64,000 nucleotides of DNA from Aestuariispira ectoiniformans (GTDB lineage: Bacteria; Pseudomonadota; Alphaproteobacteria; UBA8366; Aestuariispiraceae), in the NCBI RefSeq assembly GCF_025136295.1, contig NZ_CP062788.1:744001-808000 (forward strand). Direction: 5' to 3'. Shown here piece after piece: positions 1-64,000 of the stretch (positions are counted from its first letter, which is position 1; each line of letters opens with the position of its first letter). The notes under the pieces are model-generated. The model saw only the letters and a program-made list of their open reading frames with translations, searched no databases and was not told where the DNA came from. Both the position numbers and the translations under genes were made by a program.

Positions 1-501
1 ACGGCCTTGCCCTTTCCCGATTATTCCGTCGACCGCCTGATTCTGGTGCATGGCCTGGAAAACGCGGAATATCTGCGCCAGACCATGCGCGAGGCCTGGC
101 GTGTGTTGAAGGGAAATGGCCGGATGCTGGTGGTTGTGCCCGCACGCCGGGGGTTCTGGGCACGCCGGGATGTGACGCCGTTCGGCATGGGAAAACCCTA
201 TACGGTGGGGCAGGTCCGCCGGTTGTTGCGCGAAACGCAGTTTGAACCTCAGCAGGTGACACGCGCCCTTTATATTCCGCCGCAGAAATGGGAGTTTCTG
301 TTGCATACAGCCCCGTTCTGGGAGCGTTTGGGCGCGCGCTGGTTCCCGCGCCTGGGCGGGGTGTTGCTGGTCGAGGCCTGCAAGCAGGTCTATGCGGCAG
401 CGCCGATGCGGCCCCTCGCCAAACGCAAAATGGTGGTTCTTCCGGGGGCGGTGGATGTTGTCCGACGCCACAGGAAAGCGACCCGCGACGCAGCGGAATA
501 A
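1..501 (+). CDS. SAM-dependent methyltransferase family protein (3' part)
   Basis: Only the C-terminal 166 codons lie in the window; the frame is open to the left edge, so the start is outside. What is visible matches the second half of a class I methyltransferase fold: a helix followed by an EAWRVLKGNGRMLVVVP strand (the usual post-motif region where a polar loop leads to a beta strand) and a basic C-terminal tail. The SAM-binding glycine loop would be upstream and cannot be checked. In alphaproteobacteria a protein of this kind often lies beside gloB, but that neighbour is not visible here. Substrate unknown. Confidence 0.7.
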   Translation, partial: TALPFPDYSVDRLILVHGLENAEYLRQTMREAWRVLKGNGRMLVVVPARRGFWARRDVTPFGMGKPYTVGQVRRLLRETQFEPQQVTRALYIPPQKWEFLLHTAPFWERLGARWFPRLGGVLLVEACKQVYAAAPMRPLAKRKMVVLPGAVDVVRRHRKATRDAAE

Positions 502-561
502 CGCTCGGTTTGCACGGCTTTTCCAAATTTTTCCAAGACTTGAAACCGGCTCACCGTTACA

Positions 562-1092
562 ATGACGAAATATACGGTGGGGGCGACAACGTTGGTAAGG
601 GAGTGCGCCTTGTCGAGGCGACTGGTTATTGATCCGGATTCGGACGAATTGAAGTCCCCGGTAACGCGCAAGGCTCTGCGTTATTGGCACAGCCAATGCC
701 GGGACAGCCGAATTCCATGCCGGGCGGATATCGACCCGGCAAAGCTCAAGTCCATTCTGCCCAATATGTGCATGCTGGCGGTTCTGGATGGTGGCGGGGA
801 TTTCCTGTTCCGCCTGCTTGGTACACGAATGCGGGAATTTTTATCCAACGATTATACCGGAAGGCGGTTGTCCGAGGTGGATGCGTTGCAACCCTCTGAC
901 ATGCTTGTGGAAAATTTTTCGACATGTATCGACACCCGCCAACCCATTCTGGCGAATACCCCTTATGTGGGGCCGAAGAAAGATATTGCGGAACTGGAAG
1001 ACCTTATCCTGCCCCTGTCGGATTGTGGGGAGAAGGTCGACCGGCTGATGATTGTCGTCGACTTCCGCTTCAAGCTGGATGATGAATGGTAG
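562..1092 (+). CDS. PAS-domain protein (PAS_5 type)
   Basis: A 176-residue soluble protein that looks like the alphaproteobacterial PAS_5 family: an N-terminal segment with ALRYWHSQCRD, then IDPAKLKSILPNMCMLAVLD, a LLGTRMREFLSNDYTGRRLSEV stretch typical of this PAS subfamily, and a final strand LMIVVDFRF. These proteins are single-domain and have no output module, so the signalling partner is unknown. The start is uncertain: ATG at 562 has no clear ribosome binding site, whereas an in-frame TTG at 610 sits 6 bases after AAGGGAG and would give 160 residues without losing the conserved part. Confidence 0.75.
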   Translation: MTKYTVGATTLVRECALSRRLVIDPDSDELKSPVTRKALRYWHSQCRDSRIPCRADIDPAKLKSILPNMCMLAVLDGGGDFLFRLLGTRMREFLSNDYTGRRLSEVDALQPSDMLVENFSTCIDTRQPILANTPYVGPKKDIAELEDLILPLSDCGEKVDRLMIVVDFRFKLDDEW

Positions 1093-1101
1093 TCCGGCCT
1101 G

Positions 1102-1329
1102 TTACTTGCGGCGGCGCGGTAACTCAAGGAAACTGCGGCGAAGCTGGCGCATCTGCAGGCCCATCGCGATCAGTCCCAGCCCGAGAACGGCCGCAATGAT
1201 CGTGAAATGACCTACCTGATCTGTGGAAAAAGACACGCTAATCCAATGACCGGCGAGCAGGACAAGGGTGAGGCAGACCAATCCGCAAATGGCGGCGCCC
1301 AGTGTTATCCCTATAACTTTCGACATCAT
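1102..1329 (-). CDS. small two-helix membrane protein, unknown function
   Basis: A 75-residue protein with two hydrophobic helices (about residues 4-28 and 38-56) and a very basic C-terminal tail ending PRRRK, predicted to lie on the cytoplasmic side. The start at 1329 is preferred because GAGGAA lies just upstream; a longer upstream open frame has no such site and reads through low-complexity sequence. I do not recognise a family. It lies downstream of acs on the same strand, but a strong terminator separates the two, so it is probably expressed on its own. Confidence 0.55.
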   Translation of the reverse strand: MMSKVIGITLGAAICGLVCLTLVLLAGHWISVSFSTDQVGHFTIIAAVLGLGLIAMGLQMRQLRRSFLELPRRRK

Positions 1330-1492
1330 TGGCTCATTCCTCGTTTCTCGTTGGGGAACAAGAAGCTCTTGCTGAAATACGACGCAAGTACCGTGCCAGA
1401 TTATTTCCGGACAATAATGGAAGTAGAGCCATTTAACAATCGTATAGGTAGAAAAACCAAGGATGTTTCTGTGACAAATTTGTGAACCGGGC

Positions 1493-1525
1493 AAAAAAAG
1501 GCCAGGGCACAGGGCCCCGGCCTTT
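1493..1525 (-). terminator. rho-independent terminator of acs
   Basis: On the minus strand, 20 bases after the acs stop, AAAGGCC pairs with GGCCTTT around a GC-rich centre, and the right arm runs into seven T. This is a textbook intrinsic terminator for leftward transcription. Confidence 0.85.
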
Positions 1526-1547
1526 GTCTTGTCAGGCTGACTGACGA

Positions 1548-3491
<1,944 letters not shown>

Positions 3492-3872
3492 TCTTATGAT
3501 GCCCCCTTATTCAATGGGTGGGTTCACGTAACGGCTGGCTGGCATGTCACCCAGACCGATCGGTGCTTATTTTTGTCAATTGCCGACAATAATGCGGCGA
3601 TCGTTGGGCGGATTCAATAGATAGTCCGGCTTTTTCCGCGGTTTAGTGCAGAATTTTTCACTGTCATCGAAGATTACAAAAAACTTGTAAAAAACTTCAC
3701 AAGTGTTGGCGCCATATTTGAGGGCCTTCCTTGGATTTGTGGATTGAGTTTTTTAACCTGGACCGCTATTCCCAGCCTATAACTCTTTAATTCTCAGTGG
3801 ATTTCAGTAAATTTAGTTAAGTGTAATACTTGGTTTCCCGGAGGGGGGCCCCGTTTTTGAGAGGGCGACGGT
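3492..3872. promoter_or_regulatory. divergent intergenic region with three inverted repeats (acs / PAS-receptor genes)
   Basis: This 381-base AT-richer gap separates acs from the taxis genes and carries no credible gene. It contains a perfect 10-base palindrome ACCGATCGGT (3555-3564), an inverted repeat TTGTC-7-GACAA just beside it (about 3575-3591), and ACTTGT-10-ACAAGT (3683-3704). The first two are nearer acs, the third nearer the taxis operon. They have the form of operators for dimeric repressors such as TetR-type proteins, but no such regulator lies in the window, so the assignment is only suggestive. Confidence 0.4.
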
Positions 3873-4409
3873 ATGTCGAAATACAAGGCGCAGCCGACCG
3901 GCAAGGAGCGATTCTTCAAGGATAACGAAATTATCGTGTCCAAGACCGATCCCAAGGGCCGCATAGTTTATGCCAACGATGTTTTCCTGGAAATCGCCGG
4001 TTACAAGGAACAGGAAGTCCTTGAACAGCCGCATTCGCTTATCAGGCATCCGGACATGCCGCGCTGTGTGTTTCAACTGCTGTGGGATCGTATCCAGGCT
4101 GGTGACGAGATTTTCGCCTATGTGAAAAACATGGCGAAGAACGGCGATCACTATTGGGTGCTGGCCCATGTCACCCCCAGCCGCGACAGCCATAACAGGA
4201 TCATCGGCTATCACTCCAACCGGCGTGTGCCGAACCGCGAGGCTGTAGGCAAGATCGAGGGGCTTTACGCGCAACTGCTGGCCGAAGAAGCCAAACACCA
4301 GAACAAGAAGGAAGGTCTTGCCGCCGGACTGGCAGCCCTGAACGCCTTTATCGAGGAAAGCGGGCAAAGCTACGATGAATTGATCTTCTCTTTGGAAAGC
4401 CAGGGTTGA
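3873..4409 (+). CDS. PAS sensor subunit of a bipartite Aer-type energy-taxis receptor
   Basis: A 178-residue soluble protein closely resembling the PAS domain of the aerotaxis receptor Aer: SKTDPKGRIVYANDVFLEIAGY, then QPHSLIRHPDMPRCVFQLLW, and KNGDHYWVLAHVTP, all hallmark segments of the FAD-binding Aer PAS fold. Unlike Aer it ends after the PAS domain and a short helix, with TGA followed at once by TAG. The next gene encodes the membrane receptor half and starts 12 bases later. This matches the CetB/CetA pair of Campylobacter, in which PAS and receptor are separate chains that together sense redox state. The flavin cofactor is inferred, not shown. Confidence 0.88.
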   Translation: MSKYKAQPTGKERFFKDNEIIVSKTDPKGRIVYANDVFLEIAGYKEQEVLEQPHSLIRHPDMPRCVFQLLWDRIQAGDEIFAYVKNMAKNGDHYWVLAHVTPSRDSHNRIIGYHSNRRVPNREAVGKIEGLYAQLLAEEAKHQNKKEGLAAGLAALNAFIEESGQSYDELIFSLESQG

Positions 4410-4421
4410 TAGGGGGCCGCT

Positions 4422-5723
4422 ATGATTAAAGGAACCATCGCCAATATTAATATTGTTTTTGCCCTGGTGGCTGTCTCCAGTCTGGCGACAGTGGTCTTCG
4501 CGCTGCTTGGGTTGCCGTCCTGGACGGTGATCGTGGCCGATGTGGCGACACTTGTGATCACCGGCGTCGGCCTGTTCGCCATGGCAAAACTGCGCCAGCG
4601 GTTGAGCACGGTACGCGACGCCTGCAAGCGGGCGGCGGCTGGCGATATGGAGGCGCGTGTCCTCTATGTCCTGCATGGGGATGAGTTCGGTGAGCTGCAG
4701 GCGGGTATCAACCACCTGCTCGATGTGACCGATGCCTTCGTCCGCGAGGCCGAGGCCAGCCTGCGCCATGTGGCGGAAGGCAAATTCTATCGCCGTATCC
4801 TGCGCCGGGGTCTGGATGGTGAGTTCCGACGGTCGGCGGAGGCCTGCAATGCGGTAACCGATGCGATGATGCGTCAGGATCAGAAACTGCACGAGATGGC
4901 TCGGGAATTCGAGGGTGGCGTCAAGGGCGTGGCCGATGCCGTCGGAACAACGGCCGGCGAATTGGTTGCATCCGCCGACGGTCTTGTTGGCGAGGCGAGC
5001 GGCGTGACCGAACGGGCGGGCGCGGTGGCGAATGCGGCCCGCACGGCGTCTGAAAATGTCCAGACCGCCGCCGCGGCAGCCGAAGAGCTGAGCGCGTCGA
5101 TCGGCGAAATTCGCGGGAACGTCAGTAAGGCTGGTCAGATCACCAATAAGGCGGTTCAAACCGCCCGCAGCGCCACCGGCAATATCGACAGCCTCAAGGA
5201 GGCGGTCAGCCATATCGGCACAGTGGTGACCCTGATCCGCGAGATCGCCGACCAGACCAACCTGCTGGCGTTGAACGCCACCATTGAGGCGGCCCGTGCG
5301 GGCGAGGCGGGCAAGGGGTTTGCCGTGGTTGCCAATGAGGTCAAGACGCTCGCCAACCAGACCGGCAAGGCCACCGACGATATCACGGCCCAGGTGGCTG
5401 AAATGCAAGGCGCGACAGATGTCGCCGTGGCCGCCATCGAGGAAATCGACACGGTCATCAGCGACGTTCAGGAAATTGCCGCAACAATCTCGGCGGCGAT
5501 CGAACAGCAGAGCGTGGCAACGGTCGAAATCGCCCGCAGCATGGAAGAGGCTTCCCAGTCCGCTTTGGTGGTGTCCGACAATATCACCGAGGTCCGTGGT
5601 GCGGCAGAGGCCACCGGCGCAAGCGCACAGCGCATGTCGACCTCCTCGGCGGCCCTGTCCGACCAGTCCAAACAGTTGGAGACCGGGGTGGATCACTTCC
5701 TGAGGACCCTGCGTCGGGAATAG
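4422..5723 (+). CDS. methyl-accepting chemotaxis protein, receptor half of the Aer-type pair
   Basis: A 433-residue chemoreceptor. Two membrane helices (about residues 8-28 and 33-53) are joined by a very short loop, so there is no periplasmic ligand domain. They are followed by a HAMP-like region (about 53-105) and a cytoplasmic coiled coil with the receptor hairpin tip [20 protein letters not shown] (about 279-298). This architecture is that of Aer or CetA minus the PAS domain, which is supplied by the preceding gene. It would relay redox information to the CheA/CheW complex. It is in the same frame as the upstream gene but separated by two consecutive stop codons. A strong terminator follows. 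Confidence 0.93.
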
Positions 5724-5754
5724 GCAGGACTGCACCTTTCCGATTATCAGACAG

Positions 5755-5779
5755 AACCCCGGCCCAGTGCCGGGGTTTT
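5755..5779 (+). terminator. terminator of the taxis-receptor operon
   Basis: AACCCCGGC and GCCGGGGTT form a 9-bp stem with a 5-base loop, ending in TTTT, about 30 bases after the receptor stop codon. Confidence 0.85.
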
Positions 5780-5847
5780 GCTGTTGTCCACAGACACCTG
5801 TTGATCTGTTATAGTTTCACCGCAAGCATTTCGACCTGGGGGAAGGC

Positions 5848-6678
5848 ATGTATGTGACGATGAAACCGCCGCCGGGGCTGCAACCTTTCGTGGCGCGCTT
5901 CTGGACCAATGCCGATGACGGGCAGGCGGCTTCTTCCGGCGCGGTAATCACGCGTGAGGCGGTCCTGCCCAGTGGGATGGCGCATCTGGCGATCCGGCTG
6001 TCGGATGCATCCTTTGACATTTCAGACAGCAACGGGGCATTGCGGGCCGGGCCGATGGTTGCCTGCGGCCTGCGCAGCCAGCCCTATTACCGCCTTCGCG
6101 GGGAGCCGGTCATTTCCGTGGGGGTACAGCTTCGCCCCGGCGCGGGGCCGGTCCTGTTCGGGATGCCCGCCGATGAAATGGCCGATATGCATGTGCCCTT
6201 GGATGACCTCTGGGGGCGCTTTGCCCATGAACTGCGGGAGCGTCTGGCGGAGGCCCCGACGGCGGATGAGCGCCTTACCTTGTTCGCGCGGCTTCTGGAA
6301 AGCCGTTTGCAGCGGGCGAGGGGGATGCATCCGGCGGTGGCGCTTGCCCTGCACCGCTTTGCGGATCGGGTGGATGTGGCGGCCGTGGTTGAGGAGACCG
6401 ACTACAGCCACCGTCATTTCAATGTCCTGTTCCGTCAGGCCGTGGGCCTGTCGCCCAAACGCTATTGCCGGATTTTGCGGTTCAGGGAGGCGCTGGAAAG
6501 TCTGGCGGCAAGCCCGGAACAGGCTCCGGCAGAGCTTGCCCTGGACCAGGGGTACAGCGACCAGGCGCATTTTAACCGTGATTTCCGCGCCTTTGCCCAT
6601 ATGACACCCGGTGCCTACCGGCGCAGCCGCCCCAACGCCGTCTTTCACGTGCCGTTTGAGGAAAGTGAAATCCCGTGA
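5848..6678 (+). CDS. AraC-family transcriptional regulator
   Basis: A 276-residue regulator. The N-terminal half (to about residue 150) is a cupin-like sensor of the kind found in DUF6597-type AraC proteins (opens YVTMKPPPGLQPFVARFW). The C-terminal 100 residues form the paired helix-turn-helix with VVEETDYSHRHFNVLFRQAVGLSPKRYCRILRFREAL and LALDQGYSDQAHFNRDFRAFAHMTPGAYRR, the standard second helix-turn-helix signature. Start chosen at 5848 because GGGGGAAGG lies just upstream. The next gene, a VOC-fold protein, is about 80 bases downstream in the same direction and could be a partner or target. Effector unknown. Confidence 0.9.
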   Translation: MYVTMKPPPGLQPFVARFWTNADDGQAASSGAVITREAVLPSGMAHLAIRLSDASFDISDSNGALRAGPMVACGLRSQPYYRLRGEPVISVGVQLRPGAGPVLFGMPADEMADMHVPLDDLWGRFAHELRERLAEAPTADERLTLFARLLESRLQRARGMHPAVALALHRFADRVDVAAVVEETDYSHRHFNVLFRQAVGLSPKRYCRILRFREALESLAASPEQAPAELALDQGYSDQAHFNRDFRAFAHMTPGAYRRSRPNAVFHVPFEESEIP

Positions 6679-6759
6679 GGTCAAATTCCTTCAATACGGC
6701 GCATGCGGAGGGCGGGTATTTTCCAACCTCTCGATAACCCAAGGGGTGAAGGGCAGACC

Positions 6760-7206
6760 ATGAAAATTCACGACGTATATCCCTATCTGCATGTGAAGAA
6801 CTGCGACAAGGCGATTGAATTCTGCAAGCAGGCTTTCGGGGTGACCGAGCTGTTCCGGCTGACGGAGCCGGGAGGGCGCATCGGCCATGTGGAACTGGAT
6901 TTCGGCGGAACGACCATCATGATGGCCGATGAGTTCCCCGAATGCCATATTCAAAGTCCGCAAACGGTGGGCGGCCCGTCGGCCACGATCCATCTGCATG
7001 TGGATGATGCGGATGCCTGCATTGCGCGCGCGGTTGACGCCGGGGCGACGGTTCAGCAGGAACCACAGGACTGGTTCTATGGTGAGCGGTCGGGCACGAT
7101 CATCGATCCTTTCGGCCATCGCTGGAATATCGGACACAGTATCGAGGCGGTGGAGCCGGAAGAGATGCAGCGGCGCTATAACGCCATGCTGGCGGAAGAC
7201 GCCTGA
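6760..7206 (+). CDS. VOC-fold (glyoxalase/bleomycin-resistance-like) protein
   Basis: A 148-residue vicinal-oxygen-chelate protein with two beta-alpha-beta-beta-beta repeats: YPYLHVKNCDKAIEFCKQAFG in the first half and TIHLHVDDADACIARAVDAG in the second, with GERSGTIIDPFGHRWNIG at the C-terminus. It is nearest the PhnB-like/YdcJ-type VOC proteins that often follow AraC regulators. Start chosen at the ATG at 6760, preceded by GTGAAGGG; a longer open frame begins at 6703 but adds non-conserved residues. Whether it is an enzyme or a binding protein cannot be told. Confidence 0.85.
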   Translation: MKIHDVYPYLHVKNCDKAIEFCKQAFGVTELFRLTEPGGRIGHVELDFGGTTIMMADEFPECHIQSPQTVGGPSATIHLHVDDADACIARAVDAGATVQQEPQDWFYGERSGTIIDPFGHRWNIGHSIEAVEPEEMQRRYNAMLAEDA

Positions 7207-7221
7207 AAAACGATATGGCAG

Positions 7222-7254
7222 AAAAAAGCGGGGGTGGCTGAGGGGCCACCCCCG
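7222..7254 (-). terminator. terminator of the leftward chemoreceptor gene
   Basis: A 10-bp stem (7229-7238 with 7245-7254) followed on the minus strand by CTTTTTT. It lies 25 bases past the stop of the receptor gene at 7280 and also closes the convergent VOC gene. Confidence 0.8.
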
Positions 7255-7279
7255 TCTCAGTTGAGCCGCAGGGTTGGCA

Positions 7280-9094
7280 TTACTGTCTGATCGAGGTCAG
7301 GAATTCGTCCATGGTGTTTTGCAGGCGGGTCGCCTGATCGGTCAGGCCTCGGGTGGCGCTGTGCATGGCTGTGGCCGCAGAACCGGAGGAGGCCGCCGCA
7401 TCGCGCAATTCGCCAATCGTACCGGTCACTTCCGATGTGCCGGAGGCGGCACGTTGCACATTTTCCGCGATCTCATGGGTGGCCTCGCCCTGCTGGTCGA
7501 TGGAGCTTGCGATTTCCACGGTGATTTCGGAGATTTCCTGGATCACTTCGCGGATCGACTGGATCGCGGACACGGCCTCTTTGGTAGTGCCCTGGATCTG
7601 GTTCACATGTTCGGAGATTTCCACCGTGGCCTTGCCGGTCTGGGTGGCGAGGCTTTTGACCTCGTTGGCGACCACGGCAAAGCCCTTGCCCGCATCTCCG
7701 GCCCGCGCCGCCTCGATGGTGGCGTTCAACGCAAGCAGGTTGGTCTGTTCGGCAATGTCCTGGATCAGGGTCACGACCGCGACGATCTTGTCGGCAGCTT
7801 CCGACAGGCTGCCGACGGTGGCGTCGGTGCGGCCAGCCCGGTCGACGGCGGATTGTGCGATTTCGGACGACCGTCCGGCGCGCTGGCGGATTTGCTGGAT
7901 GGAAGAGGAGAGTTCTTCTGCCGCTGCTGCCACGGCGCCGACGTTGTCCGACGCACCCTGGGCGGCACCGGCCACGGCGTTGGTGCGGTTTTCGGCCTGT
8001 TCGGAGGCACCGCGCAGGCGGTTGGCATTCTGGTCCAATTCGCCGGTCATGGTCGCAATGGTGTCGGCGACTTCTTTCACACCCCGTTCCAGATCATCGG
8101 CCAGTTGAAGCTGTGCGTTGCGCTTTTCTTCGGCCATGGCCTCTGCCTGGGCGTCCTGCTGACGGCGCAGGTCCTCGTTTTCCAACAGCTTTTCCTTGAA
8201 GCTGTGGAAGGCGGCGGCGACTTTGCCGATTTCATCGCGGCTTTTCACCGCCACGTCTGCGGTCATGTCACCGGCAGCCAGCGCATTGAGGGCTTCCGCC
8301 ACTTTGGACAGGGGGCGTGAAATGGCGCTGCGCACGATCCAGATCGTCAGGGTGGCGGCGACCGTCAGGGCAATGACACTGAAGACCAGCATGAACTGGC
8401 TGGCTTCTTTCTCCTGTGCCTCTGCGCGGGCAACGGCCTGTTTTGTTTCGGACTCAAGATTGCCGAGCAGTTCCTGAAGCTGTTCGCCAAGCGCCGCCTC
8501 AAGTGTCTTGAGGTCTTCTTCCATTTTGACGGCGGTCAGGAAGGACCCCTCCTCGATATAGCTGAAGACGCTGCCGGCCTGCTTGTCGAAGGCGGCATGG
8601 GCCTCCGCGATTTTGTCCAGCCCCGTCAGGACGGCCTGGAAGCGGGCGGTTGTTTCGGCATCCGGGTTCCCGTCCAGTACGTTCCGGGCGATGCCCTTGG
8701 CATCCGTCAGATTTTCCGCGATCAGTTCGGACTGTTGCTGGAAGGCGGCGACACGTGTCTTGTAGATTTTTTCCGCATCGTCGTCATAGATCACTTCCTC
8801 GCCGACGCGCATGGTGCCTTCCAACTGGCGGCCCTGTTCCAGGTTATGCAGGTGGATTTCGCGCACCGCGGATGCAATCGGCATGGCGTTGTTGGCCAGG
8901 CGGTTCACCTGTTCGCCGATGGCGGCGATATTGGTCTGGGCGACGATGGCGGAAACGATGAACAACAAAAAGGCAAAACCGACAACGGCGTAGATGCGCA
9001 TCGCGACCGTCAGCCCGCCCTTCCCGGGTTTGTTGGTGTTCATTCCTTCCGCAAGGCCGCCTATGTCCGCCGGAGCGGCCGCAATGTCCGTCAT
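7280..9094 (-). CDS. methyl-accepting chemotaxis protein with periplasmic helical domain
   Basis: A 604-residue transmembrane chemoreceptor. A membrane helix at about residues 35-58 and another at about 236-260 bracket a mainly helical periplasmic domain of about 175 residues, which has the look of a four-helix bundle. A HAMP domain follows, then the signalling coiled coil with [20 protein letters not shown] (about residue 450). The chosen ATG at 9094 has GGGGAG 9 bases upstream. Ligand unknown. It is a single gene with its own terminator. Confidence 0.93.
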
Positions 9095-9391
9095 GCCCAA
9101 AACTCCCCTGTGTGATGGCTGATTATTGGATGCGGGTTGTCCTTATTGGTTTTTCATTACGTATTTGTTGCATATCTGTGACAGTTTTCCATAGCCAAAT
9201 CAGATCGAATTTTCCTTAAATCTCAACTTATTATCCTGGTCTATTCCTGTTATATACTGGGGCTATGAAATGCAGGGTGTGGGGCCGCGCCGTCTTTTCA
9301 AGTGCGGGCGGTTGTGTTACCCCCTGACCGGTTTATGGCTGGTTTGCCCCTGATAGGGTGCGCCTGGCCCGGGTTAGCGGAAGCGGATTCA

Positions 9392-10342
9392 ATGCGAAAT
9401 TTTCTGGATTTTGAACAGCCTATTGCTGAACTGGAAGGCAAGGTAGAAGAGCTGCGCCACCTCGCCGGTGACGGCGAGATGAATATTGCCGACGAGATTG
9501 GCAAGCTGCAGACCAAGGCCGACAAATTGTTGCGCCAGACCTATGCCAAACTGACGCCCTGGCAGAAGGTACAGGTCGCACGGCATCAGGACCGGCCGCA
9601 TTTCGGCGACTATGTCTCCACATTGATCGAAGATTTCACGCCGTTGGCGGGTGATCGCGGTTTCGCCGAAGACAAGGCGATCCAGGGCGGTATGGGCCGG
9701 TTCCGCGGCCAGTCCTGCGTTGTGATCGGTCATGAGAAAGGCCACGACACCCAGTCCCGCGTGGCGCATAACTTCGGTATGGCACGCCCGGAAGGCTATC
9801 GTAAGGCGATCCGCCTGATGGAAATGGCTGACCGTTTCGACCTGCCGGTGATCACGCTGGTTGACACTGCCGGTGCCTATCCGGGGGTTGGCGCGGAAGA
9901 ACGCGGCCAGGCGGAAGCCATTGCACGTTCCATCGAGAAATGCCTCGAGATCAAGACGCCGCTTGTCGCCACGATCATCGGTGAAGGCGGGTCCGGCGGG
10001 GCCATTGCATTGGCGGCTGCGGACAGTGTCCTGATGATGGAACATTCCATCTATTCTGTGATTTCGCCGGAAGGCTGTGCCTCGATCCTGTGGCGCAGCG
10101 CCGAACATGCCCAGACCGCGGCGGAGGCCCTGCGCCTGACCGCACAGGATCTGGAAAAGCTGAAGATTATCGACCGGATTGTGGCGGAACCGATGGGCGG
10201 TGCGCACCGTGACCCGTCCGAGGCGATCATCTCCCTGGGCAATGTCATCGAGGATGAGCTTAAAAAGCTGACCGCGATGGACGGCGCCAGCCTGCGCAAG
10301 CGCCGGCGTGAGAAATTCCTGGCGATTGGCCGGGACCTCTAA
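9392..10342 (+). CDS. accA: acetyl-CoA carboxylase carboxyltransferase subunit alpha
   Basis: A 316-residue protein, the usual AccA length. With AccD it transfers carboxyl from biotinyl-BCCP to acetyl-CoA, forming malonyl-CoA for fatty-acid synthesis. It begins [19 protein letters not shown], and contains [37 protein letters not shown] and the oxyanion-hole region [15 protein letters not shown]. The start at 9392 is chosen because homologues begin at this MRNFLDFE; the frame is open upstream to a GTG at 9302 without conservation. A small lipoprotein gene follows after 5 bases. Confidence 0.97.
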
Positions 10343-10347
10343 GCATC

Positions 10348-10662
10348 ATGATCGGGGGGCGGATATTCGCGATGCTGTCCCCCGCCGTGCTTTTGTCGGC
10401 CTGCACGCTCGTTCCCTTTGAAAAAGAAGCGCCGGAAGACTGCTATTGGGTCACCCTGACAGCGGAGGGGGATTATTGCCAGGCCGCCCGTGATCAGGAT
10501 AACAAACTGCTTAGCTTCTATGCCGATATGAACGGCTATAATCTCGATGATGAGGTCTGCATCTGTGGTAAGCCTGCGGCCATGTCCCACTGCAAGACCG
10601 GCCAGCCGATGGACCTCAGCCATCTGGGCCGCCAATGTCCGGGACCGCCGCCTGCCTATTGA
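10348..10662 (+). CDS. small cysteine-rich lipoprotein, unknown function
   Basis: A 104-residue protein with a short signal and a lipobox LLSAC (cleavage before Cys19), so it is likely anchored in the membrane facing the periplasm. The mature part has several further cysteines (EDCYWV, GDYCQAA, EVCICGKP, SHCKTG, RQCPGP), which could form disulfides. It starts 5 bases after the accA stop and is probably transcribed with it, although a role in lipid metabolism is not implied by the sequence. Family not recognised. Confidence 0.6.
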   Translation: MIGGRIFAMLSPAVLLSACTLVPFEKEAPEDCYWVTLTAEGDYCQAARDQDNKLLSFYADMNGYNLDDEVCICGKPAAMSHCKTGQPMDLSHLGRQCPGPPPAY

Positions 10663-10718
10663 TCTCCCAGCCTGTTGCCGGGTCAAAACAGGTTTCGATC
10701 TCTAATCCGGAAAGACGG

Positions 10719-11513
10719 TTATTCGGTGTAGCGGGCGATGATCTGACTACGCTTGTCGTCGGTGAGGCTCCTGGGGATGGCCTCTTCTACTTGGGCGACG
10801 ATGGCCTGCGCGTCGGGATAGGTCTTGCGCAGCCCAAAATTCATACTGCCCCTATGCCCCTTGGTCACAAAGTCGGCAGGAATACTGAAGAATTTGTCCA
10901 GGATGCCCAGTTCACGCATTTTGTATCGTGTCACGAACGGGTCGGCGTAATAAAAGTCTGCACGACCAAACTGCAGCATCTTGAGTATCTGGTCTATTTT
11001 GTAGACGGTTGTCCGATTGGGGTGATGTTTCCAGATGTGTTCGCCGGAGCTGTTTCCGATGAAGTCCACTGCGCTGAACTCATACAGCTCTTCCTTGGTG
11101 CGGACAGCGCGGAGGGCATCGGCGCGAGGGTTGTTGACGGCAACGAATAACGCTGCCTCTGCCAAGGGAGTTACGGCCGTAGGGGCGAAATAGACATATT
11201 CCAACCTTTTTGCCGTAATGGGGCAGCACAAAGCGTCCGCGGTGCCGATGGCAACCATCCGTTGTGCCCGTTCCCAGGGATAGCCGTTATGCGTCAAGTC
11301 AAAGCCGCAGGTTTCGCCAAGCACGTCCATCAGGTCAATGAGAATACCGTGCGCCGTTCCGTCTTTTTTATTAATGAAGGAATAGGGCTGAAAGCTATAG
11401 TAGTAGGCTGCTCGCACCAGGGGTCGATTCGATGTTTGGGCCGGAGCCAGAGAAGCAGCCAAGGCCGGGGCGCTGGCGAGGCAGCCTGCGATGAAAGAAC
11501 GGCGGGAGATCAT
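10719..11513 (-). CDS. periplasmic solute-binding protein (SBP_bac_3-like)
   Basis: A 264-residue exported protein of the amino-acid-binding type. The N-terminus SRRSFIAGCLASAPALAASLAPAQ is a twin-arginine-like signal. The mature part has FINKKDGTAHGILIDLMDVLGE and WERAQRMVAIGTADALCCPITAKRLEY, the first-lobe pattern of family 3 binding proteins, and RADFYYADPFVTRYKMRELG. No permease or ATPase gene adjoins it, so it may be an orphan binding protein or a sensor partner, as is common for this subfamily in alphaproteobacteria. Ligand unknown. Confidence 0.8.
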   Translation of the reverse strand: MISRRSFIAGCLASAPALAASLAPAQTSNRPLVRAAYYYSFQPYSFINKKDGTAHGILIDLMDVLGETCGFDLTHNGYPWERAQRMVAIGTADALCCPITAKRLEYVYFAPTAVTPLAEAALFVAVNNPRADALRAVRTKEELYEFSAVDFIGNSSGEHIWKHHPNRTTVYKIDQILKMLQFGRADFYYADPFVTRYKMRELGILDKFFSIPADFVTKGHRGSMNFGLRKTYPDAQAIVAQVEEAIPRSLTDDKRSQIIARYTE

Positions 11514-11782
11514 CTTATTATCCCTTTAAATCTGGAAGTATTAACATGCCCCTCCATGCGCCAGTACGAATTGTAACAAAATAGGTATATTCCAGCAAAT
11601 TTGAATGATGGTTTTGCCTGATTGGCCGTAGGATTCCGACATTCGTAATGCTGTGGTTTCGCTCTTTTTACCTTTCGCAGTTTCTTCTGGCGTGACGCAT
11701 CATAAACCGTCGTTTCCATGCAAGTTTTCAGGCTGAAAGCGAGTCTAGCTAGATAGAGACAAAGAGGTAGGAGGGGTATTTC
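11514..11782. other. intergenic region, nothing recognised
   Basis: This 269-base divergent gap is AT-richer than its surroundings. 6S RNA is often found next to the cyclo-ligase gene in proteobacteria, so I looked for its long rod-like pairing but found no convincing closing stem. A short minus-strand open frame here has poor coding character. Confidence 0.3.
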
Positions 11783-12352
11783 ATGGACGGGGCAGCATTA
11801 AAGGAATGGCGCAAGGCAGAGCGGGAGCGACTGCTCGACTTGCGGCGGGTCCTCTCGGCAGAGGAACGCGCCGCGCGCGATGCCGCGCTGATTGCCAACC
11901 TGGAGAACGTTCTGGGAGATGTGCGCGGCAAGGTTGTCAGCCTCTATTGGCCGATCAAGAAAGAACCGGACCTGAAACCCGTGATGCAGCGCGTGACCGA
12001 CCTTGGCGGCATCTGCGCCCTGCCGATTGTCGAGAAATACGGTCAGCCCCTGGTCTTCAAGAGCTGGGCCAAGGGGGAGCCGCTGGAACGTGGCGTGTGG
12101 AATATCCCGGTGCCTGCCAAAGGGGAGGTGGTCACGCCGGATATCGCCTTCGCGCCGGTGGTCGGCTTTGACCGGAATTGTTATCGGCTTGGCTATGGCG
12201 GTGGATTTTTCGACCGCACATTGGCGTCTTTATCCCCCATGCCCTTTGTGATCGGGGTGGGCTATGCACAGGCGGAAATCCCGACGATCCACCCGCAACC
12301 TTTCGATATTCCCATGTCGGTAATTGTGACCGAAACGGAAGTAATCAAATAA
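11783..12352 (+). CDS. 5-formyltetrahydrofolate cyclo-ligase
   Basis: A 189-residue member of the 5-FTHF cyclo-ligase (MTHFS, YgfA) family, which converts 5-formyl-THF to 5,10-methenyl-THF with ATP. Visible signatures are the basic N-terminus KEWRKAERERLLDLRRVLSAEERAAR, VSLYWPIKKEPDL, and the conserved GYGGGFFDRTL motif near residue 137 in the ATP-binding loop, followed by GVGYAQAEI. The start has AGGAGGGG upstream, a near-perfect ribosome binding site. Length is normal. Confidence 0.95.
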   Translation: MDGAALKEWRKAERERLLDLRRVLSAEERAARDAALIANLENVLGDVRGKVVSLYWPIKKEPDLKPVMQRVTDLGGICALPIVEKYGQPLVFKSWAKGEPLERGVWNIPVPAKGEVVTPDIAFAPVVGFDRNCYRLGYGGGFFDRTLASLSPMPFVIGVGYAQAEIPTIHPQPFDIPMSVIVTETEVIK

Positions 12353-12472
12353 TTACACCTCGATTGATGATTTAATGGAAAGGCCATGAAGCGGTCAGCG
12401 AACTGAAACGCATCTGTCACGTGGTGGCATGATACTGCGCGCCTCTTAACATAAGAATTTGGGGTGACGATC

Positions 12473-14059
12473 ATGTCGCAGGACAAGATGGTGAATAAAG
12501 CGGCGCTTTCCCGGCGTCGTTTCCTGGGTAGCGCGGCGGCCGTGGGGGCCATGACAGCCGTTGGTAGTTTTCCGATGCCGGCCCTGGCGCGGGGTGGTAA
12601 ACCGGTCCTGACGCACGGCCTGCAAAGCGGCGATATCGCCGTGGACGGCGGTGTGGTTTGGGCGCGTGCTGACCGGCCTTCGCAGATGCTGTTGGAAATC
12701 GCGACCAGCGATACCTTCAAGAATTCCGTCCAGTTGCGCGGCCCGGCGGCGATCGAGGCAAGCGACTTCACCGCCAAACAGGTTCTGACCAACCTGCCGG
12801 CGGATCAGGATATTTTCTATCGCGTCCGCTTCCAGGACCTCTATGACCTGAACCTGGTGAGCGAACCGCAGGTGGGGCATTTCCGCACCGCGCCCGCCGC
12901 CAAACGCGACATCACCTTTGTCTGGACCGGTGACACGGCGGGCCAGGGTTGGGGGATCAACGAGGAATGGGGCGGCATGCGCGGTTACGAGACCATGCGC
13001 AAGCAGAACCCGGATTTCCTGATCCATTCCGGCGACAACGCCTATTGCGACGGCCCGATCCAGGCGGAGGTCAAACTGGAAGACGGTACGATCTGGAAGA
13101 ACATCGTCACCGAGGAAAAATCCAAAGTGGCGGAAACGCTGAACGAATTCCGCGGCAACTATAAATACAACCTGATGGATGAAAATGTCCGCCGCTTCTA
13201 CAGCGAAGTGCCGGTCCTGACCCAGTGGGATGACCATGAGGTTCTGAACAACTGGTATCCGGGTGAGATGTTGGATGCAGACGACCGTTACACGGTGAAA
13301 AGCGTCTCCCTGCTTGCCGCCCGTTCGGCCAAGGCTTTCCGCGAATTCATGCCGATGCGCGAACATGCCATCGAACCGGGCCGCGTTTATCGCAAGGTCT
13401 CCTACGGCCCGTCGCTGGATGTTTTCATCCTGGATATGCGCAGCTATCGCGGCCCCAACGATGCCAACAACCAGGTGGAGCCGTCCCAGCAGACCGCCTT
13501 CCTGGGCGAGGCACAGTTGAAATGGCTGAAACAGGAATTGCTGGCTTCCAAGGCAACCTGGAAAGTGATCGCGGCAGATATGCCGATCGGCCTCATCGTC
13601 TATGACAACTGGAAGGACAAAAGCACCTTCGAGAATGGCGCAAACGGCGACGGTCCGGTCCTGGGCCGCGAACATGAATTCGCCAACCTGCTGCGCTTTA
13701 TCAAGAACAACAAGGTGCAGAACACGGTCTGGTTCACGGCGGACGTGCATTACACGGCCGCCCACTACTATGACCCGGACAAGGCGCAGTTCCAGGATTT
13801 CGAACCCTTCTGGGAATTCGTCTCCGGGCCGATCCATTCCGGGTCCTTCGGGCCGGGCGACATGGACAACACCTTCGGGCCGCAGGTCATGTATACCAAG
13901 AACCCGGGTGGCAAAGCCAATCTGCCCCCGACCGAAGGCCTGCAGTTCTTCGGCCATGTGAAAATCGACGGCGACACCGAGGTCATGACCGTGACCCTCA
14001 AGGATATCGCCGACAACAGCCTCTATACGGTTGATCTCAACCCGAAACAGAGCCTGTAG
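12473..14059 (+). CDS. phoD: PhoD-family alkaline phosphatase, Tat-exported
   Basis: A 528-residue exported phosphatase/phosphodiesterase. The N-terminus has a twin-arginine motif SRRRFLGSAAAVGAM and a signal region ending near ALARGG, expected since PhoD folds with metal in the cytoplasm before Tat export. It continues with PhoD hallmarks: LTHGLQSGDIAVDGGVVWARAD (N-terminal Fn3-like domain), TGDTAGQGWG, DFLIHSGDNAYCDGPI and LTQWDDHEVLNNW (metal ligands), and FTADVHYTAAHYYDP. It would release phosphate from organic phosphoesters in the periplasm. ATG at 12473 is chosen; an in-frame GTG lies 9 bases upstream. I saw no clear PHO box. Confidence 0.93.
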   Translation: MSQDKMVNKAALSRRRFLGSAAAVGAMTAVGSFPMPALARGGKPVLTHGLQSGDIAVDGGVVWARADRPSQMLLEIATSDTFKNSVQLRGPAAIEASDFTAKQVLTNLPADQDIFYRVRFQDLYDLNLVSEPQVGHFRTAPAAKRDITFVWTGDTAGQGWGINEEWGGMRGYETMRKQNPDFLIHSGDNAYCDGPIQAEVKLEDGTIWKNIVTEEKSKVAETLNEFRGNYKYNLMDENVRRFYSEVPVLTQWDDHEVLNNWYPGEMLDADDRYTVKSVSLLAARSAKAFREFMPMREHAIEPGRVYRKVSYGPSLDVFILDMRSYRGPNDANNQVEPSQQTAFLGEAQLKWLKQELLASKATWKVIAADMPIGLIVYDNWKDKSTFENGANGDGPVLGREHEFANLLRFIKNNKVQNTVWFTADVHYTAAHYYDPDKAQFQDFEPFWEFVSGPIHSGSFGPGDMDNTFGPQVMYTKNPGGKANLPPTEGLQFFGHVKIDGDTEVMTVTLKDIADNSLYTVDLNPKQSL

Positions 14060-14068
14060 TGACGGGAT

Positions 14069-14095
14069 GGGGCAGTCGTTTCATCCGGCTGCCCC
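14069..14095 (+). terminator. possible terminator after phoD
   Basis: GGGGCAG and CTGCCCC form a 7-bp stem with a 13-base loop immediately after the phoD stop. The following bases (CTTCT) are only weakly T-rich, so this may be an mRNA-stabilising hairpin rather than a terminator. Confidence 0.4.
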
Positions 14096-14099
14096 CTTC

Positions 14100-14180
14100 T
14101 GGAGACCCCCGATCAGGTCGGGGATGAGCAGTGTTTGGTTTGTTATGGATTCCGCTCATTCCCGCGCAGGCGGGAATCTG
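14100..14180. repeat. REP-like palindromic pair, copy A
   Basis: Two hairpins in one intergenic gap: CCCCGA/TCGGGG with a 5-base loop (14107-14123) and ATTCCCGC/GCGGGAAT with GCAG loop (14158-14177). The flanks GATGAGC and GCTCATT are complementary, so the pair can also fold as one large structure. The same design occurs near 16.85 kb and 52.1 kb. Confidence 0.75.
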
Positions 14181-14238
14181 GGATGGAGCTTGGCAATTGC
14201 CCATTGCCAGCCCAATTTTGGCCCGCTATTAACCCCTT

Positions 14239-15378
14239 ATGACTGAAGGGCCCTTATTTCGATATCGTGAGTTGAAAAAGGACGGCAGCCTGCGCGCCGA
14301 TCCGGTTCAGGAACTGGCGGCGGAAAAGCTGCAGAGCCTGCATCATGCCTTGAAAGGCTATGAGCCTTCGGTGGATGACGGTGGCTGGAAGGCGCGTCTC
14401 GGCCTGACCCGGCGTAAGGAGGAACCACCCCAGGGGCTCTATATGTATGGTGGTGTCGGGCGCGGCAAATCCATGCTGATGGACCTGTTCTTCGAGGATG
14501 CGCCGGTGGAGAAGAAGCGCCGGGTCCATTTCCACGAATTCATGATCGAAATCCAGGAAGCCATCCACCAGTGGCGTCAGGAACAAAAGACGCGCGGCTC
14601 CAAGGAGACCGACCCGCTGCCCAAGATCGCAGAGCATGTGGCGAAAGATACCTGGCTGCTGTGCTTTGACGAATTCCATGTGACCGATATCGCCAATGCG
14701 ATGATCCTGGGCCGCCTGTTCGAGGCGCTTTTTGCGCGTGGCGTGGTGGTGGTCGCCACCTCCAACTGGCCGCCGGATGACCTCTACAAGGACGGCTTGC
14801 AGCGGGAGAATTTCCTGCCTTTCATCGAGTTGCTGAAACGGCGTGTCGATATCCTGCATCTGGACTCGCCCACCGATTATCGCCTGATCCGGCTGAAGAC
14901 CATGAAGGCCTATCACGCGCCGCTGGGCCCGGCGGCGACCACGGCCCTGAAAAAGGCGTTCGAGGAGTTGACCGAAGGCGCGCATGTGATCCCGGAGACG
15001 GTGACGGTCAAGGGCCGCAACCTGACTTTCGACCATACCGCCCGTGGCGTCTTGCTGGTGAAATTTGCCTCCCTGTGCGAACAGCCGCTTGGCGCGGAGG
15101 ACTATTTGCGCATCGCACAGCGTTTCCACACCCTGGTCATCGATGGCGTGCCCAAGCTGGGTGAAAACAAACGTAACGAGGCCAAGCGTTTCATGACCCT
15201 GATCGACGCGCTTTACGAGGCGCGCTGCAAGCTGGTCATGGCCGCCGACACGCCGCCCCACGAGATTTACCGCGAAGGCACCCACGCCTTTGAGTTCGAA
15301 CGCACGGTCTCGCGCCTGATGGAAATGCAGTCCCGGGAATACCAGGAACTGCCCCACCGTCATGACGGCGACGGCTGA
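14239..15378 (+). CDS. zapE: cell division protein ZapE (AFG1-like ATPase)
   Basis: A 379-residue P-loop ATPase of the AFG1/ZapE family. Walker A is [15 protein letters not shown] (about residues 72-86), followed by the family motif [18 protein letters not shown]; Walker B is [18 protein letters not shown], and sensor-1 is [20 protein letters not shown]. ZapE acts at the inner face of the membrane at the division site, destabilising FtsZ polymers under stress; the mitochondrial relatives act in respiratory-complex quality control. The length is normal. It stands alone between a REP-like element and a tRNA. Confidence 0.95.
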
Positions 15379-15449
15379 TCCACAAATATAACGCGATGTC
15401 ATAAATCCATATTGACCGCCGGGCGCGGGAAGGTTATCAAAGCCCCCGC

Positions 15450-15536
15450 GCCCCAGTGGCGGAATTGGTAGACGCGACAGACTCAAAATCTGTTGTCCTT
15501 ACGGACGTGCCTGTTCGAGTCAGGCCTGGGGCACCA
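15450..15536 (+). tRNA. tRNA-Leu(CAA)
   Basis: Class II tRNA of 87 bases including encoded CCA (15534-15536). Acceptor GCCCCAG pairs with CTGGGGC (15526-15532); T stem GCCTG/CAGGC closes TTCGAGT; anticodon stem ACAGA/TCTGT closes loop CTCAAAA, giving anticodon CAA (codon UUG). The long variable arm is TGTCCTTACGGACG. A terminator follows. Confidence 0.97.
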
Positions 15537-15572
15537 TTCCGCAAAAGACAGACAAACACAAATGACCATGAC

Positions 15573-15596
15573 CGTCGGGATTTTCCCGGCGTTTTT
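15573..15596 (+). terminator. terminator of tRNA-Leu(CAA)
   Basis: CGTCGGG and CCCGGCG pair (one G-U) around an ATTTT loop and lead into TTTTT, 36 bases past the tRNA. Confidence 0.8.
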
Positions 15597-15669
15597 CGTT
15601 TTGGGCTTGGCATTTCCGGCGCATGCTTCCTACATGAGGTATACAGGGTTACCGTTCAGGGGAGGGGAG

Positions 15670-16245
15670 ATGGACGTCGATCACAGCAAAATCAGAGGTT
15701 TCGCCGACCGTCAGGCATTTCATGACTGGCTGGCAGAGCATCACGCCGACGAGACCGAGCTTTGGGTCAGGATTGCCAAGAAAGGCGCAGAGGTCCGGAC
15801 CGCGACCATGGCGGACTGCATTGATGTGGCGCTGGCCTGGGGCTGGATCGACGGATTGAAGAAGGGGCTGGACGAGACGGCCTATCTTCTTCGTTTCACG
15901 CCGCGCAAACTCCAGTCCGCATGGTCGAAACGCAACCGTGACATAGCGGAAAACCTGATCGCAGAAGGACGGATGCAGCCTGCCGGGCTGGTCCATGTGG
16001 AGGCTGCCAGGGCGGACGGTCGTTGGGACCAGGCCTATGCGGGTCAATCGAATTTCGAAATCCCCGCTGATTTCCTTGATGCGCTGGCGGAACGGCCCAA
16101 GGCCAAGGAGACATTCGATGGCCTCAACCGGGCCAATCTATTCGCCATCTATTACCGGCTGCACACCGCCAAAAAGCCGGAAACCCGGACAAAACGTTTC
16201 AATACGCTGCTGGACATGCTGGGCCGGGGCGAGAAAATCCATTGA
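15670..16245 (+). CDS. YdeI/OmpD-associated family protein
   Basis: A 191-residue cytoplasmic protein of the YdeI-like (bacteriocin-resistance YdeI/OmpD-associated) family: FHDWLAEHHADETELWVRIAKKG, then CIDVALAWGWIDGLKKGLDETAYLLRFTPRK and SAWSKRNRDIAENLIAEGRM, the family's core. ATG at 15670 is chosen because GGAGGGGAG directly precedes it; longer versions of the frame would run back into the tRNA. The biochemical role of the family is not established. Confidence 0.88.
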   Translation: MDVDHSKIRGFADRQAFHDWLAEHHADETELWVRIAKKGAEVRTATMADCIDVALAWGWIDGLKKGLDETAYLLRFTPRKLQSAWSKRNRDIAENLIAEGRMQPAGLVHVEAARADGRWDQAYAGQSNFEIPADFLDALAERPKAKETFDGLNRANLFAIYYRLHTAKKPETRTKRFNTLLDMLGRGEKIH

Positions 16246-16270
16246 ACCCGTCCTTCCCGCGAAGGAATGG

Positions 16271-16660
16271 CTATAACACTGTCAGGACCAGATTGGCGGC
16301 GGCGCCTGCGAGCAAGGCGAGAAAGGTGAGGGTCATGCCGGTGGTTCTGATCTTGAAATTTTCCTGTGCCTGGCTGACGCCATAGGCATGGATGCAACGC
16401 CCTGCCAACAGGCTTACCCCGATTGCATGCAGCAGCCAGACGGGCCCGCCCTGTAGCTCCACCAACAGCAGGAGCAGCAGAGTAATCGGTGCATATTCGA
16501 CAAAATTGCCGTGGACCCGGATACGTCGCTCCAGCATCGTATCGCCCTTGTCGCCGAGTGCGGCGCGCAGCTTGTGTCGCATGGTAACCACGCGGACACT
16601 CAACAGAAGCAGGAGCAGCGCGGCAAGTGCAGCATAGATTGGGGTAACGGTGACGATCAT
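16271..16660 (-). CDS. MAPEG-family membrane protein
   Basis: A 129-residue integral membrane protein with four predicted helices, of the MAPEG family (membrane-associated proteins in eicosanoid and glutathione metabolism). It has the family pattern MRHKLRAALGDKGDTMLERRIRVHGNFVEYAPITLLLLLLVE in the first loop and second helix, with RVHGNFVEYAPI as the hallmark. Start at 16660 is chosen for GGAGA six bases upstream. The bacterial members are uncharacterised, with possible glutathione-dependent activity. Confidence 0.9.
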   Translation of the reverse strand: MIVTVTPIYAALAALLLLLLSVRVVTMRHKLRAALGDKGDTMLERRIRVHGNFVEYAPITLLLLLLVELQGGPVWLLHAIGVSLLAGRCIHAYGVSQAQENFKIRTTGMTLTFLALLAGAAANLVLTVL

Positions 16661-16796
16661 CGGAGTCTCCAATAAATACTTGGACCGGCACTATAAAACG
16701 AAACTTGTCTCCTGCCACCCTCATGTCTGATGCAGGTCTCCGAATGGGTAGTGTTGCCGCCGGTGAAATGTTTCAGCTTGGAAGCCTCCGTGGGTA

Positions 16797-16939
16797 CGCG
16801 GGTCAAGCCCGCGCATGACGAATTACTATTAGCAGTACACCTTAGTCCGTTCGTCCCGGCGAAGGCCGGGATCTCCTGATGCCTTCTCAACCGCCGGAGC
16901 TTACGGCCTGAGATCCCGGATCAGATCCGGGACGAACGG
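16797..16939. repeat. REP-like palindromic element, copy B
   Basis: A perfect 13-base outer inverted repeat, CCGTTCGTCCCGG (16847-16859) against CCGGGACGAACGG (16927-16939). Each half also contains its own hairpin (TCCCGGC-GAAG-GCCGGGA, and TCCCGGA-TCAGA-TCCGGGA). Upstream lies another small palindrome CGCGGG-TCAAG-CCCGCG (16797-16813). The whole gap 16661-16959 between the MAPEG gene and xerD has no gene. Confidence 0.8.
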
Positions 16940-16959
16940 TGGTTGTTTGATTGATGACT

Positions 16960-17862
16960 TTAACCACGCGCCAACGGATGCGCTGTTTCCACCAGCTCCC
17001 TGAGTTTTTCGCCGAGCACATGGGTGTAGATCTGGGTGGTGGAGATGTCGGCATGGCCGAGCAGTTGCTGGACCACGCGGAGGTCTGCGCCGTGATGCAG
17101 CAGGTGGCTGGCGAAGGCGTGGCGCAGAACGTGGGGGCTGACCTTTTTGGGGTCCAATCCTGCGTCCAGCGCCAGTTGTTTGAGAAGCTGGCCGACGCGC
17201 TGGCGGGTCAGGTGCCCCTCCTTGGCGGTGGAGGGGAAGAGGAAGGGGCTGTCCTTCATACCCTTGGGCAGAAACACGCTTCGCATGCTGTCATAGTCGG
17301 AAAGCGCGTCTTTCGCCGGGCCGGAAAGAGGGACGATCCGTTCCTTGTTGCCCTTGCCCCTGACGGTCAGGAAGTCGCGCCCGGGGGCGGCGGCATTGGC
17401 GGGCAGGGCCACCAGTTCCGAGATGCGCAGGCCCGTGGCGTAGAGCATTTCCAGCAGGCAGACCAGACGAATGCCTTCCGGTTCCCCGTCCCGATGCGCG
17501 GTATGGAGCAGGGCATCCACCTCCGCCTCGCTCAATACCTTGGGCAGGGGGCGGGTCGTTTTCGGGTTTTCCAGAACCGTTGTCGGATCGTCTTCCCGCG
17601 CGCCCTCGTCATAGAGGAAACGGTAATACTGGCGCAGGCAGGACAGCCGCCGCGCCGCCGTGCTGGCCTTGGTTCTCTGATCGGCCAGATATTTCAGATA
17701 TTCCTGAAGGTCTTTGCCCTGTGCCTGATCGAGACTGGTCCTGCGGGCCTTGAGAAAGCCGTTCAGGTCGAGAAGATCACGCTGATAGGCCTCAAGGGTG
17801 TGGCGGGCGGAGCCGCGCTCCGCCGCCATCATTTCAAGGAAGGCGTCCAGCCGGGCTGCCAT
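16960..17862 (-). CDS. xerD: tyrosine recombinase XerD
   Basis: A 300-residue site-specific recombinase that with XerC resolves chromosome dimers at dif under FtsK control. The N-terminal SAM-like domain (about 1-90) contains LEAYQRDLLDLNGFL; the catalytic domain has YATGLRISELVAL (Arg), HVLRHAFASHLLHHGAD (His-x-x-Arg), LGHADISTTQIYTHV (His and nucleophilic Tyr). All catalytic residues are present. It lies 8 bases after the upstream 617-residue exported protein and probably shares its transcript. Confidence 0.95.
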   Translation of the reverse strand: MAARLDAFLEMMAAERGSARHTLEAYQRDLLDLNGFLKARRTSLDQAQGKDLQEYLKYLADQRTKASTAARRLSCLRQYYRFLYDEGAREDDPTTVLENPKTTRPLPKVLSEAEVDALLHTAHRDGEPEGIRLVCLLEMLYATGLRISELVALPANAAAPGRDFLTVRGKGNKERIVPLSGPAKDALSDYDSMRSVFLPKGMKDSPFLFPSTAKEGHLTRQRVGQLLKQLALDAGLDPKKVSPHVLRHAFASHLLHHGADLRVVQQLLGHADISTTQIYTHVLGEKLRELVETAHPLARG

Positions 17863-17870
17863 GACCCGTC

Positions 17871-19724
17871 CTACAGATCGTTGGTCAGCGCCACCTCTAG
17901 GGCCAGTTTTTGCCCGTCGAGCGTCAGGCCGAGGCTGCGCAGGGTGTAGATGGCATCGACCAGCGCATCCGGGTCGGTTGCGGTTTCATCCGTGGCCCCG
18001 AGCGCGACCAGCATCCAGGCAACGGCCTCTGCCCGCGCGCCTTTCTGGGCGGCGCGCACCATCAGCGTGGTGGCGGCGGGGTTGGGTTTGTTGACCTGTT
18101 GGACCGGCGTGGTGTCGGCAAGGTCGGCCCAGGCCTGATCGCTGGCCGGTTCCTGGCCGGCAACGTCCAGCAGGCGATAGGCGAGATAGGCCTTGCGGGT
18201 CAGGTCGCGGTTGCTTTCATCCTCGCTTTCCAACTGCACGGCCTGGACCCAGCCGGTCCGGTCCGCTTCTTCACGGTTGGCGCGATAGTCGTCGCTGGCA
18301 AGGCGGGCCAACGCCCAGAGACGCTGGTATTCCAGTTTGGCTTCCGGGTCGTGGGCGGCCTGGATGCGCAGATGGTCCAGCCAGGCTTCCGCCGGTTTCG
18401 GACGGCCGATGGCAAAGAGCAGGCGGGTGGCTTCGCCCGCAAACTGGGACAGGTCACCGCGCACGGGTATTTGCTGAACCTGGGGTTTGTGCAGCTCTAC
18501 CGCCACCGGATAGAAGCCGTTCCGGCGGGCCAGTTGCAGCGAGGTACCGATGATCAGGGCCTTGGTTTCCGGGGCGGATTCGATGCTTGCCGCCTGGAAC
18601 AGGAGGGCGCGGCTGCGGGCGTCGTAATTTTCGGTCGCAATGGAGATCGGGCGCTGCAGTTCTGTGTTGTCGAAGGACACGGACTTATACAGTTCCGCCA
18701 GCATATCGGCGTCCACGGCACCCAAAAAGGCGGCCTTTTCCGCCGCCATCAGGCGCGTTTCGATATCGGTGTTCGGGTTGCTGGCAATCGCGCGCAGCAT
18801 GGCCGGATCGGCATTGTCCAGGGCCTGCGCGGGGATCGGCGCCTCCGCCAGCCACATCATGCCCATATGCAGGGGCGTCAGCCGGTCCACCTCAGGCAGG
18901 GACAGTTTGCGTCCGTCGGCGATTTTGGAAACCAGCGCAAAGAACAGCGGGTCCGACGTGCCCTGGTCTTCCAGCAGGGTCGCGCCAAAGCGGGCGGCGT
19001 CCATATTGCCGGCGGACAATTCGCACAAGACCAGATGTTTCTGCCAATAGGCGGTCTCAAGGCCTGCTTTCTGGGCTCGGACAATGTCACAAGCCCGGGC
19101 GACCTCGCCACTGAGCAGGCTTGCCTCGACCACCGTGCGGGTCAGGTCCTGGTTGGTTCCCTCCGGCAGACTGGCGCTGTCATAAAGTTTCAGTGCGTCT
19201 TCTGGGAAACCGAGCTGGGCCAGGCGCATGATGCGCAGGCTCAATAGAAAGGCGGGATTGCCGTCGGCCTTGCTTTCCGCACCGGGCAGTTCGGCAGAGG
19301 TGACCAGCAGGCGATGCGCCAGATCGCGCAGGGCCGGTGAACTCACCTGCGTCGGCAGGCTTTCCAGCAGCAGGCGAATGCGCGCGCGGTCTGTTCCTTG
19401 CCACATATCCACACCCAGGCCGCCATCGGCGCTCAACAGGCCGGTGGTGTTGGGATCGACTGCCTGCAGGCGTTCCACGGTGATGGTGCCGCTGTCGGTC
19501 TCGATCACCCGCGTTTGCGGCAGGCGGGGCGTCACGCCCTGGCCGTTGCCGCCATTGGTGGCAGCATCGGGGGCGTTGTCCGGTTCAACCGGGTTGGTCG
19601 GGAAAAGCGGAACCGGCGCGCTGCCTGAATTCTGCTGTTGAGCCAGCGCCGGTTGCGCGGTGAACAACCCGCCGGCAAGTGTTGCCAGCAGGGCCCCTTG
19701 CTTAACGCGGGAACTGACTGTCAT
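17871..19724 (-). CDS. large exported protein of unknown function
   Basis: A 617-residue protein with a signal peptide (ALLATLAGGLFTAQPALA) followed by a Pro/Asn-rich linker and a long, mostly alpha-helical region with repeated short helices (for example LAELYKSV, LMAAEKAAFLG, AWLDHLRIQAAHDPEAK), suggesting a TPR- or SEL1-like solenoid. Similar proteins occur in Rhodospirillales between xerD and aroK. ATG at 19724 is chosen for GGAG upstream; it overlaps the 3' end of a tiny membrane-protein gene by 23 bases, so translation is likely coupled. Function unknown; periplasmic location inferred. Confidence 0.75.
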   Translation of the reverse strand: MTVSSRVKQGALLATLAGGLFTAQPALAQQQNSGSAPVPLFPTNPVEPDNAPDAATNGGNGQGVTPRLPQTRVIETDSGTITVERLQAVDPNTTGLLSADGGLGVDMWQGTDRARIRLLLESLPTQVSSPALRDLAHRLLVTSAELPGAESKADGNPAFLLSLRIMRLAQLGFPEDALKLYDSASLPEGTNQDLTRTVVEASLLSGEVARACDIVRAQKAGLETAYWQKHLVLCELSAGNMDAARFGATLLEDQGTSDPLFFALVSKIADGRKLSLPEVDRLTPLHMGMMWLAEAPIPAQALDNADPAMLRAIASNPNTDIETRLMAAEKAAFLGAVDADMLAELYKSVSFDNTELQRPISIATENYDARSRALLFQAASIESAPETKALIIGTSLQLARRNGFYPVAVELHKPQVQQIPVRGDLSQFAGEATRLLFAIGRPKPAEAWLDHLRIQAAHDPEAKLEYQRLWALARLASDDYRANREEADRTGWVQAVQLESEDESNRDLTRKAYLAYRLLDVAGQEPASDQAWADLADTTPVQQVNKPNPAATTLMVRAAQKGARAEAVAWMLVALGATDETATDPDALVDAIYTLRSLGLTLDGQKLALEVALTNDL

Positions 19725-19842
19725 CGAGGACCGTCTCCACCTGGTGCGTCGGGGCGGGAATATCCCAGGTGGCAAGAAATGCACCACCGCCGACGATGAC
19801 TGCTGCAACGAGAATAACTAAAAATTTCAGGAGGTTACTCAT
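19702..19842 (-). CDS. 46-residue single-span membrane protein
   Basis: A tiny protein opening MSNLLKFLVILVAAVIVGGG: one N-terminal membrane helix and then a short hydrophilic tail ATWDIPAPTHQVETVLDDS ending in FPR. The WDIPAP-x-x-x-VE pattern is familiar from small conserved proteins in this neighbourhood of alphaproteobacterial genomes, but I know of no function. Its 3' end overlaps the start of the 617-residue exported protein by 23 bases in another frame. Divergent from aroK. Confidence 0.65.
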   Translation of the reverse strand: MSNLLKFLVILVAAVIVGGGAFLATWDIPAPTHQVETVLDDSQFPR

Positions 19843-20010
19843 ACCGCTTCCCAAGAAGTCTTTTGGTTCAGATATTGATTCAGACGTGTATTCTAGGCCA
19901 GTGCCGCCATTTTTCCAGAAGAACAAAGAAAATGTGGCGCTGTCATGGCCCTTTACGCTAATGATCCACTATGGCAATTCTGCGGCAGTGTATATATATG
20001 AAGGCTGGTA

Positions 20011-20595
20011 ATGCAAAGCCTATCGAAAAATAACAACGACCCGGCGGTTATTACCCGCGAAGGGCTGCGTCTCGACAGGCCGATCGTGCTGATCGGCATG
20101 ATGGGCGCGGGTAAATCCGTGATCGGCCGGTTGATGGCAAACCGGCTGGGGCTGGATTTTGTCGATGCGGACCGCGAGATCGAAGAAGCGGCGGGCATGA
20201 CCATTGCCGAAATCTTTGAAATCCACGGCGAAGACTATTTCCGCGACGGCGAGCGCCGGGTGATCGACCGCCTGCTGAGCGAAAAGCCCAAAATCCTGGC
20301 CACCGGCGGCGGCGCCTATATGGACGAACGCACGCGTGAGGCCATCGCGGAGCGCGGCATATGCGTCTGGCTGCGGGCGTCTTTCGACGTGTTGTGGGAA
20401 CGTGTTTCGCGCAAGAGCCACCGGCCGCTGCTGCAGAACCCGGACCCGCAGGGCACGCTGAAAGGTCTGATCGACACACGCTATCCGGTCTATGCGCAAG
20501 CCGCGATCACGGTGGACAGCGATCATATATCCAAGGAAGACATGGTGGATCGCGTGATCGACGCGTTGAAAAGCTATCAGGAGAAAAAGCAGTGA
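20011..20595 (+). CDS. aroK: shikimate kinase
   Basis: A 194-residue kinase that phosphorylates shikimate at the 3-hydroxyl in aromatic amino-acid synthesis. Walker A is GMMGAGKSVIGRLMA; DADREIEEAAG is the shikimate-binding Asp region; FRDGERRVIDRLL and TGGGAYMDERTRE (the GGG motif) follow; VSRKSHRPLLQNPDP is the lid. A 20-residue N-terminal extension is longer than in E. coli but common in alphaproteobacteria. GAAGG precedes the ATG. Its stop overlaps the GTG start of aroB by 4 bases (GTGA). Confidence 0.97.
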   Translation: MQSLSKNNNDPAVITREGLRLDRPIVLIGMMGAGKSVIGRLMANRLGLDFVDADREIEEAAGMTIAEIFEIHGEDYFRDGERRVIDRLLSEKPKILATGGGAYMDERTREAIAERGICVWLRASFDVLWERVSRKSHRPLLQNPDPQGTLKGLIDTRYPVYAQAAITVDSDHISKEDMVDRVIDALKSYQEKKQ

Positions 20596-21704
20596 TTCAT
20601 CACACGGTGGCCGTAGAGCTGGGTGAGCGCGCCTATGACATCGTCATCGGGTCCGATGTCCTGTCCCGCGCGGGTGGGCTGATCAAGCCGCTGCTGAAGA
20701 CGCCGCGTGCGATCATCGTCACCGACAGCAATGTCGCGCCGTTGCATCTGGAGCCGCTGACCGCGTCGCTTGATCAGGCGGGTATCCGTCATGATGCGAT
20801 TGTCCTGCCCGCGGGGGAGGGTACCAAAAGCTTCGATCATCTGGCCGGGCTGATGGACCGGATTCTGGAATTGGGGCTGGAACGCAAGGATATGCTGATT
20901 GCGCTGGGTGGCGGGGTAATCGGTGACCTGACCGGCTTTGCCGCCTCCATTGCGCTGCGCGGTGTGGATTTCATCCAGATTCCGACGACCCTGCTGGCCC
21001 AGGTGGACAGTTCCGTCGGCGGCAAGACCGGCATCAATGTGAAGGCGGGCAAGAACCTGATCGGGGCCTTCCATCAGCCGCGCCTCGTGCTGGCGGATAT
21101 GGCGGTGCTGGACACCCTGCCGCGCCGCGAACTGCTGGCGGGTTATGCGGAGGTGGTCAAATACGGTGCCATCGACAGTCCGGATTTCTTCCAGTGGCTG
21201 GAAAGCCACGGGGCCGATCTGGTGGACGGGTCCCGCGCCGCACGGGCGGAGGCAGTGCGCTATTCCTGTGAGGCCAAGGCGGCGATTGTCGCCCAGGACG
21301 AAAAGGAAGGTGGCGTGCGTGCGCTGCTCAATCTGGGGCATACTTTCGGCCATGCGCTGGAATCCGTCTGTGGATATGGCGACCTGCTGTTGCATGGCGA
21401 GGCCGTTTCCATCGGTATGGTCATGGCCTTTGACCTGTCGGTTCAGATGGGGCTTTGCCCGGCTGACGATGCCGCGCGCCTGCGCCGTCATCTGGCCTCC
21501 GTCGGGCTTTACACCGACCCGAACCATGTGCCGGGCGTCGCCTGGGACCCGCTGGACCTGATGGACCGCATGAAGACCGACAAAAAGGTGGCCGACGGCA
21601 AATTGACCTTCATCCTGGCGAAGGGTCTCGGTAAGGCCTACATCACCCAGGATGTCACCAGGGAGCAGTTGCAGCTTTCTGTGGCTGAAGCGATAAGCGC
21701 ATGA
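20592..21704 (+). CDS. aroB: 3-dehydroquinate synthase
   Basis: A 370-residue NAD- and metal-dependent cyclase converting DAHP to 3-dehydroquinate, step two of the shikimate pathway. It shows GGGVIGDLTGFAASIALRG (NAD-binding), IQIPTTLLAQVDSSVGGKTG and metal ligands in LNLGHTFGHALES. The GTG at 20592 is taken as start since it gives the usual N-terminus (HHTVAVELGERAYDIVIGSD) and overlaps the aroK stop by 4 bases; an ATG further upstream lies inside aroK. The 3' end overlaps the next gene by 4 bases (ATGA). Confidence 0.97.
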   Translation: MIHHTVAVELGERAYDIVIGSDVLSRAGGLIKPLLKTPRAIIVTDSNVAPLHLEPLTASLDQAGIRHDAIVLPAGEGTKSFDHLAGLMDRILELGLERKDMLIALGGGVIGDLTGFAASIALRGVDFIQIPTTLLAQVDSSVGGKTGINVKAGKNLIGAFHQPRLVLADMAVLDTLPRRELLAGYAEVVKYGAIDSPDFFQWLESHGADLVDGSRAARAEAVRYSCEAKAAIVAQDEKEGGVRALLNLGHTFGHALESVCGYGDLLLHGEAVSIGMVMAFDLSVQMGLCPADDAARLRRHLASVGLYTDPNHVPGVAWDPLDLMDRMKTDKKVADGKLTFILAKGLGKAYITQDVTREQLQLSVAEAISA

Positions 21705-23017
21705 CTGACACCCTCTTGTCCGTCCTGGCCGATTGGTGGCTGGTCGGGCTGGCAGTCCTGGTTCTTCTGGCCCTATCTGCCTTCTTTTCCGGCTCCGAGA
21801 CCGCGCTGACCGGCGCGTCCAAGGCGCGCATGCATCAACTGGCGAAGAACGGCGATGCCCGTGCCCAGGCGGTGCTGGCGCTGCGCGACCGAAAGGAAAG
21901 CATGATCGGGGCGATCCTGTTTGGCAACAATCTGGTCAATATTCTGGCCTCGGCCCTGGCGACCTCTGCCTTCCTGGCGGTTTTCGGTGATGCGGGCGTG
22001 GCCTATGCGACGCTGGTGATGACCGCGCTGGTTCTGATTTTTGCCGAAGTCCTGCCCAAGACCTGGGCGATCACCCACCCGGACCGCATGGCGCTGACCG
22101 TTGCCTATATCATGCGCTTGATCACCGTGTTGTTCTCGCCGGTCACGGGGTTTGTCCAGATCGTGGTGGCCGGTACGCTGCGCCTGTTCGGGGTGCGCCT
22201 GCAGGAAGACGAGGACGAGGAACATAAGGTCGAGGAACTGCGCGGGGTGATCGACCTGCATGAGGGCGAAGACCCGCATGAGCGGATCATGCTGCGCTCT
22301 ATCCTGGACCTGGACGATGTCGAGGTGGAGGACGTCATGACCCATCGCAGCAATGTGGTGATGGTCGACGTCAACGATCCGGTGGAAGACAATATCACCA
22401 AAATCCTGGACAGCGCCTATACCCGTATTCCGCTGGTACAGGGCGACCCGGACAATATTCTGGGCATCCTGCATGCCAAACCGTTGTGGCGGGCAGTGCG
22501 CGCCAACCGCGCCCAGGGCCACGCCATCGACCTGAAGGACCTGGCATCCGCGCCCTGGTTCATCCCGGAAAGCACCACATTGCTGGACCAGTTGCATGCC
22601 TTCCGCGAACGGCGCGAGCATTTCGCCGTGGTGGTCGACGAATACGGCAGCTTCCAGGGCATTGTGACGCTGGAGGATATCCTGGAGGAAATCGTCGGCG
22701 AGATCGATGACGAGCAGGACATCGCGGTCCACGGCATCCATGCCCAGGCCGACGGCAGCTATATCATCGACGGGGCGGTGACCCTGCGCGATGTGAACCG
22801 GGACCTGGACTGGGAACTGCCGGATGACGATGCGGCGACCATCGCGGGTCTGATCCTGCATGAGGCGCGTTGTATCCCCGACGCGGGGCAGGTCTTCCGT
22901 TTCTACGGCTATCAGTTCGAAGTGCTGCGCCGTCAGCGCAACCGCATCAAGACCCTGCGCGTGACCCCGCCGAACCAGCAGGGCAGCGAGACAGGCGATG
23001 ATCCCGTCCCGGCCTGA
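21701..23017 (+). CDS. CNNM/CorC-type membrane transporter with CBS pair
   Basis: A 438-residue HlyC/CorC (hemolysin-like) family protein. Residues 1-180 form the DUF21 membrane domain (LLALSAFFSGSETALTGASKARMHQLAK, FGNNLVNILASALATS, AEVLPKTWAI); then a CBS-domain pair (VMTHRSNVVMVDVNDP; FAVVVDEYGSFQGIVTLEDILEEIVGEI), and a C-terminal CorC_HlyC domain (DGSYIIDGAVTLRDVNRDL). Family members are linked to Mg2+/Co2+ handling. Translationally coupled to aroB (ATGA), an arrangement seen in other alphaproteobacteria. Substrate is inferred. Confidence 0.92.
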   Translation: MTDTLLSVLADWWLVGLAVLVLLALSAFFSGSETALTGASKARMHQLAKNGDARAQAVLALRDRKESMIGAILFGNNLVNILASALATSAFLAVFGDAGVAYATLVMTALVLIFAEVLPKTWAITHPDRMALTVAYIMRLITVLFSPVTGFVQIVVAGTLRLFGVRLQEDEDEEHKVEELRGVIDLHEGEDPHERIMLRSILDLDDVEVEDVMTHRSNVVMVDVNDPVEDNITKILDSAYTRIPLVQGDPDNILGILHAKPLWRAVRANRAQGHAIDLKDLASAPWFIPESTTLLDQLHAFRERREHFAVVVDEYGSFQGIVTLEDILEEIVGEIDDEQDIAVHGIHAQADGSYIIDGAVTLRDVNRDLDWELPDDDAATIAGLILHEARCIPDAGQVFRFYGYQFEVLRRQRNRIKTLRVTPPNQQGSETGDDPVPA

Positions 23018-23305
23018 TCAGGCCGCCGCTGCCTGTTCCATCGGATCGCTGGCGAGAGAGACCTGAAGGCGGGCGGTGCGGTCATGGCGATTGGTGATCT
23101 GCAGCCGGTTTGCCTCCACCAGAGTGTTCAGCGCCCGCAGGATTAACGCATGTTCGGTTTCCAGCAGTCTCGCCAGTTGTCGGCTGTCCGCACAGATTTC
23201 CAGATAGACCGCGGCCAGCAGGACTGCCTCCAGCACGGGCAGGCCGGGGTGACGGTCCTGTATCTCCAGGACCGTCTGTTCCAGCAGGCGTTCGGGGCTG
23301 TCCAT
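23018..23305 (-). CDS. 95-residue protein coupled to the molybdoenzyme gene
   Basis: A small mostly helical protein (LLEQTVLEIQDRHPGLPVLEAVLLAAVYLEI, then DSRQLARLLETEHALILRALNTLVEANRLQITNRHD) that has the look of a winged-helix: a helix pair that pairs a short recognition-like helix with a two-stranded wing. Its ATG overlaps the stop of the upstream molybdoenzyme gene (TGATG), so it is translated with it. It may be an accessory or small regulatory subunit; I cannot assign a family. It converges with the CNNM gene with no gap. Confidence 0.65.
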   Translation of the reverse strand: MDSPERLLEQTVLEIQDRHPGLPVLEAVLLAAVYLEICADSRQLARLLETEHALILRALNTLVEANRLQITNRHDRTARLQVSLASDPMEQAAAA

Positions 23306-25584
23306 CAGGCGGATTTCGCAAGTGTGATCGGCACCGCTTTCGACGTTGGCGTGTTGCTGCCGTCGCCGCGGCTGTACAGCGGCACCAGAATATTGGTCTC
23401 GGGATAATAACTGGCGACACAGCCTTCGGGGATGTCGTAGGGCACGACACGGAAGGACCTGGCGGTACGGTCGCGGCCATCTTCGCTGACGGTGGTGAGA
23501 TCGACCCGGTCGTCTTTCTTCAGCCCGGCCTGTTCCGCATCCGCCGGGTTGATGAACAACACACGCCGTTCCCCGAAGACCCCGCGATAGCGGTCATCCA
23601 TACCGTAGACGGTGGTATTATACTGGTCGTGAGAACGGAAGGTCTGCAGGGTGAAGGTTTTCTCCGCCCGGTCGCGAACCTCCTGATGGGTGACCTTTTC
23701 CGGCAGGGCGGCGTCCGAGAAATTGGCCTTGCCCGTGTCGGTAACCCATTGGCGTTCCGCCGCGCTGTTGCCCAGATAAAAGCCGCGATGCTGGCGTACG
23801 CGTACGTTGTATCCGTCAAAGCCGGGGATGGTTTTTTCAATCAGGTCCCGGATATGGTCGTAGTCCTCAACCAGATAATCCCAGTCCACGATATCCCAGC
23901 CCACCGTGGCCGCCGCGATCCCGGCAATGATTGCCGGTTCGGACAGCAGATGTGGTGAGGCCGGTTTATTGATGCCGCCGGACCCGTGGACCATGGACAT
24001 GGAATCTTCCACCGTCACGATCTGTTTCACGCCGTTGCGCCGGTCCAGTTCGGTACGGCCCAGACAGGGCAGGATGAAGGAGGTTTGGCCCGTAATCAGA
24101 TGCCCCCGGTTCAGTTTGGTGGCGATATTCACCGTCAGGCTGCAGGACTTGAGGGCCGCTTCCACCAATTCGGTATCCGGGGTGGCACGGGCAAAGTTGC
24201 CGCCGAGGCCAATGAAGGTCCGGGCCTCGCCTTTTAGCATGGCCTCGATGGCGGTGACGGTATCATGGCCGTGTTCCTGCGGTGGTGTGAAACCGAAGAC
24301 CCGTTCGAGGGAATCCAGGAAGGCCTGTGGCGGTTTTTCGTTGATGCCGACGGTGCGGTCACCCTGCACATTGCTGTGGCCGCGCACCGGGCAGGCCCCG
24401 GCGCCGGGTCTGCCGATATTGCCGCGCAGCAACAGCAGGTTAACGATTTCCCGGATCGTGGGTACCGAATGTTTATGCTGTGTCAGGCCCATGGCCCAGG
24501 TACAGATCGCGCTGTCCGCATCCGCGTAGAGGCGGGCCGCCTCGCGGATTTCCACCTCTGTCAGGCCGGACTGATCGGTGATGCTGTCCCAACCGGTGGC
24601 GCGCACGCTTTCCAGATAGGCGTCAAAGCCCTGCGTATGGTCGGCGATAAAGTCCCGGTCGATCAGCTTTTCACCCGCATCGTCCCATTCCAGGATGGCC
24701 TTCACCATGCCCCGGACGGCGGCCATATCCCCGCCCAGCTTGGGCTTGTAGTAATGGGAGCTGATTGCCTTGGACTTGCCCCGCATCATCTCCAGCTTGT
24801 CCTGCGGATCGGCAAAGCGTTCAAGGCCGCGTTCACGCACGGGGTTGAAACTGGCAACGGTCGCACCCCGCAGGGAGGCTTCGCGCAATTCCTTCAGCAT
24901 GCGCGGATGGTTTGTGCCGGGGTTCTGGCCGAAGACGAAAATGGCGTCCGCCTTCTCAAAATCATCCAGCAGCACCGTGCCCTTGCCGACGCCGATGCTC
25001 TGCTTCAGGGCAACGCCGCTTGCCTCATGGCACATATTCGAACAGTCGGGAAAATTGTTGGTCCCGAAAACCCGCCCGAAAAGCTGATAGAGGAAGGCCG
25101 CCTCGTTGCTGGCCCGGCCGGAGGTGTAGAACAGCGCCTGATCCGGGTGATCCAATGCATTAAGCTCGGCTGCGATGGCGTCGAAGGCCTCCGCCCAGTC
25201 GCAGGCCTCATAGCGGTCGCTTTCGGCGTTATAGCGCATCGGGTGGGTGAGGCGGCCCTGATCCTCCAGGTCGAAATCGCTCCATTCCAACAGGTCGGTG
25301 ACCGTGTGGCGGGCAAAGAAATCCGGCCCGACCCGTTTGCCGGTGGCCTCCCAGGAGACGGCCTTCACGCCATTTTCGCAGAATTCGAATGAAGACCCGT
25401 GCTCCGGATCGCCCCAGGCGCATCCCGGACAGTCGAAGCCATCCGGCTGGTTGGCCTTCAGCATGCTTTTGACGCCGCTGAGCGCGGTCGTATTGCGCAG
25501 CAGATGCCTGCCACAGCTTTTCAACGCGCCCCAACCACCGGCAGCGCCCTTATAGGCTTCAATTCGGGACTTCTGAACGCCCAT
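23305..25584 (-). CDS. FdhF/YdeP-family molybdopterin oxidoreductase
   Basis: A 759-residue soluble oxidoreductase of the FdhF/YdeP branch of the DMSO-reductase superfamily. An N-terminal GFDCPGCAW plus FEFCENG supplies iron-sulfur ligands; the segment SNMCHEASG places a cysteine where formate dehydrogenase H has selenocysteine followed by His. Also seen are FVFGQNPGTNHPRMLKELREA, CTWAMGLTQHKHSVPTIREIVNLLLLRGNIGRPGAG and PVRGHSNVQGDRTVG, all pterin-binding. No signal peptide, so cytoplasmic. The fdhD gene upstream is required to sulfurate such enzymes. Whether the substrate is formate is not settled for this branch. Confidence 0.9.
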   Translation of the reverse strand: MGVQKSRIEAYKGAAGGWGALKSCGRHLLRNTTALSGVKSMLKANQPDGFDCPGCAWGDPEHGSSFEFCENGVKAVSWEATGKRVGPDFFARHTVTDLLEWSDFDLEDQGRLTHPMRYNAESDRYEACDWAEAFDAIAAELNALDHPDQALFYTSGRASNEAAFLYQLFGRVFGTNNFPDCSNMCHEASGVALKQSIGVGKGTVLLDDFEKADAIFVFGQNPGTNHPRMLKELREASLRGATVASFNPVRERGLERFADPQDKLEMMRGKSKAISSHYYKPKLGGDMAAVRGMVKAILEWDDAGEKLIDRDFIADHTQGFDAYLESVRATGWDSITDQSGLTEVEIREAARLYADADSAICTWAMGLTQHKHSVPTIREIVNLLLLRGNIGRPGAGACPVRGHSNVQGDRTVGINEKPPQAFLDSLERVFGFTPPQEHGHDTVTAIEAMLKGEARTFIGLGGNFARATPDTELVEAALKSCSLTVNIATKLNRGHLITGQTSFILPCLGRTELDRRNGVKQIVTVEDSMSMVHGSGGINKPASPHLLSEPAIIAGIAAATVGWDIVDWDYLVEDYDHIRDLIEKTIPGFDGYNVRVRQHRGFYLGNSAAERQWVTDTGKANFSDAALPEKVTHQEVRDRAEKTFTLQTFRSHDQYNTTVYGMDDRYRGVFGERRVLFINPADAEQAGLKKDDRVDLTTVSEDGRDRTARSFRVVPYDIPEGCVASYYPETNILVPLYSRGDGSNTPTSKAVPITLAKSA

Positions 25585-25616
25585 GATCTTCTTCCTAACC
25601 GTAACGTTATTCTGGT

Positions 25617-26402
25617 TTATTTTGCTGTGTTGTATTGAACGATCCGCGCCCCGCGATAGGTGCTGATCAGGTTGATATTGGCCTGATCTGCCAGACGGAC
25701 GGCGAGGTCGGTCGGGGTCGCCATGACCACCAGTGTTCCCGCACCGACCGTGGCAGCCTTTTGCACCAGGTCCGCGCTGCAGCGGCTGGTGGTCATCAGC
25801 CAGTCCAGCCCTTGTCCGGCAGCGGCCCCGATCACCTTGTCCATGGCATTGTGGCGGCCTACGTCTTCGCGCACGGCCAGGACAGTGCCGTCCTTTGCCA
25901 CGGCGACGGCGGCATGCAGCCCGCCCTGAAAGCGGTTGTTGAGGGCCTGCCAGTCCGGCAGGTGATCCAGAATGTTGCGGATCGTCCCGTGGTCAGGCGC
26001 TTCCGCCCTTTGCCCGACGGGCAGGGCGCGCATGGTTGCCTTCAGGCTGTCCACCCCGCAGATGCCGCAGCCGACCGGCCCGGCCATGCTGCGCCGGCGG
26101 TCCATGGCGGCGAGGAAATCGTCTTCATTCAAGGTGACATTCACATGAATGCCCGCGTCCAAAACTTGGGTATTTATCGCCTTGATGCGGTCGGGGGCTG
26201 AGACCACGCCTTCGCTCAGCAGGAAACCTGTGGCGAAGTCTTCCATGTCAAACGGGCTCGCCATCATCACGGCATGGCTTTCCCCGTTCAGGACAAGGGC
26301 GACCGGTACTTCCGGCGCAAGGCCCAATGGTTGATTGCCGGGCCGGGACAGAGGGGGAATCTGTCCTGTTCGGCATTTGGCGGCGGGGAGGAGTGCACCC
26401 AT
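25617..26402 (-). CDS. fdhD: formate dehydrogenase accessory sulfurtransferase FdhD
   Basis: A 261-residue protein that carries sulfur from IscS to the molybdenum cofactor of formate dehydrogenases. It has VALVLNGESHAVMMASPFDMEDFATGFLLSEG near the N-terminus, the active-site loop GPVGCGICGVDSL with two Cys, REDVGRHNAMDKVIGAA and TSRCSADLVQKAATVGAGTLVVMATPT. It lies 32 bases upstream of the molybdoenzyme gene and is the first gene of the apparent operon. A perfect palindrome lies about 80 bases upstream of it. Confidence 0.95.
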   Translation of the reverse strand: MGALLPAAKCRTGQIPPLSRPGNQPLGLAPEVPVALVLNGESHAVMMASPFDMEDFATGFLLSEGVVSAPDRIKAINTQVLDAGIHVNVTLNEDDFLAAMDRRRSMAGPVGCGICGVDSLKATMRALPVGQRAEAPDHGTIRNILDHLPDWQALNNRFQGGLHAAVAVAKDGTVLAVREDVGRHNAMDKVIGAAAGQGLDWLMTTSRCSADLVQKAATVGAGTLVVMATPTDLAVRLADQANINLISTYRGARIVQYNTAK

Positions 26403-26484
26403 GGTTCAGTCCTTAACGCAGGTCGATACTCAGGCTCTTTTCCCTGCATTGGGACGGTGCGTCCAATTGTTAGTTGTCATGGTG

Positions 26485-26503
26485 CGATAGACACTGTCTA
26501 TCG
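26485..26503. promoter_or_regulatory. candidate LysR operator upstream of fdhD
   Basis: CGATAGAC-ACT-GTCTATCG is a perfect 19-base palindrome containing T-N11-A (T26488 to A26500), the classical binding form of LysR-type regulators. It lies between the LysR gene (ends 26517) and fdhD (starts 26402), about 80 bases upstream of fdhD, on the same strand. Confidence 0.55.
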
Positions 26504-26516
26504 GAGGTGTTTGGTG

Positions 26517-27413
26517 TCAGGTGGCATTGCCCATAAGCATCTGTTCCGCCTTGCGAAGGGCGAGCGAAATCAGCGGCGATTGCGGGTCGCGCCGCAGGGC
26601 GAAAAGGCTGACCGGGTTGGTTGGCACAGGGTCGCCGATGGCGATCGACCCCAGGGAATCCGCAAACATCGGGTCCTGCAGATATCCTTCCGGTACGACA
26701 CTGAAGACCTCGCCGGTGGCGACCTGGCTGAACAGATGGGTGAAGGAATCCGTCTCGATCACCGGGTCTGCCGTCAGGCCCAGTTCGGCAAAGACGCCGG
26801 AGACGATGCGCCGGTTCTGCATATTGCGGGTCAACAGGCAGAGCGGTTTTTCCGCCACTTCCTCCCACCCGATGCTGTCGCCGTCGGGGCTATAGGCATG
26901 GCGGGCAAAGAGAAAACGATAGCTTTCCTGATACAGCGAGACGCTTTCATAGGCCTTGAAGGACAGATGGCGGCTGTAGCTGACGCCCAGGTCCATGGTT
27001 GCCTCGCGCAGGCCGGTTTCAATGGCGCGCGACGACAGGGACCGCACGTCGAAATAAAGATCCGGGTTCTCGCCGCGCAGCTCACTGATCAACAGGGTAA
27101 CGCGGGTCAGGGCCGAAGGGATAACGCCCACCCGCAGGCGGCCCGAGGCAGGCCCCTTCGCCAGTGAAATTTCCGCCCGCAGGCCGTTCACATCCTGCAC
27201 GATGCCCTGTGCCCAGGCCAGGATACGGCGGCCTTCGGGGGTAAAGCCTTCAAAGCGGCTGCCCCGGTTGACGATCGGCATGCCCATTTCCTGTTCCAAC
27301 TGGCGGATGCGTGCGGACAGGGTTGGCTGGGTCACCGCGCAGGCATCCGCCGCGCGGCCGAAATGCTTTTCCCGCGCCAACGCGCAAAGAAACTCAAGCT
27401 GTCTTAAATCCAC
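26517..27413 (-). CDS. LysR-family regulator of the fdhD-molybdoenzyme operon (putative)
   Basis: A 298-residue LysR-type regulator: N-terminal winged helix RQLEFLCALAREKHFGRAADACAVTQPTLSARIRQLEQEMG, then a periplasmic-binding-like effector domain from about residue 90 (GRLRVGVIPSALTRVTLLISEL). The start is a GTG, giving VDLRQLEF. It lies directly upstream of fdhD in the same direction with a 19-base palindrome between, which suggests that it controls the operon. The inducer is unknown. Confidence 0.9.
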   Translation of the reverse strand: MDLRQLEFLCALAREKHFGRAADACAVTQPTLSARIRQLEQEMGMPIVNRGSRFEGFTPEGRRILAWAQGIVQDVNGLRAEISLAKGPASGRLRVGVIPSALTRVTLLISELRGENPDLYFDVRSLSSRAIETGLREATMDLGVSYSRHLSFKAYESVSLYQESYRFLFARHAYSPDGDSIGWEEVAEKPLCLLTRNMQNRRIVSGVFAELGLTADPVIETDSFTHLFSQVATGEVFSVVPEGYLQDPMFADSLGSIAIGDPVPTNPVSLFALRRDPQSPLISLALRKAEQMLMGNAT

Positions 27414-27652
27414 CGGCCATCCCCCTGTATTCCGTCTACCGCCAGTCTAGTGTGATGCGCCGGATAAACCTACCGGGCAAGCGTCATTTTACTGACAGGG
27501 CACGACCTTGGCACCAGTTGTAGGGTGCGTTCACAACTGCTGTGACGTGTGTCGCCATTTGACGCGCTGCACAATTATGGCCATATACATATACAAGAAA
27601 AAGGTAATGCCAGACTTGGCATAATGGGATCACAGGACAGGAGCGAGCCGCC

Positions 27653-28249
27653 ATGCCCTTGAGCGAGCCGGTGAAGCGCCATCATATCCACACCCGGCGG
27701 GTGGAGTGTTTCGGCTATATCCGTGAAGACGGCCTTTGGGATATCGAAGGCCATATGACGGACGTGAAGACCTATGGCTTTACCAGTGCCCATCGCGGTG
27801 AGATCACGCCGGGCGAGCCGATCCACAACATGTGGCTGCGGCTGACCCTGGACGATACGCTCACCATCCGGGATGCAGAGGCCTCCACCGACCACGCGCC
27901 CTATAACACCTGCGCGGCGATCAACCCGGATTACAAACAACTGATCGGCCATCAGATCCGGCCCGGTTTCACCGGCATCACGCGCAAGCTGTTCGGCGGC
28001 ACGGCGGGCTGTACCCATCTGACCGAACTGTTGGGCCCGATTGCCACGACCGCTTTCCAGACGATCTTTGCCTCCAACCGCTATGGTAAGGAACTGATCG
28101 GCCAGACCGTGCCCGAACGCGATCCCGACGCCCCGCGCAAACGTCCGCCCCATCTGGGCACCTGCCACGCGTTGGCGCTGGACGGGGAAGTCGTGCGCGA
28201 CTTCCATTCCGATTTCTATGAAGGCGAAAAGGAAACGGTGGAGGGCTAA
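27653..28249 (+). CDS. DUF2889 protein
   Basis: A 198-residue protein of the DUF2889 family, recognised from HIHTRRVECFGYIREDGLWDIEGHMTDVKTY, PIHNMWLRLTLDDTLTIRDAEASTDHAPY and the Cys-rich centre (NTCAAINPDYKQLIG, GTAGCTHLTELLGPIATTAFQT). The family is common in alpha- and betaproteobacteria, sometimes in aromatic-degradation or thioesterase-like contexts, but has no proven activity. It ends overlapping the convergent SAP-like gene by 4 bases. Confidence 0.88.
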   Translation: MPLSEPVKRHHIHTRRVECFGYIREDGLWDIEGHMTDVKTYGFTSAHRGEITPGEPIHNMWLRLTLDDTLTIRDAEASTDHAPYNTCAAINPDYKQLIGHQIRPGFTGITRKLFGGTAGCTHLTELLGPIATTAFQTIFASNRYGKELIGQTVPERDPDAPRKRPPHLGTCHALALDGEVVRDFHSDFYEGEKETVEG

Positions 28250-28833
28250 TCCAGAAGCCTCTTCATAACCGCATCCGCCTTGTCCTGGCGGAGTTTTTTC
28301 CAGTCTTTGTCCGGACCGTCTTTTTTGCGGTCGGTGAGATAGGCCCATTCGGGGTTGGGGTTTTGATGGGCGTCGCGGGCCGCTAGCCAGAGGTGGGCGA
28401 ATTCGCGATAGGTCGGGGCCTCGCCTTTGGTCCAGACCTCGCGCAGGAATTCCTGGGCGATGGCGCCGAATTTGAACTGCCCGTTCGTCAATTCCTGCAT
28501 CAGGGTCAGGATTTGCGCGTCGCGGTTCTTATACTGGCCGTAGAGCACGGGGCTGTTCGGGCCGATGGGCGCGGCGTCGGGCCCGGCCACGACATGGGCC
28601 GGAAAGACCGTTGGCTCCGTGATGTCACCGGTTTCCAGATAGTGCCGCAGACGGTCCAGGATAATGCCTTTGCGGTCCGCTTCGCCGGTCTTTTTCAGCT
28701 TGCCGTCCGGCATTTCCGCGTGAATGGCGCTGGGCAGGCCGAATGTGCGGCAAAGCTGTTTCAGCTCCCCCATATTCAGATAGTTCAGGTCGTCGGTGAT
28801 TGCGGCGAGGGTCGCTTTGTCCAAAGGGGCCAT
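28246..28833 (-). CDS. SAP-domain-like protein
   Basis: A 195-residue hydrophilic protein. The N-terminal 70 residues resemble a SAP-type helix-loop-helix that binds nucleic acid: LNYLNMGELKQLCRTFGLPSAI and GIILDRLRHYLETG. The remainder is helical and aromatic-rich, with EFAHLWLAARDAHQNPNPEWAYL. ATG at 28833 is used as start; an upstream frame from 28896 adds non-conserved residues. The resemblance to a SAP motif is my inference; no function is proposed beyond possible DNA contact. Convergent with DUF2889. Confidence 0.6.
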   Translation of the reverse strand: MAPLDKATLAAITDDLNYLNMGELKQLCRTFGLPSAIHAEMPDGKLKKTGEADRKGIILDRLRHYLETGDITEPTVFPAHVVAGPDAAPIGPNSPVLYGQYKNRDAQILTLMQELTNGQFKFGAIAQEFLREVWTKGEAPTYREFAHLWLAARDAHQNPNPEWAYLTDRKKDGPDKDWKKLRQDKADAVMKRLLD

Positions 28834-28930
28834 TTGCAGGATTATTCCCGGAAGATTGGGTGTTGAAAGCCGGTCGGTTCTGGCTGATCCTAGCAAGCTG
28901 CGGATTTATTTGCCAAGAGGGGACCCTCCG

Positions 28931-29560
28931 ATGCCGTCCTGGGATGTGCTGCTGTCCTTCGTGATTGCCTCAATGCTGTTTGCCTATATGCCGGGCCCGG
29001 CGCTGCTTTATGCTTCCGCCCAGACATTGGCGCGCGGGCGACGGGCGGGGCTCTTTGCGGCGCTTGGCATTCATACCGGCTGTTATGTGCATGTGATTGC
29101 GGCGGCTCTCGGGCTTTCGGCCATTTTCATCCATGTGCCGACCCTTTACCTGGTCGTGAAGCTGGCCGGGGCGGGCTATCTGATCTGGTTGGGGATTTCC
29201 ATGCTGATCCAGAAGGCGGAAATGAAACTGGTGGCGCAGGCGGCAACGCACTCCCCCGGACGCGCCTTCCTGCAAAGCGTATCGGTGGAGGTGCTGAACC
29301 CGAAAACGGCGCTTTTCTTCATTGCCTTCCTGCCGCAATTTGTCGATCCTGCCGCCAGCCTGCCGGTCTGGGCACAGTTGCTGACCCTGGGCGCGATTGC
29401 CAATCTGGTGTTTTCCTCGGCTGACATCGTCTGTGTGCTGTTGGCCGCAACGGTGGCAGGCGCGCTCAACCGCTCCTCGCGCGCGACGCTCTGGACGCGG
29501 CGCGCGGGCGGGTCGATCCTGATGGGATTGGGGCTGCGGCTGGCGCTGACCAGCGATTAG
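28931..29560 (+). CDS. LysE/RhtB-family exporter
   Basis: A 209-residue membrane protein with six predicted helices, of the LysE/RhtB superfamily of amino-acid exporters. Family signatures are FAYMPGPALLYASAQTLARGRRAGLFAALGIHTGCYVH in the first third and VEVLNPKTALFFIAFLPQFVDP in the middle. The ATG at 28931 opens directly into the first helix. Substrate (an amino acid or small hydrophilic metabolite) cannot be deduced. Confidence 0.92.
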   Translation: MPSWDVLLSFVIASMLFAYMPGPALLYASAQTLARGRRAGLFAALGIHTGCYVHVIAAALGLSAIFIHVPTLYLVVKLAGAGYLIWLGISMLIQKAEMKLVAQAATHSPGRAFLQSVSVEVLNPKTALFFIAFLPQFVDPAASLPVWAQLLTLGAIANLVFSSADIVCVLLAATVAGALNRSSRATLWTRRAGGSILMGLGLRLALTSD

Positions 29561-29573
29561 GCGTCTATGGCGA

Positions 29574-30353
29574 TCAGGCCCGGCGCGCCAACATCGGTGC
29601 CTCGTCGGGCCGCAGGGTCAGGACCTCCACCCCATCCTTCGTGACGGCAACCGTATGTTCGAACTGGGCGGAGAGCTTGCCGTCATTGGTCACGACCGTC
29701 CAGCCGTCGCTTTCGGTGGTGACGTTGCGGGTGCCCTGGTTGACCATGGGTTCAATTGTGAAGACCATGCCCTCGCGCAGCGTCAGGCCCGTTCCGCGCC
29801 TGCCGAAATTGAGCACATTCGGTTCCTCGTGCATCTCGCGGCCAATGCCATGCCCGCAATATTCCCGCACCACGGCGCAACCGTTCCGTTTGGCATGGCG
29901 TTCGATTGCAAAGCCCACATCCCCAAGGGTGGCGCCGGGCCGCACCTGTTTGATGCCTTTCCACATGGCCGCCTGGGCGATCTGCACAATCCGCCGCGCG
30001 GCAGGCGAGGCATTGCCGATCACATAGGTCTTGCTCGAATCCGCAATAAAGCCGTTCTTTTCCAGCGTGATGTCGAGGTTGATGATATCGCCGTCCCGGA
30101 TGATCTCGTCATGGTCGGGGATGCCATGGCAGACCACATGATTGATCGAACAGTTCAGGACATATTTGAAACCATATTGTCCCTTGCTCGCCGGTCGCGC
30201 GTTGAGGTCCCCGGTAATGAAACGGTCAACCATGTCGTTGACCTGCATGGTGGACATGCCGGCAAGCTCCTGCCCGTCCAGCATCTCGAAGACGGAGGCC
30301 AGCAATCTACCCGATACGCGCATCAGCGCGATTTCATCCGGTGTTTTGACCAT
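29574..30353 (-). CDS. map: methionine aminopeptidase type I
   Basis: A 259-residue metalloprotease that removes the initiator methionine from nascent proteins. Metal ligands are visible in the pita-bread fold: GDIINLDITLEKNGFIADSSKTY (two Asp), GIGREMHEEPNVLNFG (His), FTIEPMVNQG (Glu) and QFEHTVAVTKDG (Glu). Also NHVVCHGIPD (His near the active site). It begins one base after the stop of the ParD-like gene and so is translated from the same mRNA. Confidence 0.95.
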   Translation of the reverse strand: MVKTPDEIALMRVSGRLLASVFEMLDGQELAGMSTMQVNDMVDRFITGDLNARPASKGQYGFKYVLNCSINHVVCHGIPDHDEIIRDGDIINLDITLEKNGFIADSSKTYVIGNASPAARRIVQIAQAAMWKGIKQVRPGATLGDVGFAIERHAKRNGCAVVREYCGHGIGREMHEEPNVLNFGRRGTGLTLREGMVFTIEPMVNQGTRNVTTESDGWTVVTNDGKLSAQFEHTVAVTKDGVEVLTLRPDEAPMLARRA

Positions 30354-30354
30354 G

Positions 30355-30570
30355 TCACGCCGCCGATATTTGTTTGTCAGCGGAGAGAGGCTCCTGCGCG
30401 GCCTTGACCTGCATTTCCACGATTTCATTGAAAGACAGGGTCGGGTTGGCCTCGCTCAGCATGCCGATCTTCATCCAGAATTCGGCCTGTGCATTGATGG
30501 AACGGCACATGACGGTGCTTGTCCGGCGAACCTTCTCATGCAGGTCCTCATCAATCTTTACGATGCCCAA
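30355..30570 (-). CDS. ParD-like family protein upstream of map
   Basis: A 71-residue protein of the ParD-like (DUF3423) family: the central EKVRRTSTVMCRSINAQAEFWMKIG matches the ribbon-helix-helix of ParD-type antitoxins. Start is TTG at 30570 with AGGAGA 7 bases upstream. It ends one base before map. No toxin gene adjoins it; Map appears to be the partner. Its promoter region has three copies of a 10-base repeat, typical of autoregulation by ribbon-helix-helix proteins. Protein could act as transcriptional repressor of the map operon. Confidence 0.8.
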   Translation of the reverse strand: MGIVKIDEDLHEKVRRTSTVMCRSINAQAEFWMKIGMLSEANPTLSFNEIVEMQVKAAQEPLSADKQISAA

Positions 30571-30590
30571 GACATTCTCCTGACAGAATT

Positions 30591-30631
30591 TATATACGAT
30601 CTATATACGATTAATATATGGATCGTATATT
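30591..30631. promoter_or_regulatory. iterated operator upstream of parD-like/map
   Basis: TATATACGAT occurs twice in direct orientation (30591-30600 and 30602-30611, 11 bases apart, about one helical turn), and a nearly exact inverted copy (ATCGTATAT) lies at 30622-30630. The block is about 20 bases upstream of the parD-like start. Confidence 0.6.
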
Positions 30632-30675
30632 TAAATCAATCAGAATTCGGATGTCTCTGCACTCTGGCGTCGGGA

Positions 30676-31353
30676 TCAGTCGCCAGGCTTTCTTGCCACA
30701 ATGAAATGGTTGGGCGGGGAGGCAGGGTAGTCGCCTGTCTCGACGATCTCGAAACCGGCATCTTTGAGGTATCCTTCCAGTTGCGGGATCGAAAGAAAGG
30801 TGACCGGCGGGGCAAGACGGAACAACCGCATGACGGAGACCAGCGGTTTGAACAGCCAGGCCTTTCCCGCCAGGCAGGGCGTTTTGGAGATGAACAGTCC
30901 GCCCGGTTTCAGACGGCTGTTGATCCGGGCGGCTGCCGCCGGAACGTCATCCAGAAGGTGCAGCATGTTGAAGGCCAGTACCGCGTCGAAAATTTCCTCG
31001 TCGAAACAGGGGTCGAAGGGGGTTGCCTGCCGGAACTCGATGTTTTCGACGTCGTGGTCGGCAGCCTTTTCAAGCCCGATTGCGATCATGGTAGCGGAAA
31101 CGTCGCTGGCCGTGATGGTGCCGACGCAATCCGCCAGCAGCAGGGCGGTGCTGCCGGTGCCGCAGCCGATTTCCAGAACCTTGTCCTGTCTCGACAGATG
31201 GCTGCGGGTGCGCTCCATGGTTTGCTTATAGGCGTGGATATTCTTGATTGGTTTCCTGGAATATTTGAAGGCTACCTTGTTCCAGAATGCTTCGGCGTCG
31301 TTCAACGTCCCATCCTTTTCGAGAAATACGGTTTCATGCGGTATTCCATGCAA
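30676..31353 (-). CDS. class I SAM-dependent methyltransferase
   Basis: A 225-residue methyltransferase with the SAM-binding loop KVLEIGCGTGSTALLLADCV (about residues 58-77), acidic residue in TASDVSATMIAIG, ATPFDPCFDEEIFDAVLAFNMLHLLDD and RINSRLKPGGLFISKTP. The start is not settled: TTG at 31353 opens the longest frame; an internal TTG at 31305 has AAGGATGGG upstream. It is transcribed away from a LysR gene, the gap between them being 38 bases. A 10-base inverted repeat spans both starts. Substrate unknown. Confidence 0.88.
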   Translation of the reverse strand: MHGIPHETVFLEKDGTLNDAEAFWNKVAFKYSRKPIKNIHAYKQTMERTRSHLSRQDKVLEIGCGTGSTALLLADCVGTITASDVSATMIAIGLEKAADHDVENIEFRQATPFDPCFDEEIFDAVLAFNMLHLLDDVPAAAARINSRLKPGGLFISKTPCLAGKAWLFKPLVSVMRLFRLAPPVTFLSIPQLEGYLKDAGFEIVETGDYPASPPNHFIVARKPGD

Positions 31354-31407
31354 ATCTGATTTTTTGAATTGCCTAAATTCGGAAGTTATATATGCATATT
31401 TGCATGG
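31346..31407. promoter_or_regulatory. inverted repeat across the methyltransferase/LysR divergent start
   Basis: CCATGCAAAT (31346-31355) and ATTTGCATGG (31398-31407) form a perfect 10-base inverted repeat with a 42-base spacer covering both gene starts. It could be a binding site for the divergently transcribed LysR protein. Confidence 0.4.
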
Positions 31408-32300
31408 ATTGGAGAGCGATCAACTTTGACTGGAACAGAGCACGTGCTTTTCTCGTTGCCGCGGAGGAAGGGTCCTTGTCGGCGGCGGCACGGGCCTTGC
31501 GGGTGGCGCAGCCGACGTTGGGCCGTCAGGTGAGCGCACTTGAGCAGGAACTGGGCGTGGTGCTTTTCGAGCGTGTCGGCCGGGATTTGGTCCTGACGCC
31601 GTCGGGCTGGGAACTGGTGGACCATGTCCGCGCCATGGGCGAGGCGGCCAATCAGGTTTCCCTGACAGCGGCGGGCCAGTCGCAACAGATCGAGGGTTCT
31701 ATCTGTATTTCCGCCAGCGACAGTTTTGCCACCTACAGCCTGGCCCCGATCATCGGGAAGCTGCGCCGGGAGCAGCCGGGTATCGAGATCCGTGTGATCG
31801 CCTCCAACAAACCCAGCGACCTGCGGCGGCGGGAGGCCGATATCGCGATCCGCCATTTCCGGCCGGAAGAACCGGACCTGATCGCCCGCAAGATCCACGA
31901 AACGGAAGCCTATTTCTATGCAACGCCCGACTATCTGCGCGAAATTGGCAACCCGACCACGGTAGATGGCTTCCAACATGCGGATTTCCTGGGCTTTGAC
32001 GGCATCGAAACAATGCTGGCCGCTGTGAATACCGTTGGTTTGGGCCTGACGTTGCGGAATTTTCCGATCCTGATTGATAATCACGCCGTGCAATGGGAGA
32101 TGGTCAAACAGAGTGTCGGCATCGGCGTGATGACGGCAGAGATCGGCGACGCGGAACCGACGGTCGAACGGATTCTGCCGGATATGGAACCCTTCGTGGT
32201 GCCGATCTGGCTGACCACCCATCGCGAACTCAGGACCAGCAGGCGCGTGCGGATTGTCTTCGATTTCCTGGCCGAGGAAATCGGCCGGGACCGGCGATAA
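31392..32300 (+). CDS. LysR-family regulator
   Basis: A 302-residue LysR protein: helix-turn-helix NRARAFLVAAEEGSLSAAARALRVAQPTLGRQVSALEQELG, effector domain from about residue 95 (EGSICISASDSFATYSLAPIIGKLRRE). The start at 31392 has GGAAG six bases upstream; a second ATG is at 31404. It is divergent from a methyltransferase gene, which may be its target. The last residues follow the standard LysR pattern. The inducer is unknown. Confidence 0.9.
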   Translation: MHICMDWRAINFDWNRARAFLVAAEEGSLSAAARALRVAQPTLGRQVSALEQELGVVLFERVGRDLVLTPSGWELVDHVRAMGEAANQVSLTAAGQSQQIEGSICISASDSFATYSLAPIIGKLRREQPGIEIRVIASNKPSDLRRREADIAIRHFRPEEPDLIARKIHETEAYFYATPDYLREIGNPTTVDGFQHADFLGFDGIETMLAAVNTVGLGLTLRNFPILIDNHAVQWEMVKQSVGIGVMTAEIGDAEPTVERILPDMEPFVVPIWLTTHRELRTSRRVRIVFDFLAEEIGRDRR

Positions 32301-32412
32301 TCCGGTTTGGGTCCGTCTGGTATTGTACGGGTGACAATTTTTCCCGTCTGGCACCGGTCCTTGCCGCTTTCTGTCCCTTGAAGCATCCGCTGCATCGCAC
32401 CATACTTATGCC

Positions 32413-33003
32413 ATGCCAAGGCCATTGAGTGAAAAATACAAACTTGGGGCGAAACCACAGCCCCGGGCCTGCGATCATCCCGATTGCAGCGAGGCGGGGG
32501 TGCATCGTGCGCCCCGGTCGCATGAGGCCTTGCGCGACTATTACTGGTTCTGCCTGACGCATGTGCGCGAATACAATGCCAACTGGAATTTCTGCAAGGG
32601 TATGGCGCCCGATGCGATGGACCGGCTGGCGCGCGAGGATGCCTGCTGGGGGCGGCCGACCTGGCCCATGGGGTCCAAGGGGGCGGCCCATAAGGCGCAG
32701 CCGGATTTTGACGATCCGTTCGACGTTTTCGACGAAATCCGAAGAAACAGGCAGTCCGGGGCTGAAAAAGAGACGAAATCAGCGGTTGATCATCCGACCC
32801 TGGAAGCGTTAGAGATTTTGGGGCTGCAGGAACCTTTGACCATGGAGGCGCTTAAAGTGAGATATAAGGCGCTGGCGAAGGAGTTGCATCCCGATCTGAA
32901 TGGCCAGGATCAGGAGGCGGAAAACCGCCTCAAGGTGATCAACCATGCCTACACGGTTTTGAAGAAAAATCTGATGCAAAACACGGTGGACGAGGCTATT
33001 TAG
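32413..33003 (+). CDS. J-domain protein linked to cobS-cobT
   Basis: A 196-residue protein. The C-terminal 60 residues form a J domain (LEILGLQEPLTMEALKVRYKALAKELHPDLNG with the obligatory HPD motif, then LKVINHAYTVLKKN). The N-terminal half has a conserved pattern rich in Cys/His and aromatics (CDHPDCSEAGVHRAPRSHEALRDYYWFCLTHVREYN), possibly a metal-binding site. It precedes cobS by 81 bases. Such J-domain proteins are regularly next to cobST in alphaproteobacteria and may help chaperone the chelatase, but this is inference. Confidence 0.85.
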   Translation: MPRPLSEKYKLGAKPQPRACDHPDCSEAGVHRAPRSHEALRDYYWFCLTHVREYNANWNFCKGMAPDAMDRLAREDACWGRPTWPMGSKGAAHKAQPDFDDPFDVFDEIRRNRQSGAEKETKSAVDHPTLEALEILGLQEPLTMEALKVRYKALAKELHPDLNGQDQEAENRLKVINHAYTVLKKNLMQNTVDEAI

Positions 33004-33084
33004 GACTGGGTCCGGCAAAAACCCGCCGGAACCGACAAGTTTTTTTGGGATTATTGTTGTTTAAGTAGGGAGCCGGACAGGACC

Positions 33085-34086
33085 ATGACTGCAATGACCG
33101 ATACGGCGGTGGTGAGCACCGATCAACTGGATGCCCCCGACATGGAAGTGTCCGTTCGCCAGACCTTCAATCTGGATTCAGACATGATGGTTCCGGCTTT
33201 CTCCGAGCGTTCCGACCATGTGCCGGAGGTGGACCCCACCTATCAGTTCGACCATGACACGACCATGGCGATCCTGGCGGGCTTTGCCTATAACCGCCGC
33301 GTGATGATCCAGGGCTATCACGGTACAGGTAAATCCACCCATATCGAACAGGTGGCCGCACGCCTGAACTGGCCCTGCATCCGTGTGAACCTGGACAGCC
33401 ATATCAGCCGTATCGACCTGGTCGGTAAGGACGCAATTGTCCTGCGTGACGGCAAACAGGTCACCGAATTCCAGGAAGGCATTCTGCCTTGGGCGCTGCA
33501 GCGTCCGGTCGCAATCTGCTTCGACGAATATGACGCCGGTCGCCCGGACGTGATGTTCGTGATCCAGCGTGTCCTGGAAAAAGAGGGTCGCCTGACCCTG
33601 CTCGACCAGAGCCGCGTGATCCGCCCGAACAAATATTTCCGTCTGTTCGCCACCGCCAACACGGTCGGCCTGGGCGACACCAGCGGCCTGTATCACGGCA
33701 CCCAGCAGATCAACCAGGGCCAGATGGACCGTTGGTCGATCGTGTCCACGCTGAACTATCTGCCGCATGACGACGAGGTCAAAATCCTGCTCGCCAAGCT
33801 GCCGGAATATGACAGCAATGACGGCCGCGACCAGATTAACGCGATGGTACAACTGGCCGATATGACCCGCGCCGGTTTCATCAGCGGCGATATCTCCACC
33901 GTCATGAGCCCGCGTACGGTTATCACCTGGGCGGAAAATGCCGAAATCTTCAAGGACCCGGCATTCGCCTTCCGCGTCACCTTCCTGAACAAATGTGATG
34001 AGACGGAACGCGCGATTGTCGCGGAATACTATCAGCGCTGCTTTGGCGAGGAACTGCCGCATTCGGTCGGCGTCCAGTTGAGCTAA
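33085..34086 (+). CDS. cobS: cobaltochelatase subunit CobS
   Basis: A 333-residue AAA+ ATPase of the aerobic cobaltochelatase CobNST, which inserts Co2+ into hydrogenobyrinate a,c-diamide in vitamin B12 synthesis. Walker [20 protein letters not shown] lies near residue 75; Walker B is [23 protein letters not shown]; sensor [20 protein letters not shown]. It is followed by cobT after an 82-base gap with a strong hairpin. The third subunit CobN is not in the window. No cobalamin riboswitch was recognised upstream. Confidence 0.96.
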
Positions 34087-34100
34087 GGCAGGGTTACCCG

Positions 34101-34136
34101 CGCCCGCCCTCTCCTTGATGGAGGGGGCTATGGGCG
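34101..34136 (+). repeat. strong hairpin between cobS and cobT (REP-like)
   Basis: GCCCTCTCC (34106-34114) pairs with GGAGGGGGC (34120-34128, one G-U), and CGCCC (34101-34105) with GGGCG (34132-34136), making a 14-bp rod with a 3-base bulge. There is no T-run after it, so it is probably not a terminator. It resembles the common proteobacterial CCCTCTCC...GGGGGCTATGGGCG-type palindromes and may stabilise the cobS mRNA. Confidence 0.7.
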
Positions 34137-34168
34137 AGGGCGGATACAGGTGGTGAAAAGGGTCGGTA

Positions 34169-36088
34169 ATGAGCGATTCCAATGATCGGTTAGAGGAATT
34201 CAAACGCTGCAATGCGGCGGCTTTCCGGGCGATCTCCGGCCGGTTGGATATTGAAGTGTCCTATGGCACGGAACCGGCCCATATGACCGGGGAACGCGCC
34301 CGCCTGCCTTTCCCGGCCCGTGACCTGCCCGCCGATGATCTGGCCCGCGCCCGTGGCGAGGCCGATGGCCTTGCGATCAAACTGGCGCATCACGATCAGC
34401 AATTGCATATGTCGCGCCGCCCGACCGGCGACGTGGCACCGGTCCTGTTCGACGCGCTGGAAGATGCGCGGGTAGAGGCGGTTGGTCTGCGCCATATGGA
34501 AGGGGCGCGCCAGAATATGGCCGAGGCCCTGGAACAGCGTTACCAGAGGCTTGGCTATCAGCGTATCTCGGAACGTACCGAGGCCACCCTGCCGGAAGTG
34601 GTGCGCATGCTGGCGCGTGAGCGTCTGACCGGTATGACGCCGCCGCCGTCGGCCATGCAGGCGGTGGAACTCTGGCGTCCTTATCTGGAAACGAAAATTT
34701 CTGAAGCTTTGGAAAATCTGGTTCCGGTGACGGATGACCAGGATGCCTATGCCAAGGCCGCCCGCCAGTTGATCCAGGATATGGATGTCGACATGGGCAT
34801 GAACGAGTCGTCTGAAAGCAGCGACGAGTCCGACCAGAGCGACGAAACCGAGGAGATGCAGGACAACCAGGCCCGCAGCGACGAGGAAAACGGCGAGCAG
34901 GGCGACCAGCAGTCCCAGATGGATGACGGTTCGTCCGAACAGGGCGACAGCGACAGCAGCATGGATTCCGATATCGGCGACATGCTGGACGAGATGCTGG
35001 CTGAAGATATGATGCCTGCGCCCGGTTCCGAAGAGGCCGGCGAGATGGGCAAACAATGGCGCCCCGAAAACGACCTGTCCAATGTCGGTAACGAAGCCTT
35101 CTATCGCATCTTTACGCAGGGGTTCGACGAGGTGGTCCGGGCGGAAGACCTCTGTGATCCGGAAGAATTGGAACGGCTGCGCCAGATGTTGGACCAGCAG
35201 TTGACCCATCTGCAGGGCATTATTGGCAAGCTGGCCAACCGGCTGCAGCGCCGCCTGATGGCCCAGCAACAGCGCAGTTGGGATTTCGACCTGGAAGAAG
35301 GCATGCTGGACACCGGCCGGTTGAGCCGCGTGGTTACCAATCCGCTGCACGCGCTGTCCTTCAAATGGGAAACGGAAGCGGATTTCCGCGACACGGTCGT
35401 GACCCTGCTGCTGGATAATTCCGGTTCCATGCGGGGCCGTCCGATCACCATTGCGGCGATGAGTGCCGATATTCTGGCACGGACGCTGGAACGCTGTGGC
35501 GTGAAGGTGGAAATCCTGGGCTTTACTACCCGCGCCTGGAAGGGTGGCCAGTCCCGCGAACAATGGATCGCCGACGGCAAGCCCGCCAATCCGGGCCGTC
35601 TCAATGACCTGCGCCATATCGTTTACAAGGCCGCCGACGAACCCTATCGCCGGGGTCGCCGTAATCTGGGCCTGATGCTGCGCGAAGGGTTGCTGAAAGA
35701 GAATATCGACGGCGAGGCCCTGATGTGGGCGCATCAGCGCCTGCTGGCCCGCCCGGAAGAACGCCGCATCCTGATGGTGATCTCCGACGGGGCGCCGGTG
35801 GACGACAGTACGCTGTCGGTCAACCCGGGCAACTACCTGGAACGCCATCTGCGCGATGTGATCGACTATATCGAGACCAAGTCGCCGGTCGAGGTTGTCG
35901 CCATCGGCATCGGCCATGACGTGACCCGTTATTATCGGCGCGCGGTGACCATCGTCGATGTGGAACAGTTGGGTGGCACCATGATGGAACAGCTCGCGGA
36001 CCTGTTCGAGGACGAGGTCTCCATGCCCCGTGGCCGGGTCGAGGCACGCAAGAGAGGCGCATCCCAGGGCAAGTCGCCGTCTTTCTGA
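34169..36088 (+). CDS. cobT: cobaltochelatase subunit CobT
   Basis: A 639-residue subunit of CobNST. The N-terminal half ([27 protein letters not shown]-like, [25 protein letters not shown]) ends in an acidic, Ser-rich stretch of about 90 residues (about 208-297; [16 protein letters not shown]), and the C-terminal von Willebrand A domain has a MIDAS motif [14 protein letters not shown] near residue 413. The acidic linker is normal for CobT. CobT is thought to bind CobS rings and act through its metal-dependent adhesion site. A poorly defined hairpin lies before it; the gene ends opposite the e(P4) gene. Confidence 0.96.
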
Positions 36089-36106
36089 TCGTGCATGAGG
36101 ACACAC

Positions 36107-36130
36107 AAAAACGACCCGGAAATCCGGGCC
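36107..36130 (-). terminator. terminator of the e(P4)-type phosphatase gene
   Basis: CCCGG (36115-36119) pairs with CCGGG (36124-36128); on the minus strand it is followed by TCGTTTTTG. It serves leftward transcription and lies between convergent cobT and the phosphatase gene. Confidence 0.6.
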
Positions 36131-36158
36131 GCCTTCGCAATCTGCAGTGATCTATCGG

Positions 36159-37010
36159 TTACTGCTTCCAGATGCTCAGTTTGTTGGTTTTTTCACTGCG
36201 CTTCTGGTCGCTGGGTTTCTTGTAGTCAAAGCCGAAGGAGGCTGCTTCCCAGGAACCGTAGGTCGGGTTCGGCAGCATGATCCAGTCTTTGCCCCAATGG
36301 CTTTTGTTGCTGCTGTATTCCTTGGCGCGGTCGCCTTTATAGCCGTCCACGAAGTCACCCAAGTTGTCACCGATCAGGAGAAGAACGCGATGGTCCTTGG
36401 CGACATGGGCGCGGCGGACACCTTTCTTGGAGGATTTCCACTCTTCCTTCTCCTTTTTCAGGAGAACGGTGTCATAGGCCTCTTCGATCGGATAGCCGAG
36501 GGCTTTCAGGTTTTTGCGGGTGGCTTCCTCCAGGTTGCCCGTGCGGTTCGACACGTAATAGACGGTCACACCCTTGGACGCGGCATAGGTGATGAAATCG
36601 AGCGATCCCGGAATAACGCGGGAGGTTTCGGTCTTCACATAGGCGTCCCAGGTCTTACCACTGAAATGGTTGCCGGTGGCGACCATCCAGGCCTGATAGT
36701 CGGAGTTGTCCAGAACGGTTTCGTCCACGTCGAGAATGACGGCGGGCGGCAGATCCTTGTAGCCGTTGCCCGGTTCGCTGACGGCAGTCCAGGATTTGTC
36801 GGCCAGGGCCTGGTCCAGGCGCAGTTTGGCAAGGGCGTAGGCAGCCATGGTGCTGGCCTTGTATTCGACGGACTTCTGCATCCAGTAGGTGGCGTTCAGA
36901 TTGTCGTTCGCACCGGCCATCGGCTTGGCGCTGTCGGCCTGGGCGGCGCCGGCAAGGGCAATGCCCCCGACAAGGGCGGCGGAAAGGGCCAAGGTTTTCA
37001 TGCGGAACAT
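36159..37010 (-). CDS. 5'-nucleotidase / acid phosphatase, e(P4)-type
   Basis: A 283-residue HAD-superfamily phosphatase with a signal peptide (LALSAALVGGIALAGAAQA). The catalytic motif AVILDVDETVLDNSDYQ (near residue 92) matches the class C / e(P4) acid phosphatases, and VTVYYVSNRTGNLEEATRKNL is the second motif; LIGDNLGDFVDGYKGDR supplies the acidic residues. Such enzymes dephosphorylate nucleotides such as NMN in the periplasm or at the outer membrane. The signal lacks an obvious lipobox, so it is probably soluble in the periplasm. Confidence 0.92.
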   Translation of the reverse strand: MFRMKTLALSAALVGGIALAGAAQADSAKPMAGANDNLNATYWMQKSVEYKASTMAAYALAKLRLDQALADKSWTAVSEPGNGYKDLPPAVILDVDETVLDNSDYQAWMVATGNHFSGKTWDAYVKTETSRVIPGSLDFITYAASKGVTVYYVSNRTGNLEEATRKNLKALGYPIEEAYDTVLLKKEKEEWKSSKKGVRRAHVAKDHRVLLLIGDNLGDFVDGYKGDRAKEYSSNKSHWGKDWIMLPNPTYGSWEAASFGFDYKKPSDQKRSEKTNKLSIWKQ

Positions 37011-37056
37011 GGGTAGTTTCCCCCTGAGTGACTGTTGGTCATTTATTCAGTAAGCG

Positions 37057-37090
37057 AAAAAAAACAGGCGCCTTCCTTTTGGAAGACGCC
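37057..37090 (-). terminator. terminator of the leftward receptor gene at 37.2 kb
   Basis: On the minus strand GGCGTCTTCC pairs with GGAAGGCGCC around AAAA, then eight T. It lies 70 bases past the receptor stop and upstream of the phosphatase gene. Confidence 0.85.
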
Positions 37091-37161
37091 CAGATTAGCA
37101 CCACGACTGATGCTGGCAAGAATTTGTTGACCTAATGGTCAGGCGTGGTCGGGTCCTGAAA

Positions 37162-38484
37162 TCAGGCTGCGTTCACATCCTCCAGGAAGCGCCCGACCTC
37201 TGATTCCAGGTTCTGCGATTTGGACAATAGATCCCCGGCGGCATCCACGATCAGTCTGGCTTCGTCGCCGGTTTCGCCGGCGGCCTGGTTTACCGCGGCG
37301 ATGTTGGAGGAAACCTCGGTCGTGCCCATGGCGGCCTGTTCCACATTGCGGGCGATCTCCCGCGTGGCCTCGGTCTGGTCCTCCACCGCATTGGTGATGG
37401 CATGGGCAATGTCGTTGATTTCCTCGATCGTCTTGGCGATCCCCGCCAGCGCACCTGCGGAGGCCTGGCTGGCACCCTGAATCTGGGTGATGTGATTGCG
37501 GATTTCGTCGGTGGCCTTGGAGGTCTGGTTGGCCAGGCTTTTGACCTCGTTGGCGACAACGGCAAATCCCTTGCCGGCCTCACCGGCACGGGCCGCCTCG
37601 ATGGTCGCGTTCAGCGCCAGCAGGTTGGTCTGTTCGGCAATATCGGTGATCAGGTTGACCACCTCGTCGATTTTTTCCACTGCATTGACCAGATTGTTGA
37701 CGGTCGCACGGGTTTTCTCTGCCTGGGTGACGGCCCCTTCGGCCACATGGGAGGCGCGCTCCACATGGCGGGAGATTTCCTGTTCGCTGGCGGCCAGTTC
37801 CTCTGCGGCGGCGGCAACGGTCTCAACATTGGTTGCGGCCTGTTCGGCGGCGGCGGCCACCGTCATGGCGCGTTCCGCACTTTGGCTGGCGACCCCGGAC
37901 AGGTTGCCTGCGGACCCGTTCAATTGTGATGCGGCGCTGGAGACCGTCCCGACAACGGTGCCCACGCTGGCGCGGAAATCGTCGGCCAGCTTCGTCAGGA
38001 CCGCCTTGCGTTCCCGTTTGCTGGTTTCTTCCGCCATTTCCTTTTCCTGCTGAAGCTTGTTGGCGCGGATGGCGTTTTCCTTGAAGACCAGCACGGCGCG
38101 GGCCATGTCACCGATCTCGCTTTTCCAGTCCTGGTAAGGCACATCGGTTTCGAGCTGTCCATCGGCGAGGCGGCTCATGGAGCTGGTCATCGCGTTCAGC
38201 GGGCGGACCAGATGCAGTCTGGTCCACCAGACATTCATCATCGCCATGCCGAGCAGCATCAGGACGATGGCGGCCAGGCTGTAGTTGGTGAATTCCACCA
38301 GAGTATCCAGTTCATGCTGCAGGGCGGCAACATTCAGCTCTCCCGGCGCGGAGACCATGTCAAAGACCGTATTCGACCCTGTGATGATGATATAGGAGAT
38401 CGCGCCGACGAAAACGACGGTCGACATCATCACGATGGAAAACAGAACGCCCAGAAGACTGATTTTGTAATTGGAAATTTTCAT
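37162..38484 (-). CDS. methyl-accepting chemotaxis protein with short periplasmic loop
   Basis: A 440-residue chemoreceptor. One membrane helix (about 8-30), a periplasmic loop of about 40 residues and a second helix (about 70-90), HAMP (about 90-145), then the coiled coil with [20 protein letters not shown] (about residues 280-300). The periplasmic loop is too small for a standard ligand domain, so it likely senses through the membrane, by a partner protein or by its cytoplasmic part. Start ATG at 38484 is preceded by GGGAAGGA. Confidence 0.92.
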
Positions 38485-38632
38485 TTCCTTCCCCTCTTGC
38501 CCATTAACACGGTGCCATGATACCCAAGCCATCCACTTGGGTTCCTCACACGGGTACAGCCTGTGGCATCTACATGACCACATCGCGTGAGACATTGACT
38601 TAGCGCAAATTTGGCCGCTTTTCCGATTCCGG

Positions 38633-39286
38633 TCAATGAGCCTGTAGCGTCAGCACCGGTCCGCCAGCCGCTTCTGCGTCGCCGGGGTCATGCGTGACCA
38701 GGATTACGGGAAGGTCGCGGGCCTGATCAAACACGAAACGGCGGAAGCGATCGCGCAGGGCCGCATCCAGTTTTGAGAAGGGTTCGTCCAATAACAAAGC
38801 GCCCGGCTCGGACAACAGGGTGCGCAGGCAACTGATCCGGGCCCTCTGTCCGCCGGACAATGTGGCCGGGTCACGGTCGCCGAACCCTTGCAGACCGGCC
38901 TCGGTCATGGCGGTTGCAATGCGCGCCTCGCGGTCTGCCTTGTTGAGGCCGGGCGGCAGGCCGAAGGCCAGATTGTCGGCCACCGACAGATGCGGAAACA
39001 GCAGGTCATCCTGGAACAGAATCCCCAGATGGCGCCTTTCCGGGGGCAGAGTGGTCAGGTCTTTCGCGCCCAGTGCGACCTGTCCGCTAGCGGTGAAATC
39101 CGTGCCGAGGCTGCCGCAGAGATAGGCGAGAAGCGTTGATTTTCCCGAACCGCTGGGCCCCATGATGGTGACTGCCTGTCCGGGGTTCACCGTCAGGTCA
39201 ATGGGCTCAAAAAGGGGATGGCCCCGCAGTTCGATGCTGATGTTGCGCAAGATCAGACTGGGTTTCGGGGTGGTCTTGTCGGTCAT
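38633..39286 (-). CDS. YnjD-type ABC transporter ATPase
   Basis: A 217-residue ABC ATPase: Walker [15 protein letters not shown], signature [16 protein letters not shown], Walker [13 protein letters not shown], and H-loop VTHDPGDA. It begins overlapping the stop of the permease by 4 bases (ATGA), so the three genes form one operon in order binding protein, permease, ATPase. The set resembles E. coli YnjBCD, a putative thiamine/iron-like transporter of the ThiQ/PotA branch. Substrate is not known. Confidence 0.9.
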
Positions 39287-41028
39287 GATCCCCCCCGCAT
39301 CGCGCGCCGGTTACGATAAATCCAGCCGGGCAGTCCCACGGCCACAAGAAAGCCCGCCAGGGGCAATGTCGCCTGCAGGAAGGCGAACAGGCCGACCAGC
39401 CGCCTGTCACCACCGCTGGCAAGGCTGACTGCTTCGGTGGTCAGGGTGGCATATCGTCCGGCACCGATGAAGATGGTCGGCAGATATTCGCCCACGCTGA
39501 CGGCAAAGCCGATGGCGGCGGCAACCAGGATCGGGCGCAGCAGGATCGGCAATTTGACCCGCCAGAAGACCCGCGCCGACGACGCCCCCAGGCAGGCCGC
39601 CGTGCGGGCATAGCGGTCGTCGAGCCGCCGATAGGGTTCCGCCAGTGAAAGAAATACATAGGGCAGGACAAAAAGCAGATGCCCCCATATCAGGGCAGGG
39701 AAGGTGCCGTCAATCCGGGCCCATCCAAGCAGGGCCTGCGCCCCGAACAGGAAAGCCGCCTGCGGGATCAGCAGCGGCGTATACAGCAGCCAGAGGGCGC
39801 GGCTGCCGGGATGCAAACCGTGGCGCTGTTCGGTCTCCAGACAGCCCAGCGTGAGGATCAGGGCAAGGCCCGCCGCTGAGGCCCCCAACAGGACGGTGGT
39901 CACCATCGGGCCGGTCAGCATCTCGCCATGGCGCATCCACATGGTAAGGCCCCATTGATCCGGCAGGGCGGATGGATAACGCCAGCGCCAGGCAAGCGAC
40001 CAAAGCGCTAGCATCAGTAAGGATGTAATCCCGGCGATCAGGACCAGCATGATCCCGCCACTGCCCAACCGGCGAAGGGGGGCTTCAAAGCGGCCACGGC
40101 CTCCCTGGCGGACCCAGCCAAGTCCCAGTCTTGCGATGAGACGTTCCAGCATCAGCCAGACGAGCAGCACGGCCAGGGCCATCATCACCTGCAGGCAGGC
40201 CCCGGCCCCCGCCAGGAACTGGAAGTCGAGATCCGGGTCGTTGAACCAGCGTAATACCAGCACACCCAGCGTCGGGCGTGAACTGGGCGTCAGGATCAGC
40301 GCCACATCCACAACCGACAGGGAAAAGACCAGTACCGCGAAAAGCGGCAGACGCATGGGGCCGTAGATCAGCGGCAGGAGCGTCTTGAACCAGGCGGTAA
40401 CCCGGTCATAGCCAAGGGATCGGGATATGGTGAGAGTCCGGTGGGTCGGGGCCTGATGCAAGGCGCCGATCATCATCAGCAACAGATAGGGGGTCTCTTT
40501 CAGGACCAGCGCGGCAATCAGGCTGATGCCATAGGCATCCGGGGCCAATGGCAGGTCCGGTGGCCGGTCCCAGCCGGTCGCCCAGGGGGAGATCAGCCGG
40601 ATGATCCAGCCGCTGGGCGCAAAGAGGAACAAAAAGCCGATGGCAATCGCCGAATGAGGCACGGCCAGCAACGGCCCCAGCACCCGGCGCATCCGGTCAA
40701 ACAGCCTCGTCTGATAGCAGCAGGCGCAGAACAGGCAGACAATCAGGAAGGACAGCAGGCTCGCGCCAATGCCGGTATAAAGCGAGAAAAGCACTGCGTC
40801 CCAAAGGCCGGGATAGGCCAAAAGCCTCCGCCAGGCATCCAGCGACAGCGTCTCGCCGCCCAGGCTGGGCAGGTAATTGAAGGCGGGCAGGACTGCGCCG
40901 ACCAGCCCTGCGCCGACCGGCAACAGAAAGACGGCCAGCGTGACAAGGGGAAAAAGACGCAGCCAGCGCCCCGACCTTACCTGCTGGCCTGTGGAAATCG
41001 TCGTTGCAACGGCAGAGTTAGCTGCCAT
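39283..41028 (-). CDS. YnjC-type ABC transporter permease (fused double domain)
   Basis: A 581-residue permease with about 12 helices in two copies of the binding-protein-dependent permease fold, as in ThiP and FbpB-type transporters. Each half has the EAA-type cytoplasmic loop (e.g. ISRSLGYDRVTAWFKTLLPLIYGPM and AACLGASSARVFWRVKLPILLRPIL). It overlaps the binding-protein gene by 11 bases upstream and the ATPase by 4 downstream. Function inferred from the operon. Confidence 0.92.
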   Translation of the reverse strand: MAANSAVATTISTGQQVRSGRWLRLFPLVTLAVFLLPVGAGLVGAVLPAFNYLPSLGGETLSLDAWRRLLAYPGLWDAVLFSLYTGIGASLLSFLIVCLFCACCYQTRLFDRMRRVLGPLLAVPHSAIAIGFLFLFAPSGWIIRLISPWATGWDRPPDLPLAPDAYGISLIAALVLKETPYLLLMMIGALHQAPTHRTLTISRSLGYDRVTAWFKTLLPLIYGPMRLPLFAVLVFSLSVVDVALILTPSSRPTLGVLVLRWFNDPDLDFQFLAGAGACLQVMMALAVLLVWLMLERLIARLGLGWVRQGGRGRFEAPLRRLGSGGIMLVLIAGITSLLMLALWSLAWRWRYPSALPDQWGLTMWMRHGEMLTGPMVTTVLLGASAAGLALILTLGCLETEQRHGLHPGSRALWLLYTPLLIPQAAFLFGAQALLGWARIDGTFPALIWGHLLFVLPYVFLSLAEPYRRLDDRYARTAACLGASSARVFWRVKLPILLRPILVAAAIGFAVSVGEYLPTIFIGAGRYATLTTEAVSLASGGDRRLVGLFAFLQATLPLAGFLVAVGLPGWIYRNRRAMRGGS

Positions 41029-42217
41029 ATCGGGTCAGCCACCTTTCCTCGATTTTGGTCATCCAGGAGGGATGCGGCTCCGGCAGGACACGGCCCAGTT
41101 CCCCGGCGCTCAACGTCGCAACGCCGCGCGGCAGATCGTCGAACAGGGCCTTGTCCGCAGGCGTCAGGCGGTGCATGGACAGGACCGTCGGCTCCCCCCA
41201 GTAGTCCGGGTTCTGCTTGCGTGCCTGGGCTTCCGGCGACATGAGGAAATTGGCGACAACCATCGCGCCTTCCTTATGGGCTGCGTTGAAGGGGATGGCG
41301 ACGAAATGGGTGTTGCCGATCGTGCCGCCGTCCAGGACGTAGGACCGCGCGCTTTCCGGCAGGCGGCCCTCGGCGATGGCATTGGAGGCCGCGCCCACAT
41401 TGAAGGAATAGGCCAGGTCGATCGCACCATCGTCCAGCATCTGGATCATCGCGCCGCCATTGCGCGGATATTCCTTTCCTTCATGCCAAAGATAGGGGGA
41501 AAGCTTGTCGAGATAATCCCAAAGCGGCTTTGTTACAGTATCGAAATTATCCCCGGCGGGTTTCAACAGCGCGTCCCGGTCCCGCGTCAGTTCCAGCAAC
41601 GCCTGTTTCAGGAAGGTGCTGCCGGTAAAATCGGGCGGCGCGGGATAGGTGACGCGGCCCGGATTGGCGCGGGCATGCGCCAGGATGGCGGCCATGGATT
41701 TTGGCGGGTTTTTGAGGCGCGCACTGTCATGGATGAAGATCATCTGCGCCATGCCCCAGGGGGATTCCAGCCCGTCGGTCGGCACGGTGAAGTCCAGGAC
41801 CGTTGTCGGCTTTTCCACCGTATCGACCAGGGCGAAATTGGGCAGGTTTTCCACGAAGGGACCGTAGAGCAGATCGGCTTCCTTCATCGCCTTGAAGTTT
41901 TCGCCGTTAATCCAGATGAGGTCGATGCTGCCGTCCTCGTCGCGGCCGGTGGACTTTTCCGCCAGCACCCGGCGCACGGCCTCTGCCGTGTCGCCCAGGT
42001 TCACATGCACCAGCTTGACGCCATAGTCTTGCCTGACCCGCTGGCCGACCCAGTCGATATAGCTGTTATAGGTGCTGCTGCCGCCCCAGGCATTCCAGTA
42101 GACGGTCTGCCCCCGGGCGGCCTTGGTGACGGACGGCCAGTCCGCCTCGTCAGCCTGCCCCGCCACGGGCAAAAAGGCCATGGCCGCTGCGGCAAAGATC
42201 AACGATTTCAGGCGCAT
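41018..42217 (-). CDS. YnjB-type solute-binding protein
   Basis: A 399-residue periplasmic binding protein with signal peptide KSLIFAAAAMAFLPVAGQA. It shows GQTVYWNAWGGSSTYNSYIDWVG near the N-terminus of the mature chain, closely like E. coli YnjB, with FTVPTDGLESPWGMAQMIFIHDSARL and IPFNAAHKEGAMVVANFLMSPEAQA. It is the first gene of the transporter operon. Start at 42217 is used because the signal peptide then begins at the initiator Met. Ligand unknown. Confidence 0.9.
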   Translation of the reverse strand: MRLKSLIFAAAAMAFLPVAGQADEADWPSVTKAARGQTVYWNAWGGSSTYNSYIDWVGQRVRQDYGVKLVHVNLGDTAEAVRRVLAEKSTGRDEDGSIDLIWINGENFKAMKEADLLYGPFVENLPNFALVDTVEKPTTVLDFTVPTDGLESPWGMAQMIFIHDSARLKNPPKSMAAILAHARANPGRVTYPAPPDFTGSTFLKQALLELTRDRDALLKPAGDNFDTVTKPLWDYLDKLSPYLWHEGKEYPRNGGAMIQMLDDGAIDLAYSFNVGAASNAIAEGRLPESARSYVLDGGTIGNTHFVAIPFNAAHKEGAMVVANFLMSPEAQARKQNPDYWGEPTVLSMHRLTPADKALFDDLPRGVATLSAGELGRVLPEPHPSWMTKIEERWLTRYGS

Positions 42218-42419
42218 GCCGTCTTCCTCTTCAATAGCTGGCTTTATGGCGGAGACTAGCTTCACCACATAGTTTTGTCAGCAGGCTATGGTTTGGTTAC
42301 ACAGGAAAGTTACTTGTTGTTATCATTGAATTGTCGCTTGCGCTGGATAAGGGTTCTGCTATAGAAGCGACTGAGGGACGGCAGAAATTTGCCCGGCCCG
42401 CGTAACAGGTTCGAGGGAA

Positions 42420-42601
42420 AGACCCGATGGTCTCACATGTTGTCATCCGACGACGACGACGTCGCCAGAGCAACCGGCAGGAGCCGGCTGTGACCGCGAT
42501 GTGTTGCCTTCGGAACGACCATAGGGCCCGGAACCTGGATTGATGGCCCAAGGGGGTCTCCGACGGCATGAATGTGATGCCTGACTGGGAGAGACCCGAT
42601 G
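42420..42601 (+). promoter_or_regulatory. leader RNA with mutually exclusive pairings over the GNAT start
   Basis: Visible pairings: AGACC-CGAT-GGTCT (42420-42433) holds the leader ATG in its loop; CCGGC-AGGA-GCCGG (42474-42487); GGGCC (42524-42528) with GGCCC (42545-42549), enclosing the leader stop; and GGGTCTC (42554-42560) with GAGACCC (42590-42596), which covers the GNAT ribosome binding site GGGAGAG. GGTCTC at 42429-42434 competes for the same GAGACC. A stalled ribosome in the arginine run would change which pairing forms. Confidence 0.5.
42427..42543 (+). CDS. 38-residue leader peptide with six-arginine run (candidate attenuator)
   Basis: An upstream reading frame with a strong GAGGG site 9 bases before ATG. 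Codons 8-13 (42448-42465) are CGA CGA CGA CGA CGT CGC, six arginines in a row, four of them the rare, slowly read CGA. Two more basic residues follow. The frame ends TGA at 42541, 55 bases before the GNAT start. Too short for normal gene finders. The codon run and the adjoining complementary segments (see 42545-42601) point to a ribosome-stalling or attenuation leader, comparable in concept with arginine/ornithine-sensing leaders, but the identity is not established. Confidence 0.6.
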   Translation: MVSHVVIRRRRRRQSNRQEPAVTAMCCLRNDHRARNLD

Positions 42602-43126
42602 ACCTACTTGATTGATCTGCAAAAAACCGGTGATGCTGCTGCTGTAGAGCGGCTGATCGAGACCTGTTTCGGCCCCAACCGGAACAAACGGACCGTCTAT
42701 GCCTTCCGGGACGGCATCCCTCCCTATCCTGAATTCTGCTTTGTTGTGCGTGATGACGACGGTGAACTGGTCGCCAGCCTCCGCTTCTGGCCGGTGCAAC
42801 TGCCGGACGGGCGGGTCCTGCCGTTGCTGGGGCCGCTGGCGGTGGAACAGGCGTTGCGGGGCAAAGGGGTCGGCAAGGCGCTGTTGCGTCACGGGATCGA
42901 GGCTGTGCGGCAGGCGGGGCATGATGGCATTCTGATCATCGGCGACCCGGCCTATTATACCCAGTTCGGTTTTTCGGAAAGCCATGCGGTGGCCATGGAA
43001 ATGCCGGGGTCGGTTCATCCGCTGACCTTCATGGCGCTGGATTTCGAACGGGATGGTTCTGTGCCTTTGAAGACGGTTGAGGGTGTGGTCACGCCGGTGC
43101 CGTCTGTGATCGAACGACAGGCCTAG
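42599..43126 (+). CDS. GNAT N-acetyltransferase (YhbS-like)
   Basis: A 175-residue acetyltransferase of the YhbS branch of the GNAT superfamily. The acetyl-CoA binding motif is GPLAVEQALRGKGVGKALLRHGIEAVRQAG (Q/R-x-x-G-x-G/A present), with GILIIGDPAYYTQFGFSES after it. Start is ATG at 42599 with GGGAGAG upstream; the surrounding bases closely resemble the start region of the leader peptide. The long structured leader makes translational control likely. Acceptor unknown; some alphaproteobacteria have a GNAT beside ornithine decarboxylase, which is why polyamine metabolism is a possible link. Confidence 0.9.
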   Translation: MTYLIDLQKTGDAAAVERLIETCFGPNRNKRTVYAFRDGIPPYPEFCFVVRDDDGELVASLRFWPVQLPDGRVLPLLGPLAVEQALRGKGVGKALLRHGIEAVRQAGHDGILIIGDPAYYTQFGFSESHAVAMEMPGSVHPLTFMALDFERDGSVPLKTVEGVVTPVPSVIERQA

Positions 43127-43264
43127 GGCCAAAGCGGCAACATTTCCTTTGGCTGCGAACTGACTCTGGACAGCATCGGGACAAGCGGTTTATTAACGGT
43201 TGTCGACCAATTGCATGATACAATGCAGTGACCTTGGGGGGAATTGGCCAGGGATTGCTACAAC

Positions 43265-45046
43265 ATGCCGACCGCCCCTTCGAATCCGTCACGAATCCGG
43301 CGAAATATTCTGATCTATACCAGTCTCGGGGCTTTTTGCGTCGCGATGATCACGGCGGTGGTACTGGCCTATCCCCTTTACCTGAAACAACGGGACCACA
43401 GTCGCAGCGCGCTGGAGCATGTCGCGCGGCTTGAGGCGGTGAGCCTGGCCGAATACAGCCACCGCCTGCGGGAAGTGGCGCTTCAGGTTGCTGCCGACAC
43501 GCGGGCCCGGCTGGTGCTGGAGGACTATAACCGGCACAAGATAACGAAGACGGCTGTGCAGGCGATGCTTCGCCCGGTTCTCACGGATGCCCTGGTCCAG
43601 GGCGAGGACGTTGTTGGCATTCAGCGCGTCGATGCCAACCATAACCGGCTGGTCTCCGTAGGCGAGAGGATTGACCCGTTGTTCTGGCCGCCGGTGCCCG
43701 GCCCGGAACAGGGGATGACGGTGGCGGGGCCGGTTGCCGTGAACGGGCAATGGCGTCTGATTGTACGGTCGTTGATTCGTGTACCCGGAGAAAAAGAACC
43801 GCTTGGCACGGATATTCTATCGTTTTCGTCCGACGGACTGGCCCGCGTCCTGGCGCAAGGCCATGCGCAGGCACAGGGCAGCCTTGCCGTCCTTGCCGCC
43901 CGGGTGAACGGAGACTGGCGTTTCCTCCAGGGACAGGAAAACGGCCAGTTGGTGGATCTTGCCATGTTCCGGCGGTTCAACGCCCGTCCCGCTCTTACGG
44001 ACCGCCTGTTGGTGGGGGCGTCGCCGACCGGCTATTACGAGGATGGTGACGTCGGGTTTGCGCCCGCCGTCGTGCCCGGTACGGACTGGCATGTCATGGT
44101 GCGGCGGGCGATTGAATCCCGTTATGGCGCGTTTTACAGCGCCTTGCGCCTGTCTGTCGCCGTGGCGGCGGTGCTGGCCGCTCTTGGCGCGCTTGTGGCC
44201 CTGGTTCTGACCCGGTCGCTGTCGGTTGTGCCGGAAAAAGAGGCGGTGGCGCAGGACGGGCGGATCGCAGAAAAGACCCGCAGCCTGATGGATATCACAG
44301 AGGAATTGAAATCGGCGCGAGAAGACGCCGAGGAGGCAAGCCGGGTCAAGTCGCGCTTTCTGGCGACGACCAGCCAGGAATTGCGCACCCCGTTGAGCGC
44401 CATCCGGGGATATGCGGAACTGATCAGCAACCCGTCGCCGTCGGATGCCAATCTGGAGCGTCTGGCCTATTTCGGCTATCGCATATACGAGACCTCCGAC
44501 CAGATCATGTCGATGATCGACAACCTTCTGGATTTTTCGAAAGTGGAGGCGGGCAAGGTCCGGCTCGCCATGGATGATGTTTCCCTGCGCGATGTGCTGG
44601 GCATGTCGATGCGACTGGTGGAACCCATGGCACGGGAACGGAAGATCGACCTGTCGCTGACGATCGACCCGACGCTCGACATCATCCAGGCCGACCGGGA
44701 AGCCCTGTCCCGGATGGTGGGTAATCTGTTGAGTAATGCGGTTAAATTCACAGACCCGTCGGGCCACGTTGCGTTGTCTGCATCCCGTGGTGAGGGAGGG
44801 GCGCTGGAAATCGAGGTCTCCGACACCGGGCGCGGTATGAGCGCAGGACAGCTCAGGAAGGCCCTCAGGCCTTTTGAACAGGCCGATATCGGCGTTGCGC
44901 GGCAATATCCCGGAACGGGCCTCGGCCTGGCGTTGGTCAACGGGCTGGTCGCGCTGCATGGCGGGCGGCTTGTCCTTGAAAGCGAGCCGGGTGCCGGCAC
45001 CAGGGCACGCCTGGTATTTCCCGACCAACAGGCAGTTGCGGCCTGA
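43265..45046 (+). CDS. membrane histidine-kinase-like protein with Gln in place of the catalytic His
   Basis: A 593-residue sensor. Membrane helices at about 15-36 and 285-308 bracket a periplasmic double-Cache-like domain. The HisKA segment reads SRFLATTSQELRTPLSAIRGYAEL: where the family has His before E-L-R-T-P, codon CAG at 44375 gives Gln371. The ATPase half is complete: REALSRMVGNLLSNAVKFT (N box), VSDTGRGMS (G1), PFEQAD (F box), GTGLGLALVNGL (G2). So ATP binding may persist but autophosphorylation should not. An in-frame TTG at 43244 could extend the N-terminus. No response regulator adjoins. Confidence 0.88.
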   Translation: MPTAPSNPSRIRRNILIYTSLGAFCVAMITAVVLAYPLYLKQRDHSRSALEHVARLEAVSLAEYSHRLREVALQVAADTRARLVLEDYNRHKITKTAVQAMLRPVLTDALVQGEDVVGIQRVDANHNRLVSVGERIDPLFWPPVPGPEQGMTVAGPVAVNGQWRLIVRSLIRVPGEKEPLGTDILSFSSDGLARVLAQGHAQAQGSLAVLAARVNGDWRFLQGQENGQLVDLAMFRRFNARPALTDRLLVGASPTGYYEDGDVGFAPAVVPGTDWHVMVRRAIESRYGAFYSALRLSVAVAAVLAALGALVALVLTRSLSVVPEKEAVAQDGRIAEKTRSLMDITEELKSAREDAEEASRVKSRFLATTSQELRTPLSAIRGYAELISNPSPSDANLERLAYFGYRIYETSDQIMSMIDNLLDFSKVEAGKVRLAMDDVSLRDVLGMSMRLVEPMARERKIDLSLTIDPTLDIIQADREALSRMVGNLLSNAVKFTDPSGHVALSASRGEGGALEIEVSDTGRGMSAGQLRKALRPFEQADIGVARQYPGTGLGLALVNGLVALHGGRLVLESEPGAGTRARLVFPDQQAVAA

Positions 45047-45084
45047 CCAGAATTCAGTTGAAACCTTTCTATGTCTCGATTAAT

Positions 45085-45096
45085 CCCTTTAAAGGG
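45085..45096. repeat. 12-base perfect palindrome before the YjgN gene
   Basis: CCCTTTAAAGGG lies in the 88-base gap, 39 bases before the YjgN ATG; a possible operator. Confidence 0.3.
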
Positions 45097-45134
45097 GCAA
45101 CATGATGGTATCGGGGTAAAGAGGGGACAATTTC

Positions 45135-46412
45135 ATGCGGGTCATTCCTGAAGCGGGTGCCGTGCCGCCCAATGGCGGGCCGGAAAAGCGCGCCCTGCCA
45201 CAACGTTTCAAGTTTCACGGACAGCGCAAGACGCTGGCCTGGATGGTTTTCAAATACGGCATCCTGACATTGCTGACCTTGGGGATTTATCGCTTTTGGG
45301 CCAAGACCCATCTGCGGCGTTACCTTTGGGGCGCGACCGAATTCGACGGTGACCGGTTCGAATGGCACGGCACGGTCAAGGAATTGTTCCTGGGCTTCCT
45401 CATTGCCATGGCGATCCTGTTGCCGATTCTGATCGGTGACAGCCTGATTCGTTCGGCGCTTGTGACGTCACCGGCGGCCTTTTCGGTCTACAGTTTTGTC
45501 TACGGCATCGCCCTTCTGTTCCTGTTCAATTTCGCCTTTTACCGCATGTGGCGCTATCGCCTGACGCGGACCTCCTGGCGGTCGATCCGCTTCAATATGT
45601 CGGGGTCTGCGTCAAACTATGCCCTGCAAGCGATCCTGTGGTCGTTCCTGACGGGAATCACGGCGGGACTGGCCTATCCCTGGATGCAGGCGGCCCTGAT
45701 CCGCAAGCGTTTGAACGAGACGGAAGTCGGTGGTTCGGAGGTGACCTGTACTCTGACCGGTGGGCAGCTCTTCCCCCGCTTCCTGCTATGCTATTTCCTG
45801 GCGGCCATGGCCATCGTGATCCCCGTATTCGTCTTCAGCCTCCTGGTGGGGATGGTGGCCGCCCTGTCCGATGTCTTCGCGGACGGCAGTTCGGACACCA
45901 TAATGGCGGTCAGCTTCATCGGAACCTTTGGCGGGATGTTGCTGATTGCCCCTCTGCTGGTGGCTGTGTTTCTGTTTTACCGTGTCTTCGCCTATCGCAA
46001 GATGCTGGAGGCAACAAAGCTTGGCTCGGTGGGGGTGTATGCATCGGTCCCGATGGGGCCGCTGGTCTGGTCCGCGATCGTGACCGGCTTCCTGATTGTC
46101 CTGATCCTGGCAATCCCCTTCGGCGGCTCGCTTCTGGCGCTGTTCTCGGGTGAATTGTTCGGTGGCGGGGATGACATGGCTCTGGCCGGGGTTTCCATTG
46201 CCATCGGGCTCGGGATGATCTCGACGCTGCTGGTGATGCCGCTGATCTCGACGATCTCCATGGCGGGCTTTGCCTTCACGGCGATCCGAACCTTCCTGCA
46301 TGGCACAGTGGTTGAAAATCCGTCTGATTTGAGCGAGCTTGTCCAGAACGCCGGGCCGGTGCCGACAACCGGCGAAGGCTTTGCGGATGCACTGGATATA
46401 GGGGCCTTTTAA
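45135..46412 (+). CDS. YjgN family (DUF898) membrane protein
   Basis: A 425-residue membrane protein of the YjgN/DUF898 family with about 10 predicted helices. The N-terminal KFHGQRKTLAWMVFKYGILTLLTLGIYRFWAKTHLRRYLW and the mid-chain LTRTSWRSIRFNMSGSASNYALQAILWSFLTGITAGLAYPWMQA are the family's repeated signatures. GAGGGGA precedes the ATG. The next gene, 2 bases away, is an M48 peptidase; the two are paired in many proteobacteria, which suggests a joint role in membrane protein turnover or envelope maintenance. No direct function is known. Confidence 0.9.
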   Translation: MRVIPEAGAVPPNGGPEKRALPQRFKFHGQRKTLAWMVFKYGILTLLTLGIYRFWAKTHLRRYLWGATEFDGDRFEWHGTVKELFLGFLIAMAILLPILIGDSLIRSALVTSPAAFSVYSFVYGIALLFLFNFAFYRMWRYRLTRTSWRSIRFNMSGSASNYALQAILWSFLTGITAGLAYPWMQAALIRKRLNETEVGGSEVTCTLTGGQLFPRFLLCYFLAAMAIVIPVFVFSLLVGMVAALSDVFADGSSDTIMAVSFIGTFGGMLLIAPLLVAVFLFYRVFAYRKMLEATKLGSVGVYASVPMGPLVWSAIVTGFLIVLILAIPFGGSLLALFSGELFGGGDDMALAGVSIAIGLGMISTLLVMPLISTISMAGFAFTAIRTFLHGTVVENPSDLSELVQNAGPVPTTGEGFADALDIGAF

Positions 46413-46414
46413 CC

Positions 46415-47500
46415 ATGGATGATCGTCAGCCGACCGCCGTTTTCAACGATGGCAAGACCGCCAAAGCCCAGGCGGTCCGGCTGTCGTGGAGCGAAAATGC
46501 GCTGACGATCCTGGATCAGGACGGCGGGCTGGTTGCGAAATGGCCACTGCCGGAAATCCGGGCGGTCCCGATCCCCCATGGCAGCGGTGAGGTCCGCGTC
46601 GCCCTGGGGCATGGTCCGGGGGCGCGGCTGACGGTACGGGATGCCGATGACATCGCGCATCTGGAGGCGGTCTGTGCCGATCTGCACGCCAGGCCCGGCC
46701 GGGAAAGCGGCTGGTGGAAGCCCTATCTGGGTTGGGGGTCGGCGGCGGTGGTTTCCGTCGTGGTGATCTTCACCGTCATCATTCCCCAGCTTTCCGCCCA
46801 ACTGGCGAAGATCGTTCCCTGGCCCTGGGAGGTTGCGCTCACCGAACAGGTGGAGCCGCAATTGCTTCAGGTTTTCGGGGGTAAGGGCAAAGGCTATTGC
46901 GACGGGCCGGGACTGTCGGTTCTGCGCGACCGGGTGGAGCATCTGGCGGCGGTCACCGGCTTTGGCCATGACATCAACCTCAGCGTGGTCGACAGCCCGA
47001 TTGCCAATGCCGTGGCCCTGCCCGGCGGGCGCATTCTGGTCTTCCGGGGCCTGATCGACCTGGCGGACGACCCCAATGCGGTGGTCGCCGTGCTGGCCCA
47101 TGAATTGGGCCATGCCACCTATCGTCACGGCATGGCCGGTGTCATCCAGTCCTCTGCGACGGCGGCCCTGATCAGCCTTGTCCTGGGCGATGTGACGGGC
47201 GGGGCGGCAATCACCTATGTGGCCGAAACCCTGATCGACACCTCCTATTCGCGGGATATGGAACGCCAGGCCGACCAGTTCGCGCTGGACAGCATGGCCG
47301 AGGCCGATTGGGATGCCGCCCCGCTGGCGGGCCTGCTGACAAAGCTCGAAGAGGCCAATGGCGGGGCGAAGGACATGGACTGGATGTCCAGCCATCCGGC
47401 AACTGAAGACCGCGCGCAAGAAATCAAGAACGCCACGCACGGCACGGGCCGCAGCATGTCGGAACGGGAATGGAAAGAGGTGCGCGCGCTCTGCGGCTGA
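46415..47500 (+). CDS. M48-family metallopeptidase paired with YjgN
   Basis: A 361-residue membrane protease. A hydrophobic helix (about 110-130) precedes a zinc peptidase domain with VLAHELGHATYRHGM (HExxH) and the downstream Glu ligand in SYSRDMERQADQFALDSM. The N-terminal 90 residues are a DUF-type beta domain seen in this M48 subgroup. It starts 2 bases after the YjgN gene. It resembles HtpX/BepA-like quality-control proteases by motif only. Confidence 0.92.
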   Translation: MDDRQPTAVFNDGKTAKAQAVRLSWSENALTILDQDGGLVAKWPLPEIRAVPIPHGSGEVRVALGHGPGARLTVRDADDIAHLEAVCADLHARPGRESGWWKPYLGWGSAAVVSVVVIFTVIIPQLSAQLAKIVPWPWEVALTEQVEPQLLQVFGGKGKGYCDGPGLSVLRDRVEHLAAVTGFGHDINLSVVDSPIANAVALPGGRILVFRGLIDLADDPNAVVAVLAHELGHATYRHGMAGVIQSSATAALISLVLGDVTGGAAITYVAETLIDTSYSRDMERQADQFALDSMAEADWDAAPLAGLLTKLEEANGGAKDMDWMSSHPATEDRAQEIKNATHGTGRSMSEREWKEVRALCG

Positions 47501-47564
47501 TTGACCCGCGCCATGCGGTTCTTACTTGTGCCCGCCAAAAACCTGTCCTATATAGCGCGGAGAC

Positions 47565-47638
47565 GCGGGTGTAGCTCAATGGTAGAGCAGAAGCTTCCCA
47601 AGCTTACGACGAGGGTTCGATTCCCTTCACCCGCTCCA
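47565..47638 (+). tRNA. tRNA-Gly(CCC)
   Basis: 74 bases including CCA. Acceptor GCGGGTG pairs with CACCCGC (47628-47634); D stem GCTC/GAGC; anticodon loop TTCCCAA gives CCC (codon GGG); T stem GAGGG/CCCTT closes TTCGATT. The outermost anticodon-stem pair (27-43) is G-A rather than Watson-Crick. No clear terminator follows. Confidence 0.95.
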
Positions 47639-47739
47639 ATCCCTCCCGGAAAAAGTGCTTATCTCCGAGACATGGTTGCTTTTCGCAGTCCTGTTGACGC
47701 ATCTTGTCGTCATCGGGAATGAGGAACTGGGATAAGGCA

Positions 47740-48669
47740 ATGACAACAAAAGTGATCGGTCCGGAAGATGTTGCGGGCAAACTGACCTGGACGAAGGTGA
47801 CGGAGGCCATTGCCGCCGGGCATCGGCTGCCGCGGGCGGAAATCCAGGATAGCCTGCTGAGCCGCGGCGATGACCGCCTGTTGAGCCGCGCCGCCTGGAT
47901 CGACGGTCTTGCCCTGGGGGTGAAAACCGCCAGTGTCTTCCCCGGTAATGTGGCCAATGGCCTGCCTTCCATCCATGCGGGCATGATGCTGTTCAACGAC
48001 AAGACCGGCGCGCTGGATGCCATGGTCGACGGTCGTCTGGTGACCAACTGGAAGACGGCGGGCGATTCCGTGTTCGGGGCCAAGCTGCTGGCGCGGGCGG
48101 ATTCCAAACGCCTGCTGGTGGTTGGCGCGGGCGTGGTGTCGGAAAATCTGGTCCGTGCCTATAGCGAGATTTTCCCCGGGTTGGACCGGATCAAAATCTA
48201 TAACCGGACCCGTGCGCGGGCAGAGGAACTGGTCGAAAAACTGTCGGCGGAAGGTTTCCCGGTGTCGGTTGCGGATGACCTGGGCGACGCGGCGGGCGAC
48301 ACCGATATCCTGACGTCGGCGACCATGGCCAAACAGCCGATCATCAAGGGTGAATGGATCAAACCGGGCACCCATGTGGACCTGATCGGGGCCTTTACCC
48401 CCGACATGCGTGAAGGCGACGACGCATTGCTGCGCAAGGGCCGCCTGTTCGTCGACAGCCGTGAAACCACACTGGAAGATATCGGCGAGCTTCGCATTCC
48501 ACTGGAAAACGGTGTGATCACCGAAGACGACGTGATCGGCGATTATTATGATCTGGTCCCGGGCAAGGTGGGCCGCGAGAGCGATGAGGATATCACCGTC
48601 TTTAAAAACGGCGGCGGCGCACATCTGGATGTGATGACGGCCATGGCGATCTATCAGGCGGCTGGATAA
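47740..48669 (+). CDS. ornithine cyclodeaminase / mu-crystallin family protein
   Basis: A 309-residue NAD(P)-binding protein of the ornithine cyclodeaminase family. It has LALGVKTASVFPGN with the catalytic Lys region, NGLPSIHAGMMLFNDKTGALDAMVDGRLVTNWKTAGDSV, and Rossmann motif RLLVVGAGVVSENLVRAY. Family members include ornithine cyclodeaminase, alanine dehydrogenase and imine reductases, so the reaction is not fixed. ATG at 47740 is chosen; GATAAGG lies upstream. A terminator follows. Confidence 0.88.
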   Translation: MTTKVIGPEDVAGKLTWTKVTEAIAAGHRLPRAEIQDSLLSRGDDRLLSRAAWIDGLALGVKTASVFPGNVANGLPSIHAGMMLFNDKTGALDAMVDGRLVTNWKTAGDSVFGAKLLARADSKRLLVVGAGVVSENLVRAYSEIFPGLDRIKIYNRTRARAEELVEKLSAEGFPVSVADDLGDAAGDTDILTSATMAKQPIIKGEWIKPGTHVDLIGAFTPDMREGDDALLRKGRLFVDSRETTLEDIGELRIPLENGVITEDDVIGDYYDLVPGKVGRESDEDITVFKNGGGAHLDVMTAMAIYQAAG

Positions 48670-48731
48670 CCGCGCTTGCCCAATGGGAGGGCTTCGGCTA
48701 CTTTCGTCGTGATATATTAGTTTTGAAGCGT

Positions 48732-48757
48732 CGCGCCGTTGAGGCGCGGCCTTTTTT
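48732..48757 (+). terminator. terminator after the ornithine cyclodeaminase-like gene
   Basis: CGCGCC pairs with GGCGCG around GTTGA, followed by GCC and six T. Confidence 0.75.
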
Positions 48758-48774
48758 GTGGATGAGGTGGGGCG

Positions 48775-49683
48775 ATGTCCCGGTTGCAGGCGAATTTGGT
48801 GTTGTTGCTGGCGGCAGCCATCTGGGGTTCGACCTTCGTGGTTCAGCATATGGCCATGGATACGATCGGCCCGCATGTCTTCACGGGCGCACGGTTTTTC
48901 CTGGGTGCGCTGGTTGTCATGCCGCTGGCCCTGCGTGAACAGCGCCGCCTGAAGAACCGTGGCGAGGCCATAAAACCCCTCTATTTCATCGGCATGGTGC
49001 TTGCCGGCTGCGCACTGTTTACCGGTGCGATCCTGCAGCAGATCGGCATTATCTATACCAGCGTCACCAATGCCGGTTTCCTGACTGCGCTTTATGTGCC
49101 GACCGTGCCGCTTCTCACCATGATCCTGTTCCGCAAGGCACCCCATTGGGCGGTCTGGCCCGCAGCCTTCGGCTGTGTCGGGGGAACCTATCTCCTGAGC
49201 AGCGGCGGCGGGGCGATCTCGCTGCAGGTGGGTGACCTCTGGGTGATCAGTTCGTCCATTTTCTGGGCCTGCCATGTTGTGCTGGTCGGTGTCGTGGGCA
49301 GCCGCAGCAAGGCCCCGCTGACCCTTGCCATGATACAGTTCTTCACGGCCTCCGCGCTGGGCTGGGCCTTTGCCTTTGGTACGGAGGATGTGACGCTGGC
49401 CGGACTGGCGGACGGGTTCTGGGGCATCGCCTATGCCGGTTTCCTGTCGGTGGGTGTGGGCTTCACCCTGCAGGTGATCGGACAGCGCCATACGGAGCCT
49501 GCAGATGCGGCGATCCTGCTCAGCATGGAAACGGTTTTCGCCGCCGTTGCCGGGGCTGTTTTCCTGGCGGAACGCCTCGCACCGGTGGAATTGCTTGGCT
49601 GTGCCATGATCCTGTCCTGTGTGCTGGCGGTGGAGGTTCTGCCACTGCTCTGGCGTCGCCGCCGCACAGCAAAGATCGCATAA
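48775..49683 (+). CDS. EamA/DMT-family transporter
   Basis: A 302-residue membrane protein with 10 predicted helices and the duplicated EamA fold of drug/metabolite transporters. It begins LQANLVLLLAAAIWGSTFVVQHMAMDTIGPHVFTGARFFLGAL, and repeats this pattern in VGDLWVISSSIFWACHVVLVG. GAGGTGGGG precedes the ATG. Substrate unknown. Confidence 0.92.
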   Translation: MSRLQANLVLLLAAAIWGSTFVVQHMAMDTIGPHVFTGARFFLGALVVMPLALREQRRLKNRGEAIKPLYFIGMVLAGCALFTGAILQQIGIIYTSVTNAGFLTALYVPTVPLLTMILFRKAPHWAVWPAAFGCVGGTYLLSSGGGAISLQVGDLWVISSSIFWACHVVLVGVVGSRSKAPLTLAMIQFFTASALGWAFAFGTEDVTLAGLADGFWGIAYAGFLSVGVGFTLQVIGQRHTEPADAAILLSMETVFAAVAGAVFLAERLAPVELLGCAMILSCVLAVEVLPLLWRRRRTAKIA

Positions 49684-49760
49684 ATATACCATCTTTGTTC
49701 TTGTTTTCGGGAGGGGATCGGCTATACCCATAGGGCAAATCTGCTCAAAGGGGGAAGACG

Positions 49761-50333
49761 ATGCGTGACGACGGCAGGACACGCTGCAACTGGGCCAATG
49801 GCAGCGACAAGGAAGCGGCATACCATGATGAGGAATGGGGCGTAGCGGTCCATGACGACCGGACGTTTTTTGAATTCCTGATCCTGGAAGGCGCGCAGGC
49901 GGGGCTGAGCTGGTCCACCATCCTGAACAAGCGGGAGACCTATCGTGCGGCCTTTGCCGGTTTCGACCCGGAAAAGGTGGCGCGCTTTACCGAGGCGGAC
50001 GAGGAACGCCTGCTGGCCGATCCTGGTATCGTGCGCAACCGGCTCAAGGTGAAATCCGCCGTCACCAATGCGAAAGCCTTCCTGGCAGTGCAAAAGGAAT
50101 TCGGCAGCTTCGATGCCTATGTCTGGCGCTTTGTCGGTGGCCAGCCCATCGTGAACAGATGGGATGACATCGGGCAGGTGCCCGCCACGACAGAGGTCTC
50201 CGACGCCTTGTCAAAGGACCTGAAAAAACGCGGTTTCAAATTTGTCGGCAGCACCATCATCTACGCCTTCATGCAGGCGACCGGACTGGTCGATGATCAC
50301 CTGAGAAGTTGTTGGCGGTGTTCGCCGCGCTAG
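49761..50333 (+). CDS. tag: DNA-3-methyladenine glycosylase I
   Basis: A 190-residue base-excision DNA glycosylase that removes 3-methyladenine. It has TRCNWANGSDKEAAYHDEEWGVAVHDDRTFFEFLILEGAQAGLSWSTILNKRE, matching the TagI core; the zinc ligands Cys near the N-terminus, His in AYHDEEWG, and His/Cys in DDHLRSCW are all present. The start has GGGGGAAG upstream. It overlaps the convergent LysR gene by 4 bases. Confidence 0.96.
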   Translation: MRDDGRTRCNWANGSDKEAAYHDEEWGVAVHDDRTFFEFLILEGAQAGLSWSTILNKRETYRAAFAGFDPEKVARFTEADEERLLADPGIVRNRLKVKSAVTNAKAFLAVQKEFGSFDAYVWRFVGGQPIVNRWDDIGQVPATTEVSDALSKDLKKRGFKFVGSTIIYAFMQATGLVDDHLRSCWRCSPR

Positions 50334-51211
50334 GCAGCCCGCTCCTGTGAGGATTTCACGGATCGTGTGATGATTTCCGCCAGCCGTGCCGTCGCCTCAT
50401 TCTGCCTTGCCTGGGGCCGGATCAGCGTCAGCGGCAGGCTGGGCAGGGGTGGCAGACCCTCCCGGATCACCGTCAGATCGCCCGGCAGACCGATAGACGG
50501 GCGGGTCACGAGACCCAGCCCGGCGCGGGCCGCCGCCCAAAGGCCGCTGAGGTTGGAACTGGTGAAGGCGACCTGCCAGGGTTTGCCGATCTGATCCAAA
50601 GCCTCGGTCGCGGCCTGCCGGAAAAGGCAGGGTGCCTCGAATGCCACCAGTGGCAGGGGATGGTCATCTTTGGCTATGGACCGGTTGCCGGTAATCCACT
50701 GCATGGGAAAGGACGCGATCGGCTCAGCATAGCGAATAGCATCGGGTTGCCCCCAAACCAGCGCGAGATCCAGATTGCCGCCCAGGATGCGCTCTATCAG
50801 TTCCCGGTTTCGCGCGATGGAGGCCTCAAGGCGCAGTTTTGGATGCGCGCGGGTGAATTGCCCAAGAACCTCCGGCAACAGCATTTCGCTGAAATCCTCC
50901 TGCAGGCCAAGGCGCACCCGACCGGCCAGATCGGTGCTGCACACGGCCTCCGCCGCTTCCTCGTTCAGGGCCAGCAGCCGCCGGGCATAGGCCAGCAGGG
51001 TTTCCCCGGCGTCGGTTGGTAACAATCCCCGCCCGTCCTTGCGCAACAGCGCCGTGCCCGCCTGATAGTCGAGTTTCTTGAGCTGGGCGCTGACCGCGGA
51101 GGTGGATTTGTTCAGCCGCTCCGCCGCCTTGGCATAGCTGCCCAGGTCCTGACCGGCCACGAAAATGCGCAGGGCTTCCAGATCGAATATCGTCGGGGCC
51201 TTTTCAATCAT
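50330..51211 (-). CDS. LysR-family regulator divergent from tautomerase-cupin pair
   Basis: A 293-residue LysR protein: LEALRIFVAGQDLGSYAKAAERLNKSTSAVSAQLKKLDYQAG forms the helix-turn-helix, then an effector domain from about residue 90 (GRVRLGLQEDFSEMLLPEVLGQF). Divergent from the tautomerase gene with a 99-base gap containing the inverted repeat ATTAT-GCAG-ATAAT (51229-51242). Likely regulates its neighbours. Convergent with tag. Confidence 0.9.
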   Translation of the reverse strand: MIEKAPTIFDLEALRIFVAGQDLGSYAKAAERLNKSTSAVSAQLKKLDYQAGTALLRKDGRGLLPTDAGETLLAYARRLLALNEEAAEAVCSTDLAGRVRLGLQEDFSEMLLPEVLGQFTRAHPKLRLEASIARNRELIERILGGNLDLALVWGQPDAIRYAEPIASFPMQWITGNRSIAKDDHPLPLVAFEAPCLFRQAATEALDQIGKPWQVAFTSSNLSGLWAAARAGLGLVTRPSIGLPGDLTVIREGLPPLPSLPLTLIRPQARQNEATARLAEIITRSVKSSQERAA

Positions 51212-51228
51212 CCTGATTTTCCGGACTA

Positions 51229-51242
51229 ATTATGCAGATAAT
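51229..51242. promoter_or_regulatory. inverted repeat in the LysR/tautomerase promoter gap
   Basis: ATTAT and ATAAT are separated by GCAG, 18 bases from the LysR start and 69 bases from the tautomerase start. Candidate operator; weak on its own. Confidence 0.3.
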
Positions 51243-51310
51243 GCCGATATTACTAATGATCATGGCGCGTTATCGTGACCGCGTCAATCGGGCCATCAGG
51301 GAGATACGCC

Positions 51311-51700
51311 ATGCCTTTCACCAGAATTTCCATGCATCAGGGTAAATCGCCGAACTATGTAAAGGCTGTTTCCGACAGCCTGCATCAGGCCCTTGTCGAT
51401 GCCTTCGAAGTCCCGGCGGATGACCGTTTTCAGGTAATCCATCAACTGGCCCCCGGTGAACTGGTCTTTGATCCGCATTACATGGGCGGGCCGCGCTCAA
51501 CCGATTTCATCCTGTTCCAGGTGAACGCAGGTCGCCTGCGCAGCGCGGAGGTAAAGAAAGCCTTCTACCGGCGTCTGGTGGACCTGCTGGGGCAAAGGCC
51601 CGGTGTCCGTGCAGAGGATGTCATGGTAACCATTCAGACCAATCAGGCGGAGGACTGGTCATTCAGTTCGGGCCGCGCCCTGATTGATGAGATCGGGTGA
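51311..51700 (+). CDS. tautomerase-superfamily protein
   Basis: A 129-residue protein of the tautomerase (4-oxalocrotonate tautomerase/MIF-like) superfamily. It begins MPFTRISMHQGKSPNYVKAVSDSLHQALVDAF: after removal of Met the N-terminal Pro would be the catalytic base. The middle DFILFQVNAGRLRSAEVKKAFYRRLVDLLGQRPGV is the usual second half. It is larger than the 62-residue minimal enzyme, as for the ~130-residue fused-type members. The cupin gene follows after 11 bases, probably in one operon. Confidence 0.9.
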   Translation: MPFTRISMHQGKSPNYVKAVSDSLHQALVDAFEVPADDRFQVIHQLAPGELVFDPHYMGGPRSTDFILFQVNAGRLRSAEVKKAFYRRLVDLLGQRPGVRAEDVMVTIQTNQAEDWSFSSGRALIDEIG

Positions 51701-51711
51701 GGGGAACGGTC

Positions 51712-52074
51712 ATGGATATCATGCGCATGAGCCGCGATATGGAAACCGGCCCGGAACAGTATGCGACAGGCCCTTTCCAACTGCAGAACCTGAGGACAGG
51801 GTCGGAAGAAGGAATGCTGACCGCCATGCGGGTGACCTTTGACGCCGGGATCAGACCCCATTGGCATAGTCATCCGGCAGGCCAGTTCCTGATCGTTGAA
51901 AGCGGCGTGGGGCTGGTTCAGAGCGAGGGCGGCGACATTCGCGAAGTCCGGCAGGGGGATTGCATCTGGTTCGCGCCGGGTGAAAAACACTGGCACGGCG
52001 CCGCCGCCGACAGCGATTTCACCTATCTCAGCCTGCAGACCATCCAGGATGGCCGTGCAGTGGATTGGGATTAG
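51712..52074 (+). CDS. cupin-domain protein
   Basis: A 120-residue single-domain cupin. Motif 1 is IRPHWHSHPAGQFLIVESGVG (two His and a downstream Gln), and motif 2 is QGDCIWFAPGEKHWHGAAADSDF. The metal-binding His residues are present. ATG at 51712 is chosen, with GAGGGGAA 7 bases upstream; an in-frame GTG overlapping the tautomerase stop is less likely. Enzymatic role unknown. A REP-like element follows. Confidence 0.9.
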   Translation: MDIMRMSRDMETGPEQYATGPFQLQNLRTGSEEGMLTAMRVTFDAGIRPHWHSHPAGQFLIVESGVGLVQSEGGDIREVRQGDCIWFAPGEKHWHGAAADSDFTYLSLQTIQDGRAVDWD

Positions 52075-52101
52075 TTCAGCTTTCGGGAAAAATTAAATAA
52101 T

Positions 52102-52189
52102 CCGCTCATTCCGGCGAAGGCCGGAATCTGGACGAGTCTGCCGTCAAAGCCCGCTTCCCGAGATCCCCGATCAAGTCGGGGATGAGCGG
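52102..52189. repeat. REP-like palindromic pair, copy C
   Basis: CCGCTCAT (52102-52109) is repeated inverted as ATGAGCGG (52182-52189). Inside are ATTCCGGC-GAAG-GCCGGAAT (52108-52127) and ATCCCCGA-TCAAG-TCGGGGAT (52163-52183). Same design as copies A and B. It fills most of the gap between the cupin and dehydrogenase genes, which converge. Confidence 0.8.
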
Positions 52190-52254
52190 CGTTTTCTAAT
52201 GCTTCTACTACATTTGCCGCACAACTGGCGAAGATCAGGTCCTGACCGACCCGA

Positions 52255-53241
52255 TCAGAACATCGTGTCGATAACCCGGTCGGGCGGGTTGTGGCCGTCG
52301 ATGACGGTGCGGATGTTGATGATGACCTTTTCGCCCATGGCGACGCGGCCCTCGATGGTGGCGGACCCCATATGGGGCAGCAGCACCACATTCTGCAGTT
52401 TCAGCAGCTTCGGGTTGATGCGCGGTTCCTGCTCGAAGACGTCGAGGCCTGCGCCTGCGATATCCCTGTTGGCCAGCGCCTCGACCAGGGCTTTCTCGTC
52501 GATTACCTCGCCACGGCTGGTGTTGACCACATAGGCATGCGGTTTCATCAGCTTCAGGCGGCGCGCGTTCAGCAGGTGATAGGTGGCGGGCGTATGCGGG
52601 CAGTTGATGGAGATGATATCCATATGGGCGATCATCTGGTCGAGCGATGACCAGTAGGTCGCGCCCAACTCGTTTTCAACCTCTTCATGCACCTTGTTGC
52701 GGTTGTGATAGTGGATCGACAGGCCGAAGCCCTTGGCGCGGCGGGCAACCGCGGTGCCGATGCGGCCCATGCCGATAATGCCGAGGCGCTTGCCCCAGAT
52801 GCGGTGGCCCAGCATGCCGGTCGGGCTCCAGCCGTCCCACTGGCCGCTGCGCACCAGGCGTTCGCCCTCTGACAGGCGGCGGGGCACGGCGAGGATCAGG
52901 GCCATGGTCATGTCAGCGGTGTCTTCGGTCAACACGTCGGGCGTGTTGGTGACCATGATGCCTTTCTTTTTTGCTGCCGGGAAATCGATATGGTCGACCC
53001 CGGTGCCGAAGCTGGCGATCAGTTTCAATTGTTCGCCTGCGGCGTCGATCAACTCCCGGTCGATCTTGTCGGTCACGGTGGGAACCAGAACGTCGGCGCG
53101 TTTGACGGCATCCAGCAGTTGCTCGCGCGACATGGGATGGTCATCCAGGTTCAACTGGCAGTCGAACAGTTCCATCATCCGGGTTTCGATGATTTCCGGC
53201 AGCTTCCGCGTGACAACGACCAAAGGCTTTTTATAGCTCAT
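52255..53241 (-). CDS. D-2-hydroxyacid dehydrogenase (glyoxylate/hydroxypyruvate reductase-like)
   Basis: A 328-residue NAD(P)-dependent dehydrogenase. The coenzyme loop is LGIIGMGRIGTAVARRAKGFG (about residue 155); catalytic Arg in NTSRGEVIDEKALVEAL, Glu in DVFEQEPRINP and His in LLPHMGSATIEGRVAM. It resembles the GyaR/D-glycerate dehydrogenase branch. Reads leftward, away from the SH3 protein. Reaction direction and substrate are inferred from the family. Confidence 0.93.
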   Translation of the reverse strand: MSYKKPLVVVTRKLPEIIETRMMELFDCQLNLDDHPMSREQLLDAVKRADVLVPTVTDKIDRELIDAAGEQLKLIASFGTGVDHIDFPAAKKKGIMVTNTPDVLTEDTADMTMALILAVPRRLSEGERLVRSGQWDGWSPTGMLGHRIWGKRLGIIGMGRIGTAVARRAKGFGLSIHYHNRNKVHEEVENELGATYWSSLDQMIAHMDIISINCPHTPATYHLLNARRLKLMKPHAYVVNTSRGEVIDEKALVEALANRDIAGAGLDVFEQEPRINPKLLKLQNVVLLPHMGSATIEGRVAMGEKVIINIRTVIDGHNPPDRVIDTMF

Positions 53242-53383
53242 CTAAAGACCCACTCCTGTTCCGACCGCTTTCTTGGACGTATTTCGTGCCTGGTCCCGGA
53301 TTACGGCTTGACCATGCCCCACGCCCCTATTGTATTAAGAATCAATCATTCCGACGACACAACACCGGATTTTGCGTAAAACG

Positions 53384-53875
53384 ATGCGATTTCGCCGTTC
53401 ACTCCTTTCTATGCTGACCGTATGTTTGATGGCAAGCCTGCCCATCGGTGTAGGTCATAGCCAGAACCTGCCTGTCCCTCGCATGGTCTCGTTGAGGGCA
53501 GACGAGGTGAACGTGCGCTCCGGCCCGGATCTGGACCACCCGATCATGTGGGTTTTCAAGCGCCGCCACATGCCGGTGGAAATTGTCGCGGAGTTCGATG
53601 TCTGGCGCAAAGTCCGGGATTGGGAAGGGGCTGAAGGCTGGGTCCACCGGGCGATGCTGAGTGGCAGCCGCAGCGTGATCGTGACCGGCGATCTGGTCAC
53701 CATGCGCCGCGATTCAAACGAACAATCCCCGGCGGTGGCCCGTCTGGCCCAGGGGATGGTCGCCAGGATCGAACAATGCGAACCGGCCTGGTGCGAGGTC
53801 ACGGTCCGTGATTACGAGGGCTGGATTCCGCGCACCGGCATCTGGGGGCTTTACCCCGATGAAGTTATTGAGTGA
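53384..53875 (+). CDS. exported SH3-domain protein
   Basis: A 163-residue protein with a signal peptide (LLSMLTVCLMASLPIGVGHSQ) and two SH3b-like repeats: SLRADEVNVRSGPDLDHPIMWVFKRRHMPVEIVAEFDVWRKVRDWEG and LVTMRRDSNEQSPAVARLAQGMVARIEQCEPAWCEVTVRDYEGWI. SH3b domains bind peptidoglycan or peptides, so it is probably periplasmic and wall-associated. ATG at 53384 is preferred over an in-frame TTG 12 bases upstream. Divergent from the dehydrogenase gene. Confidence 0.85.
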   Translation: MRFRRSLLSMLTVCLMASLPIGVGHSQNLPVPRMVSLRADEVNVRSGPDLDHPIMWVFKRRHMPVEIVAEFDVWRKVRDWEGAEGWVHRAMLSGSRSVIVTGDLVTMRRDSNEQSPAVARLAQGMVARIEQCEPAWCEVTVRDYEGWIPRTGIWGLYPDEVIE

Positions 53876-53978
53876 TGGGTGCTGCCCGGATATCCCGCCA
53901 AAGACGCCTAATTTTTGCCTTTCTTATCCGACATAACGAAACCAATTGTAATCCACAAAGTAGTCTTGCCAGATCGAG

Positions 53979-54152
53979 ATGACTGAATTGCTCAGAAGTG
54001 CCGTAGCCACTCTTTTCCTGATGATCGCCCTTTTCGCCATTGTCTGCCTGATCAGCGGCGGCGATCCCTTCGGGCCGCCTTCGGCCCTTTATCCGAGTTC
54101 CGGTTCCTGGTCGTTCGAGAACTCCATGCCAGCCGTCAGGCTGGTCGGGTAA
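53979..54152 (+). CDS. 57-residue single-span membrane protein (candidate)
   Basis: Short frame below usual gene-finder limits: a basic N-terminus TELLRSAV, one hydrophobic helix (AVATLFLMIALFAIVCLI), and a Gly/Pro/Ser-rich tail GGDPFGPPSALYPSSGSWSF. The composition is typical of a small membrane protein, but the ribosome binding site is weak (only a GATCGAG stretch before the ATG) and conservation is unknown. Confidence 0.4.
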   Translation: MTELLRSAVATLFLMIALFAIVCLISGGDPFGPPSALYPSSGSWSFENSMPAVRLVG

Positions 54153-54202
54153 ACAGACCGGGCCTGTCGGCACAAAAGCCGTGCTTGTGCGGCATGATTC
54201 CT

Positions 54203-54231
54203 GTTGAACTTCCGGGCCAACTTCCCCACAT
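54203..54231 (+). promoter_or_regulatory. RpoH-like heat-shock promoter of the Hsp20 gene
   Basis: GTTGAAC (54203-54209) and CCCCACAT (54224-54231) have the 14-base spacing and sequences of sigma-32 promoters (consensus near CTTGAAA and CCCCATNT). The predicted start near 54238 gives a 5' leader of about 90 bases. Confidence 0.6.
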
Positions 54232-54254
54232 TAGGGAAGAGCCGATCTCCTCTG

Positions 54255-54328
54255 TGCCGCAGGCGGGCAGGGAAGGCCGGTTCTGAGAGCCGCCACAGCA
54301 TCTCGCTTTTAGGAGGAGACCGCTGGTT
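54255..54328 (+). ncRNA. ROSE-like RNA thermometer
   Basis: The 3' hairpin (54301-54319) reads UCUCGCUU-UUAG-GAGGAGA: UCUC pairs with GAGA, G54305 is bulged, then CUU pairs with GAG/GG of the ribosome binding site AGGAGGAG (54311-54318). UCGCU is the conserved U-Y-G-C-U of ROSE elements. Upstream is at least one further stem (TGCC-7-GGCA from 54255). The leader length of about 90 bases fits. ROSE elements melt near heat-shock temperature and expose the start site of small Hsps. Confidence 0.6.
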
Positions 54329-54802
54329 GTGAGTAGGATTACCATGTTTGACAGCCCGCTTTTCCTGGGATTTGAGCATTTCGAGCGCACATTGGACCGT
54401 ATTGCCAAGACCTCGGCGGAAGGTTATCCGCCCTATAATATTGAGCAGATTGGCGAAGACCGATTGCGTATCACTTTGGCCGTTGCCGGCTTTAGCGAAG
54501 AAGAACTGACCGTTCAGCGCGATGGTAACCAGCTTGTGGTTGCCGGTCGTCGCCTCGACCGCAAGGATGATGAGCGTATCTTCCTGCACCGGGGGATTGC
54601 ATCGCGCCAGTTCCAGCGCAGCTTCCTGCTTGCCGAAGGGATCGACATCGAAAGCGCCAGCCTGGAAAACGGCTTGCTGAACGTGGATCTGCGCCAGCCG
54701 TTGCCGCAATCACGTGTCCAGACGATCAAGATCGACAGCGGAAAGAACAAGGCGATTCAGGGCCGGACCCTGGATGTAGACCCGAATGAAGGGGCTGAAT
54801 AA
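54329..54802 (+). CDS. small heat-shock protein Hsp20 (IbpA-like)
   Basis: A 157-residue holdase chaperone. The alpha-crystallin domain (about 35-125) opens YPPYNIEQIGEDRLRITLAVAGFSEEELTVQ and contains the signature IASRQFQRSFLLAEGIDIESASLENGLLNVDL; the C-terminal extension is short. GTG at 54329 is chosen because AGGAGGAG lies 10 bases upstream in the thermometer hairpin; an ATG lies 15 bases further in. It binds unfolding proteins during heat stress. TAATG overlap with DUF1150. Confidence 0.94.
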   Translation: MSRITMFDSPLFLGFEHFERTLDRIAKTSAEGYPPYNIEQIGEDRLRITLAVAGFSEEELTVQRDGNQLVVAGRRLDRKDDERIFLHRGIASRQFQRSFLLAEGIDIESASLENGLLNVDLRQPLPQSRVQTIKIDSGKNKAIQGRTLDVDPNEGAE

Positions 54803-55068
54803 TGAGCCGATATGACGACGAATTTAACTGGGAAGATGCCGTGGGCGAAGACGCCGCGGACCTGTTCGACCTGAAATCGCTCAGTGAAGAGGAATTCGCG
54901 GAGCTTGGTATGGAAAGCATCGGTTATATCAAGCCGGTTTCCATGCCCGAAGGCATCCGTTTCCGCATCACCACGGCGGACGGCCAGGCCGTTGCCGAGG
55001 CAGAGAATTACGATGCCGCCTGCATGGCGCTGGAACATTTCGAACTGGAAGCCGCGACCCTGCACTGA
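54802..55068 (+). CDS. DUF1150 protein coupled to Hsp20
   Basis: An 88-residue acidic protein of the DUF1150 family (LFDLKSLSEEEFAELGMESIGYIKPV, then FRITTADGQAVAEAENYDAACMALEHFELE). Its ATG overlaps the Hsp20 TAA by one base, so it is translated with it. This neighbour is conserved in alphaproteobacteria. No function is known; a helper of the chaperone is an inference from position. Confidence 0.88.
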   Translation: MSRYDDEFNWEDAVGEDAADLFDLKSLSEEEFAELGMESIGYIKPVSMPEGIRFRITTADGQAVAEAENYDAACMALEHFELEAATLH

Positions 55069-55094
55069 CCGGCTGACCGGACCTGTTGTGAATG

Positions 55095-55124
55095 ACGCCC
55101 CGGCTGATTGGCCGGGGCGTTTTC
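55095..55124 (+). terminator. terminator of the Hsp20-DUF1150 operon
   Basis: ACGCCCCGGC pairs with GCCGGGGCGT (10-bp stem, 6-base loop), followed by TTTT. Confidence 0.85.
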
Positions 55125-55311
55125 TATTGGCACGGAGGGAGGCTGTTCATTTGTCCCGCATCCTGTGACTTTCCGAAATTCCGGTGGCGTTATACAACGC
55201 GGCGGTATGACGAGGGGCGTTCTGTCACCAATCCGTTCTAATTCACTCATTGTTTGCAGGAGGTTAAGGTGATTATTTCCGCCAGTATCAAATGTGACGG
55301 AGAAACACAGA

Positions 55312-55527
55312 ATGCGGAACGAACGAAAAATGAGAAGTATCGCCAAGGCCATAAGCTGGCAGGTCATGGGCCTGTTGACGACAACGGCCATCGCCTATGG
55401 GCTGACGGGGTCGGTTACGCAGGCAGGCGGCTTTGCCTTCCTGTCGGCGGCAATCGGTTTTGTGTGCTACTTCCTGCATGAACGCCTCTGGATGCTTATA
55501 TCCTGGGGCTCCGGGGAGTTGCATTGA
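55312..55527 (+). CDS. DUF2061 membrane protein
   Basis: A 71-residue protein with two helices, recognised by the DUF2061 pattern RSIAKAISWQVMGLLTTTAIAYGLTGSVTQAGGFAFLSAAIGFVCYFLHERLW. ATG at 55312 is preferred (GGAG 10 bases upstream), but ATG at 55330 or GTG at 55294 are possible. Function unknown. Confidence 0.85.
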   Translation: MRNERKMRSIAKAISWQVMGLLTTTAIAYGLTGSVTQAGGFAFLSAAIGFVCYFLHERLWMLISWGSGELH

Positions 55528-55549
55528 CGGCTCATGCTCCCGGTAAAAC

Positions 55550-55577
55550 AAAACCCCCGCAATCGGCGGGGGTTTTC
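55550..55577. terminator. bidirectional terminator between DUF2061 and ptsN
   Basis: CCCCCGC (55554-55560) pairs with GCGGGGG (55566-55572), flanked by AAAA on the left and TTTT on the right, so it can stop transcription from both sides. Confidence 0.85.
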
Positions 55578-55604
55578 TGTTTCAGGCGATAACCGGAAAG
55601 CGCG

Positions 55605-56072
55605 TCAGGCCGCCTGGCTGTTTGCGTTTTCTTCGGTCAGCAGAACATAGAGTGCGTCGGTGGTGTCTGCACCGCGAATTTTCTCGCAGGTCGTGCGGTC
55701 ACGCAGCAGGCGGGAAATCCGCGCCAGGGCCTTCAGATGGTCGGCGCCTGCGCATTCCGGCGCCAGCAACAGGAAGACAAGGTCCACGGGCTGATCGTCG
55801 ATTGCGTCATAGTCGATCGGCTTGTCCAGGCGGGCGAACATACCGACGATGCCATCGAGGCCCGGGAGTTTGCCGTGGGGAATGGCAATGCCATTGCCGA
55901 CACCGGTCGTGCCGAGGCGTTCCCGCTCCAGCAGGGTGTCGAAAATTTCCCGTTCGGCCAGCCCGGTCAGGGTTGCGGCTCTTTTGGACAGCTCCTGCAG
56001 CAACTGCTTTTTGGAGCTTGCATTCAACTTGGCAATGACGGCCTCAGCCGATACCAAATCCTGGATTTCCAT
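55605..56072 (-). CDS. ptsN: EIIA-Ntr nitrogen regulatory phosphocarrier
   Basis: A 155-residue PTS EIIA-type regulator of the nitrogen phosphotransfer system. The phospho-accepting His lies in TTGVGNGIAIPHGKLPGL; also LDKPIDYDAIDDQPVDLVFLLLAPE. With Npr and EI-Ntr it links phosphate flux and K+/nitrogen metabolism to transcription. It is last in the leftward lptC-lptA-lptB-rpoN-hpf-ptsN block. Terminator after it. Confidence 0.95.
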   Translation of the reverse strand: MEIQDLVSAEAVIAKLNASSKKQLLQELSKRAATLTGLAEREIFDTLLERERLGTTGVGNGIAIPHGKLPGLDGIVGMFARLDKPIDYDAIDDQPVDLVFLLLAPECAGADHLKALARISRLLRDRTTCEKIRGADTTDALYVLLTEENANSQAA

Positions 56073-56153
56073 AAGTCACCTTGTCTTAAACGCACCGAGA
56101 TGCACCCGTGGCGCGGGTGCATCCCGTTTATGCTCGTCCTATAGTGGTTTGAT

Positions 56154-56729
56154 CTATGCCCCGGATGGTATCTCTGGGTCAACCCAGCCGATATTGCCAT
56201 CCTGTCTTTGATAGACCAGGTTCAGCCCGCCGTGCTTGGAGCTGCGGAACAGCATGGCCGGCACATTTGCCAGATCCATGCGCATCACAGCCTCGCCGAC
56301 GGACATGGTTTCAATTTCCGCAGGCATTTCTGCCACGATAATCGGTTGATCGCCTTCTGGCTCCTCATGTGTCTCCGGCTCTGCCTGCAAGACATATTGC
56401 AGAGCGGGTAAAATCTCTCCCGTCTGGGGTCGGCCCTTGTGGTCCCGCAGGCGGCGTTTGTAACGCCGAAGGCGCTTGGTCACATGTTCCAGCGCTTCTT
56501 CATAGGCGGAATAGGCATCGCCTGTATTGCCTTGCCCCTGTACCAGGACCCGTTTGCCCACATGTACCTGGATGTCAACGCGAAAGCCGCTGTTCACTTT
56601 TGTGACGGTAACCTGCCCATCGGTGGAATGGTCGAAATATTTCCCGACCGACAGGGGCAGAGTTTCCTCAATGTGAGAACGCAAGGCGTCGCCAACATCA
56701 ACTTGTTTGCCGTTTACAGAGAGCTGCAT
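56154..56729 (-). CDS. hpf: ribosome hibernation promoting factor, long form
   Basis: A 191-residue HPF of the long type. The N-terminal S30AE domain (QLSVNGKQVDVGDALRSHIEETL; VQVHVGKRVLVQGQ; YEEALEHVTKRLRRYKRRLRDH) binds 30S; the C-terminal domain (VGEAVMRMDLANVPAMLFRSSKHGGLNLVYQRQDGNIGWVDP) dimerises to form 100S particles. ATG at 56729 gives this N-terminus; a longer frame is spurious. Directly downstream of rpoN as in most proteobacteria. Confidence 0.95.
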   Translation of the reverse strand: MQLSVNGKQVDVGDALRSHIEETLPLSVGKYFDHSTDGQVTVTKVNSGFRVDIQVHVGKRVLVQGQGNTGDAYSAYEEALEHVTKRLRRYKRRLRDHKGRPQTGEILPALQYVLQAEPETHEEPEGDQPIIVAEMPAEIETMSVGEAVMRMDLANVPAMLFRSSKHGGLNLVYQRQDGNIGWVDPEIPSGA

Positions 56730-57006
56730 TGTTATGCCTTTTGTTGTTTTTGGTTCCGCCAAGCCGACGCCGTCTTTCTCAGACGTCGCTGCACCCCAGG
56801 CAGCAGATCCGCGTCTTTCAGTAGGCGATCCCTAAACAGGCCCCGATTCCGGCAAATACGGCGCGCTCCACAAGCGCATTAGAGTGGGCCAAGATCGAAA
56901 TCGAGGCCGGAACCTACCGACGCCAACCGCCTAAGTCAAGCGCCGCTTGTATGGTCATCTTCCCCCGAACCGACCCCGATTGTAAACCGTGAAATGGCAG
57001 ATTTTT

Positions 57007-58539
57007 TTACAAGGTCTGGTTCTTCTGCCGCCGCCGTTGCACAGACGAGGCAATCTTCATTGATTCCCGATATTTAGCGACCGTTCGGCGGGCAATATCC
57101 ATACCGTCTGCCTTCAGCAGATCGACCAGTTTGTCATCCGACAGGATTGCTTTCGGGTCCTCGTCATCAATCAGACGTTTTATCCGGTCTTTGACGGCCT
57201 CTGCGGAATGGGCGTCACCCATGCCCGTGCTGGCGATTGCGGAAGTGAAGAAGAATTTCAGCTCGTAGAGGCCGCGCGGCGTGGAAATATACTTGTTGCT
57301 GGTCACGCGGCTGACGGTGCTTTCATGCATTTCGATGGCTTCGGCAATGTCACGCAGGACCAGCGGGCGCAGTTTGGAAATGCCGTATTCGAAGAAACCT
57401 TCCTGCTGGCGGACGATCTCGCTGGCGACTTTCAGGATGGTGTGGGCACGCTGCTGCAGGCTTTTGACCAGCCAGTTCGCGGTCTGGTAGCGTTCCGTCA
57501 GATACTCTTTTTCGTCCTTGGTCAGCTTGTTCTTCGTGACCTTGGTAAAATAGTGCTCGTTGACCAGAACCTTGGGCAGGGTGTCGGAATTCAGTTCCAG
57601 ATGCCAGCCGCCTTCTGGATCGGGCCGCATCAGGATATCCGGCACGACCGGTTGGGCGATGCTGTGGTCGAAGGAAAGCGCCGGTTTCGGGTTCAAGGCG
57701 CGGATATCGGCGATCAGTTCACCCAGATGTTCCTCATCCACCTGCAGGATCTTGCGCAGGGTCTTGCCGTCGCGCGCGGCGAGCAGGTTGAGATTATCCA
57801 GAAGCTTCTGCATGACCGGCGTCAGATAGCCGAGGTCGCGTAGCTGAATTTCCAGGCATTCCTTGAGGGTGCGCGCGAAGATACCGGAGGGGTCGAAACC
57901 CTGCATCCGGGCGAGCACGGCCTCCACCTGTTCCAGGCCACAGCCCAGACGGTCGGCCACCTCCGACAGGTCGCCCGACAGCCAGCCGGATTCATCCAGC
58001 ATATCAATCAGATGCAGGCCGATCAGGCGTTCCCCCGGATCGGTGACTTCCATCTGCAACTGTTCGGTCAGATGTTCGGCCAGCGATGGGGTATCGGAAA
58101 CCGTTGCTTCCAGGTTGTATTCATCATCGCCGAAATTGATCGTGCCGCCGCTGCCACTCAGATGGTTCAGGCTGCCCCCGGGGGCGTCCGCGCCGGGGCC
58201 TGCGATATCGCCGTCGTAATTATTCTGATAGTCGGTGTCCAAGGGGGCTTCGCTGCCGTCAGCCATATGGTCGGGTTTCAGCAACTCGTGGCTGTCAGGC
58301 TGGGCGGTGCTGTCATCGCCGGGGTTGGCCGTATCGGATAATGCCTCCGGGCTTTGGTCCCGGTCCGGTTCGTTGTCGCGTTCGTCGCGCTCCAGGACCG
58401 GGTTCGTCTCCAACTCGCTCTCGACGTAATTCGACAGCTCAATATGCGACAGTTGCAGCAGTTTGATCGCCTGCTGCAACTGCGGCGTCATTACAAGCGA
58501 CTGTGTCTGTCTTAGATCGAGCCGAGGGCCGATTGCCAT
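57007..58539 (-). CDS. rpoN: RNA polymerase sigma-54 factor
   Basis: A 510-residue sigma-54. Region I is the glutamine/leucine-rich start (LRQTQSLVMTPQLQQAIKLLQLSHIELSNYVE) needed for enhancer response; region II is an acidic linker (about 45-145); region III includes core-binding and HTH, ending in the RpoN box ARRTVAKYRESMKI near residue 490. It directs genes such as nitrogen assimilation and flagellar functions with NtrC-like activators. It lies just downstream of lptB. Confidence 0.97.
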   Translation of the reverse strand: MAIGPRLDLRQTQSLVMTPQLQQAIKLLQLSHIELSNYVESELETNPVLERDERDNEPDRDQSPEALSDTANPGDDSTAQPDSHELLKPDHMADGSEAPLDTDYQNNYDGDIAGPGADAPGGSLNHLSGSGGTINFGDDEYNLEATVSDTPSLAEHLTEQLQMEVTDPGERLIGLHLIDMLDESGWLSGDLSEVADRLGCGLEQVEAVLARMQGFDPSGIFARTLKECLEIQLRDLGYLTPVMQKLLDNLNLLAARDGKTLRKILQVDEEHLGELIADIRALNPKPALSFDHSIAQPVVPDILMRPDPEGGWHLELNSDTLPKVLVNEHYFTKVTKNKLTKDEKEYLTERYQTANWLVKSLQQRAHTILKVASEIVRQQEGFFEYGISKLRPLVLRDIAEAIEMHESTVSRVTSNKYISTPRGLYELKFFFTSAIASTGMGDAHSAEAVKDRIKRLIDDEDPKAILSDDKLVDLLKADGMDIARRTVAKYRESMKIASSVQRRRQKNQTL

Positions 58540-58583
58540 TTTAGCGTGCGAACCTTCTCAAAATGCAGTTGGACTTATTGTTG

Positions 58584-59915
58584 TTATAAATTGAAACGAT
58601 CTCCGAGATAAACCCGTCGGACTTCCTGGTTTCCGACAATTTCATCCGGCGTGCCTTCCATCAAAACACGTCCGTCATGCAAAATATAGGCCCGATCGAC
58701 TAAGTCCAGTGTTTCCCGCACATTATGATCTGTAATCAGCACGCCGATGCCGCGATCCTTCAGGTGGCTGACCAGTTCGCGAATGTCGCGGACCGCGATG
58801 GGGTCGATGCCCGCCAGCGGTTCGTCCAGCAGAATGAAATGCGGCTGGCTGGCAAGGGCGCGCGCAATCTCCAGGCGGCGGCGTTCACCACCGGAAAGTG
58901 CAACGGCAGGGCTGCGGCGGAGATGGGTGATCGAAAATTCCGCCATCAGCGCATCCAGCATGGCTTCGCGTTTGTCGCGGCGCTTCTCCACCGCTTCCAG
59001 AACGGCGCGGATATTCTGTTCCACCGTCAGGCCGCGGAAGATGGAGGCCTCCTGCGGCAGGTAGCCGATCCCCAGCCGCGCCCGGCGATACATGGGCAGT
59101 TCGGTGATATCCTCGCCGTCCAGCAGGATTTCGCCATAGTCGGCGGCAATCAGTCCGCTGATCATGTAAAAGCAGGTGGTCTTGCCCGCACCGTTCGGGC
59201 CCAGCAGACCGACCGCCTCGCCGCGCTGCACGCGCAGGCTGACATCACGCAGGATCGGCCGTTTCTTGAACTGCTTGCCAAGCGACTGAACCTCCAGACC
59301 CCGGTTCTTCGCAACAATGTGAGGGGTATCTTCGTCTTTCGTTGCGGCGGCTGCGTCGGCCATGGGCGGTTGCTCCTTGTCATCCGCCGCGGGCGGTGCC
59401 TGATCGGTGTTTCTGTCTTTCCGGCGGTCGCCGCCGGAGCGGCGCTCGTCCGCAGCCTTTGGTTCCTGTTTGGCGGAGCGGTCTTTTTGAACCGCTTCCA
59501 GGAAACCGCGCAGCGCGGCCACTTTTTCCGCCGTAACATGCGCCGTGTTGCTGTCGGTCTCGTCCTGACGGGTGTTTTCCGTCAGTTCGCCGCCCTCGCG
59601 CAGGGCCTGGCGGCGGGCGCGGGCACGTTCTTCCAACTGCGTTGCGGCTCGTTCCATATCGCTCAACGTCAGAGGGGCGTCGTCCTTGCCTTTGGCCGTG
59701 AGATCGGTCCGGTCCTGTGCGGCGGCGGCCTGTTCCATGGAGGCGCGTAATGCCTGGCGGGCTGATGCCGCGGCCTTGGGCTGTGCGCGGGAGGTTGCAG
59801 GCACGGGGGGAGGGGCTGGCACGACGCTGTCGTCATTCATCGCGTCGGGGCCGGTCGCATTGATTGGCCCCTGATCTTTTTCGCCGCGATTTGCCACGTT
59901 CTTTGGTCGACTCAT
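58584..59915 (-). CDS. lptB: LPS export ATPase LptB with long N-terminal extension
   Basis: A 443-residue ABC ATPase of the LptBFGC machine that drives lipopolysaccharide transport. The conserved part (from about residue 207, GLEVQSLGKQFKKRPILRDV) has Walker A GPNGAGKTTCFYM, signature ALSGGERRRLEIARAL, Walker B ILLDEPLAGIDP and H-loop LITDHNVRET, at normal LptB length (about 237). The first 200 residues are hydrophilic, with Pro/Ala and Arg/Glu-rich segments predicted disordered or coiled, not part of standard LptB. No obvious alternative start near the conserved part, though a Met around residue 186 is possible. Confidence 0.93.
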   Translation of the reverse strand: MSRPKNVANRGEKDQGPINATGPDAMNDDSVVPAPPPVPATSRAQPKAAASARQALRASMEQAAAAQDRTDLTAKGKDDAPLTLSDMERAATQLEERARARRQALREGGELTENTRQDETDSNTAHVTAEKVAALRGFLEAVQKDRSAKQEPKAADERRSGGDRRKDRNTDQAPPAADDKEQPPMADAAAATKDEDTPHIVAKNRGLEVQSLGKQFKKRPILRDVSLRVQRGEAVGLLGPNGAGKTTCFYMISGLIAADYGEILLDGEDITELPMYRRARLGIGYLPQEASIFRGLTVEQNIRAVLEAVEKRRDKREAMLDALMAEFSITHLRRSPAVALSGGERRRLEIARALASQPHFILLDEPLAGIDPIAVRDIRELVSHLKDRGIGVLITDHNVRETLDLVDRAYILHDGRVLMEGTPDEIVGNQEVRRVYLGDRFNL

Positions 59916-59965
59916 ACCCGCTGCCTGTTTTTCCCGCTTATCGTGCGGGGTTTATGAGTTACAGC

Positions 59966-60778
59966 CTAATTGCCGGTGGAATCCGGAATAAGCAAGCCTT
60001 TAACGCGGCCGGTTCCACCTTTCAGTTTGCTCCGGCCGGTCTTCATATTGACCTCGGCGCATTCACCATTCAATTGGTTTTCGCCCCGGGTGATTTTTAC
60101 CGACCCGCACAAGGTCGCGACCTGCCGGTCCACCTCATAGACGCCTTCCTGCCCCCGGATGATTTCCGTCGGGGTGGAGATATGAACGTTTTTGGTGGCG
60201 TCGATACGTTTCACTTCATTCTTGCCGGTTGATATGTTCGGCTGGATGAAGGCGGTCAGGACACCGGCCTGCAGGCGTTTGTCTTCCTGGGTGACAAGCG
60301 CATCCCCGCGGGCGACGGCAATGTTTTTCACCTGCCAGTATTCGAGCGAGTCGCGGGCCGTGATGATGGCCTTCGGATTGGTCAGTTTCAGGTTGTTGCC
60401 GACCAGGACAATGACCTGCTTGTCCATGTGGTAGACACCCTTGTCGCCGACTGCCGTCGTATCGGTGTTCACAATGCGGACATTACCGAGGGCGTCCATC
60501 CGGTACATCTGCTGTTTGTCATTGGCGCCTGCGCGGTAATAGGCGACCAGTTCGTCGGCGTAAACCTGTAGTTCGCCCTGGGTTGCATGGGCATTGCCCC
60601 GCGCACGATATTCGCCGGACCCTTCGGTTTTGTCCCTGATCCATTCGATCCCGTCATCGGCCTCGATCTGGATTTCCTGGCTGCTGTTGGTTGCCGTCTG
60701 GGCGCTGGCGACGGTCGTGATACCGGCTGCCCATGCTGTGGAAACCAGGAGGAGCAAAAGACGGAAAAGTGACTTCAT
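59966..60778 (-). CDS. lptA: LPS transport periplasmic protein LptA
   Basis: A 270-residue OstA-like protein with a signal peptide (LFRLLLLLVSTAWAAGITTVASAQ). The OstA repeats follow: IEADDGIEWIRDKTEGSGEYRARGNAHATQGELQVYADEL, then DTTAVGDKGVYHMDKQVIVLVGNNLKLTNPKAIITARDSLEYWQ. It bridges inner and outer membranes for LPS. Starts 2 bases after the lptC stop. Longer than E. coli LptA, as in other alphaproteobacteria. Confidence 0.94.
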   Translation of the reverse strand: MKSLFRLLLLLVSTAWAAGITTVASAQTATNSSQEIQIEADDGIEWIRDKTEGSGEYRARGNAHATQGELQVYADELVAYYRAGANDKQQMYRMDALGNVRIVNTDTTAVGDKGVYHMDKQVIVLVGNNLKLTNPKAIITARDSLEYWQVKNIAVARGDALVTQEDKRLQAGVLTAFIQPNISTGKNEVKRIDATKNVHISTPTEIIRGQEGVYEVDRQVATLCGSVKITRGENQLNGECAEVNMKTGRSKLKGGTGRVKGLLIPDSTGN

Positions 60779-60780
60779 TG

Positions 60781-61452
60781 TTATGACCCGCGTTCAGTCG
60801 GCCGGAGGATTAGTTTTGTCTTGCCGAGCAATTCGATGCGTTCACCCATGTTGTAGACGCGAATGCCCTCTGCGGAAACATAAATATCCGGTCCCTGGCC
60901 TTCGACCGGGGTCAGGCTGTAGCCGCTTTTCTGGTCGAAATTCAACATCATACGTTCTGTGTGGAATTCATAGCCCTGATCCTGGAACAGGTTCACCCCG
61001 CCCCAAAGGTCCAGGGTGTTGGTATCCTGGTTCATGCGCCCGGTCGGGGCCGTGACGGCATACCAGGTCTGGTCCGCCCAGGTGATATCCGCCTTGGGGT
61101 CCGTCAGGTCGATGATCGGGATGTCCGGATCATGTTGCTTGGCGTTTTTCGCCGTCACAGTATAGGGCGAGTTGCCGTTCTGTACGCTGGTATAGACCGC
61201 GTTGGTGATCTGGATATCACGGGCGGCGTCCCGTTCTGCCTGGGTGAAACCCAGACCGTCCCGCTGGCTTTCCTCCAGCAGCGGCCAGCCGACAACCGCC
61301 AGCGTCAGGGCGACGGCAATGGTCGGGAACAGGATTTTCAGGAAGCCGACGATCCGCGCGCGGTAACGTTGCGCCCGGACGATCCGCTGACCGACCGGGA
61401 TACTGGCGCCCTTGCGCGCAACGTTTGGCGTGTCGTCTATGGCTTCCGCCAT
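60781..61452 (-). CDS. lptC: LPS export protein LptC
   Basis: A 223-residue protein with one N-terminal membrane helix (about 33-55, IVGFLKILFPTIAVALTLAVVGW) and a beta-sheet periplasmic domain (ITWADQTWYAVTAPTGRMNQDTNTLDLWGGVNLFQDQGYEFHTERMMLNFDQ). It passes LPS from LptBFG to LptA. It is 17 bases downstream of kdsD and 2 bases upstream of lptA. Confidence 0.92.
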   Translation of the reverse strand: MAEAIDDTPNVARKGASIPVGQRIVRAQRYRARIVGFLKILFPTIAVALTLAVVGWPLLEESQRDGLGFTQAERDAARDIQITNAVYTSVQNGNSPYTVTAKNAKQHDPDIPIIDLTDPKADITWADQTWYAVTAPTGRMNQDTNTLDLWGGVNLFQDQGYEFHTERMMLNFDQKSGYSLTPVEGQGPDIYVSAEGIRVYNMGERIELLGKTKLILRPTERGS

Positions 61453-61469
61453 ACTGGCTTTCCTCTCAA

Positions 61470-62471
61470 TCAGGCAATGCCTGCCCGCAGCAGATCATGC
61501 ATGTGGACAATGCCCACCGGCTTGCCCTCATCCTCCACGAAGATCGTGGTGAAGGGGTGATCCGCGTTATTCATCTGGTTGAGGACCTCCATCGCCAGGA
61601 TATCCGGTGTGGTGGTCTTCGGTGTCTGCGTCATAATGTCTTCCACATGCCGATCCAGCAGGTCATTGGACATATGGCGGCGCAGGTCGCCGTCGGTCAC
61701 GATCCCAATCAGCTTGCCGTCCTTGTCCTGCACGCCGATACAGCCGAACCGTTTTTCCGCCATGATCAGGATGGCGTCGCGCATGGTCGGGTTGTTCGCC
61801 GTCAGGGGAACCTCGTCGCCGGTATGCATCAGGTCCCTGACACGGACCAATTGCTGACCCAGCTTGCCGCCCGGATGGAAGGTATGAAAGTCCTGGGCGG
61901 AAAATCCCTTGCGTTCCAACAGTGCGACGGCAATCGCATCGCCCAGCGCCAGCGTCATCGTGGTCGATGTCGTCGGCGCCAGTCCCAGGGCGCCTGCTTC
62001 CGGCCGGTCGGACAGGATCAGGGCGATATCGGCGGTTTCCGCCAGGGTGCTTTTGGCCCGAGAGGTGATCGCCACCATGGGGATCGAAAACCGCCGGGAG
62101 AACTGCAGCAGGTCGCTCAATTCCTTGGTCTCGCCGGAATTGGACAGCGCCAGGATTGCATCCTCGGAGGTGATCATGCCCAGGTCACCGTGGCTGGCCT
62201 CGGCGGGATGGACGTATTGTGCCGGCGCGCCGGTGGAGGCAAAGGTCGCCGCGATCTTGCTTGCGATATGGCCGCTTTTACCCATGCCGGTGACAATGAT
62301 GCGGCCCTTTACCTGGGCAAAAAGCGCGACCGCCCGGGCAAAGTCGCCGTTCAGCTCCCGGCTGAGCTGGCTGATGGCGTCGCTGGCCAGATCCAGAACG
62401 CGCCGCCCCGCCTCAACGTCGGTTTGAACCTGACTATTGTCATCGGAAAGCTGCAAAACTTGACTGATCAC
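61470..62471 (-). CDS. kdsD: D-arabinose 5-phosphate isomerase
   Basis: A 333-residue sugar-phosphate isomerase making D-arabinose 5-phosphate for KDO. The SIS domain (about 40-190) has ITGMGKSGHIASKIAATFASTGAPAQYVHPAEASHGDLGMI; two CBS domains follow (MHTGDEVPLTANNPTMRDAILIMAEKRFGCIGVQDKDGKLIGIVTDGDLRRHM; TPDILAMEVLNQMNNADHPFTTIFVEDEGKPVGIVHMHDLLRAGIA). GTG at 62471 is chosen because AAGGG lies 8 bases upstream; an ATG at 62507 lacks a ribosome binding site. It begins the LPS block. Confidence 0.93.
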   Translation of the reverse strand: MISQVLQLSDDNSQVQTDVEAGRRVLDLASDAISQLSRELNGDFARAVALFAQVKGRIIVTGMGKSGHIASKIAATFASTGAPAQYVHPAEASHGDLGMITSEDAILALSNSGETKELSDLLQFSRRFSIPMVAITSRAKSTLAETADIALILSDRPEAGALGLAPTTSTTMTLALGDAIAVALLERKGFSAQDFHTFHPGGKLGQQLVRVRDLMHTGDEVPLTANNPTMRDAILIMAEKRFGCIGVQDKDGKLIGIVTDGDLRRHMSNDLLDRHVEDIMTQTPKTTTPDILAMEVLNQMNNADHPFTTIFVEDEGKPVGIVHMHDLLRAGIA

Positions 62472-62671
62472 GCATACGACCCTTGTCGTTGAAGCATCCA
62501 CCAACATCCGTTAATGGCGCAGAATCATTAGTAAATATCATTCGTGGACAGGGCAATAAAATACGCCTGTCCCGCTGCCTTCGTCAATCTGCTCGGGCAG
62601 TTGTTTCTCGCCCAACCTATATGGGTCGCCGTTCCGGCCCTTCAAGCGCGGAAACCTGCGAAAAACCGGGG

Positions 62672-63283
62672 CTAGTGGGCGAAGATATCCACTTCGTCCC
62701 AACCGCAGAGGTCCAGTTCCCCACGTGCGGGGAGAAAATCAAAGCAGGCCTGCGCCAGATGGGTGCGGTTTTCCCGCGCCAGCAGGGTGTCGAATTTCTC
62801 TTTCAGGCGGTGCAGATACAAAACGTCGCTGGCGGCATATTCCAGTTGCGCATCGCTCAACTCGTCGGCGGCCCAGTCGGACGACTGCTGTGCCTTGGAC
62901 AGGTCCACGCCCAGCATTTCGCGGCACAGAACCGCCAGTCCGTGCCGGTCCGTATAGGTCCGGGTCAGTTTCGCGGCGATTTTGGTGCAATAGATGGGGC
63001 GGGTCTGCACGCCCAGGTATTTCTGCAGGATCGCCACATCGAAACGGGCGAAATGAAACAGTTTCAGCCGATTGGGATCGGTCAGCAGCGCCTTCAGGTT
63101 CGGGGCGTCATACTGGTCGCGCTTGAATTTCACCAGATGGCATTCGCCATCGCCGGCGGAAAGCTGTGCCAGGCACAAGCGGTCGCGATGCGGGTTCAGG
63201 CCCTGGGTCTCGGTGTCGATGGCGATCACATCGCCAAGGTCCAGGCCGTCCGGCAGGTCGTCGTGGTGAAGATGAATATTCAA
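62672..63283 (-). CDS. rnd: RNase D-like 3'-5' exonuclease
   Basis: A 203-residue RNase D catalytic domain without the HRDC domains. DEDDy motifs: VIAIDTETQGL (Asp, Glu), KLFHFARFDVAIL (Asp), and Y in LSDAQLEYAASDVLYL. Such short forms are common in alphaproteobacteria. The start is TTG at 63283 with AGAGGG 7 bases upstream; longer frames run into the tRNA-Leu gene. Likely acts on stable RNA 3' ends. Confidence 0.88.
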   Translation of the reverse strand: MNIHLHHDDLPDGLDLGDVIAIDTETQGLNPHRDRLCLAQLSAGDGECHLVKFKRDQYDAPNLKALLTDPNRLKLFHFARFDVAILQKYLGVQTRPIYCTKIAAKLTRTYTDRHGLAVLCREMLGVDLSKAQQSSDWAADELSDAQLEYAASDVLYLHRLKEKFDTLLARENRTHLAQACFDFLPARGELDLCGWDEVDIFAH

Positions 63284-63454
63284 GTCTAGGCCCTCTAACG
63301 TCTTGCTCAACCAATCGGGAATGGGCTGTTCATATATAAAAAACGGCACGTCGCCAAGCAACGTGAGCGGCCCGAAGCCTATAGAAACACATGATCTGCG
63401 GCAACTCGGAAATCGGGCGCTGATTTCGGGGTGGCCCGAGACCATCCCGAAAAC

Positions 63455-63480
63455 AAAAAAGGACAGCCGATGCTGTCCAT
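63455..63480 (-). terminator. terminator of tRNA-Leu(CAG)
   Basis: On the minus strand GGACAGC pairs with GCTGTCC around ATCG, then six T, 30 bases past the tRNA 3' end. Confidence 0.85.
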
Positions 63481-63509
63481 TTTGTAAGTGTGTTAAACAC
63501 TTAAAGAAT

Positions 63510-63596
63510 TGGTGCCCAGGAGAAGACTCGAACTTCCACGACCTTTCGGCCACAGGTACCTGAAACCTGCGCGTCTACCAATTCCGCCACCTGGGC
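63510..63596 (-). tRNA. tRNA-Leu(CAG)
   Basis: Class II tRNA, 87 bases with encoded CCA (63510-63512). Acceptor GCCCAGG is at 63590-63596 on the minus strand and pairs with CCTGGGC; anticodon stem CAGGT/ACCTG with loop TTCAGGT, anticodon CAG (codon CUG); the long variable arm and GTTCGAGT T loop are present. Confidence 0.96.
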
Positions 63597-63829
63597 TCAA
63601 CGCGGCGCCTTTTTGCGATTTTAGCCCCCCAATGTCAACACGGAAATTCGGCCAAAATGAATTTTTTTTGACCGCCTGCGAAAATTGGTCGCTTTTCCCC
63701 GGTTTGGGCTGCCTCTTGGCGGGGCGGGCGCAATGGGTTATATCCTTGGCCGCAAGAATTTCAGCGGGCGGCACTAGACAGAGCGTGCCCGCGTGAGGAT
63801 CAACAGGTCACAGCATCCAGGGGATTATA

Positions 63830-64000
63830 ATGGGTCCGAAACTCGTTACTGTGTTTGGTGGCTCCGGCTTTGTGGGCCGGCATATCGTTCAGCGCCTTGC
63901 CCATAAGGGTTATGTGGTGCGTGTTGCAGTTCGCGATCCGGAATCGGCCCTTTACCTGAAGCCCATGGGGCGTGTCGGGCAGGTCACGCCGGTTCAGGCA
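63830..64000 (+). CDS. NDUFA9-like NAD(P)-binding protein (5' part)
   Basis: The first 57 codons of a short-chain-type Rossmann protein: the glycine-rich loop VTVFGGSGFVGRHIVQRLAHKGY starts at residue 6, followed by VRVAVRDPESALYLKP. In alphaproteobacteria this family is annotated as complex-I NDUFA9-subunit-like. AGGGG lies just before the ATG. The gene continues beyond the window. Confidence 0.85.
   Translation, partial: MGPKLVTVFGGSGFVGRHIVQRLAHKGYVVRVAVRDPESALYLKPMGRVGQVTPVQA

Follow-up and report, generated by a model that had tools for sequence, protein, structure and literature searches.

A short upstream open reading frame (uORF) with a run of CGA arginine codons, followed by an RNA hairpin, precedes the same GNAT acetyltransferase gene in many distantly related alphaproteobacteria. 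In this study, we describe the leader in a window of 64,000 nucleotides (the whole stretch of DNA analysed) from Aestuariispira ectoiniformans, whose genome is a single contig of 4.36 Mb. The frame, its spacing, the codon-level conservation of CGA, the stem-loop and the association with the GNAT gene all recur among relatives. We propose, with a probability of about one half, that slow decoding of CGA by tRNA-Arg(ICG) against the hairpin sets GNAT expression, the dwell of the ribosome tracking the supply of Arg-tRNA(ICG).

The leader and its parts

The uORF occupies positions 42427-42543 of the forward strand and comprises 38 codons, with its ATG at 42427 and its stop codon at 42541-42543. A first-pass annotation of this DNA had described such a frame, with a good ribosome binding site and with four CGA codons followed by CGT and CGC at 42448-42465, and the sequence confirms it. 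The parts of the locus are as follows.

42413..42418, forward strand: Shine-Dalgarno-like GAGGGA of the uORF (from the sequence)
42427..42543, forward strand: leader uORF, 38 codons and stop, MVSHVVIRRRRRRQSNRQEPAVTAMCCLRNDHRARNLD (from the sequence; counterparts kept in relatives)
42448..42465, forward strand: arginine run CGA CGA CGA CGA CGT CGC, uORF codons 8-13 (from the sequence; conserved at the codon level)
42470..42491, forward strand: stem-loop GCAACCGGC-agga-GCCGGCTGT, 5 nt past the arginine run (hairpin search; position-specific fold signal in 82 loci)
42554..42560, forward strand: GGGTCTC segment with two possible pairing partners, 42591-42597 at the start of the GNAT gene and the AGACCC of the uORF start (42420-42425)
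42587..42597, forward strand: Shine-Dalgarno-like GGGAG of the GNAT gene and adjoining ACCC, 3' arm of a predicted hairpin (sequence and fold)
42599..43126, forward strand: YhbS-like GNAT acetyltransferase, 175 aa (Pfam PF00583/PF13508/PF13527)

In the minimum-energy fold, GGGTCTC at 42554-42560 is predicted to pair with GAGACCC at 42591-42597, over the GNAT Shine-Dalgarno, and the pairing with the uORF start (42420-42425) was found by inspection only. The stretch folded as a whole gives a z of -1.98, with 7 of 200 shuffles folding at least as well. The start regions of the uORF (42415-42432) and of the GNAT gene (42587-42604) are near copies of each other (GGGAAAGACCCGATGGTC and GGGAGAGACCCGATGACC), so that 42554-42560 could pair with either.

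The 38-residue peptide matches 0 Pfam families and hence has no DUF1127 domain match. A second ATG, at 42437, opens an overlapping frame (42437-42493, MLSSDDDDVARATGRSRL) that reads an aspartate run out of the same repeat and differs from the frame that is conserved. Divergent to the GNAT gene, on the reverse strand at 41018-42268, lies a gene that by eye resembles those for ABC transporter substrate-binding proteins; similar substrate-binding genes stand at the same place in four relatives of the same family (L002, L003, L007 and L013).

The frequency of such an arrangement in the organism itself was assessed on both strands of 444 kb of its genome, made up of the window and 19 further stretches of 20 kb. 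This sample contains 13 copies of CGACGACGA, and only two of them have an in-frame ATG 3-12 codons upstream, the one in the uORF and another within a long ORF; the window match is flagged as lying within an ORF solely through an antisense open frame of 229 aa. CGA accounts for 479 of the 8106 arginine codons (5.9%) in the long ORFs of the sample, and CGA-CGA-CGA is never found among their 123,152 codons. A chance origin is rejected by these counts together with the shuffles and the frame test described below, and it is the conservation in relatives that settles the question.

Conservation of the leader among alphaproteobacteria

We compared 125 regions upstream of alphaproteobacterial GNAT relatives, made up of 20 loci from a first search, 25 direct loci and 80 fetched ones. 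A GNAT profile matched 183 of 386 genomes of the class at E <= 1e-25, and the 125 loci are mostly its best scorers, chosen roughly top-down, with second copies and the weakest matches mostly left out. Loci L021-L030 of the first search were not carried as such: G043, G046, G051, G056 and G057 re-entered via profile matches, the weaker relatives L027-L030 were excluded, and G054, checked among further loci, has no run.

An ATG followed after 3-12 codons by three arginines, in any codon, is present in 74 of the 125 loci, a share of the best-scoring relatives and not of all genomes, given the top-down choice. Dinucleotide shuffles (20 rounds) yield 5.8 loci on average and never more than 9, so that the uORF cannot be attributed to chance; the reverse complements of the 125 loci give 5. 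The hexamer CGACGA lies at -260 to -60 in 105 of the 125 loci, and the arginine run is located 82-257 nt upstream of the start of the GNAT match. An ATG at most 12 codons upstream, with no stop between, is found for 82 of the 105 in the CGA frame, against 11 and 5 in the other two frames, and the distance from ATG to CGA peaks at 7 codons (26 ATGs) and 8 codons (20). When each of the 47 families is represented by a single locus, 37.7 loci are anchored on average over 200 draws, with 29.0, 3.0 and 1.1 in the three frames. The first-pass annotation had named the conservation of frame and run in close relatives as the point on which its reading could fall, and both the leader and its arginine run withstand that check.

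Counted in this manner, uORFs starting with ATG are present in 82 of 125 loci and 33 of 47 families (shuffled 1.25 loci, maximum 2). When GTG and TTG starts are also allowed, the numbers become 97 loci and 36 families (shuffled 4.45 loci, maximum 8), and 28 of the 125 loci are without a uORF even then. The leader frames contain two to four CGA codons in a row, and Shine-Dalgarno-like 4-mers precede 38 of the 82 ATG-started uORFs (shuffled mean 26.5, maximum 32). Some loci had suggested a nearly leaderless start, with a -10 box near the ATG of the uORF, but the position profile shows no common box and this reading was rejected. A search of 289 genomes of the class with the 38-residue peptide returned weak matches only (best E 0.007 besides itself), from which it follows that start, spacing and run are conserved and the whole peptide is not. 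The residues ahead of the run differ between loci, as do the uORF lengths.

A later sample of 37 loci came from the family of G084 (7 genomes) and the family of G499 (f177), the latter represented by 81 genomes drawn at almost one per genus, of which 65 matched and the best 30 were taken. Thirty-three of the 37 genomes were new; G084, G210, G306 and G380 were already among the 125, and the G499 uORF belongs to a set of 43 loci described below. With a start-to-run distance of up to 15 codons, a CGACGA uORF is found in 33 of 37 loci with ATG and in 37 of 37 with ATG, GTG or TTG; MLNIRINRRRMEARA, MFDFALIRFDRRRKGARA and MRHVMLRRRTLCLPG are examples. In f177 the uORF is present, counting GTG and TTG starts, in all of the best 30 of the 65 matching loci (29 genera). 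We take this family to be Rhizobiaceae, since its members and S. meliloti share 81-83% identity in odc.

One genome (G361) has two GNAT copies: one (L133) with a uORF MARCVSQRRR... encoded with CGA-CGA-CGA, the other (L104) with a GTG-started frame and two CGA. Plasmid records contain 13 GNAT relatives, and 11 of these were inspected. R. leguminosarum pSK03 carries MFISRNPRRR* (CGA-CGA-CGC) just ahead of GNAT; the other 10 inspected loci show no CGA-CGA run in the leader of GNAT or odc.

The stem-loop and the region downstream

In 40-nt windows over the 82 loci with CGACGA and an in-frame ATG, the mean fold z is -0.46, -1.40, -1.52, -0.97 and -0.30 at 0, +5, +10, +15 and +20 from the first CGA (se 0.12-0.16), and lies between -0.21 and +0.42 at the other positions. 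Measured from the first CGA, the start of the best hairpin has a median of 14 nt, in a search from +9 onwards that places 18 of the 82 hairpins at this limit; the median number of pairs is 11. These hairpins have no common sequence. In 33 later loci the fold signal is weaker and broader (z of -1.04 at +5, se 0.17, and -0.58 at +40).

In f177, 18 of 29 segments align on a predicted 5-pair hairpin around the stop codon, in which one pair is changed on both sides in three sequences and the covariation term is near zero. The 18 were chosen by eye for a similar hairpin, a choice that leans towards a structure, and the alignment gives the putative hairpin modest support. In this family (L325-L354) the uORF frequently closes with ARA, its stop codon forming the loop of a GCGCC-TGA-GGCGC hairpin, and many of its leaders show a second hairpin and then a pyrimidine-rich stretch.

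At the GNAT start, the fold z across the 82 loci is +0.42 to +0.68 for windows starting at -40 to -20 from the start of the match and mildly negative at -70, -60 and 0 (-0.38, -0.54 and -0.62), and a general sequestration of the ribosome binding site is rejected. The pairing over the GNAT start envisaged in the first-pass annotation is thus predicted in the window (42554-42560 with 42591-42597) and is not general across the family. A general intrinsic terminator is likewise rejected: terminator-like sites appear in only 13 of the 82 loci, the window locus not among them, in a scan of our own without a shuffle control.

The acetyltransferase and its clades

The protein encoded downstream matches Acetyltransf_1, _7 and _9 of Pfam, and a profile of 17 GNAT relatives finds its best matches in PDB entries 4rs2, which we take to be E. 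coli YhbS, and 4zbg. A role as N-acetylglutamate synthase was considered and rejected, no NCBIfam model reaching its cut-off for 8 GNAT proteins, with weak matches only for those that have any. That this GNAT is the gene that goes with the leader, as first annotated, is upheld by the recurrence of the uORF upstream of its relatives.

A run of at least 3 arginines beginning CGA-CGA is found in 0 of 20 GNAT relatives from outside the alphaproteobacteria. Among 43 further alphaproteobacterial loci, which came from well-sequenced groups, 5 have such a run (L206, L237 and L246-L248) and 38 do not; 15 of these 38 sit behind an ornithine decarboxylase gene. In a tree of 68 GNAT proteins, 41 with a uORF (under a looser rule of two CGA) and 27 without, 9 changes of label are counted, where shuffled labels give 21.3. 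A sister clade comprises 15 GNATs without the uORF, every one of them adjoined by an ornithine decarboxylase gene, and none of the uORF-bearing loci searched has such a gene adjacent. The uORF is also missing from a separate clade, made up of four loci of family f26.

In S. meliloti and Neorhizobium the GNAT gene follows odc2, and in Thalassospira it follows a gene for a 'type III PLP-dependent enzyme'. The odc-linked GNAT loci have leaders matched by Rfam speF, together with ar45 in 3 of 6 records, and the plain reading is that the decarboxylase-linked GNAT copy sits under another leader. In the odc2 leader of S. meliloti CP090106.1 (L176, 837-1146) and in that of L183 (57-272), ar45 (RF02347) lies directly 5' of speF (RF00518); the ar45 part contains GCAACGACGG and then a hairpin, and the open frame through it shows, by eye, an indel between Sinorhizobium and Thalassospira. 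The decarboxylase-like gene of A. ectoiniformans itself (L033) has no Rfam speF match and no Arg-run uORF close upstream. From the sister-clade link to ornithine decarboxylase, polyamine or arginine metabolism would be the likeliest field of the GNAT, in keeping with the connection to polyamine genes first suggested for this locus.

Codon identity and the decoding tRNA

As the 82 loci were chosen for CGACGA, the first two codons of their runs are CGA by selection, and the unselected counts are those of run starts in the 125-locus scan and of the third run codon in the 82 loci. In the former, 71 of 76 arginine runs start with CGA-CGA, and CGA makes up 213 of 268 run codons (71 of 361 in shuffles). 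The third codon is CGA in 62 loci, CGT in 4, AGA in 3, AGC in 3 and others in 10. Outside the run, the arginine codons of the 82 uORFs are CGC (88), CGG (52), CGT (30), CGA (27), AGG (14) and AGA (5). In f177, CGACGACGA is found in 29 of 30 loci (29 genera), the remaining locus having CGACGATGA, and CGA accounts for 0 of the 39 arginine codons outside the run in the 25 uORFs with CGACGACGA and an ATG.

CGU, CGC and CGA are decoded by one tRNA, and CGA only by the inosine-containing tRNA-Arg(ICG). The tRNA-Arg anticodons among the tRNAs found in the organism's own genome are ACG, CCG, TCT and CCT; TCG is not among them, in a search that may have missed genes. Slow pairing of inosine with A fits these observations, since CGU and CGC share the tRNA of CGA and are commoner. 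With CGA kept, the tRNA shared and no TCG found, the selected trait is likely the slow reading of CGA, and the CGA codons thus keep the place of probable slow step that they had in the first-pass annotation. In papers available to us in part, as are all those cited here, CGU and CGC are decoded faster than CGA in the Salmonella his leader (PMC4046918), and B. subtilis without inosine-34 shows more frameshifting at CGA (PMC10454642).

Proposed mechanism and alternatives

In the mechanism that we propose, ribosomes starting at the uORF of a cis-acting leader would translate some seven codons before they meet the CGA run, where dependence on tRNA-Arg(ICG) as the sole reader of CGA would slow them, with the stem-loop standing at the mRNA entry; judging from the usual footprint, a CGA codon in the A site would place the hairpin at the entry of the ribosome. 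The stay at the run would depend on the supply of Arg-tRNA(ICG), and its duration would set the amount of GNAT. By analogy with Salmonella orf34-speF, the most likely direction would be that slow decoding, at low arginine, turns GNAT on. The output could be exerted on transcription (Rho), mRNA decay or translation; given a GNAT start with little structure, the scarcity of terminators and a hairpin-to-GNAT segment that is mildly C-rich (C 0.338, G 0.285), Rho termination or decay would be left. We infer uORF translation, ribosome dwell, signal, direction and downstream step alike from these sequence features.

Several known leaders are comparable, orf34 of Salmonella being the nearest parallel that has been worked out. 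The gammaproteobacterial orf34 (the speF leader peptide, DUF2618) is likewise a short uORF with consecutive arginine codons near its start, RNA structures downstream and a polyamine context, in which pausing at the arginine codons is the signal; in Salmonella, pausing at Arg12-Arg13 under low arginine favours speF (PMC6386406). In the available part of that study, CGACGA and CGCCGC both worked, frequent codons sensing arginine equally well, and arginine sensing alone would therefore not demand CGA. Thus orf34 relies on two arginine codons, rare or frequent, within a conserved peptide (HIRRT) and controls ornithine decarboxylase, whereas the leader described here preserves the CGA codons but not the peptide, and its target is a GNAT. 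The cysS motif uORFC-8-2 of Rhodobacterales shares tandem control codons and order-level conservation in alphaproteobacteria, but its Cys codons are usually at 14-15, before cysteinyl-tRNA synthetase, and it is described as ribosome-mediated transcription attenuation (PMC8632094). In the alphaproteobacterial duf1127 uORF of S. meliloti, early codons also control the downstream gene; there, codons 3-10 are C-rich, the response is to tetracycline and a discontinuous rut site is presumed, with no CGA run mentioned in the part available (PMC12218461). Of the traits of trp/his-type attenuators, a translated leader with a run of control codons may be present, the frame and its codon run being conserved; an intrinsic terminator and antiterminator are not general, and our scan shows no terminator-like site in the window locus. 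We found this leader described nowhere in the literature searched, although supplementary tables of motifs or small ORFs might hold a row, and it is absent from the available parts of PMC12218461, PMC9426467, PMC10117765, PMC8632094, PMC6386406, PMC4046918 and PMC10454642.

A fixed brake is possible, if rather unlikely: the CGA run and hairpin would constantly lower GNAT, by ribosome blocking, peptidyl-tRNA drop-off, tmRNA rescue or mRNA decay, and would sense nothing. The hairpin and the codon-level conservation suit a brake as well as a sensor, no switch structure is conserved downstream, and in 8 of the 105 anchored loci a stop codon directly follows the CGA run. Near-fixed spacing and a dedicated uORF in 33 of 47 families would, however, be much to maintain for a low level that a weak ribosome binding site would give.

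Sensing could also be narrower than we propose. The leader might monitor wobble-inosine formation by TadA, or tRNA-Arg(ICG) itself, through the pairing of inosine-34 with A at CGA, rather than arginine generally, and so drive a GNAT of polyamine or arginine metabolism; we consider this unlikely.

Some GNATs are drug-modifying enzymes, and a short arginine-rich chain that stalls in the tunnel, perhaps with a ligand (a polyamine, ornithine) or an antibiotic, would suit such a gene. Arg-X-Arg at about residues 8-10 resembles the macrolide stall motifs of resistance leaders, the run begins at about residue 8-9 in many loci, and an Arg-Leu-Arg leader before hflX has been likened to antibiotic-type leaders (PMC8632094). 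Nascent-peptide arrest would, however, allow the commoner CGC, CGT and CGG, yet CGA is kept. Moreover, the residues before the run are variable, the third codon does not encode arginine in 11 of 82 loci, and the divergent f177 locus (L353) encodes MLFIRR*. In the uORFs only the arginine run is conserved, and at the level of codons. Since codon identity is kept and the surrounding peptide is not, the stalling on a nascent poly-Arg chain as such that the first-pass annotation had allowed for is unsupported, and arrest of this kind is doubtful.

It is improbable that the element acts at the RNA level, with an incidental frame, and that a protein binds to CGACGACGA and the hairpin or that these pair with an sRNA or with the leader itself. 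In the set anchored on CGACGA, the bases of CGA are indeed the most conserved letters. Both near the GNAT start (7 of 82 loci; shuffled mean 1.8, maximum 5) and past the run (8 of 82; shuffled 2.4, maximum 6), TCGTCG is enriched, and the third codon, where it departs from CGA, encodes arginine in 9 of 20 cases, about the expectation for single-base changes, which does not favour the amino acid. Such a site would not account for the preference of start codons for the CGA frame (82 of 105 loci; 11 and 5 in the other frames) or for the preferred distance of 7-8 codons, and TCGTCG pairing concerns a minority of loci.

Membership in the known speF or odc1 leaders for ornithine or polyamines is highly improbable: sister GNATs do lie behind odc2 with speF (RF00518) and ar45 (RF02347) leaders, in the same bacterial class and in operons holding a GNAT of the same family, but the speF search that had been suggested for this locus gave no match in the uORF leader up to E 10, and Rfam at the gathering score gave none in the window and none but tRNA in 20 related loci, the same search finding speF in rhizobial odc leaders as a positive control, a result that refutes membership in speF. 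In the organism's own genome it gives no speF match, though the control is also silent there. The HIRRT core is absent from the uORFs translated from relatives. The odc1 motif (uORF-25-1) is a structured alphaproteobacterial leader with a uORF too, but is set apart by its description, in the part available, as a uORF of fixed length (11 aa) that starts with UUG, two nucleotides ahead of the main start codon (PMC8632094), unlike a CGA-run uORF of varying length far upstream of the GNAT match.

Slow CGA decoding coupled to the supply of Arg-tRNA(ICG) is the reading that we favour, and the earlier reading of the locus is partly supported. With an ATG-started uORF in 33 of 47 sampled alphaproteobacterial families and no Rfam family in the loci searched, the leader would be a class-wide regulatory element. 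That one synonymous codon is conserved suggests selection on decoding speed, and the leader gives a handle on an acetyltransferase family tied, via its sister clade, to ornithine decarboxylase. If reading by inosine is indeed what is sensed, the leader would use a run of one codon to monitor a wobble modification of a tRNA.
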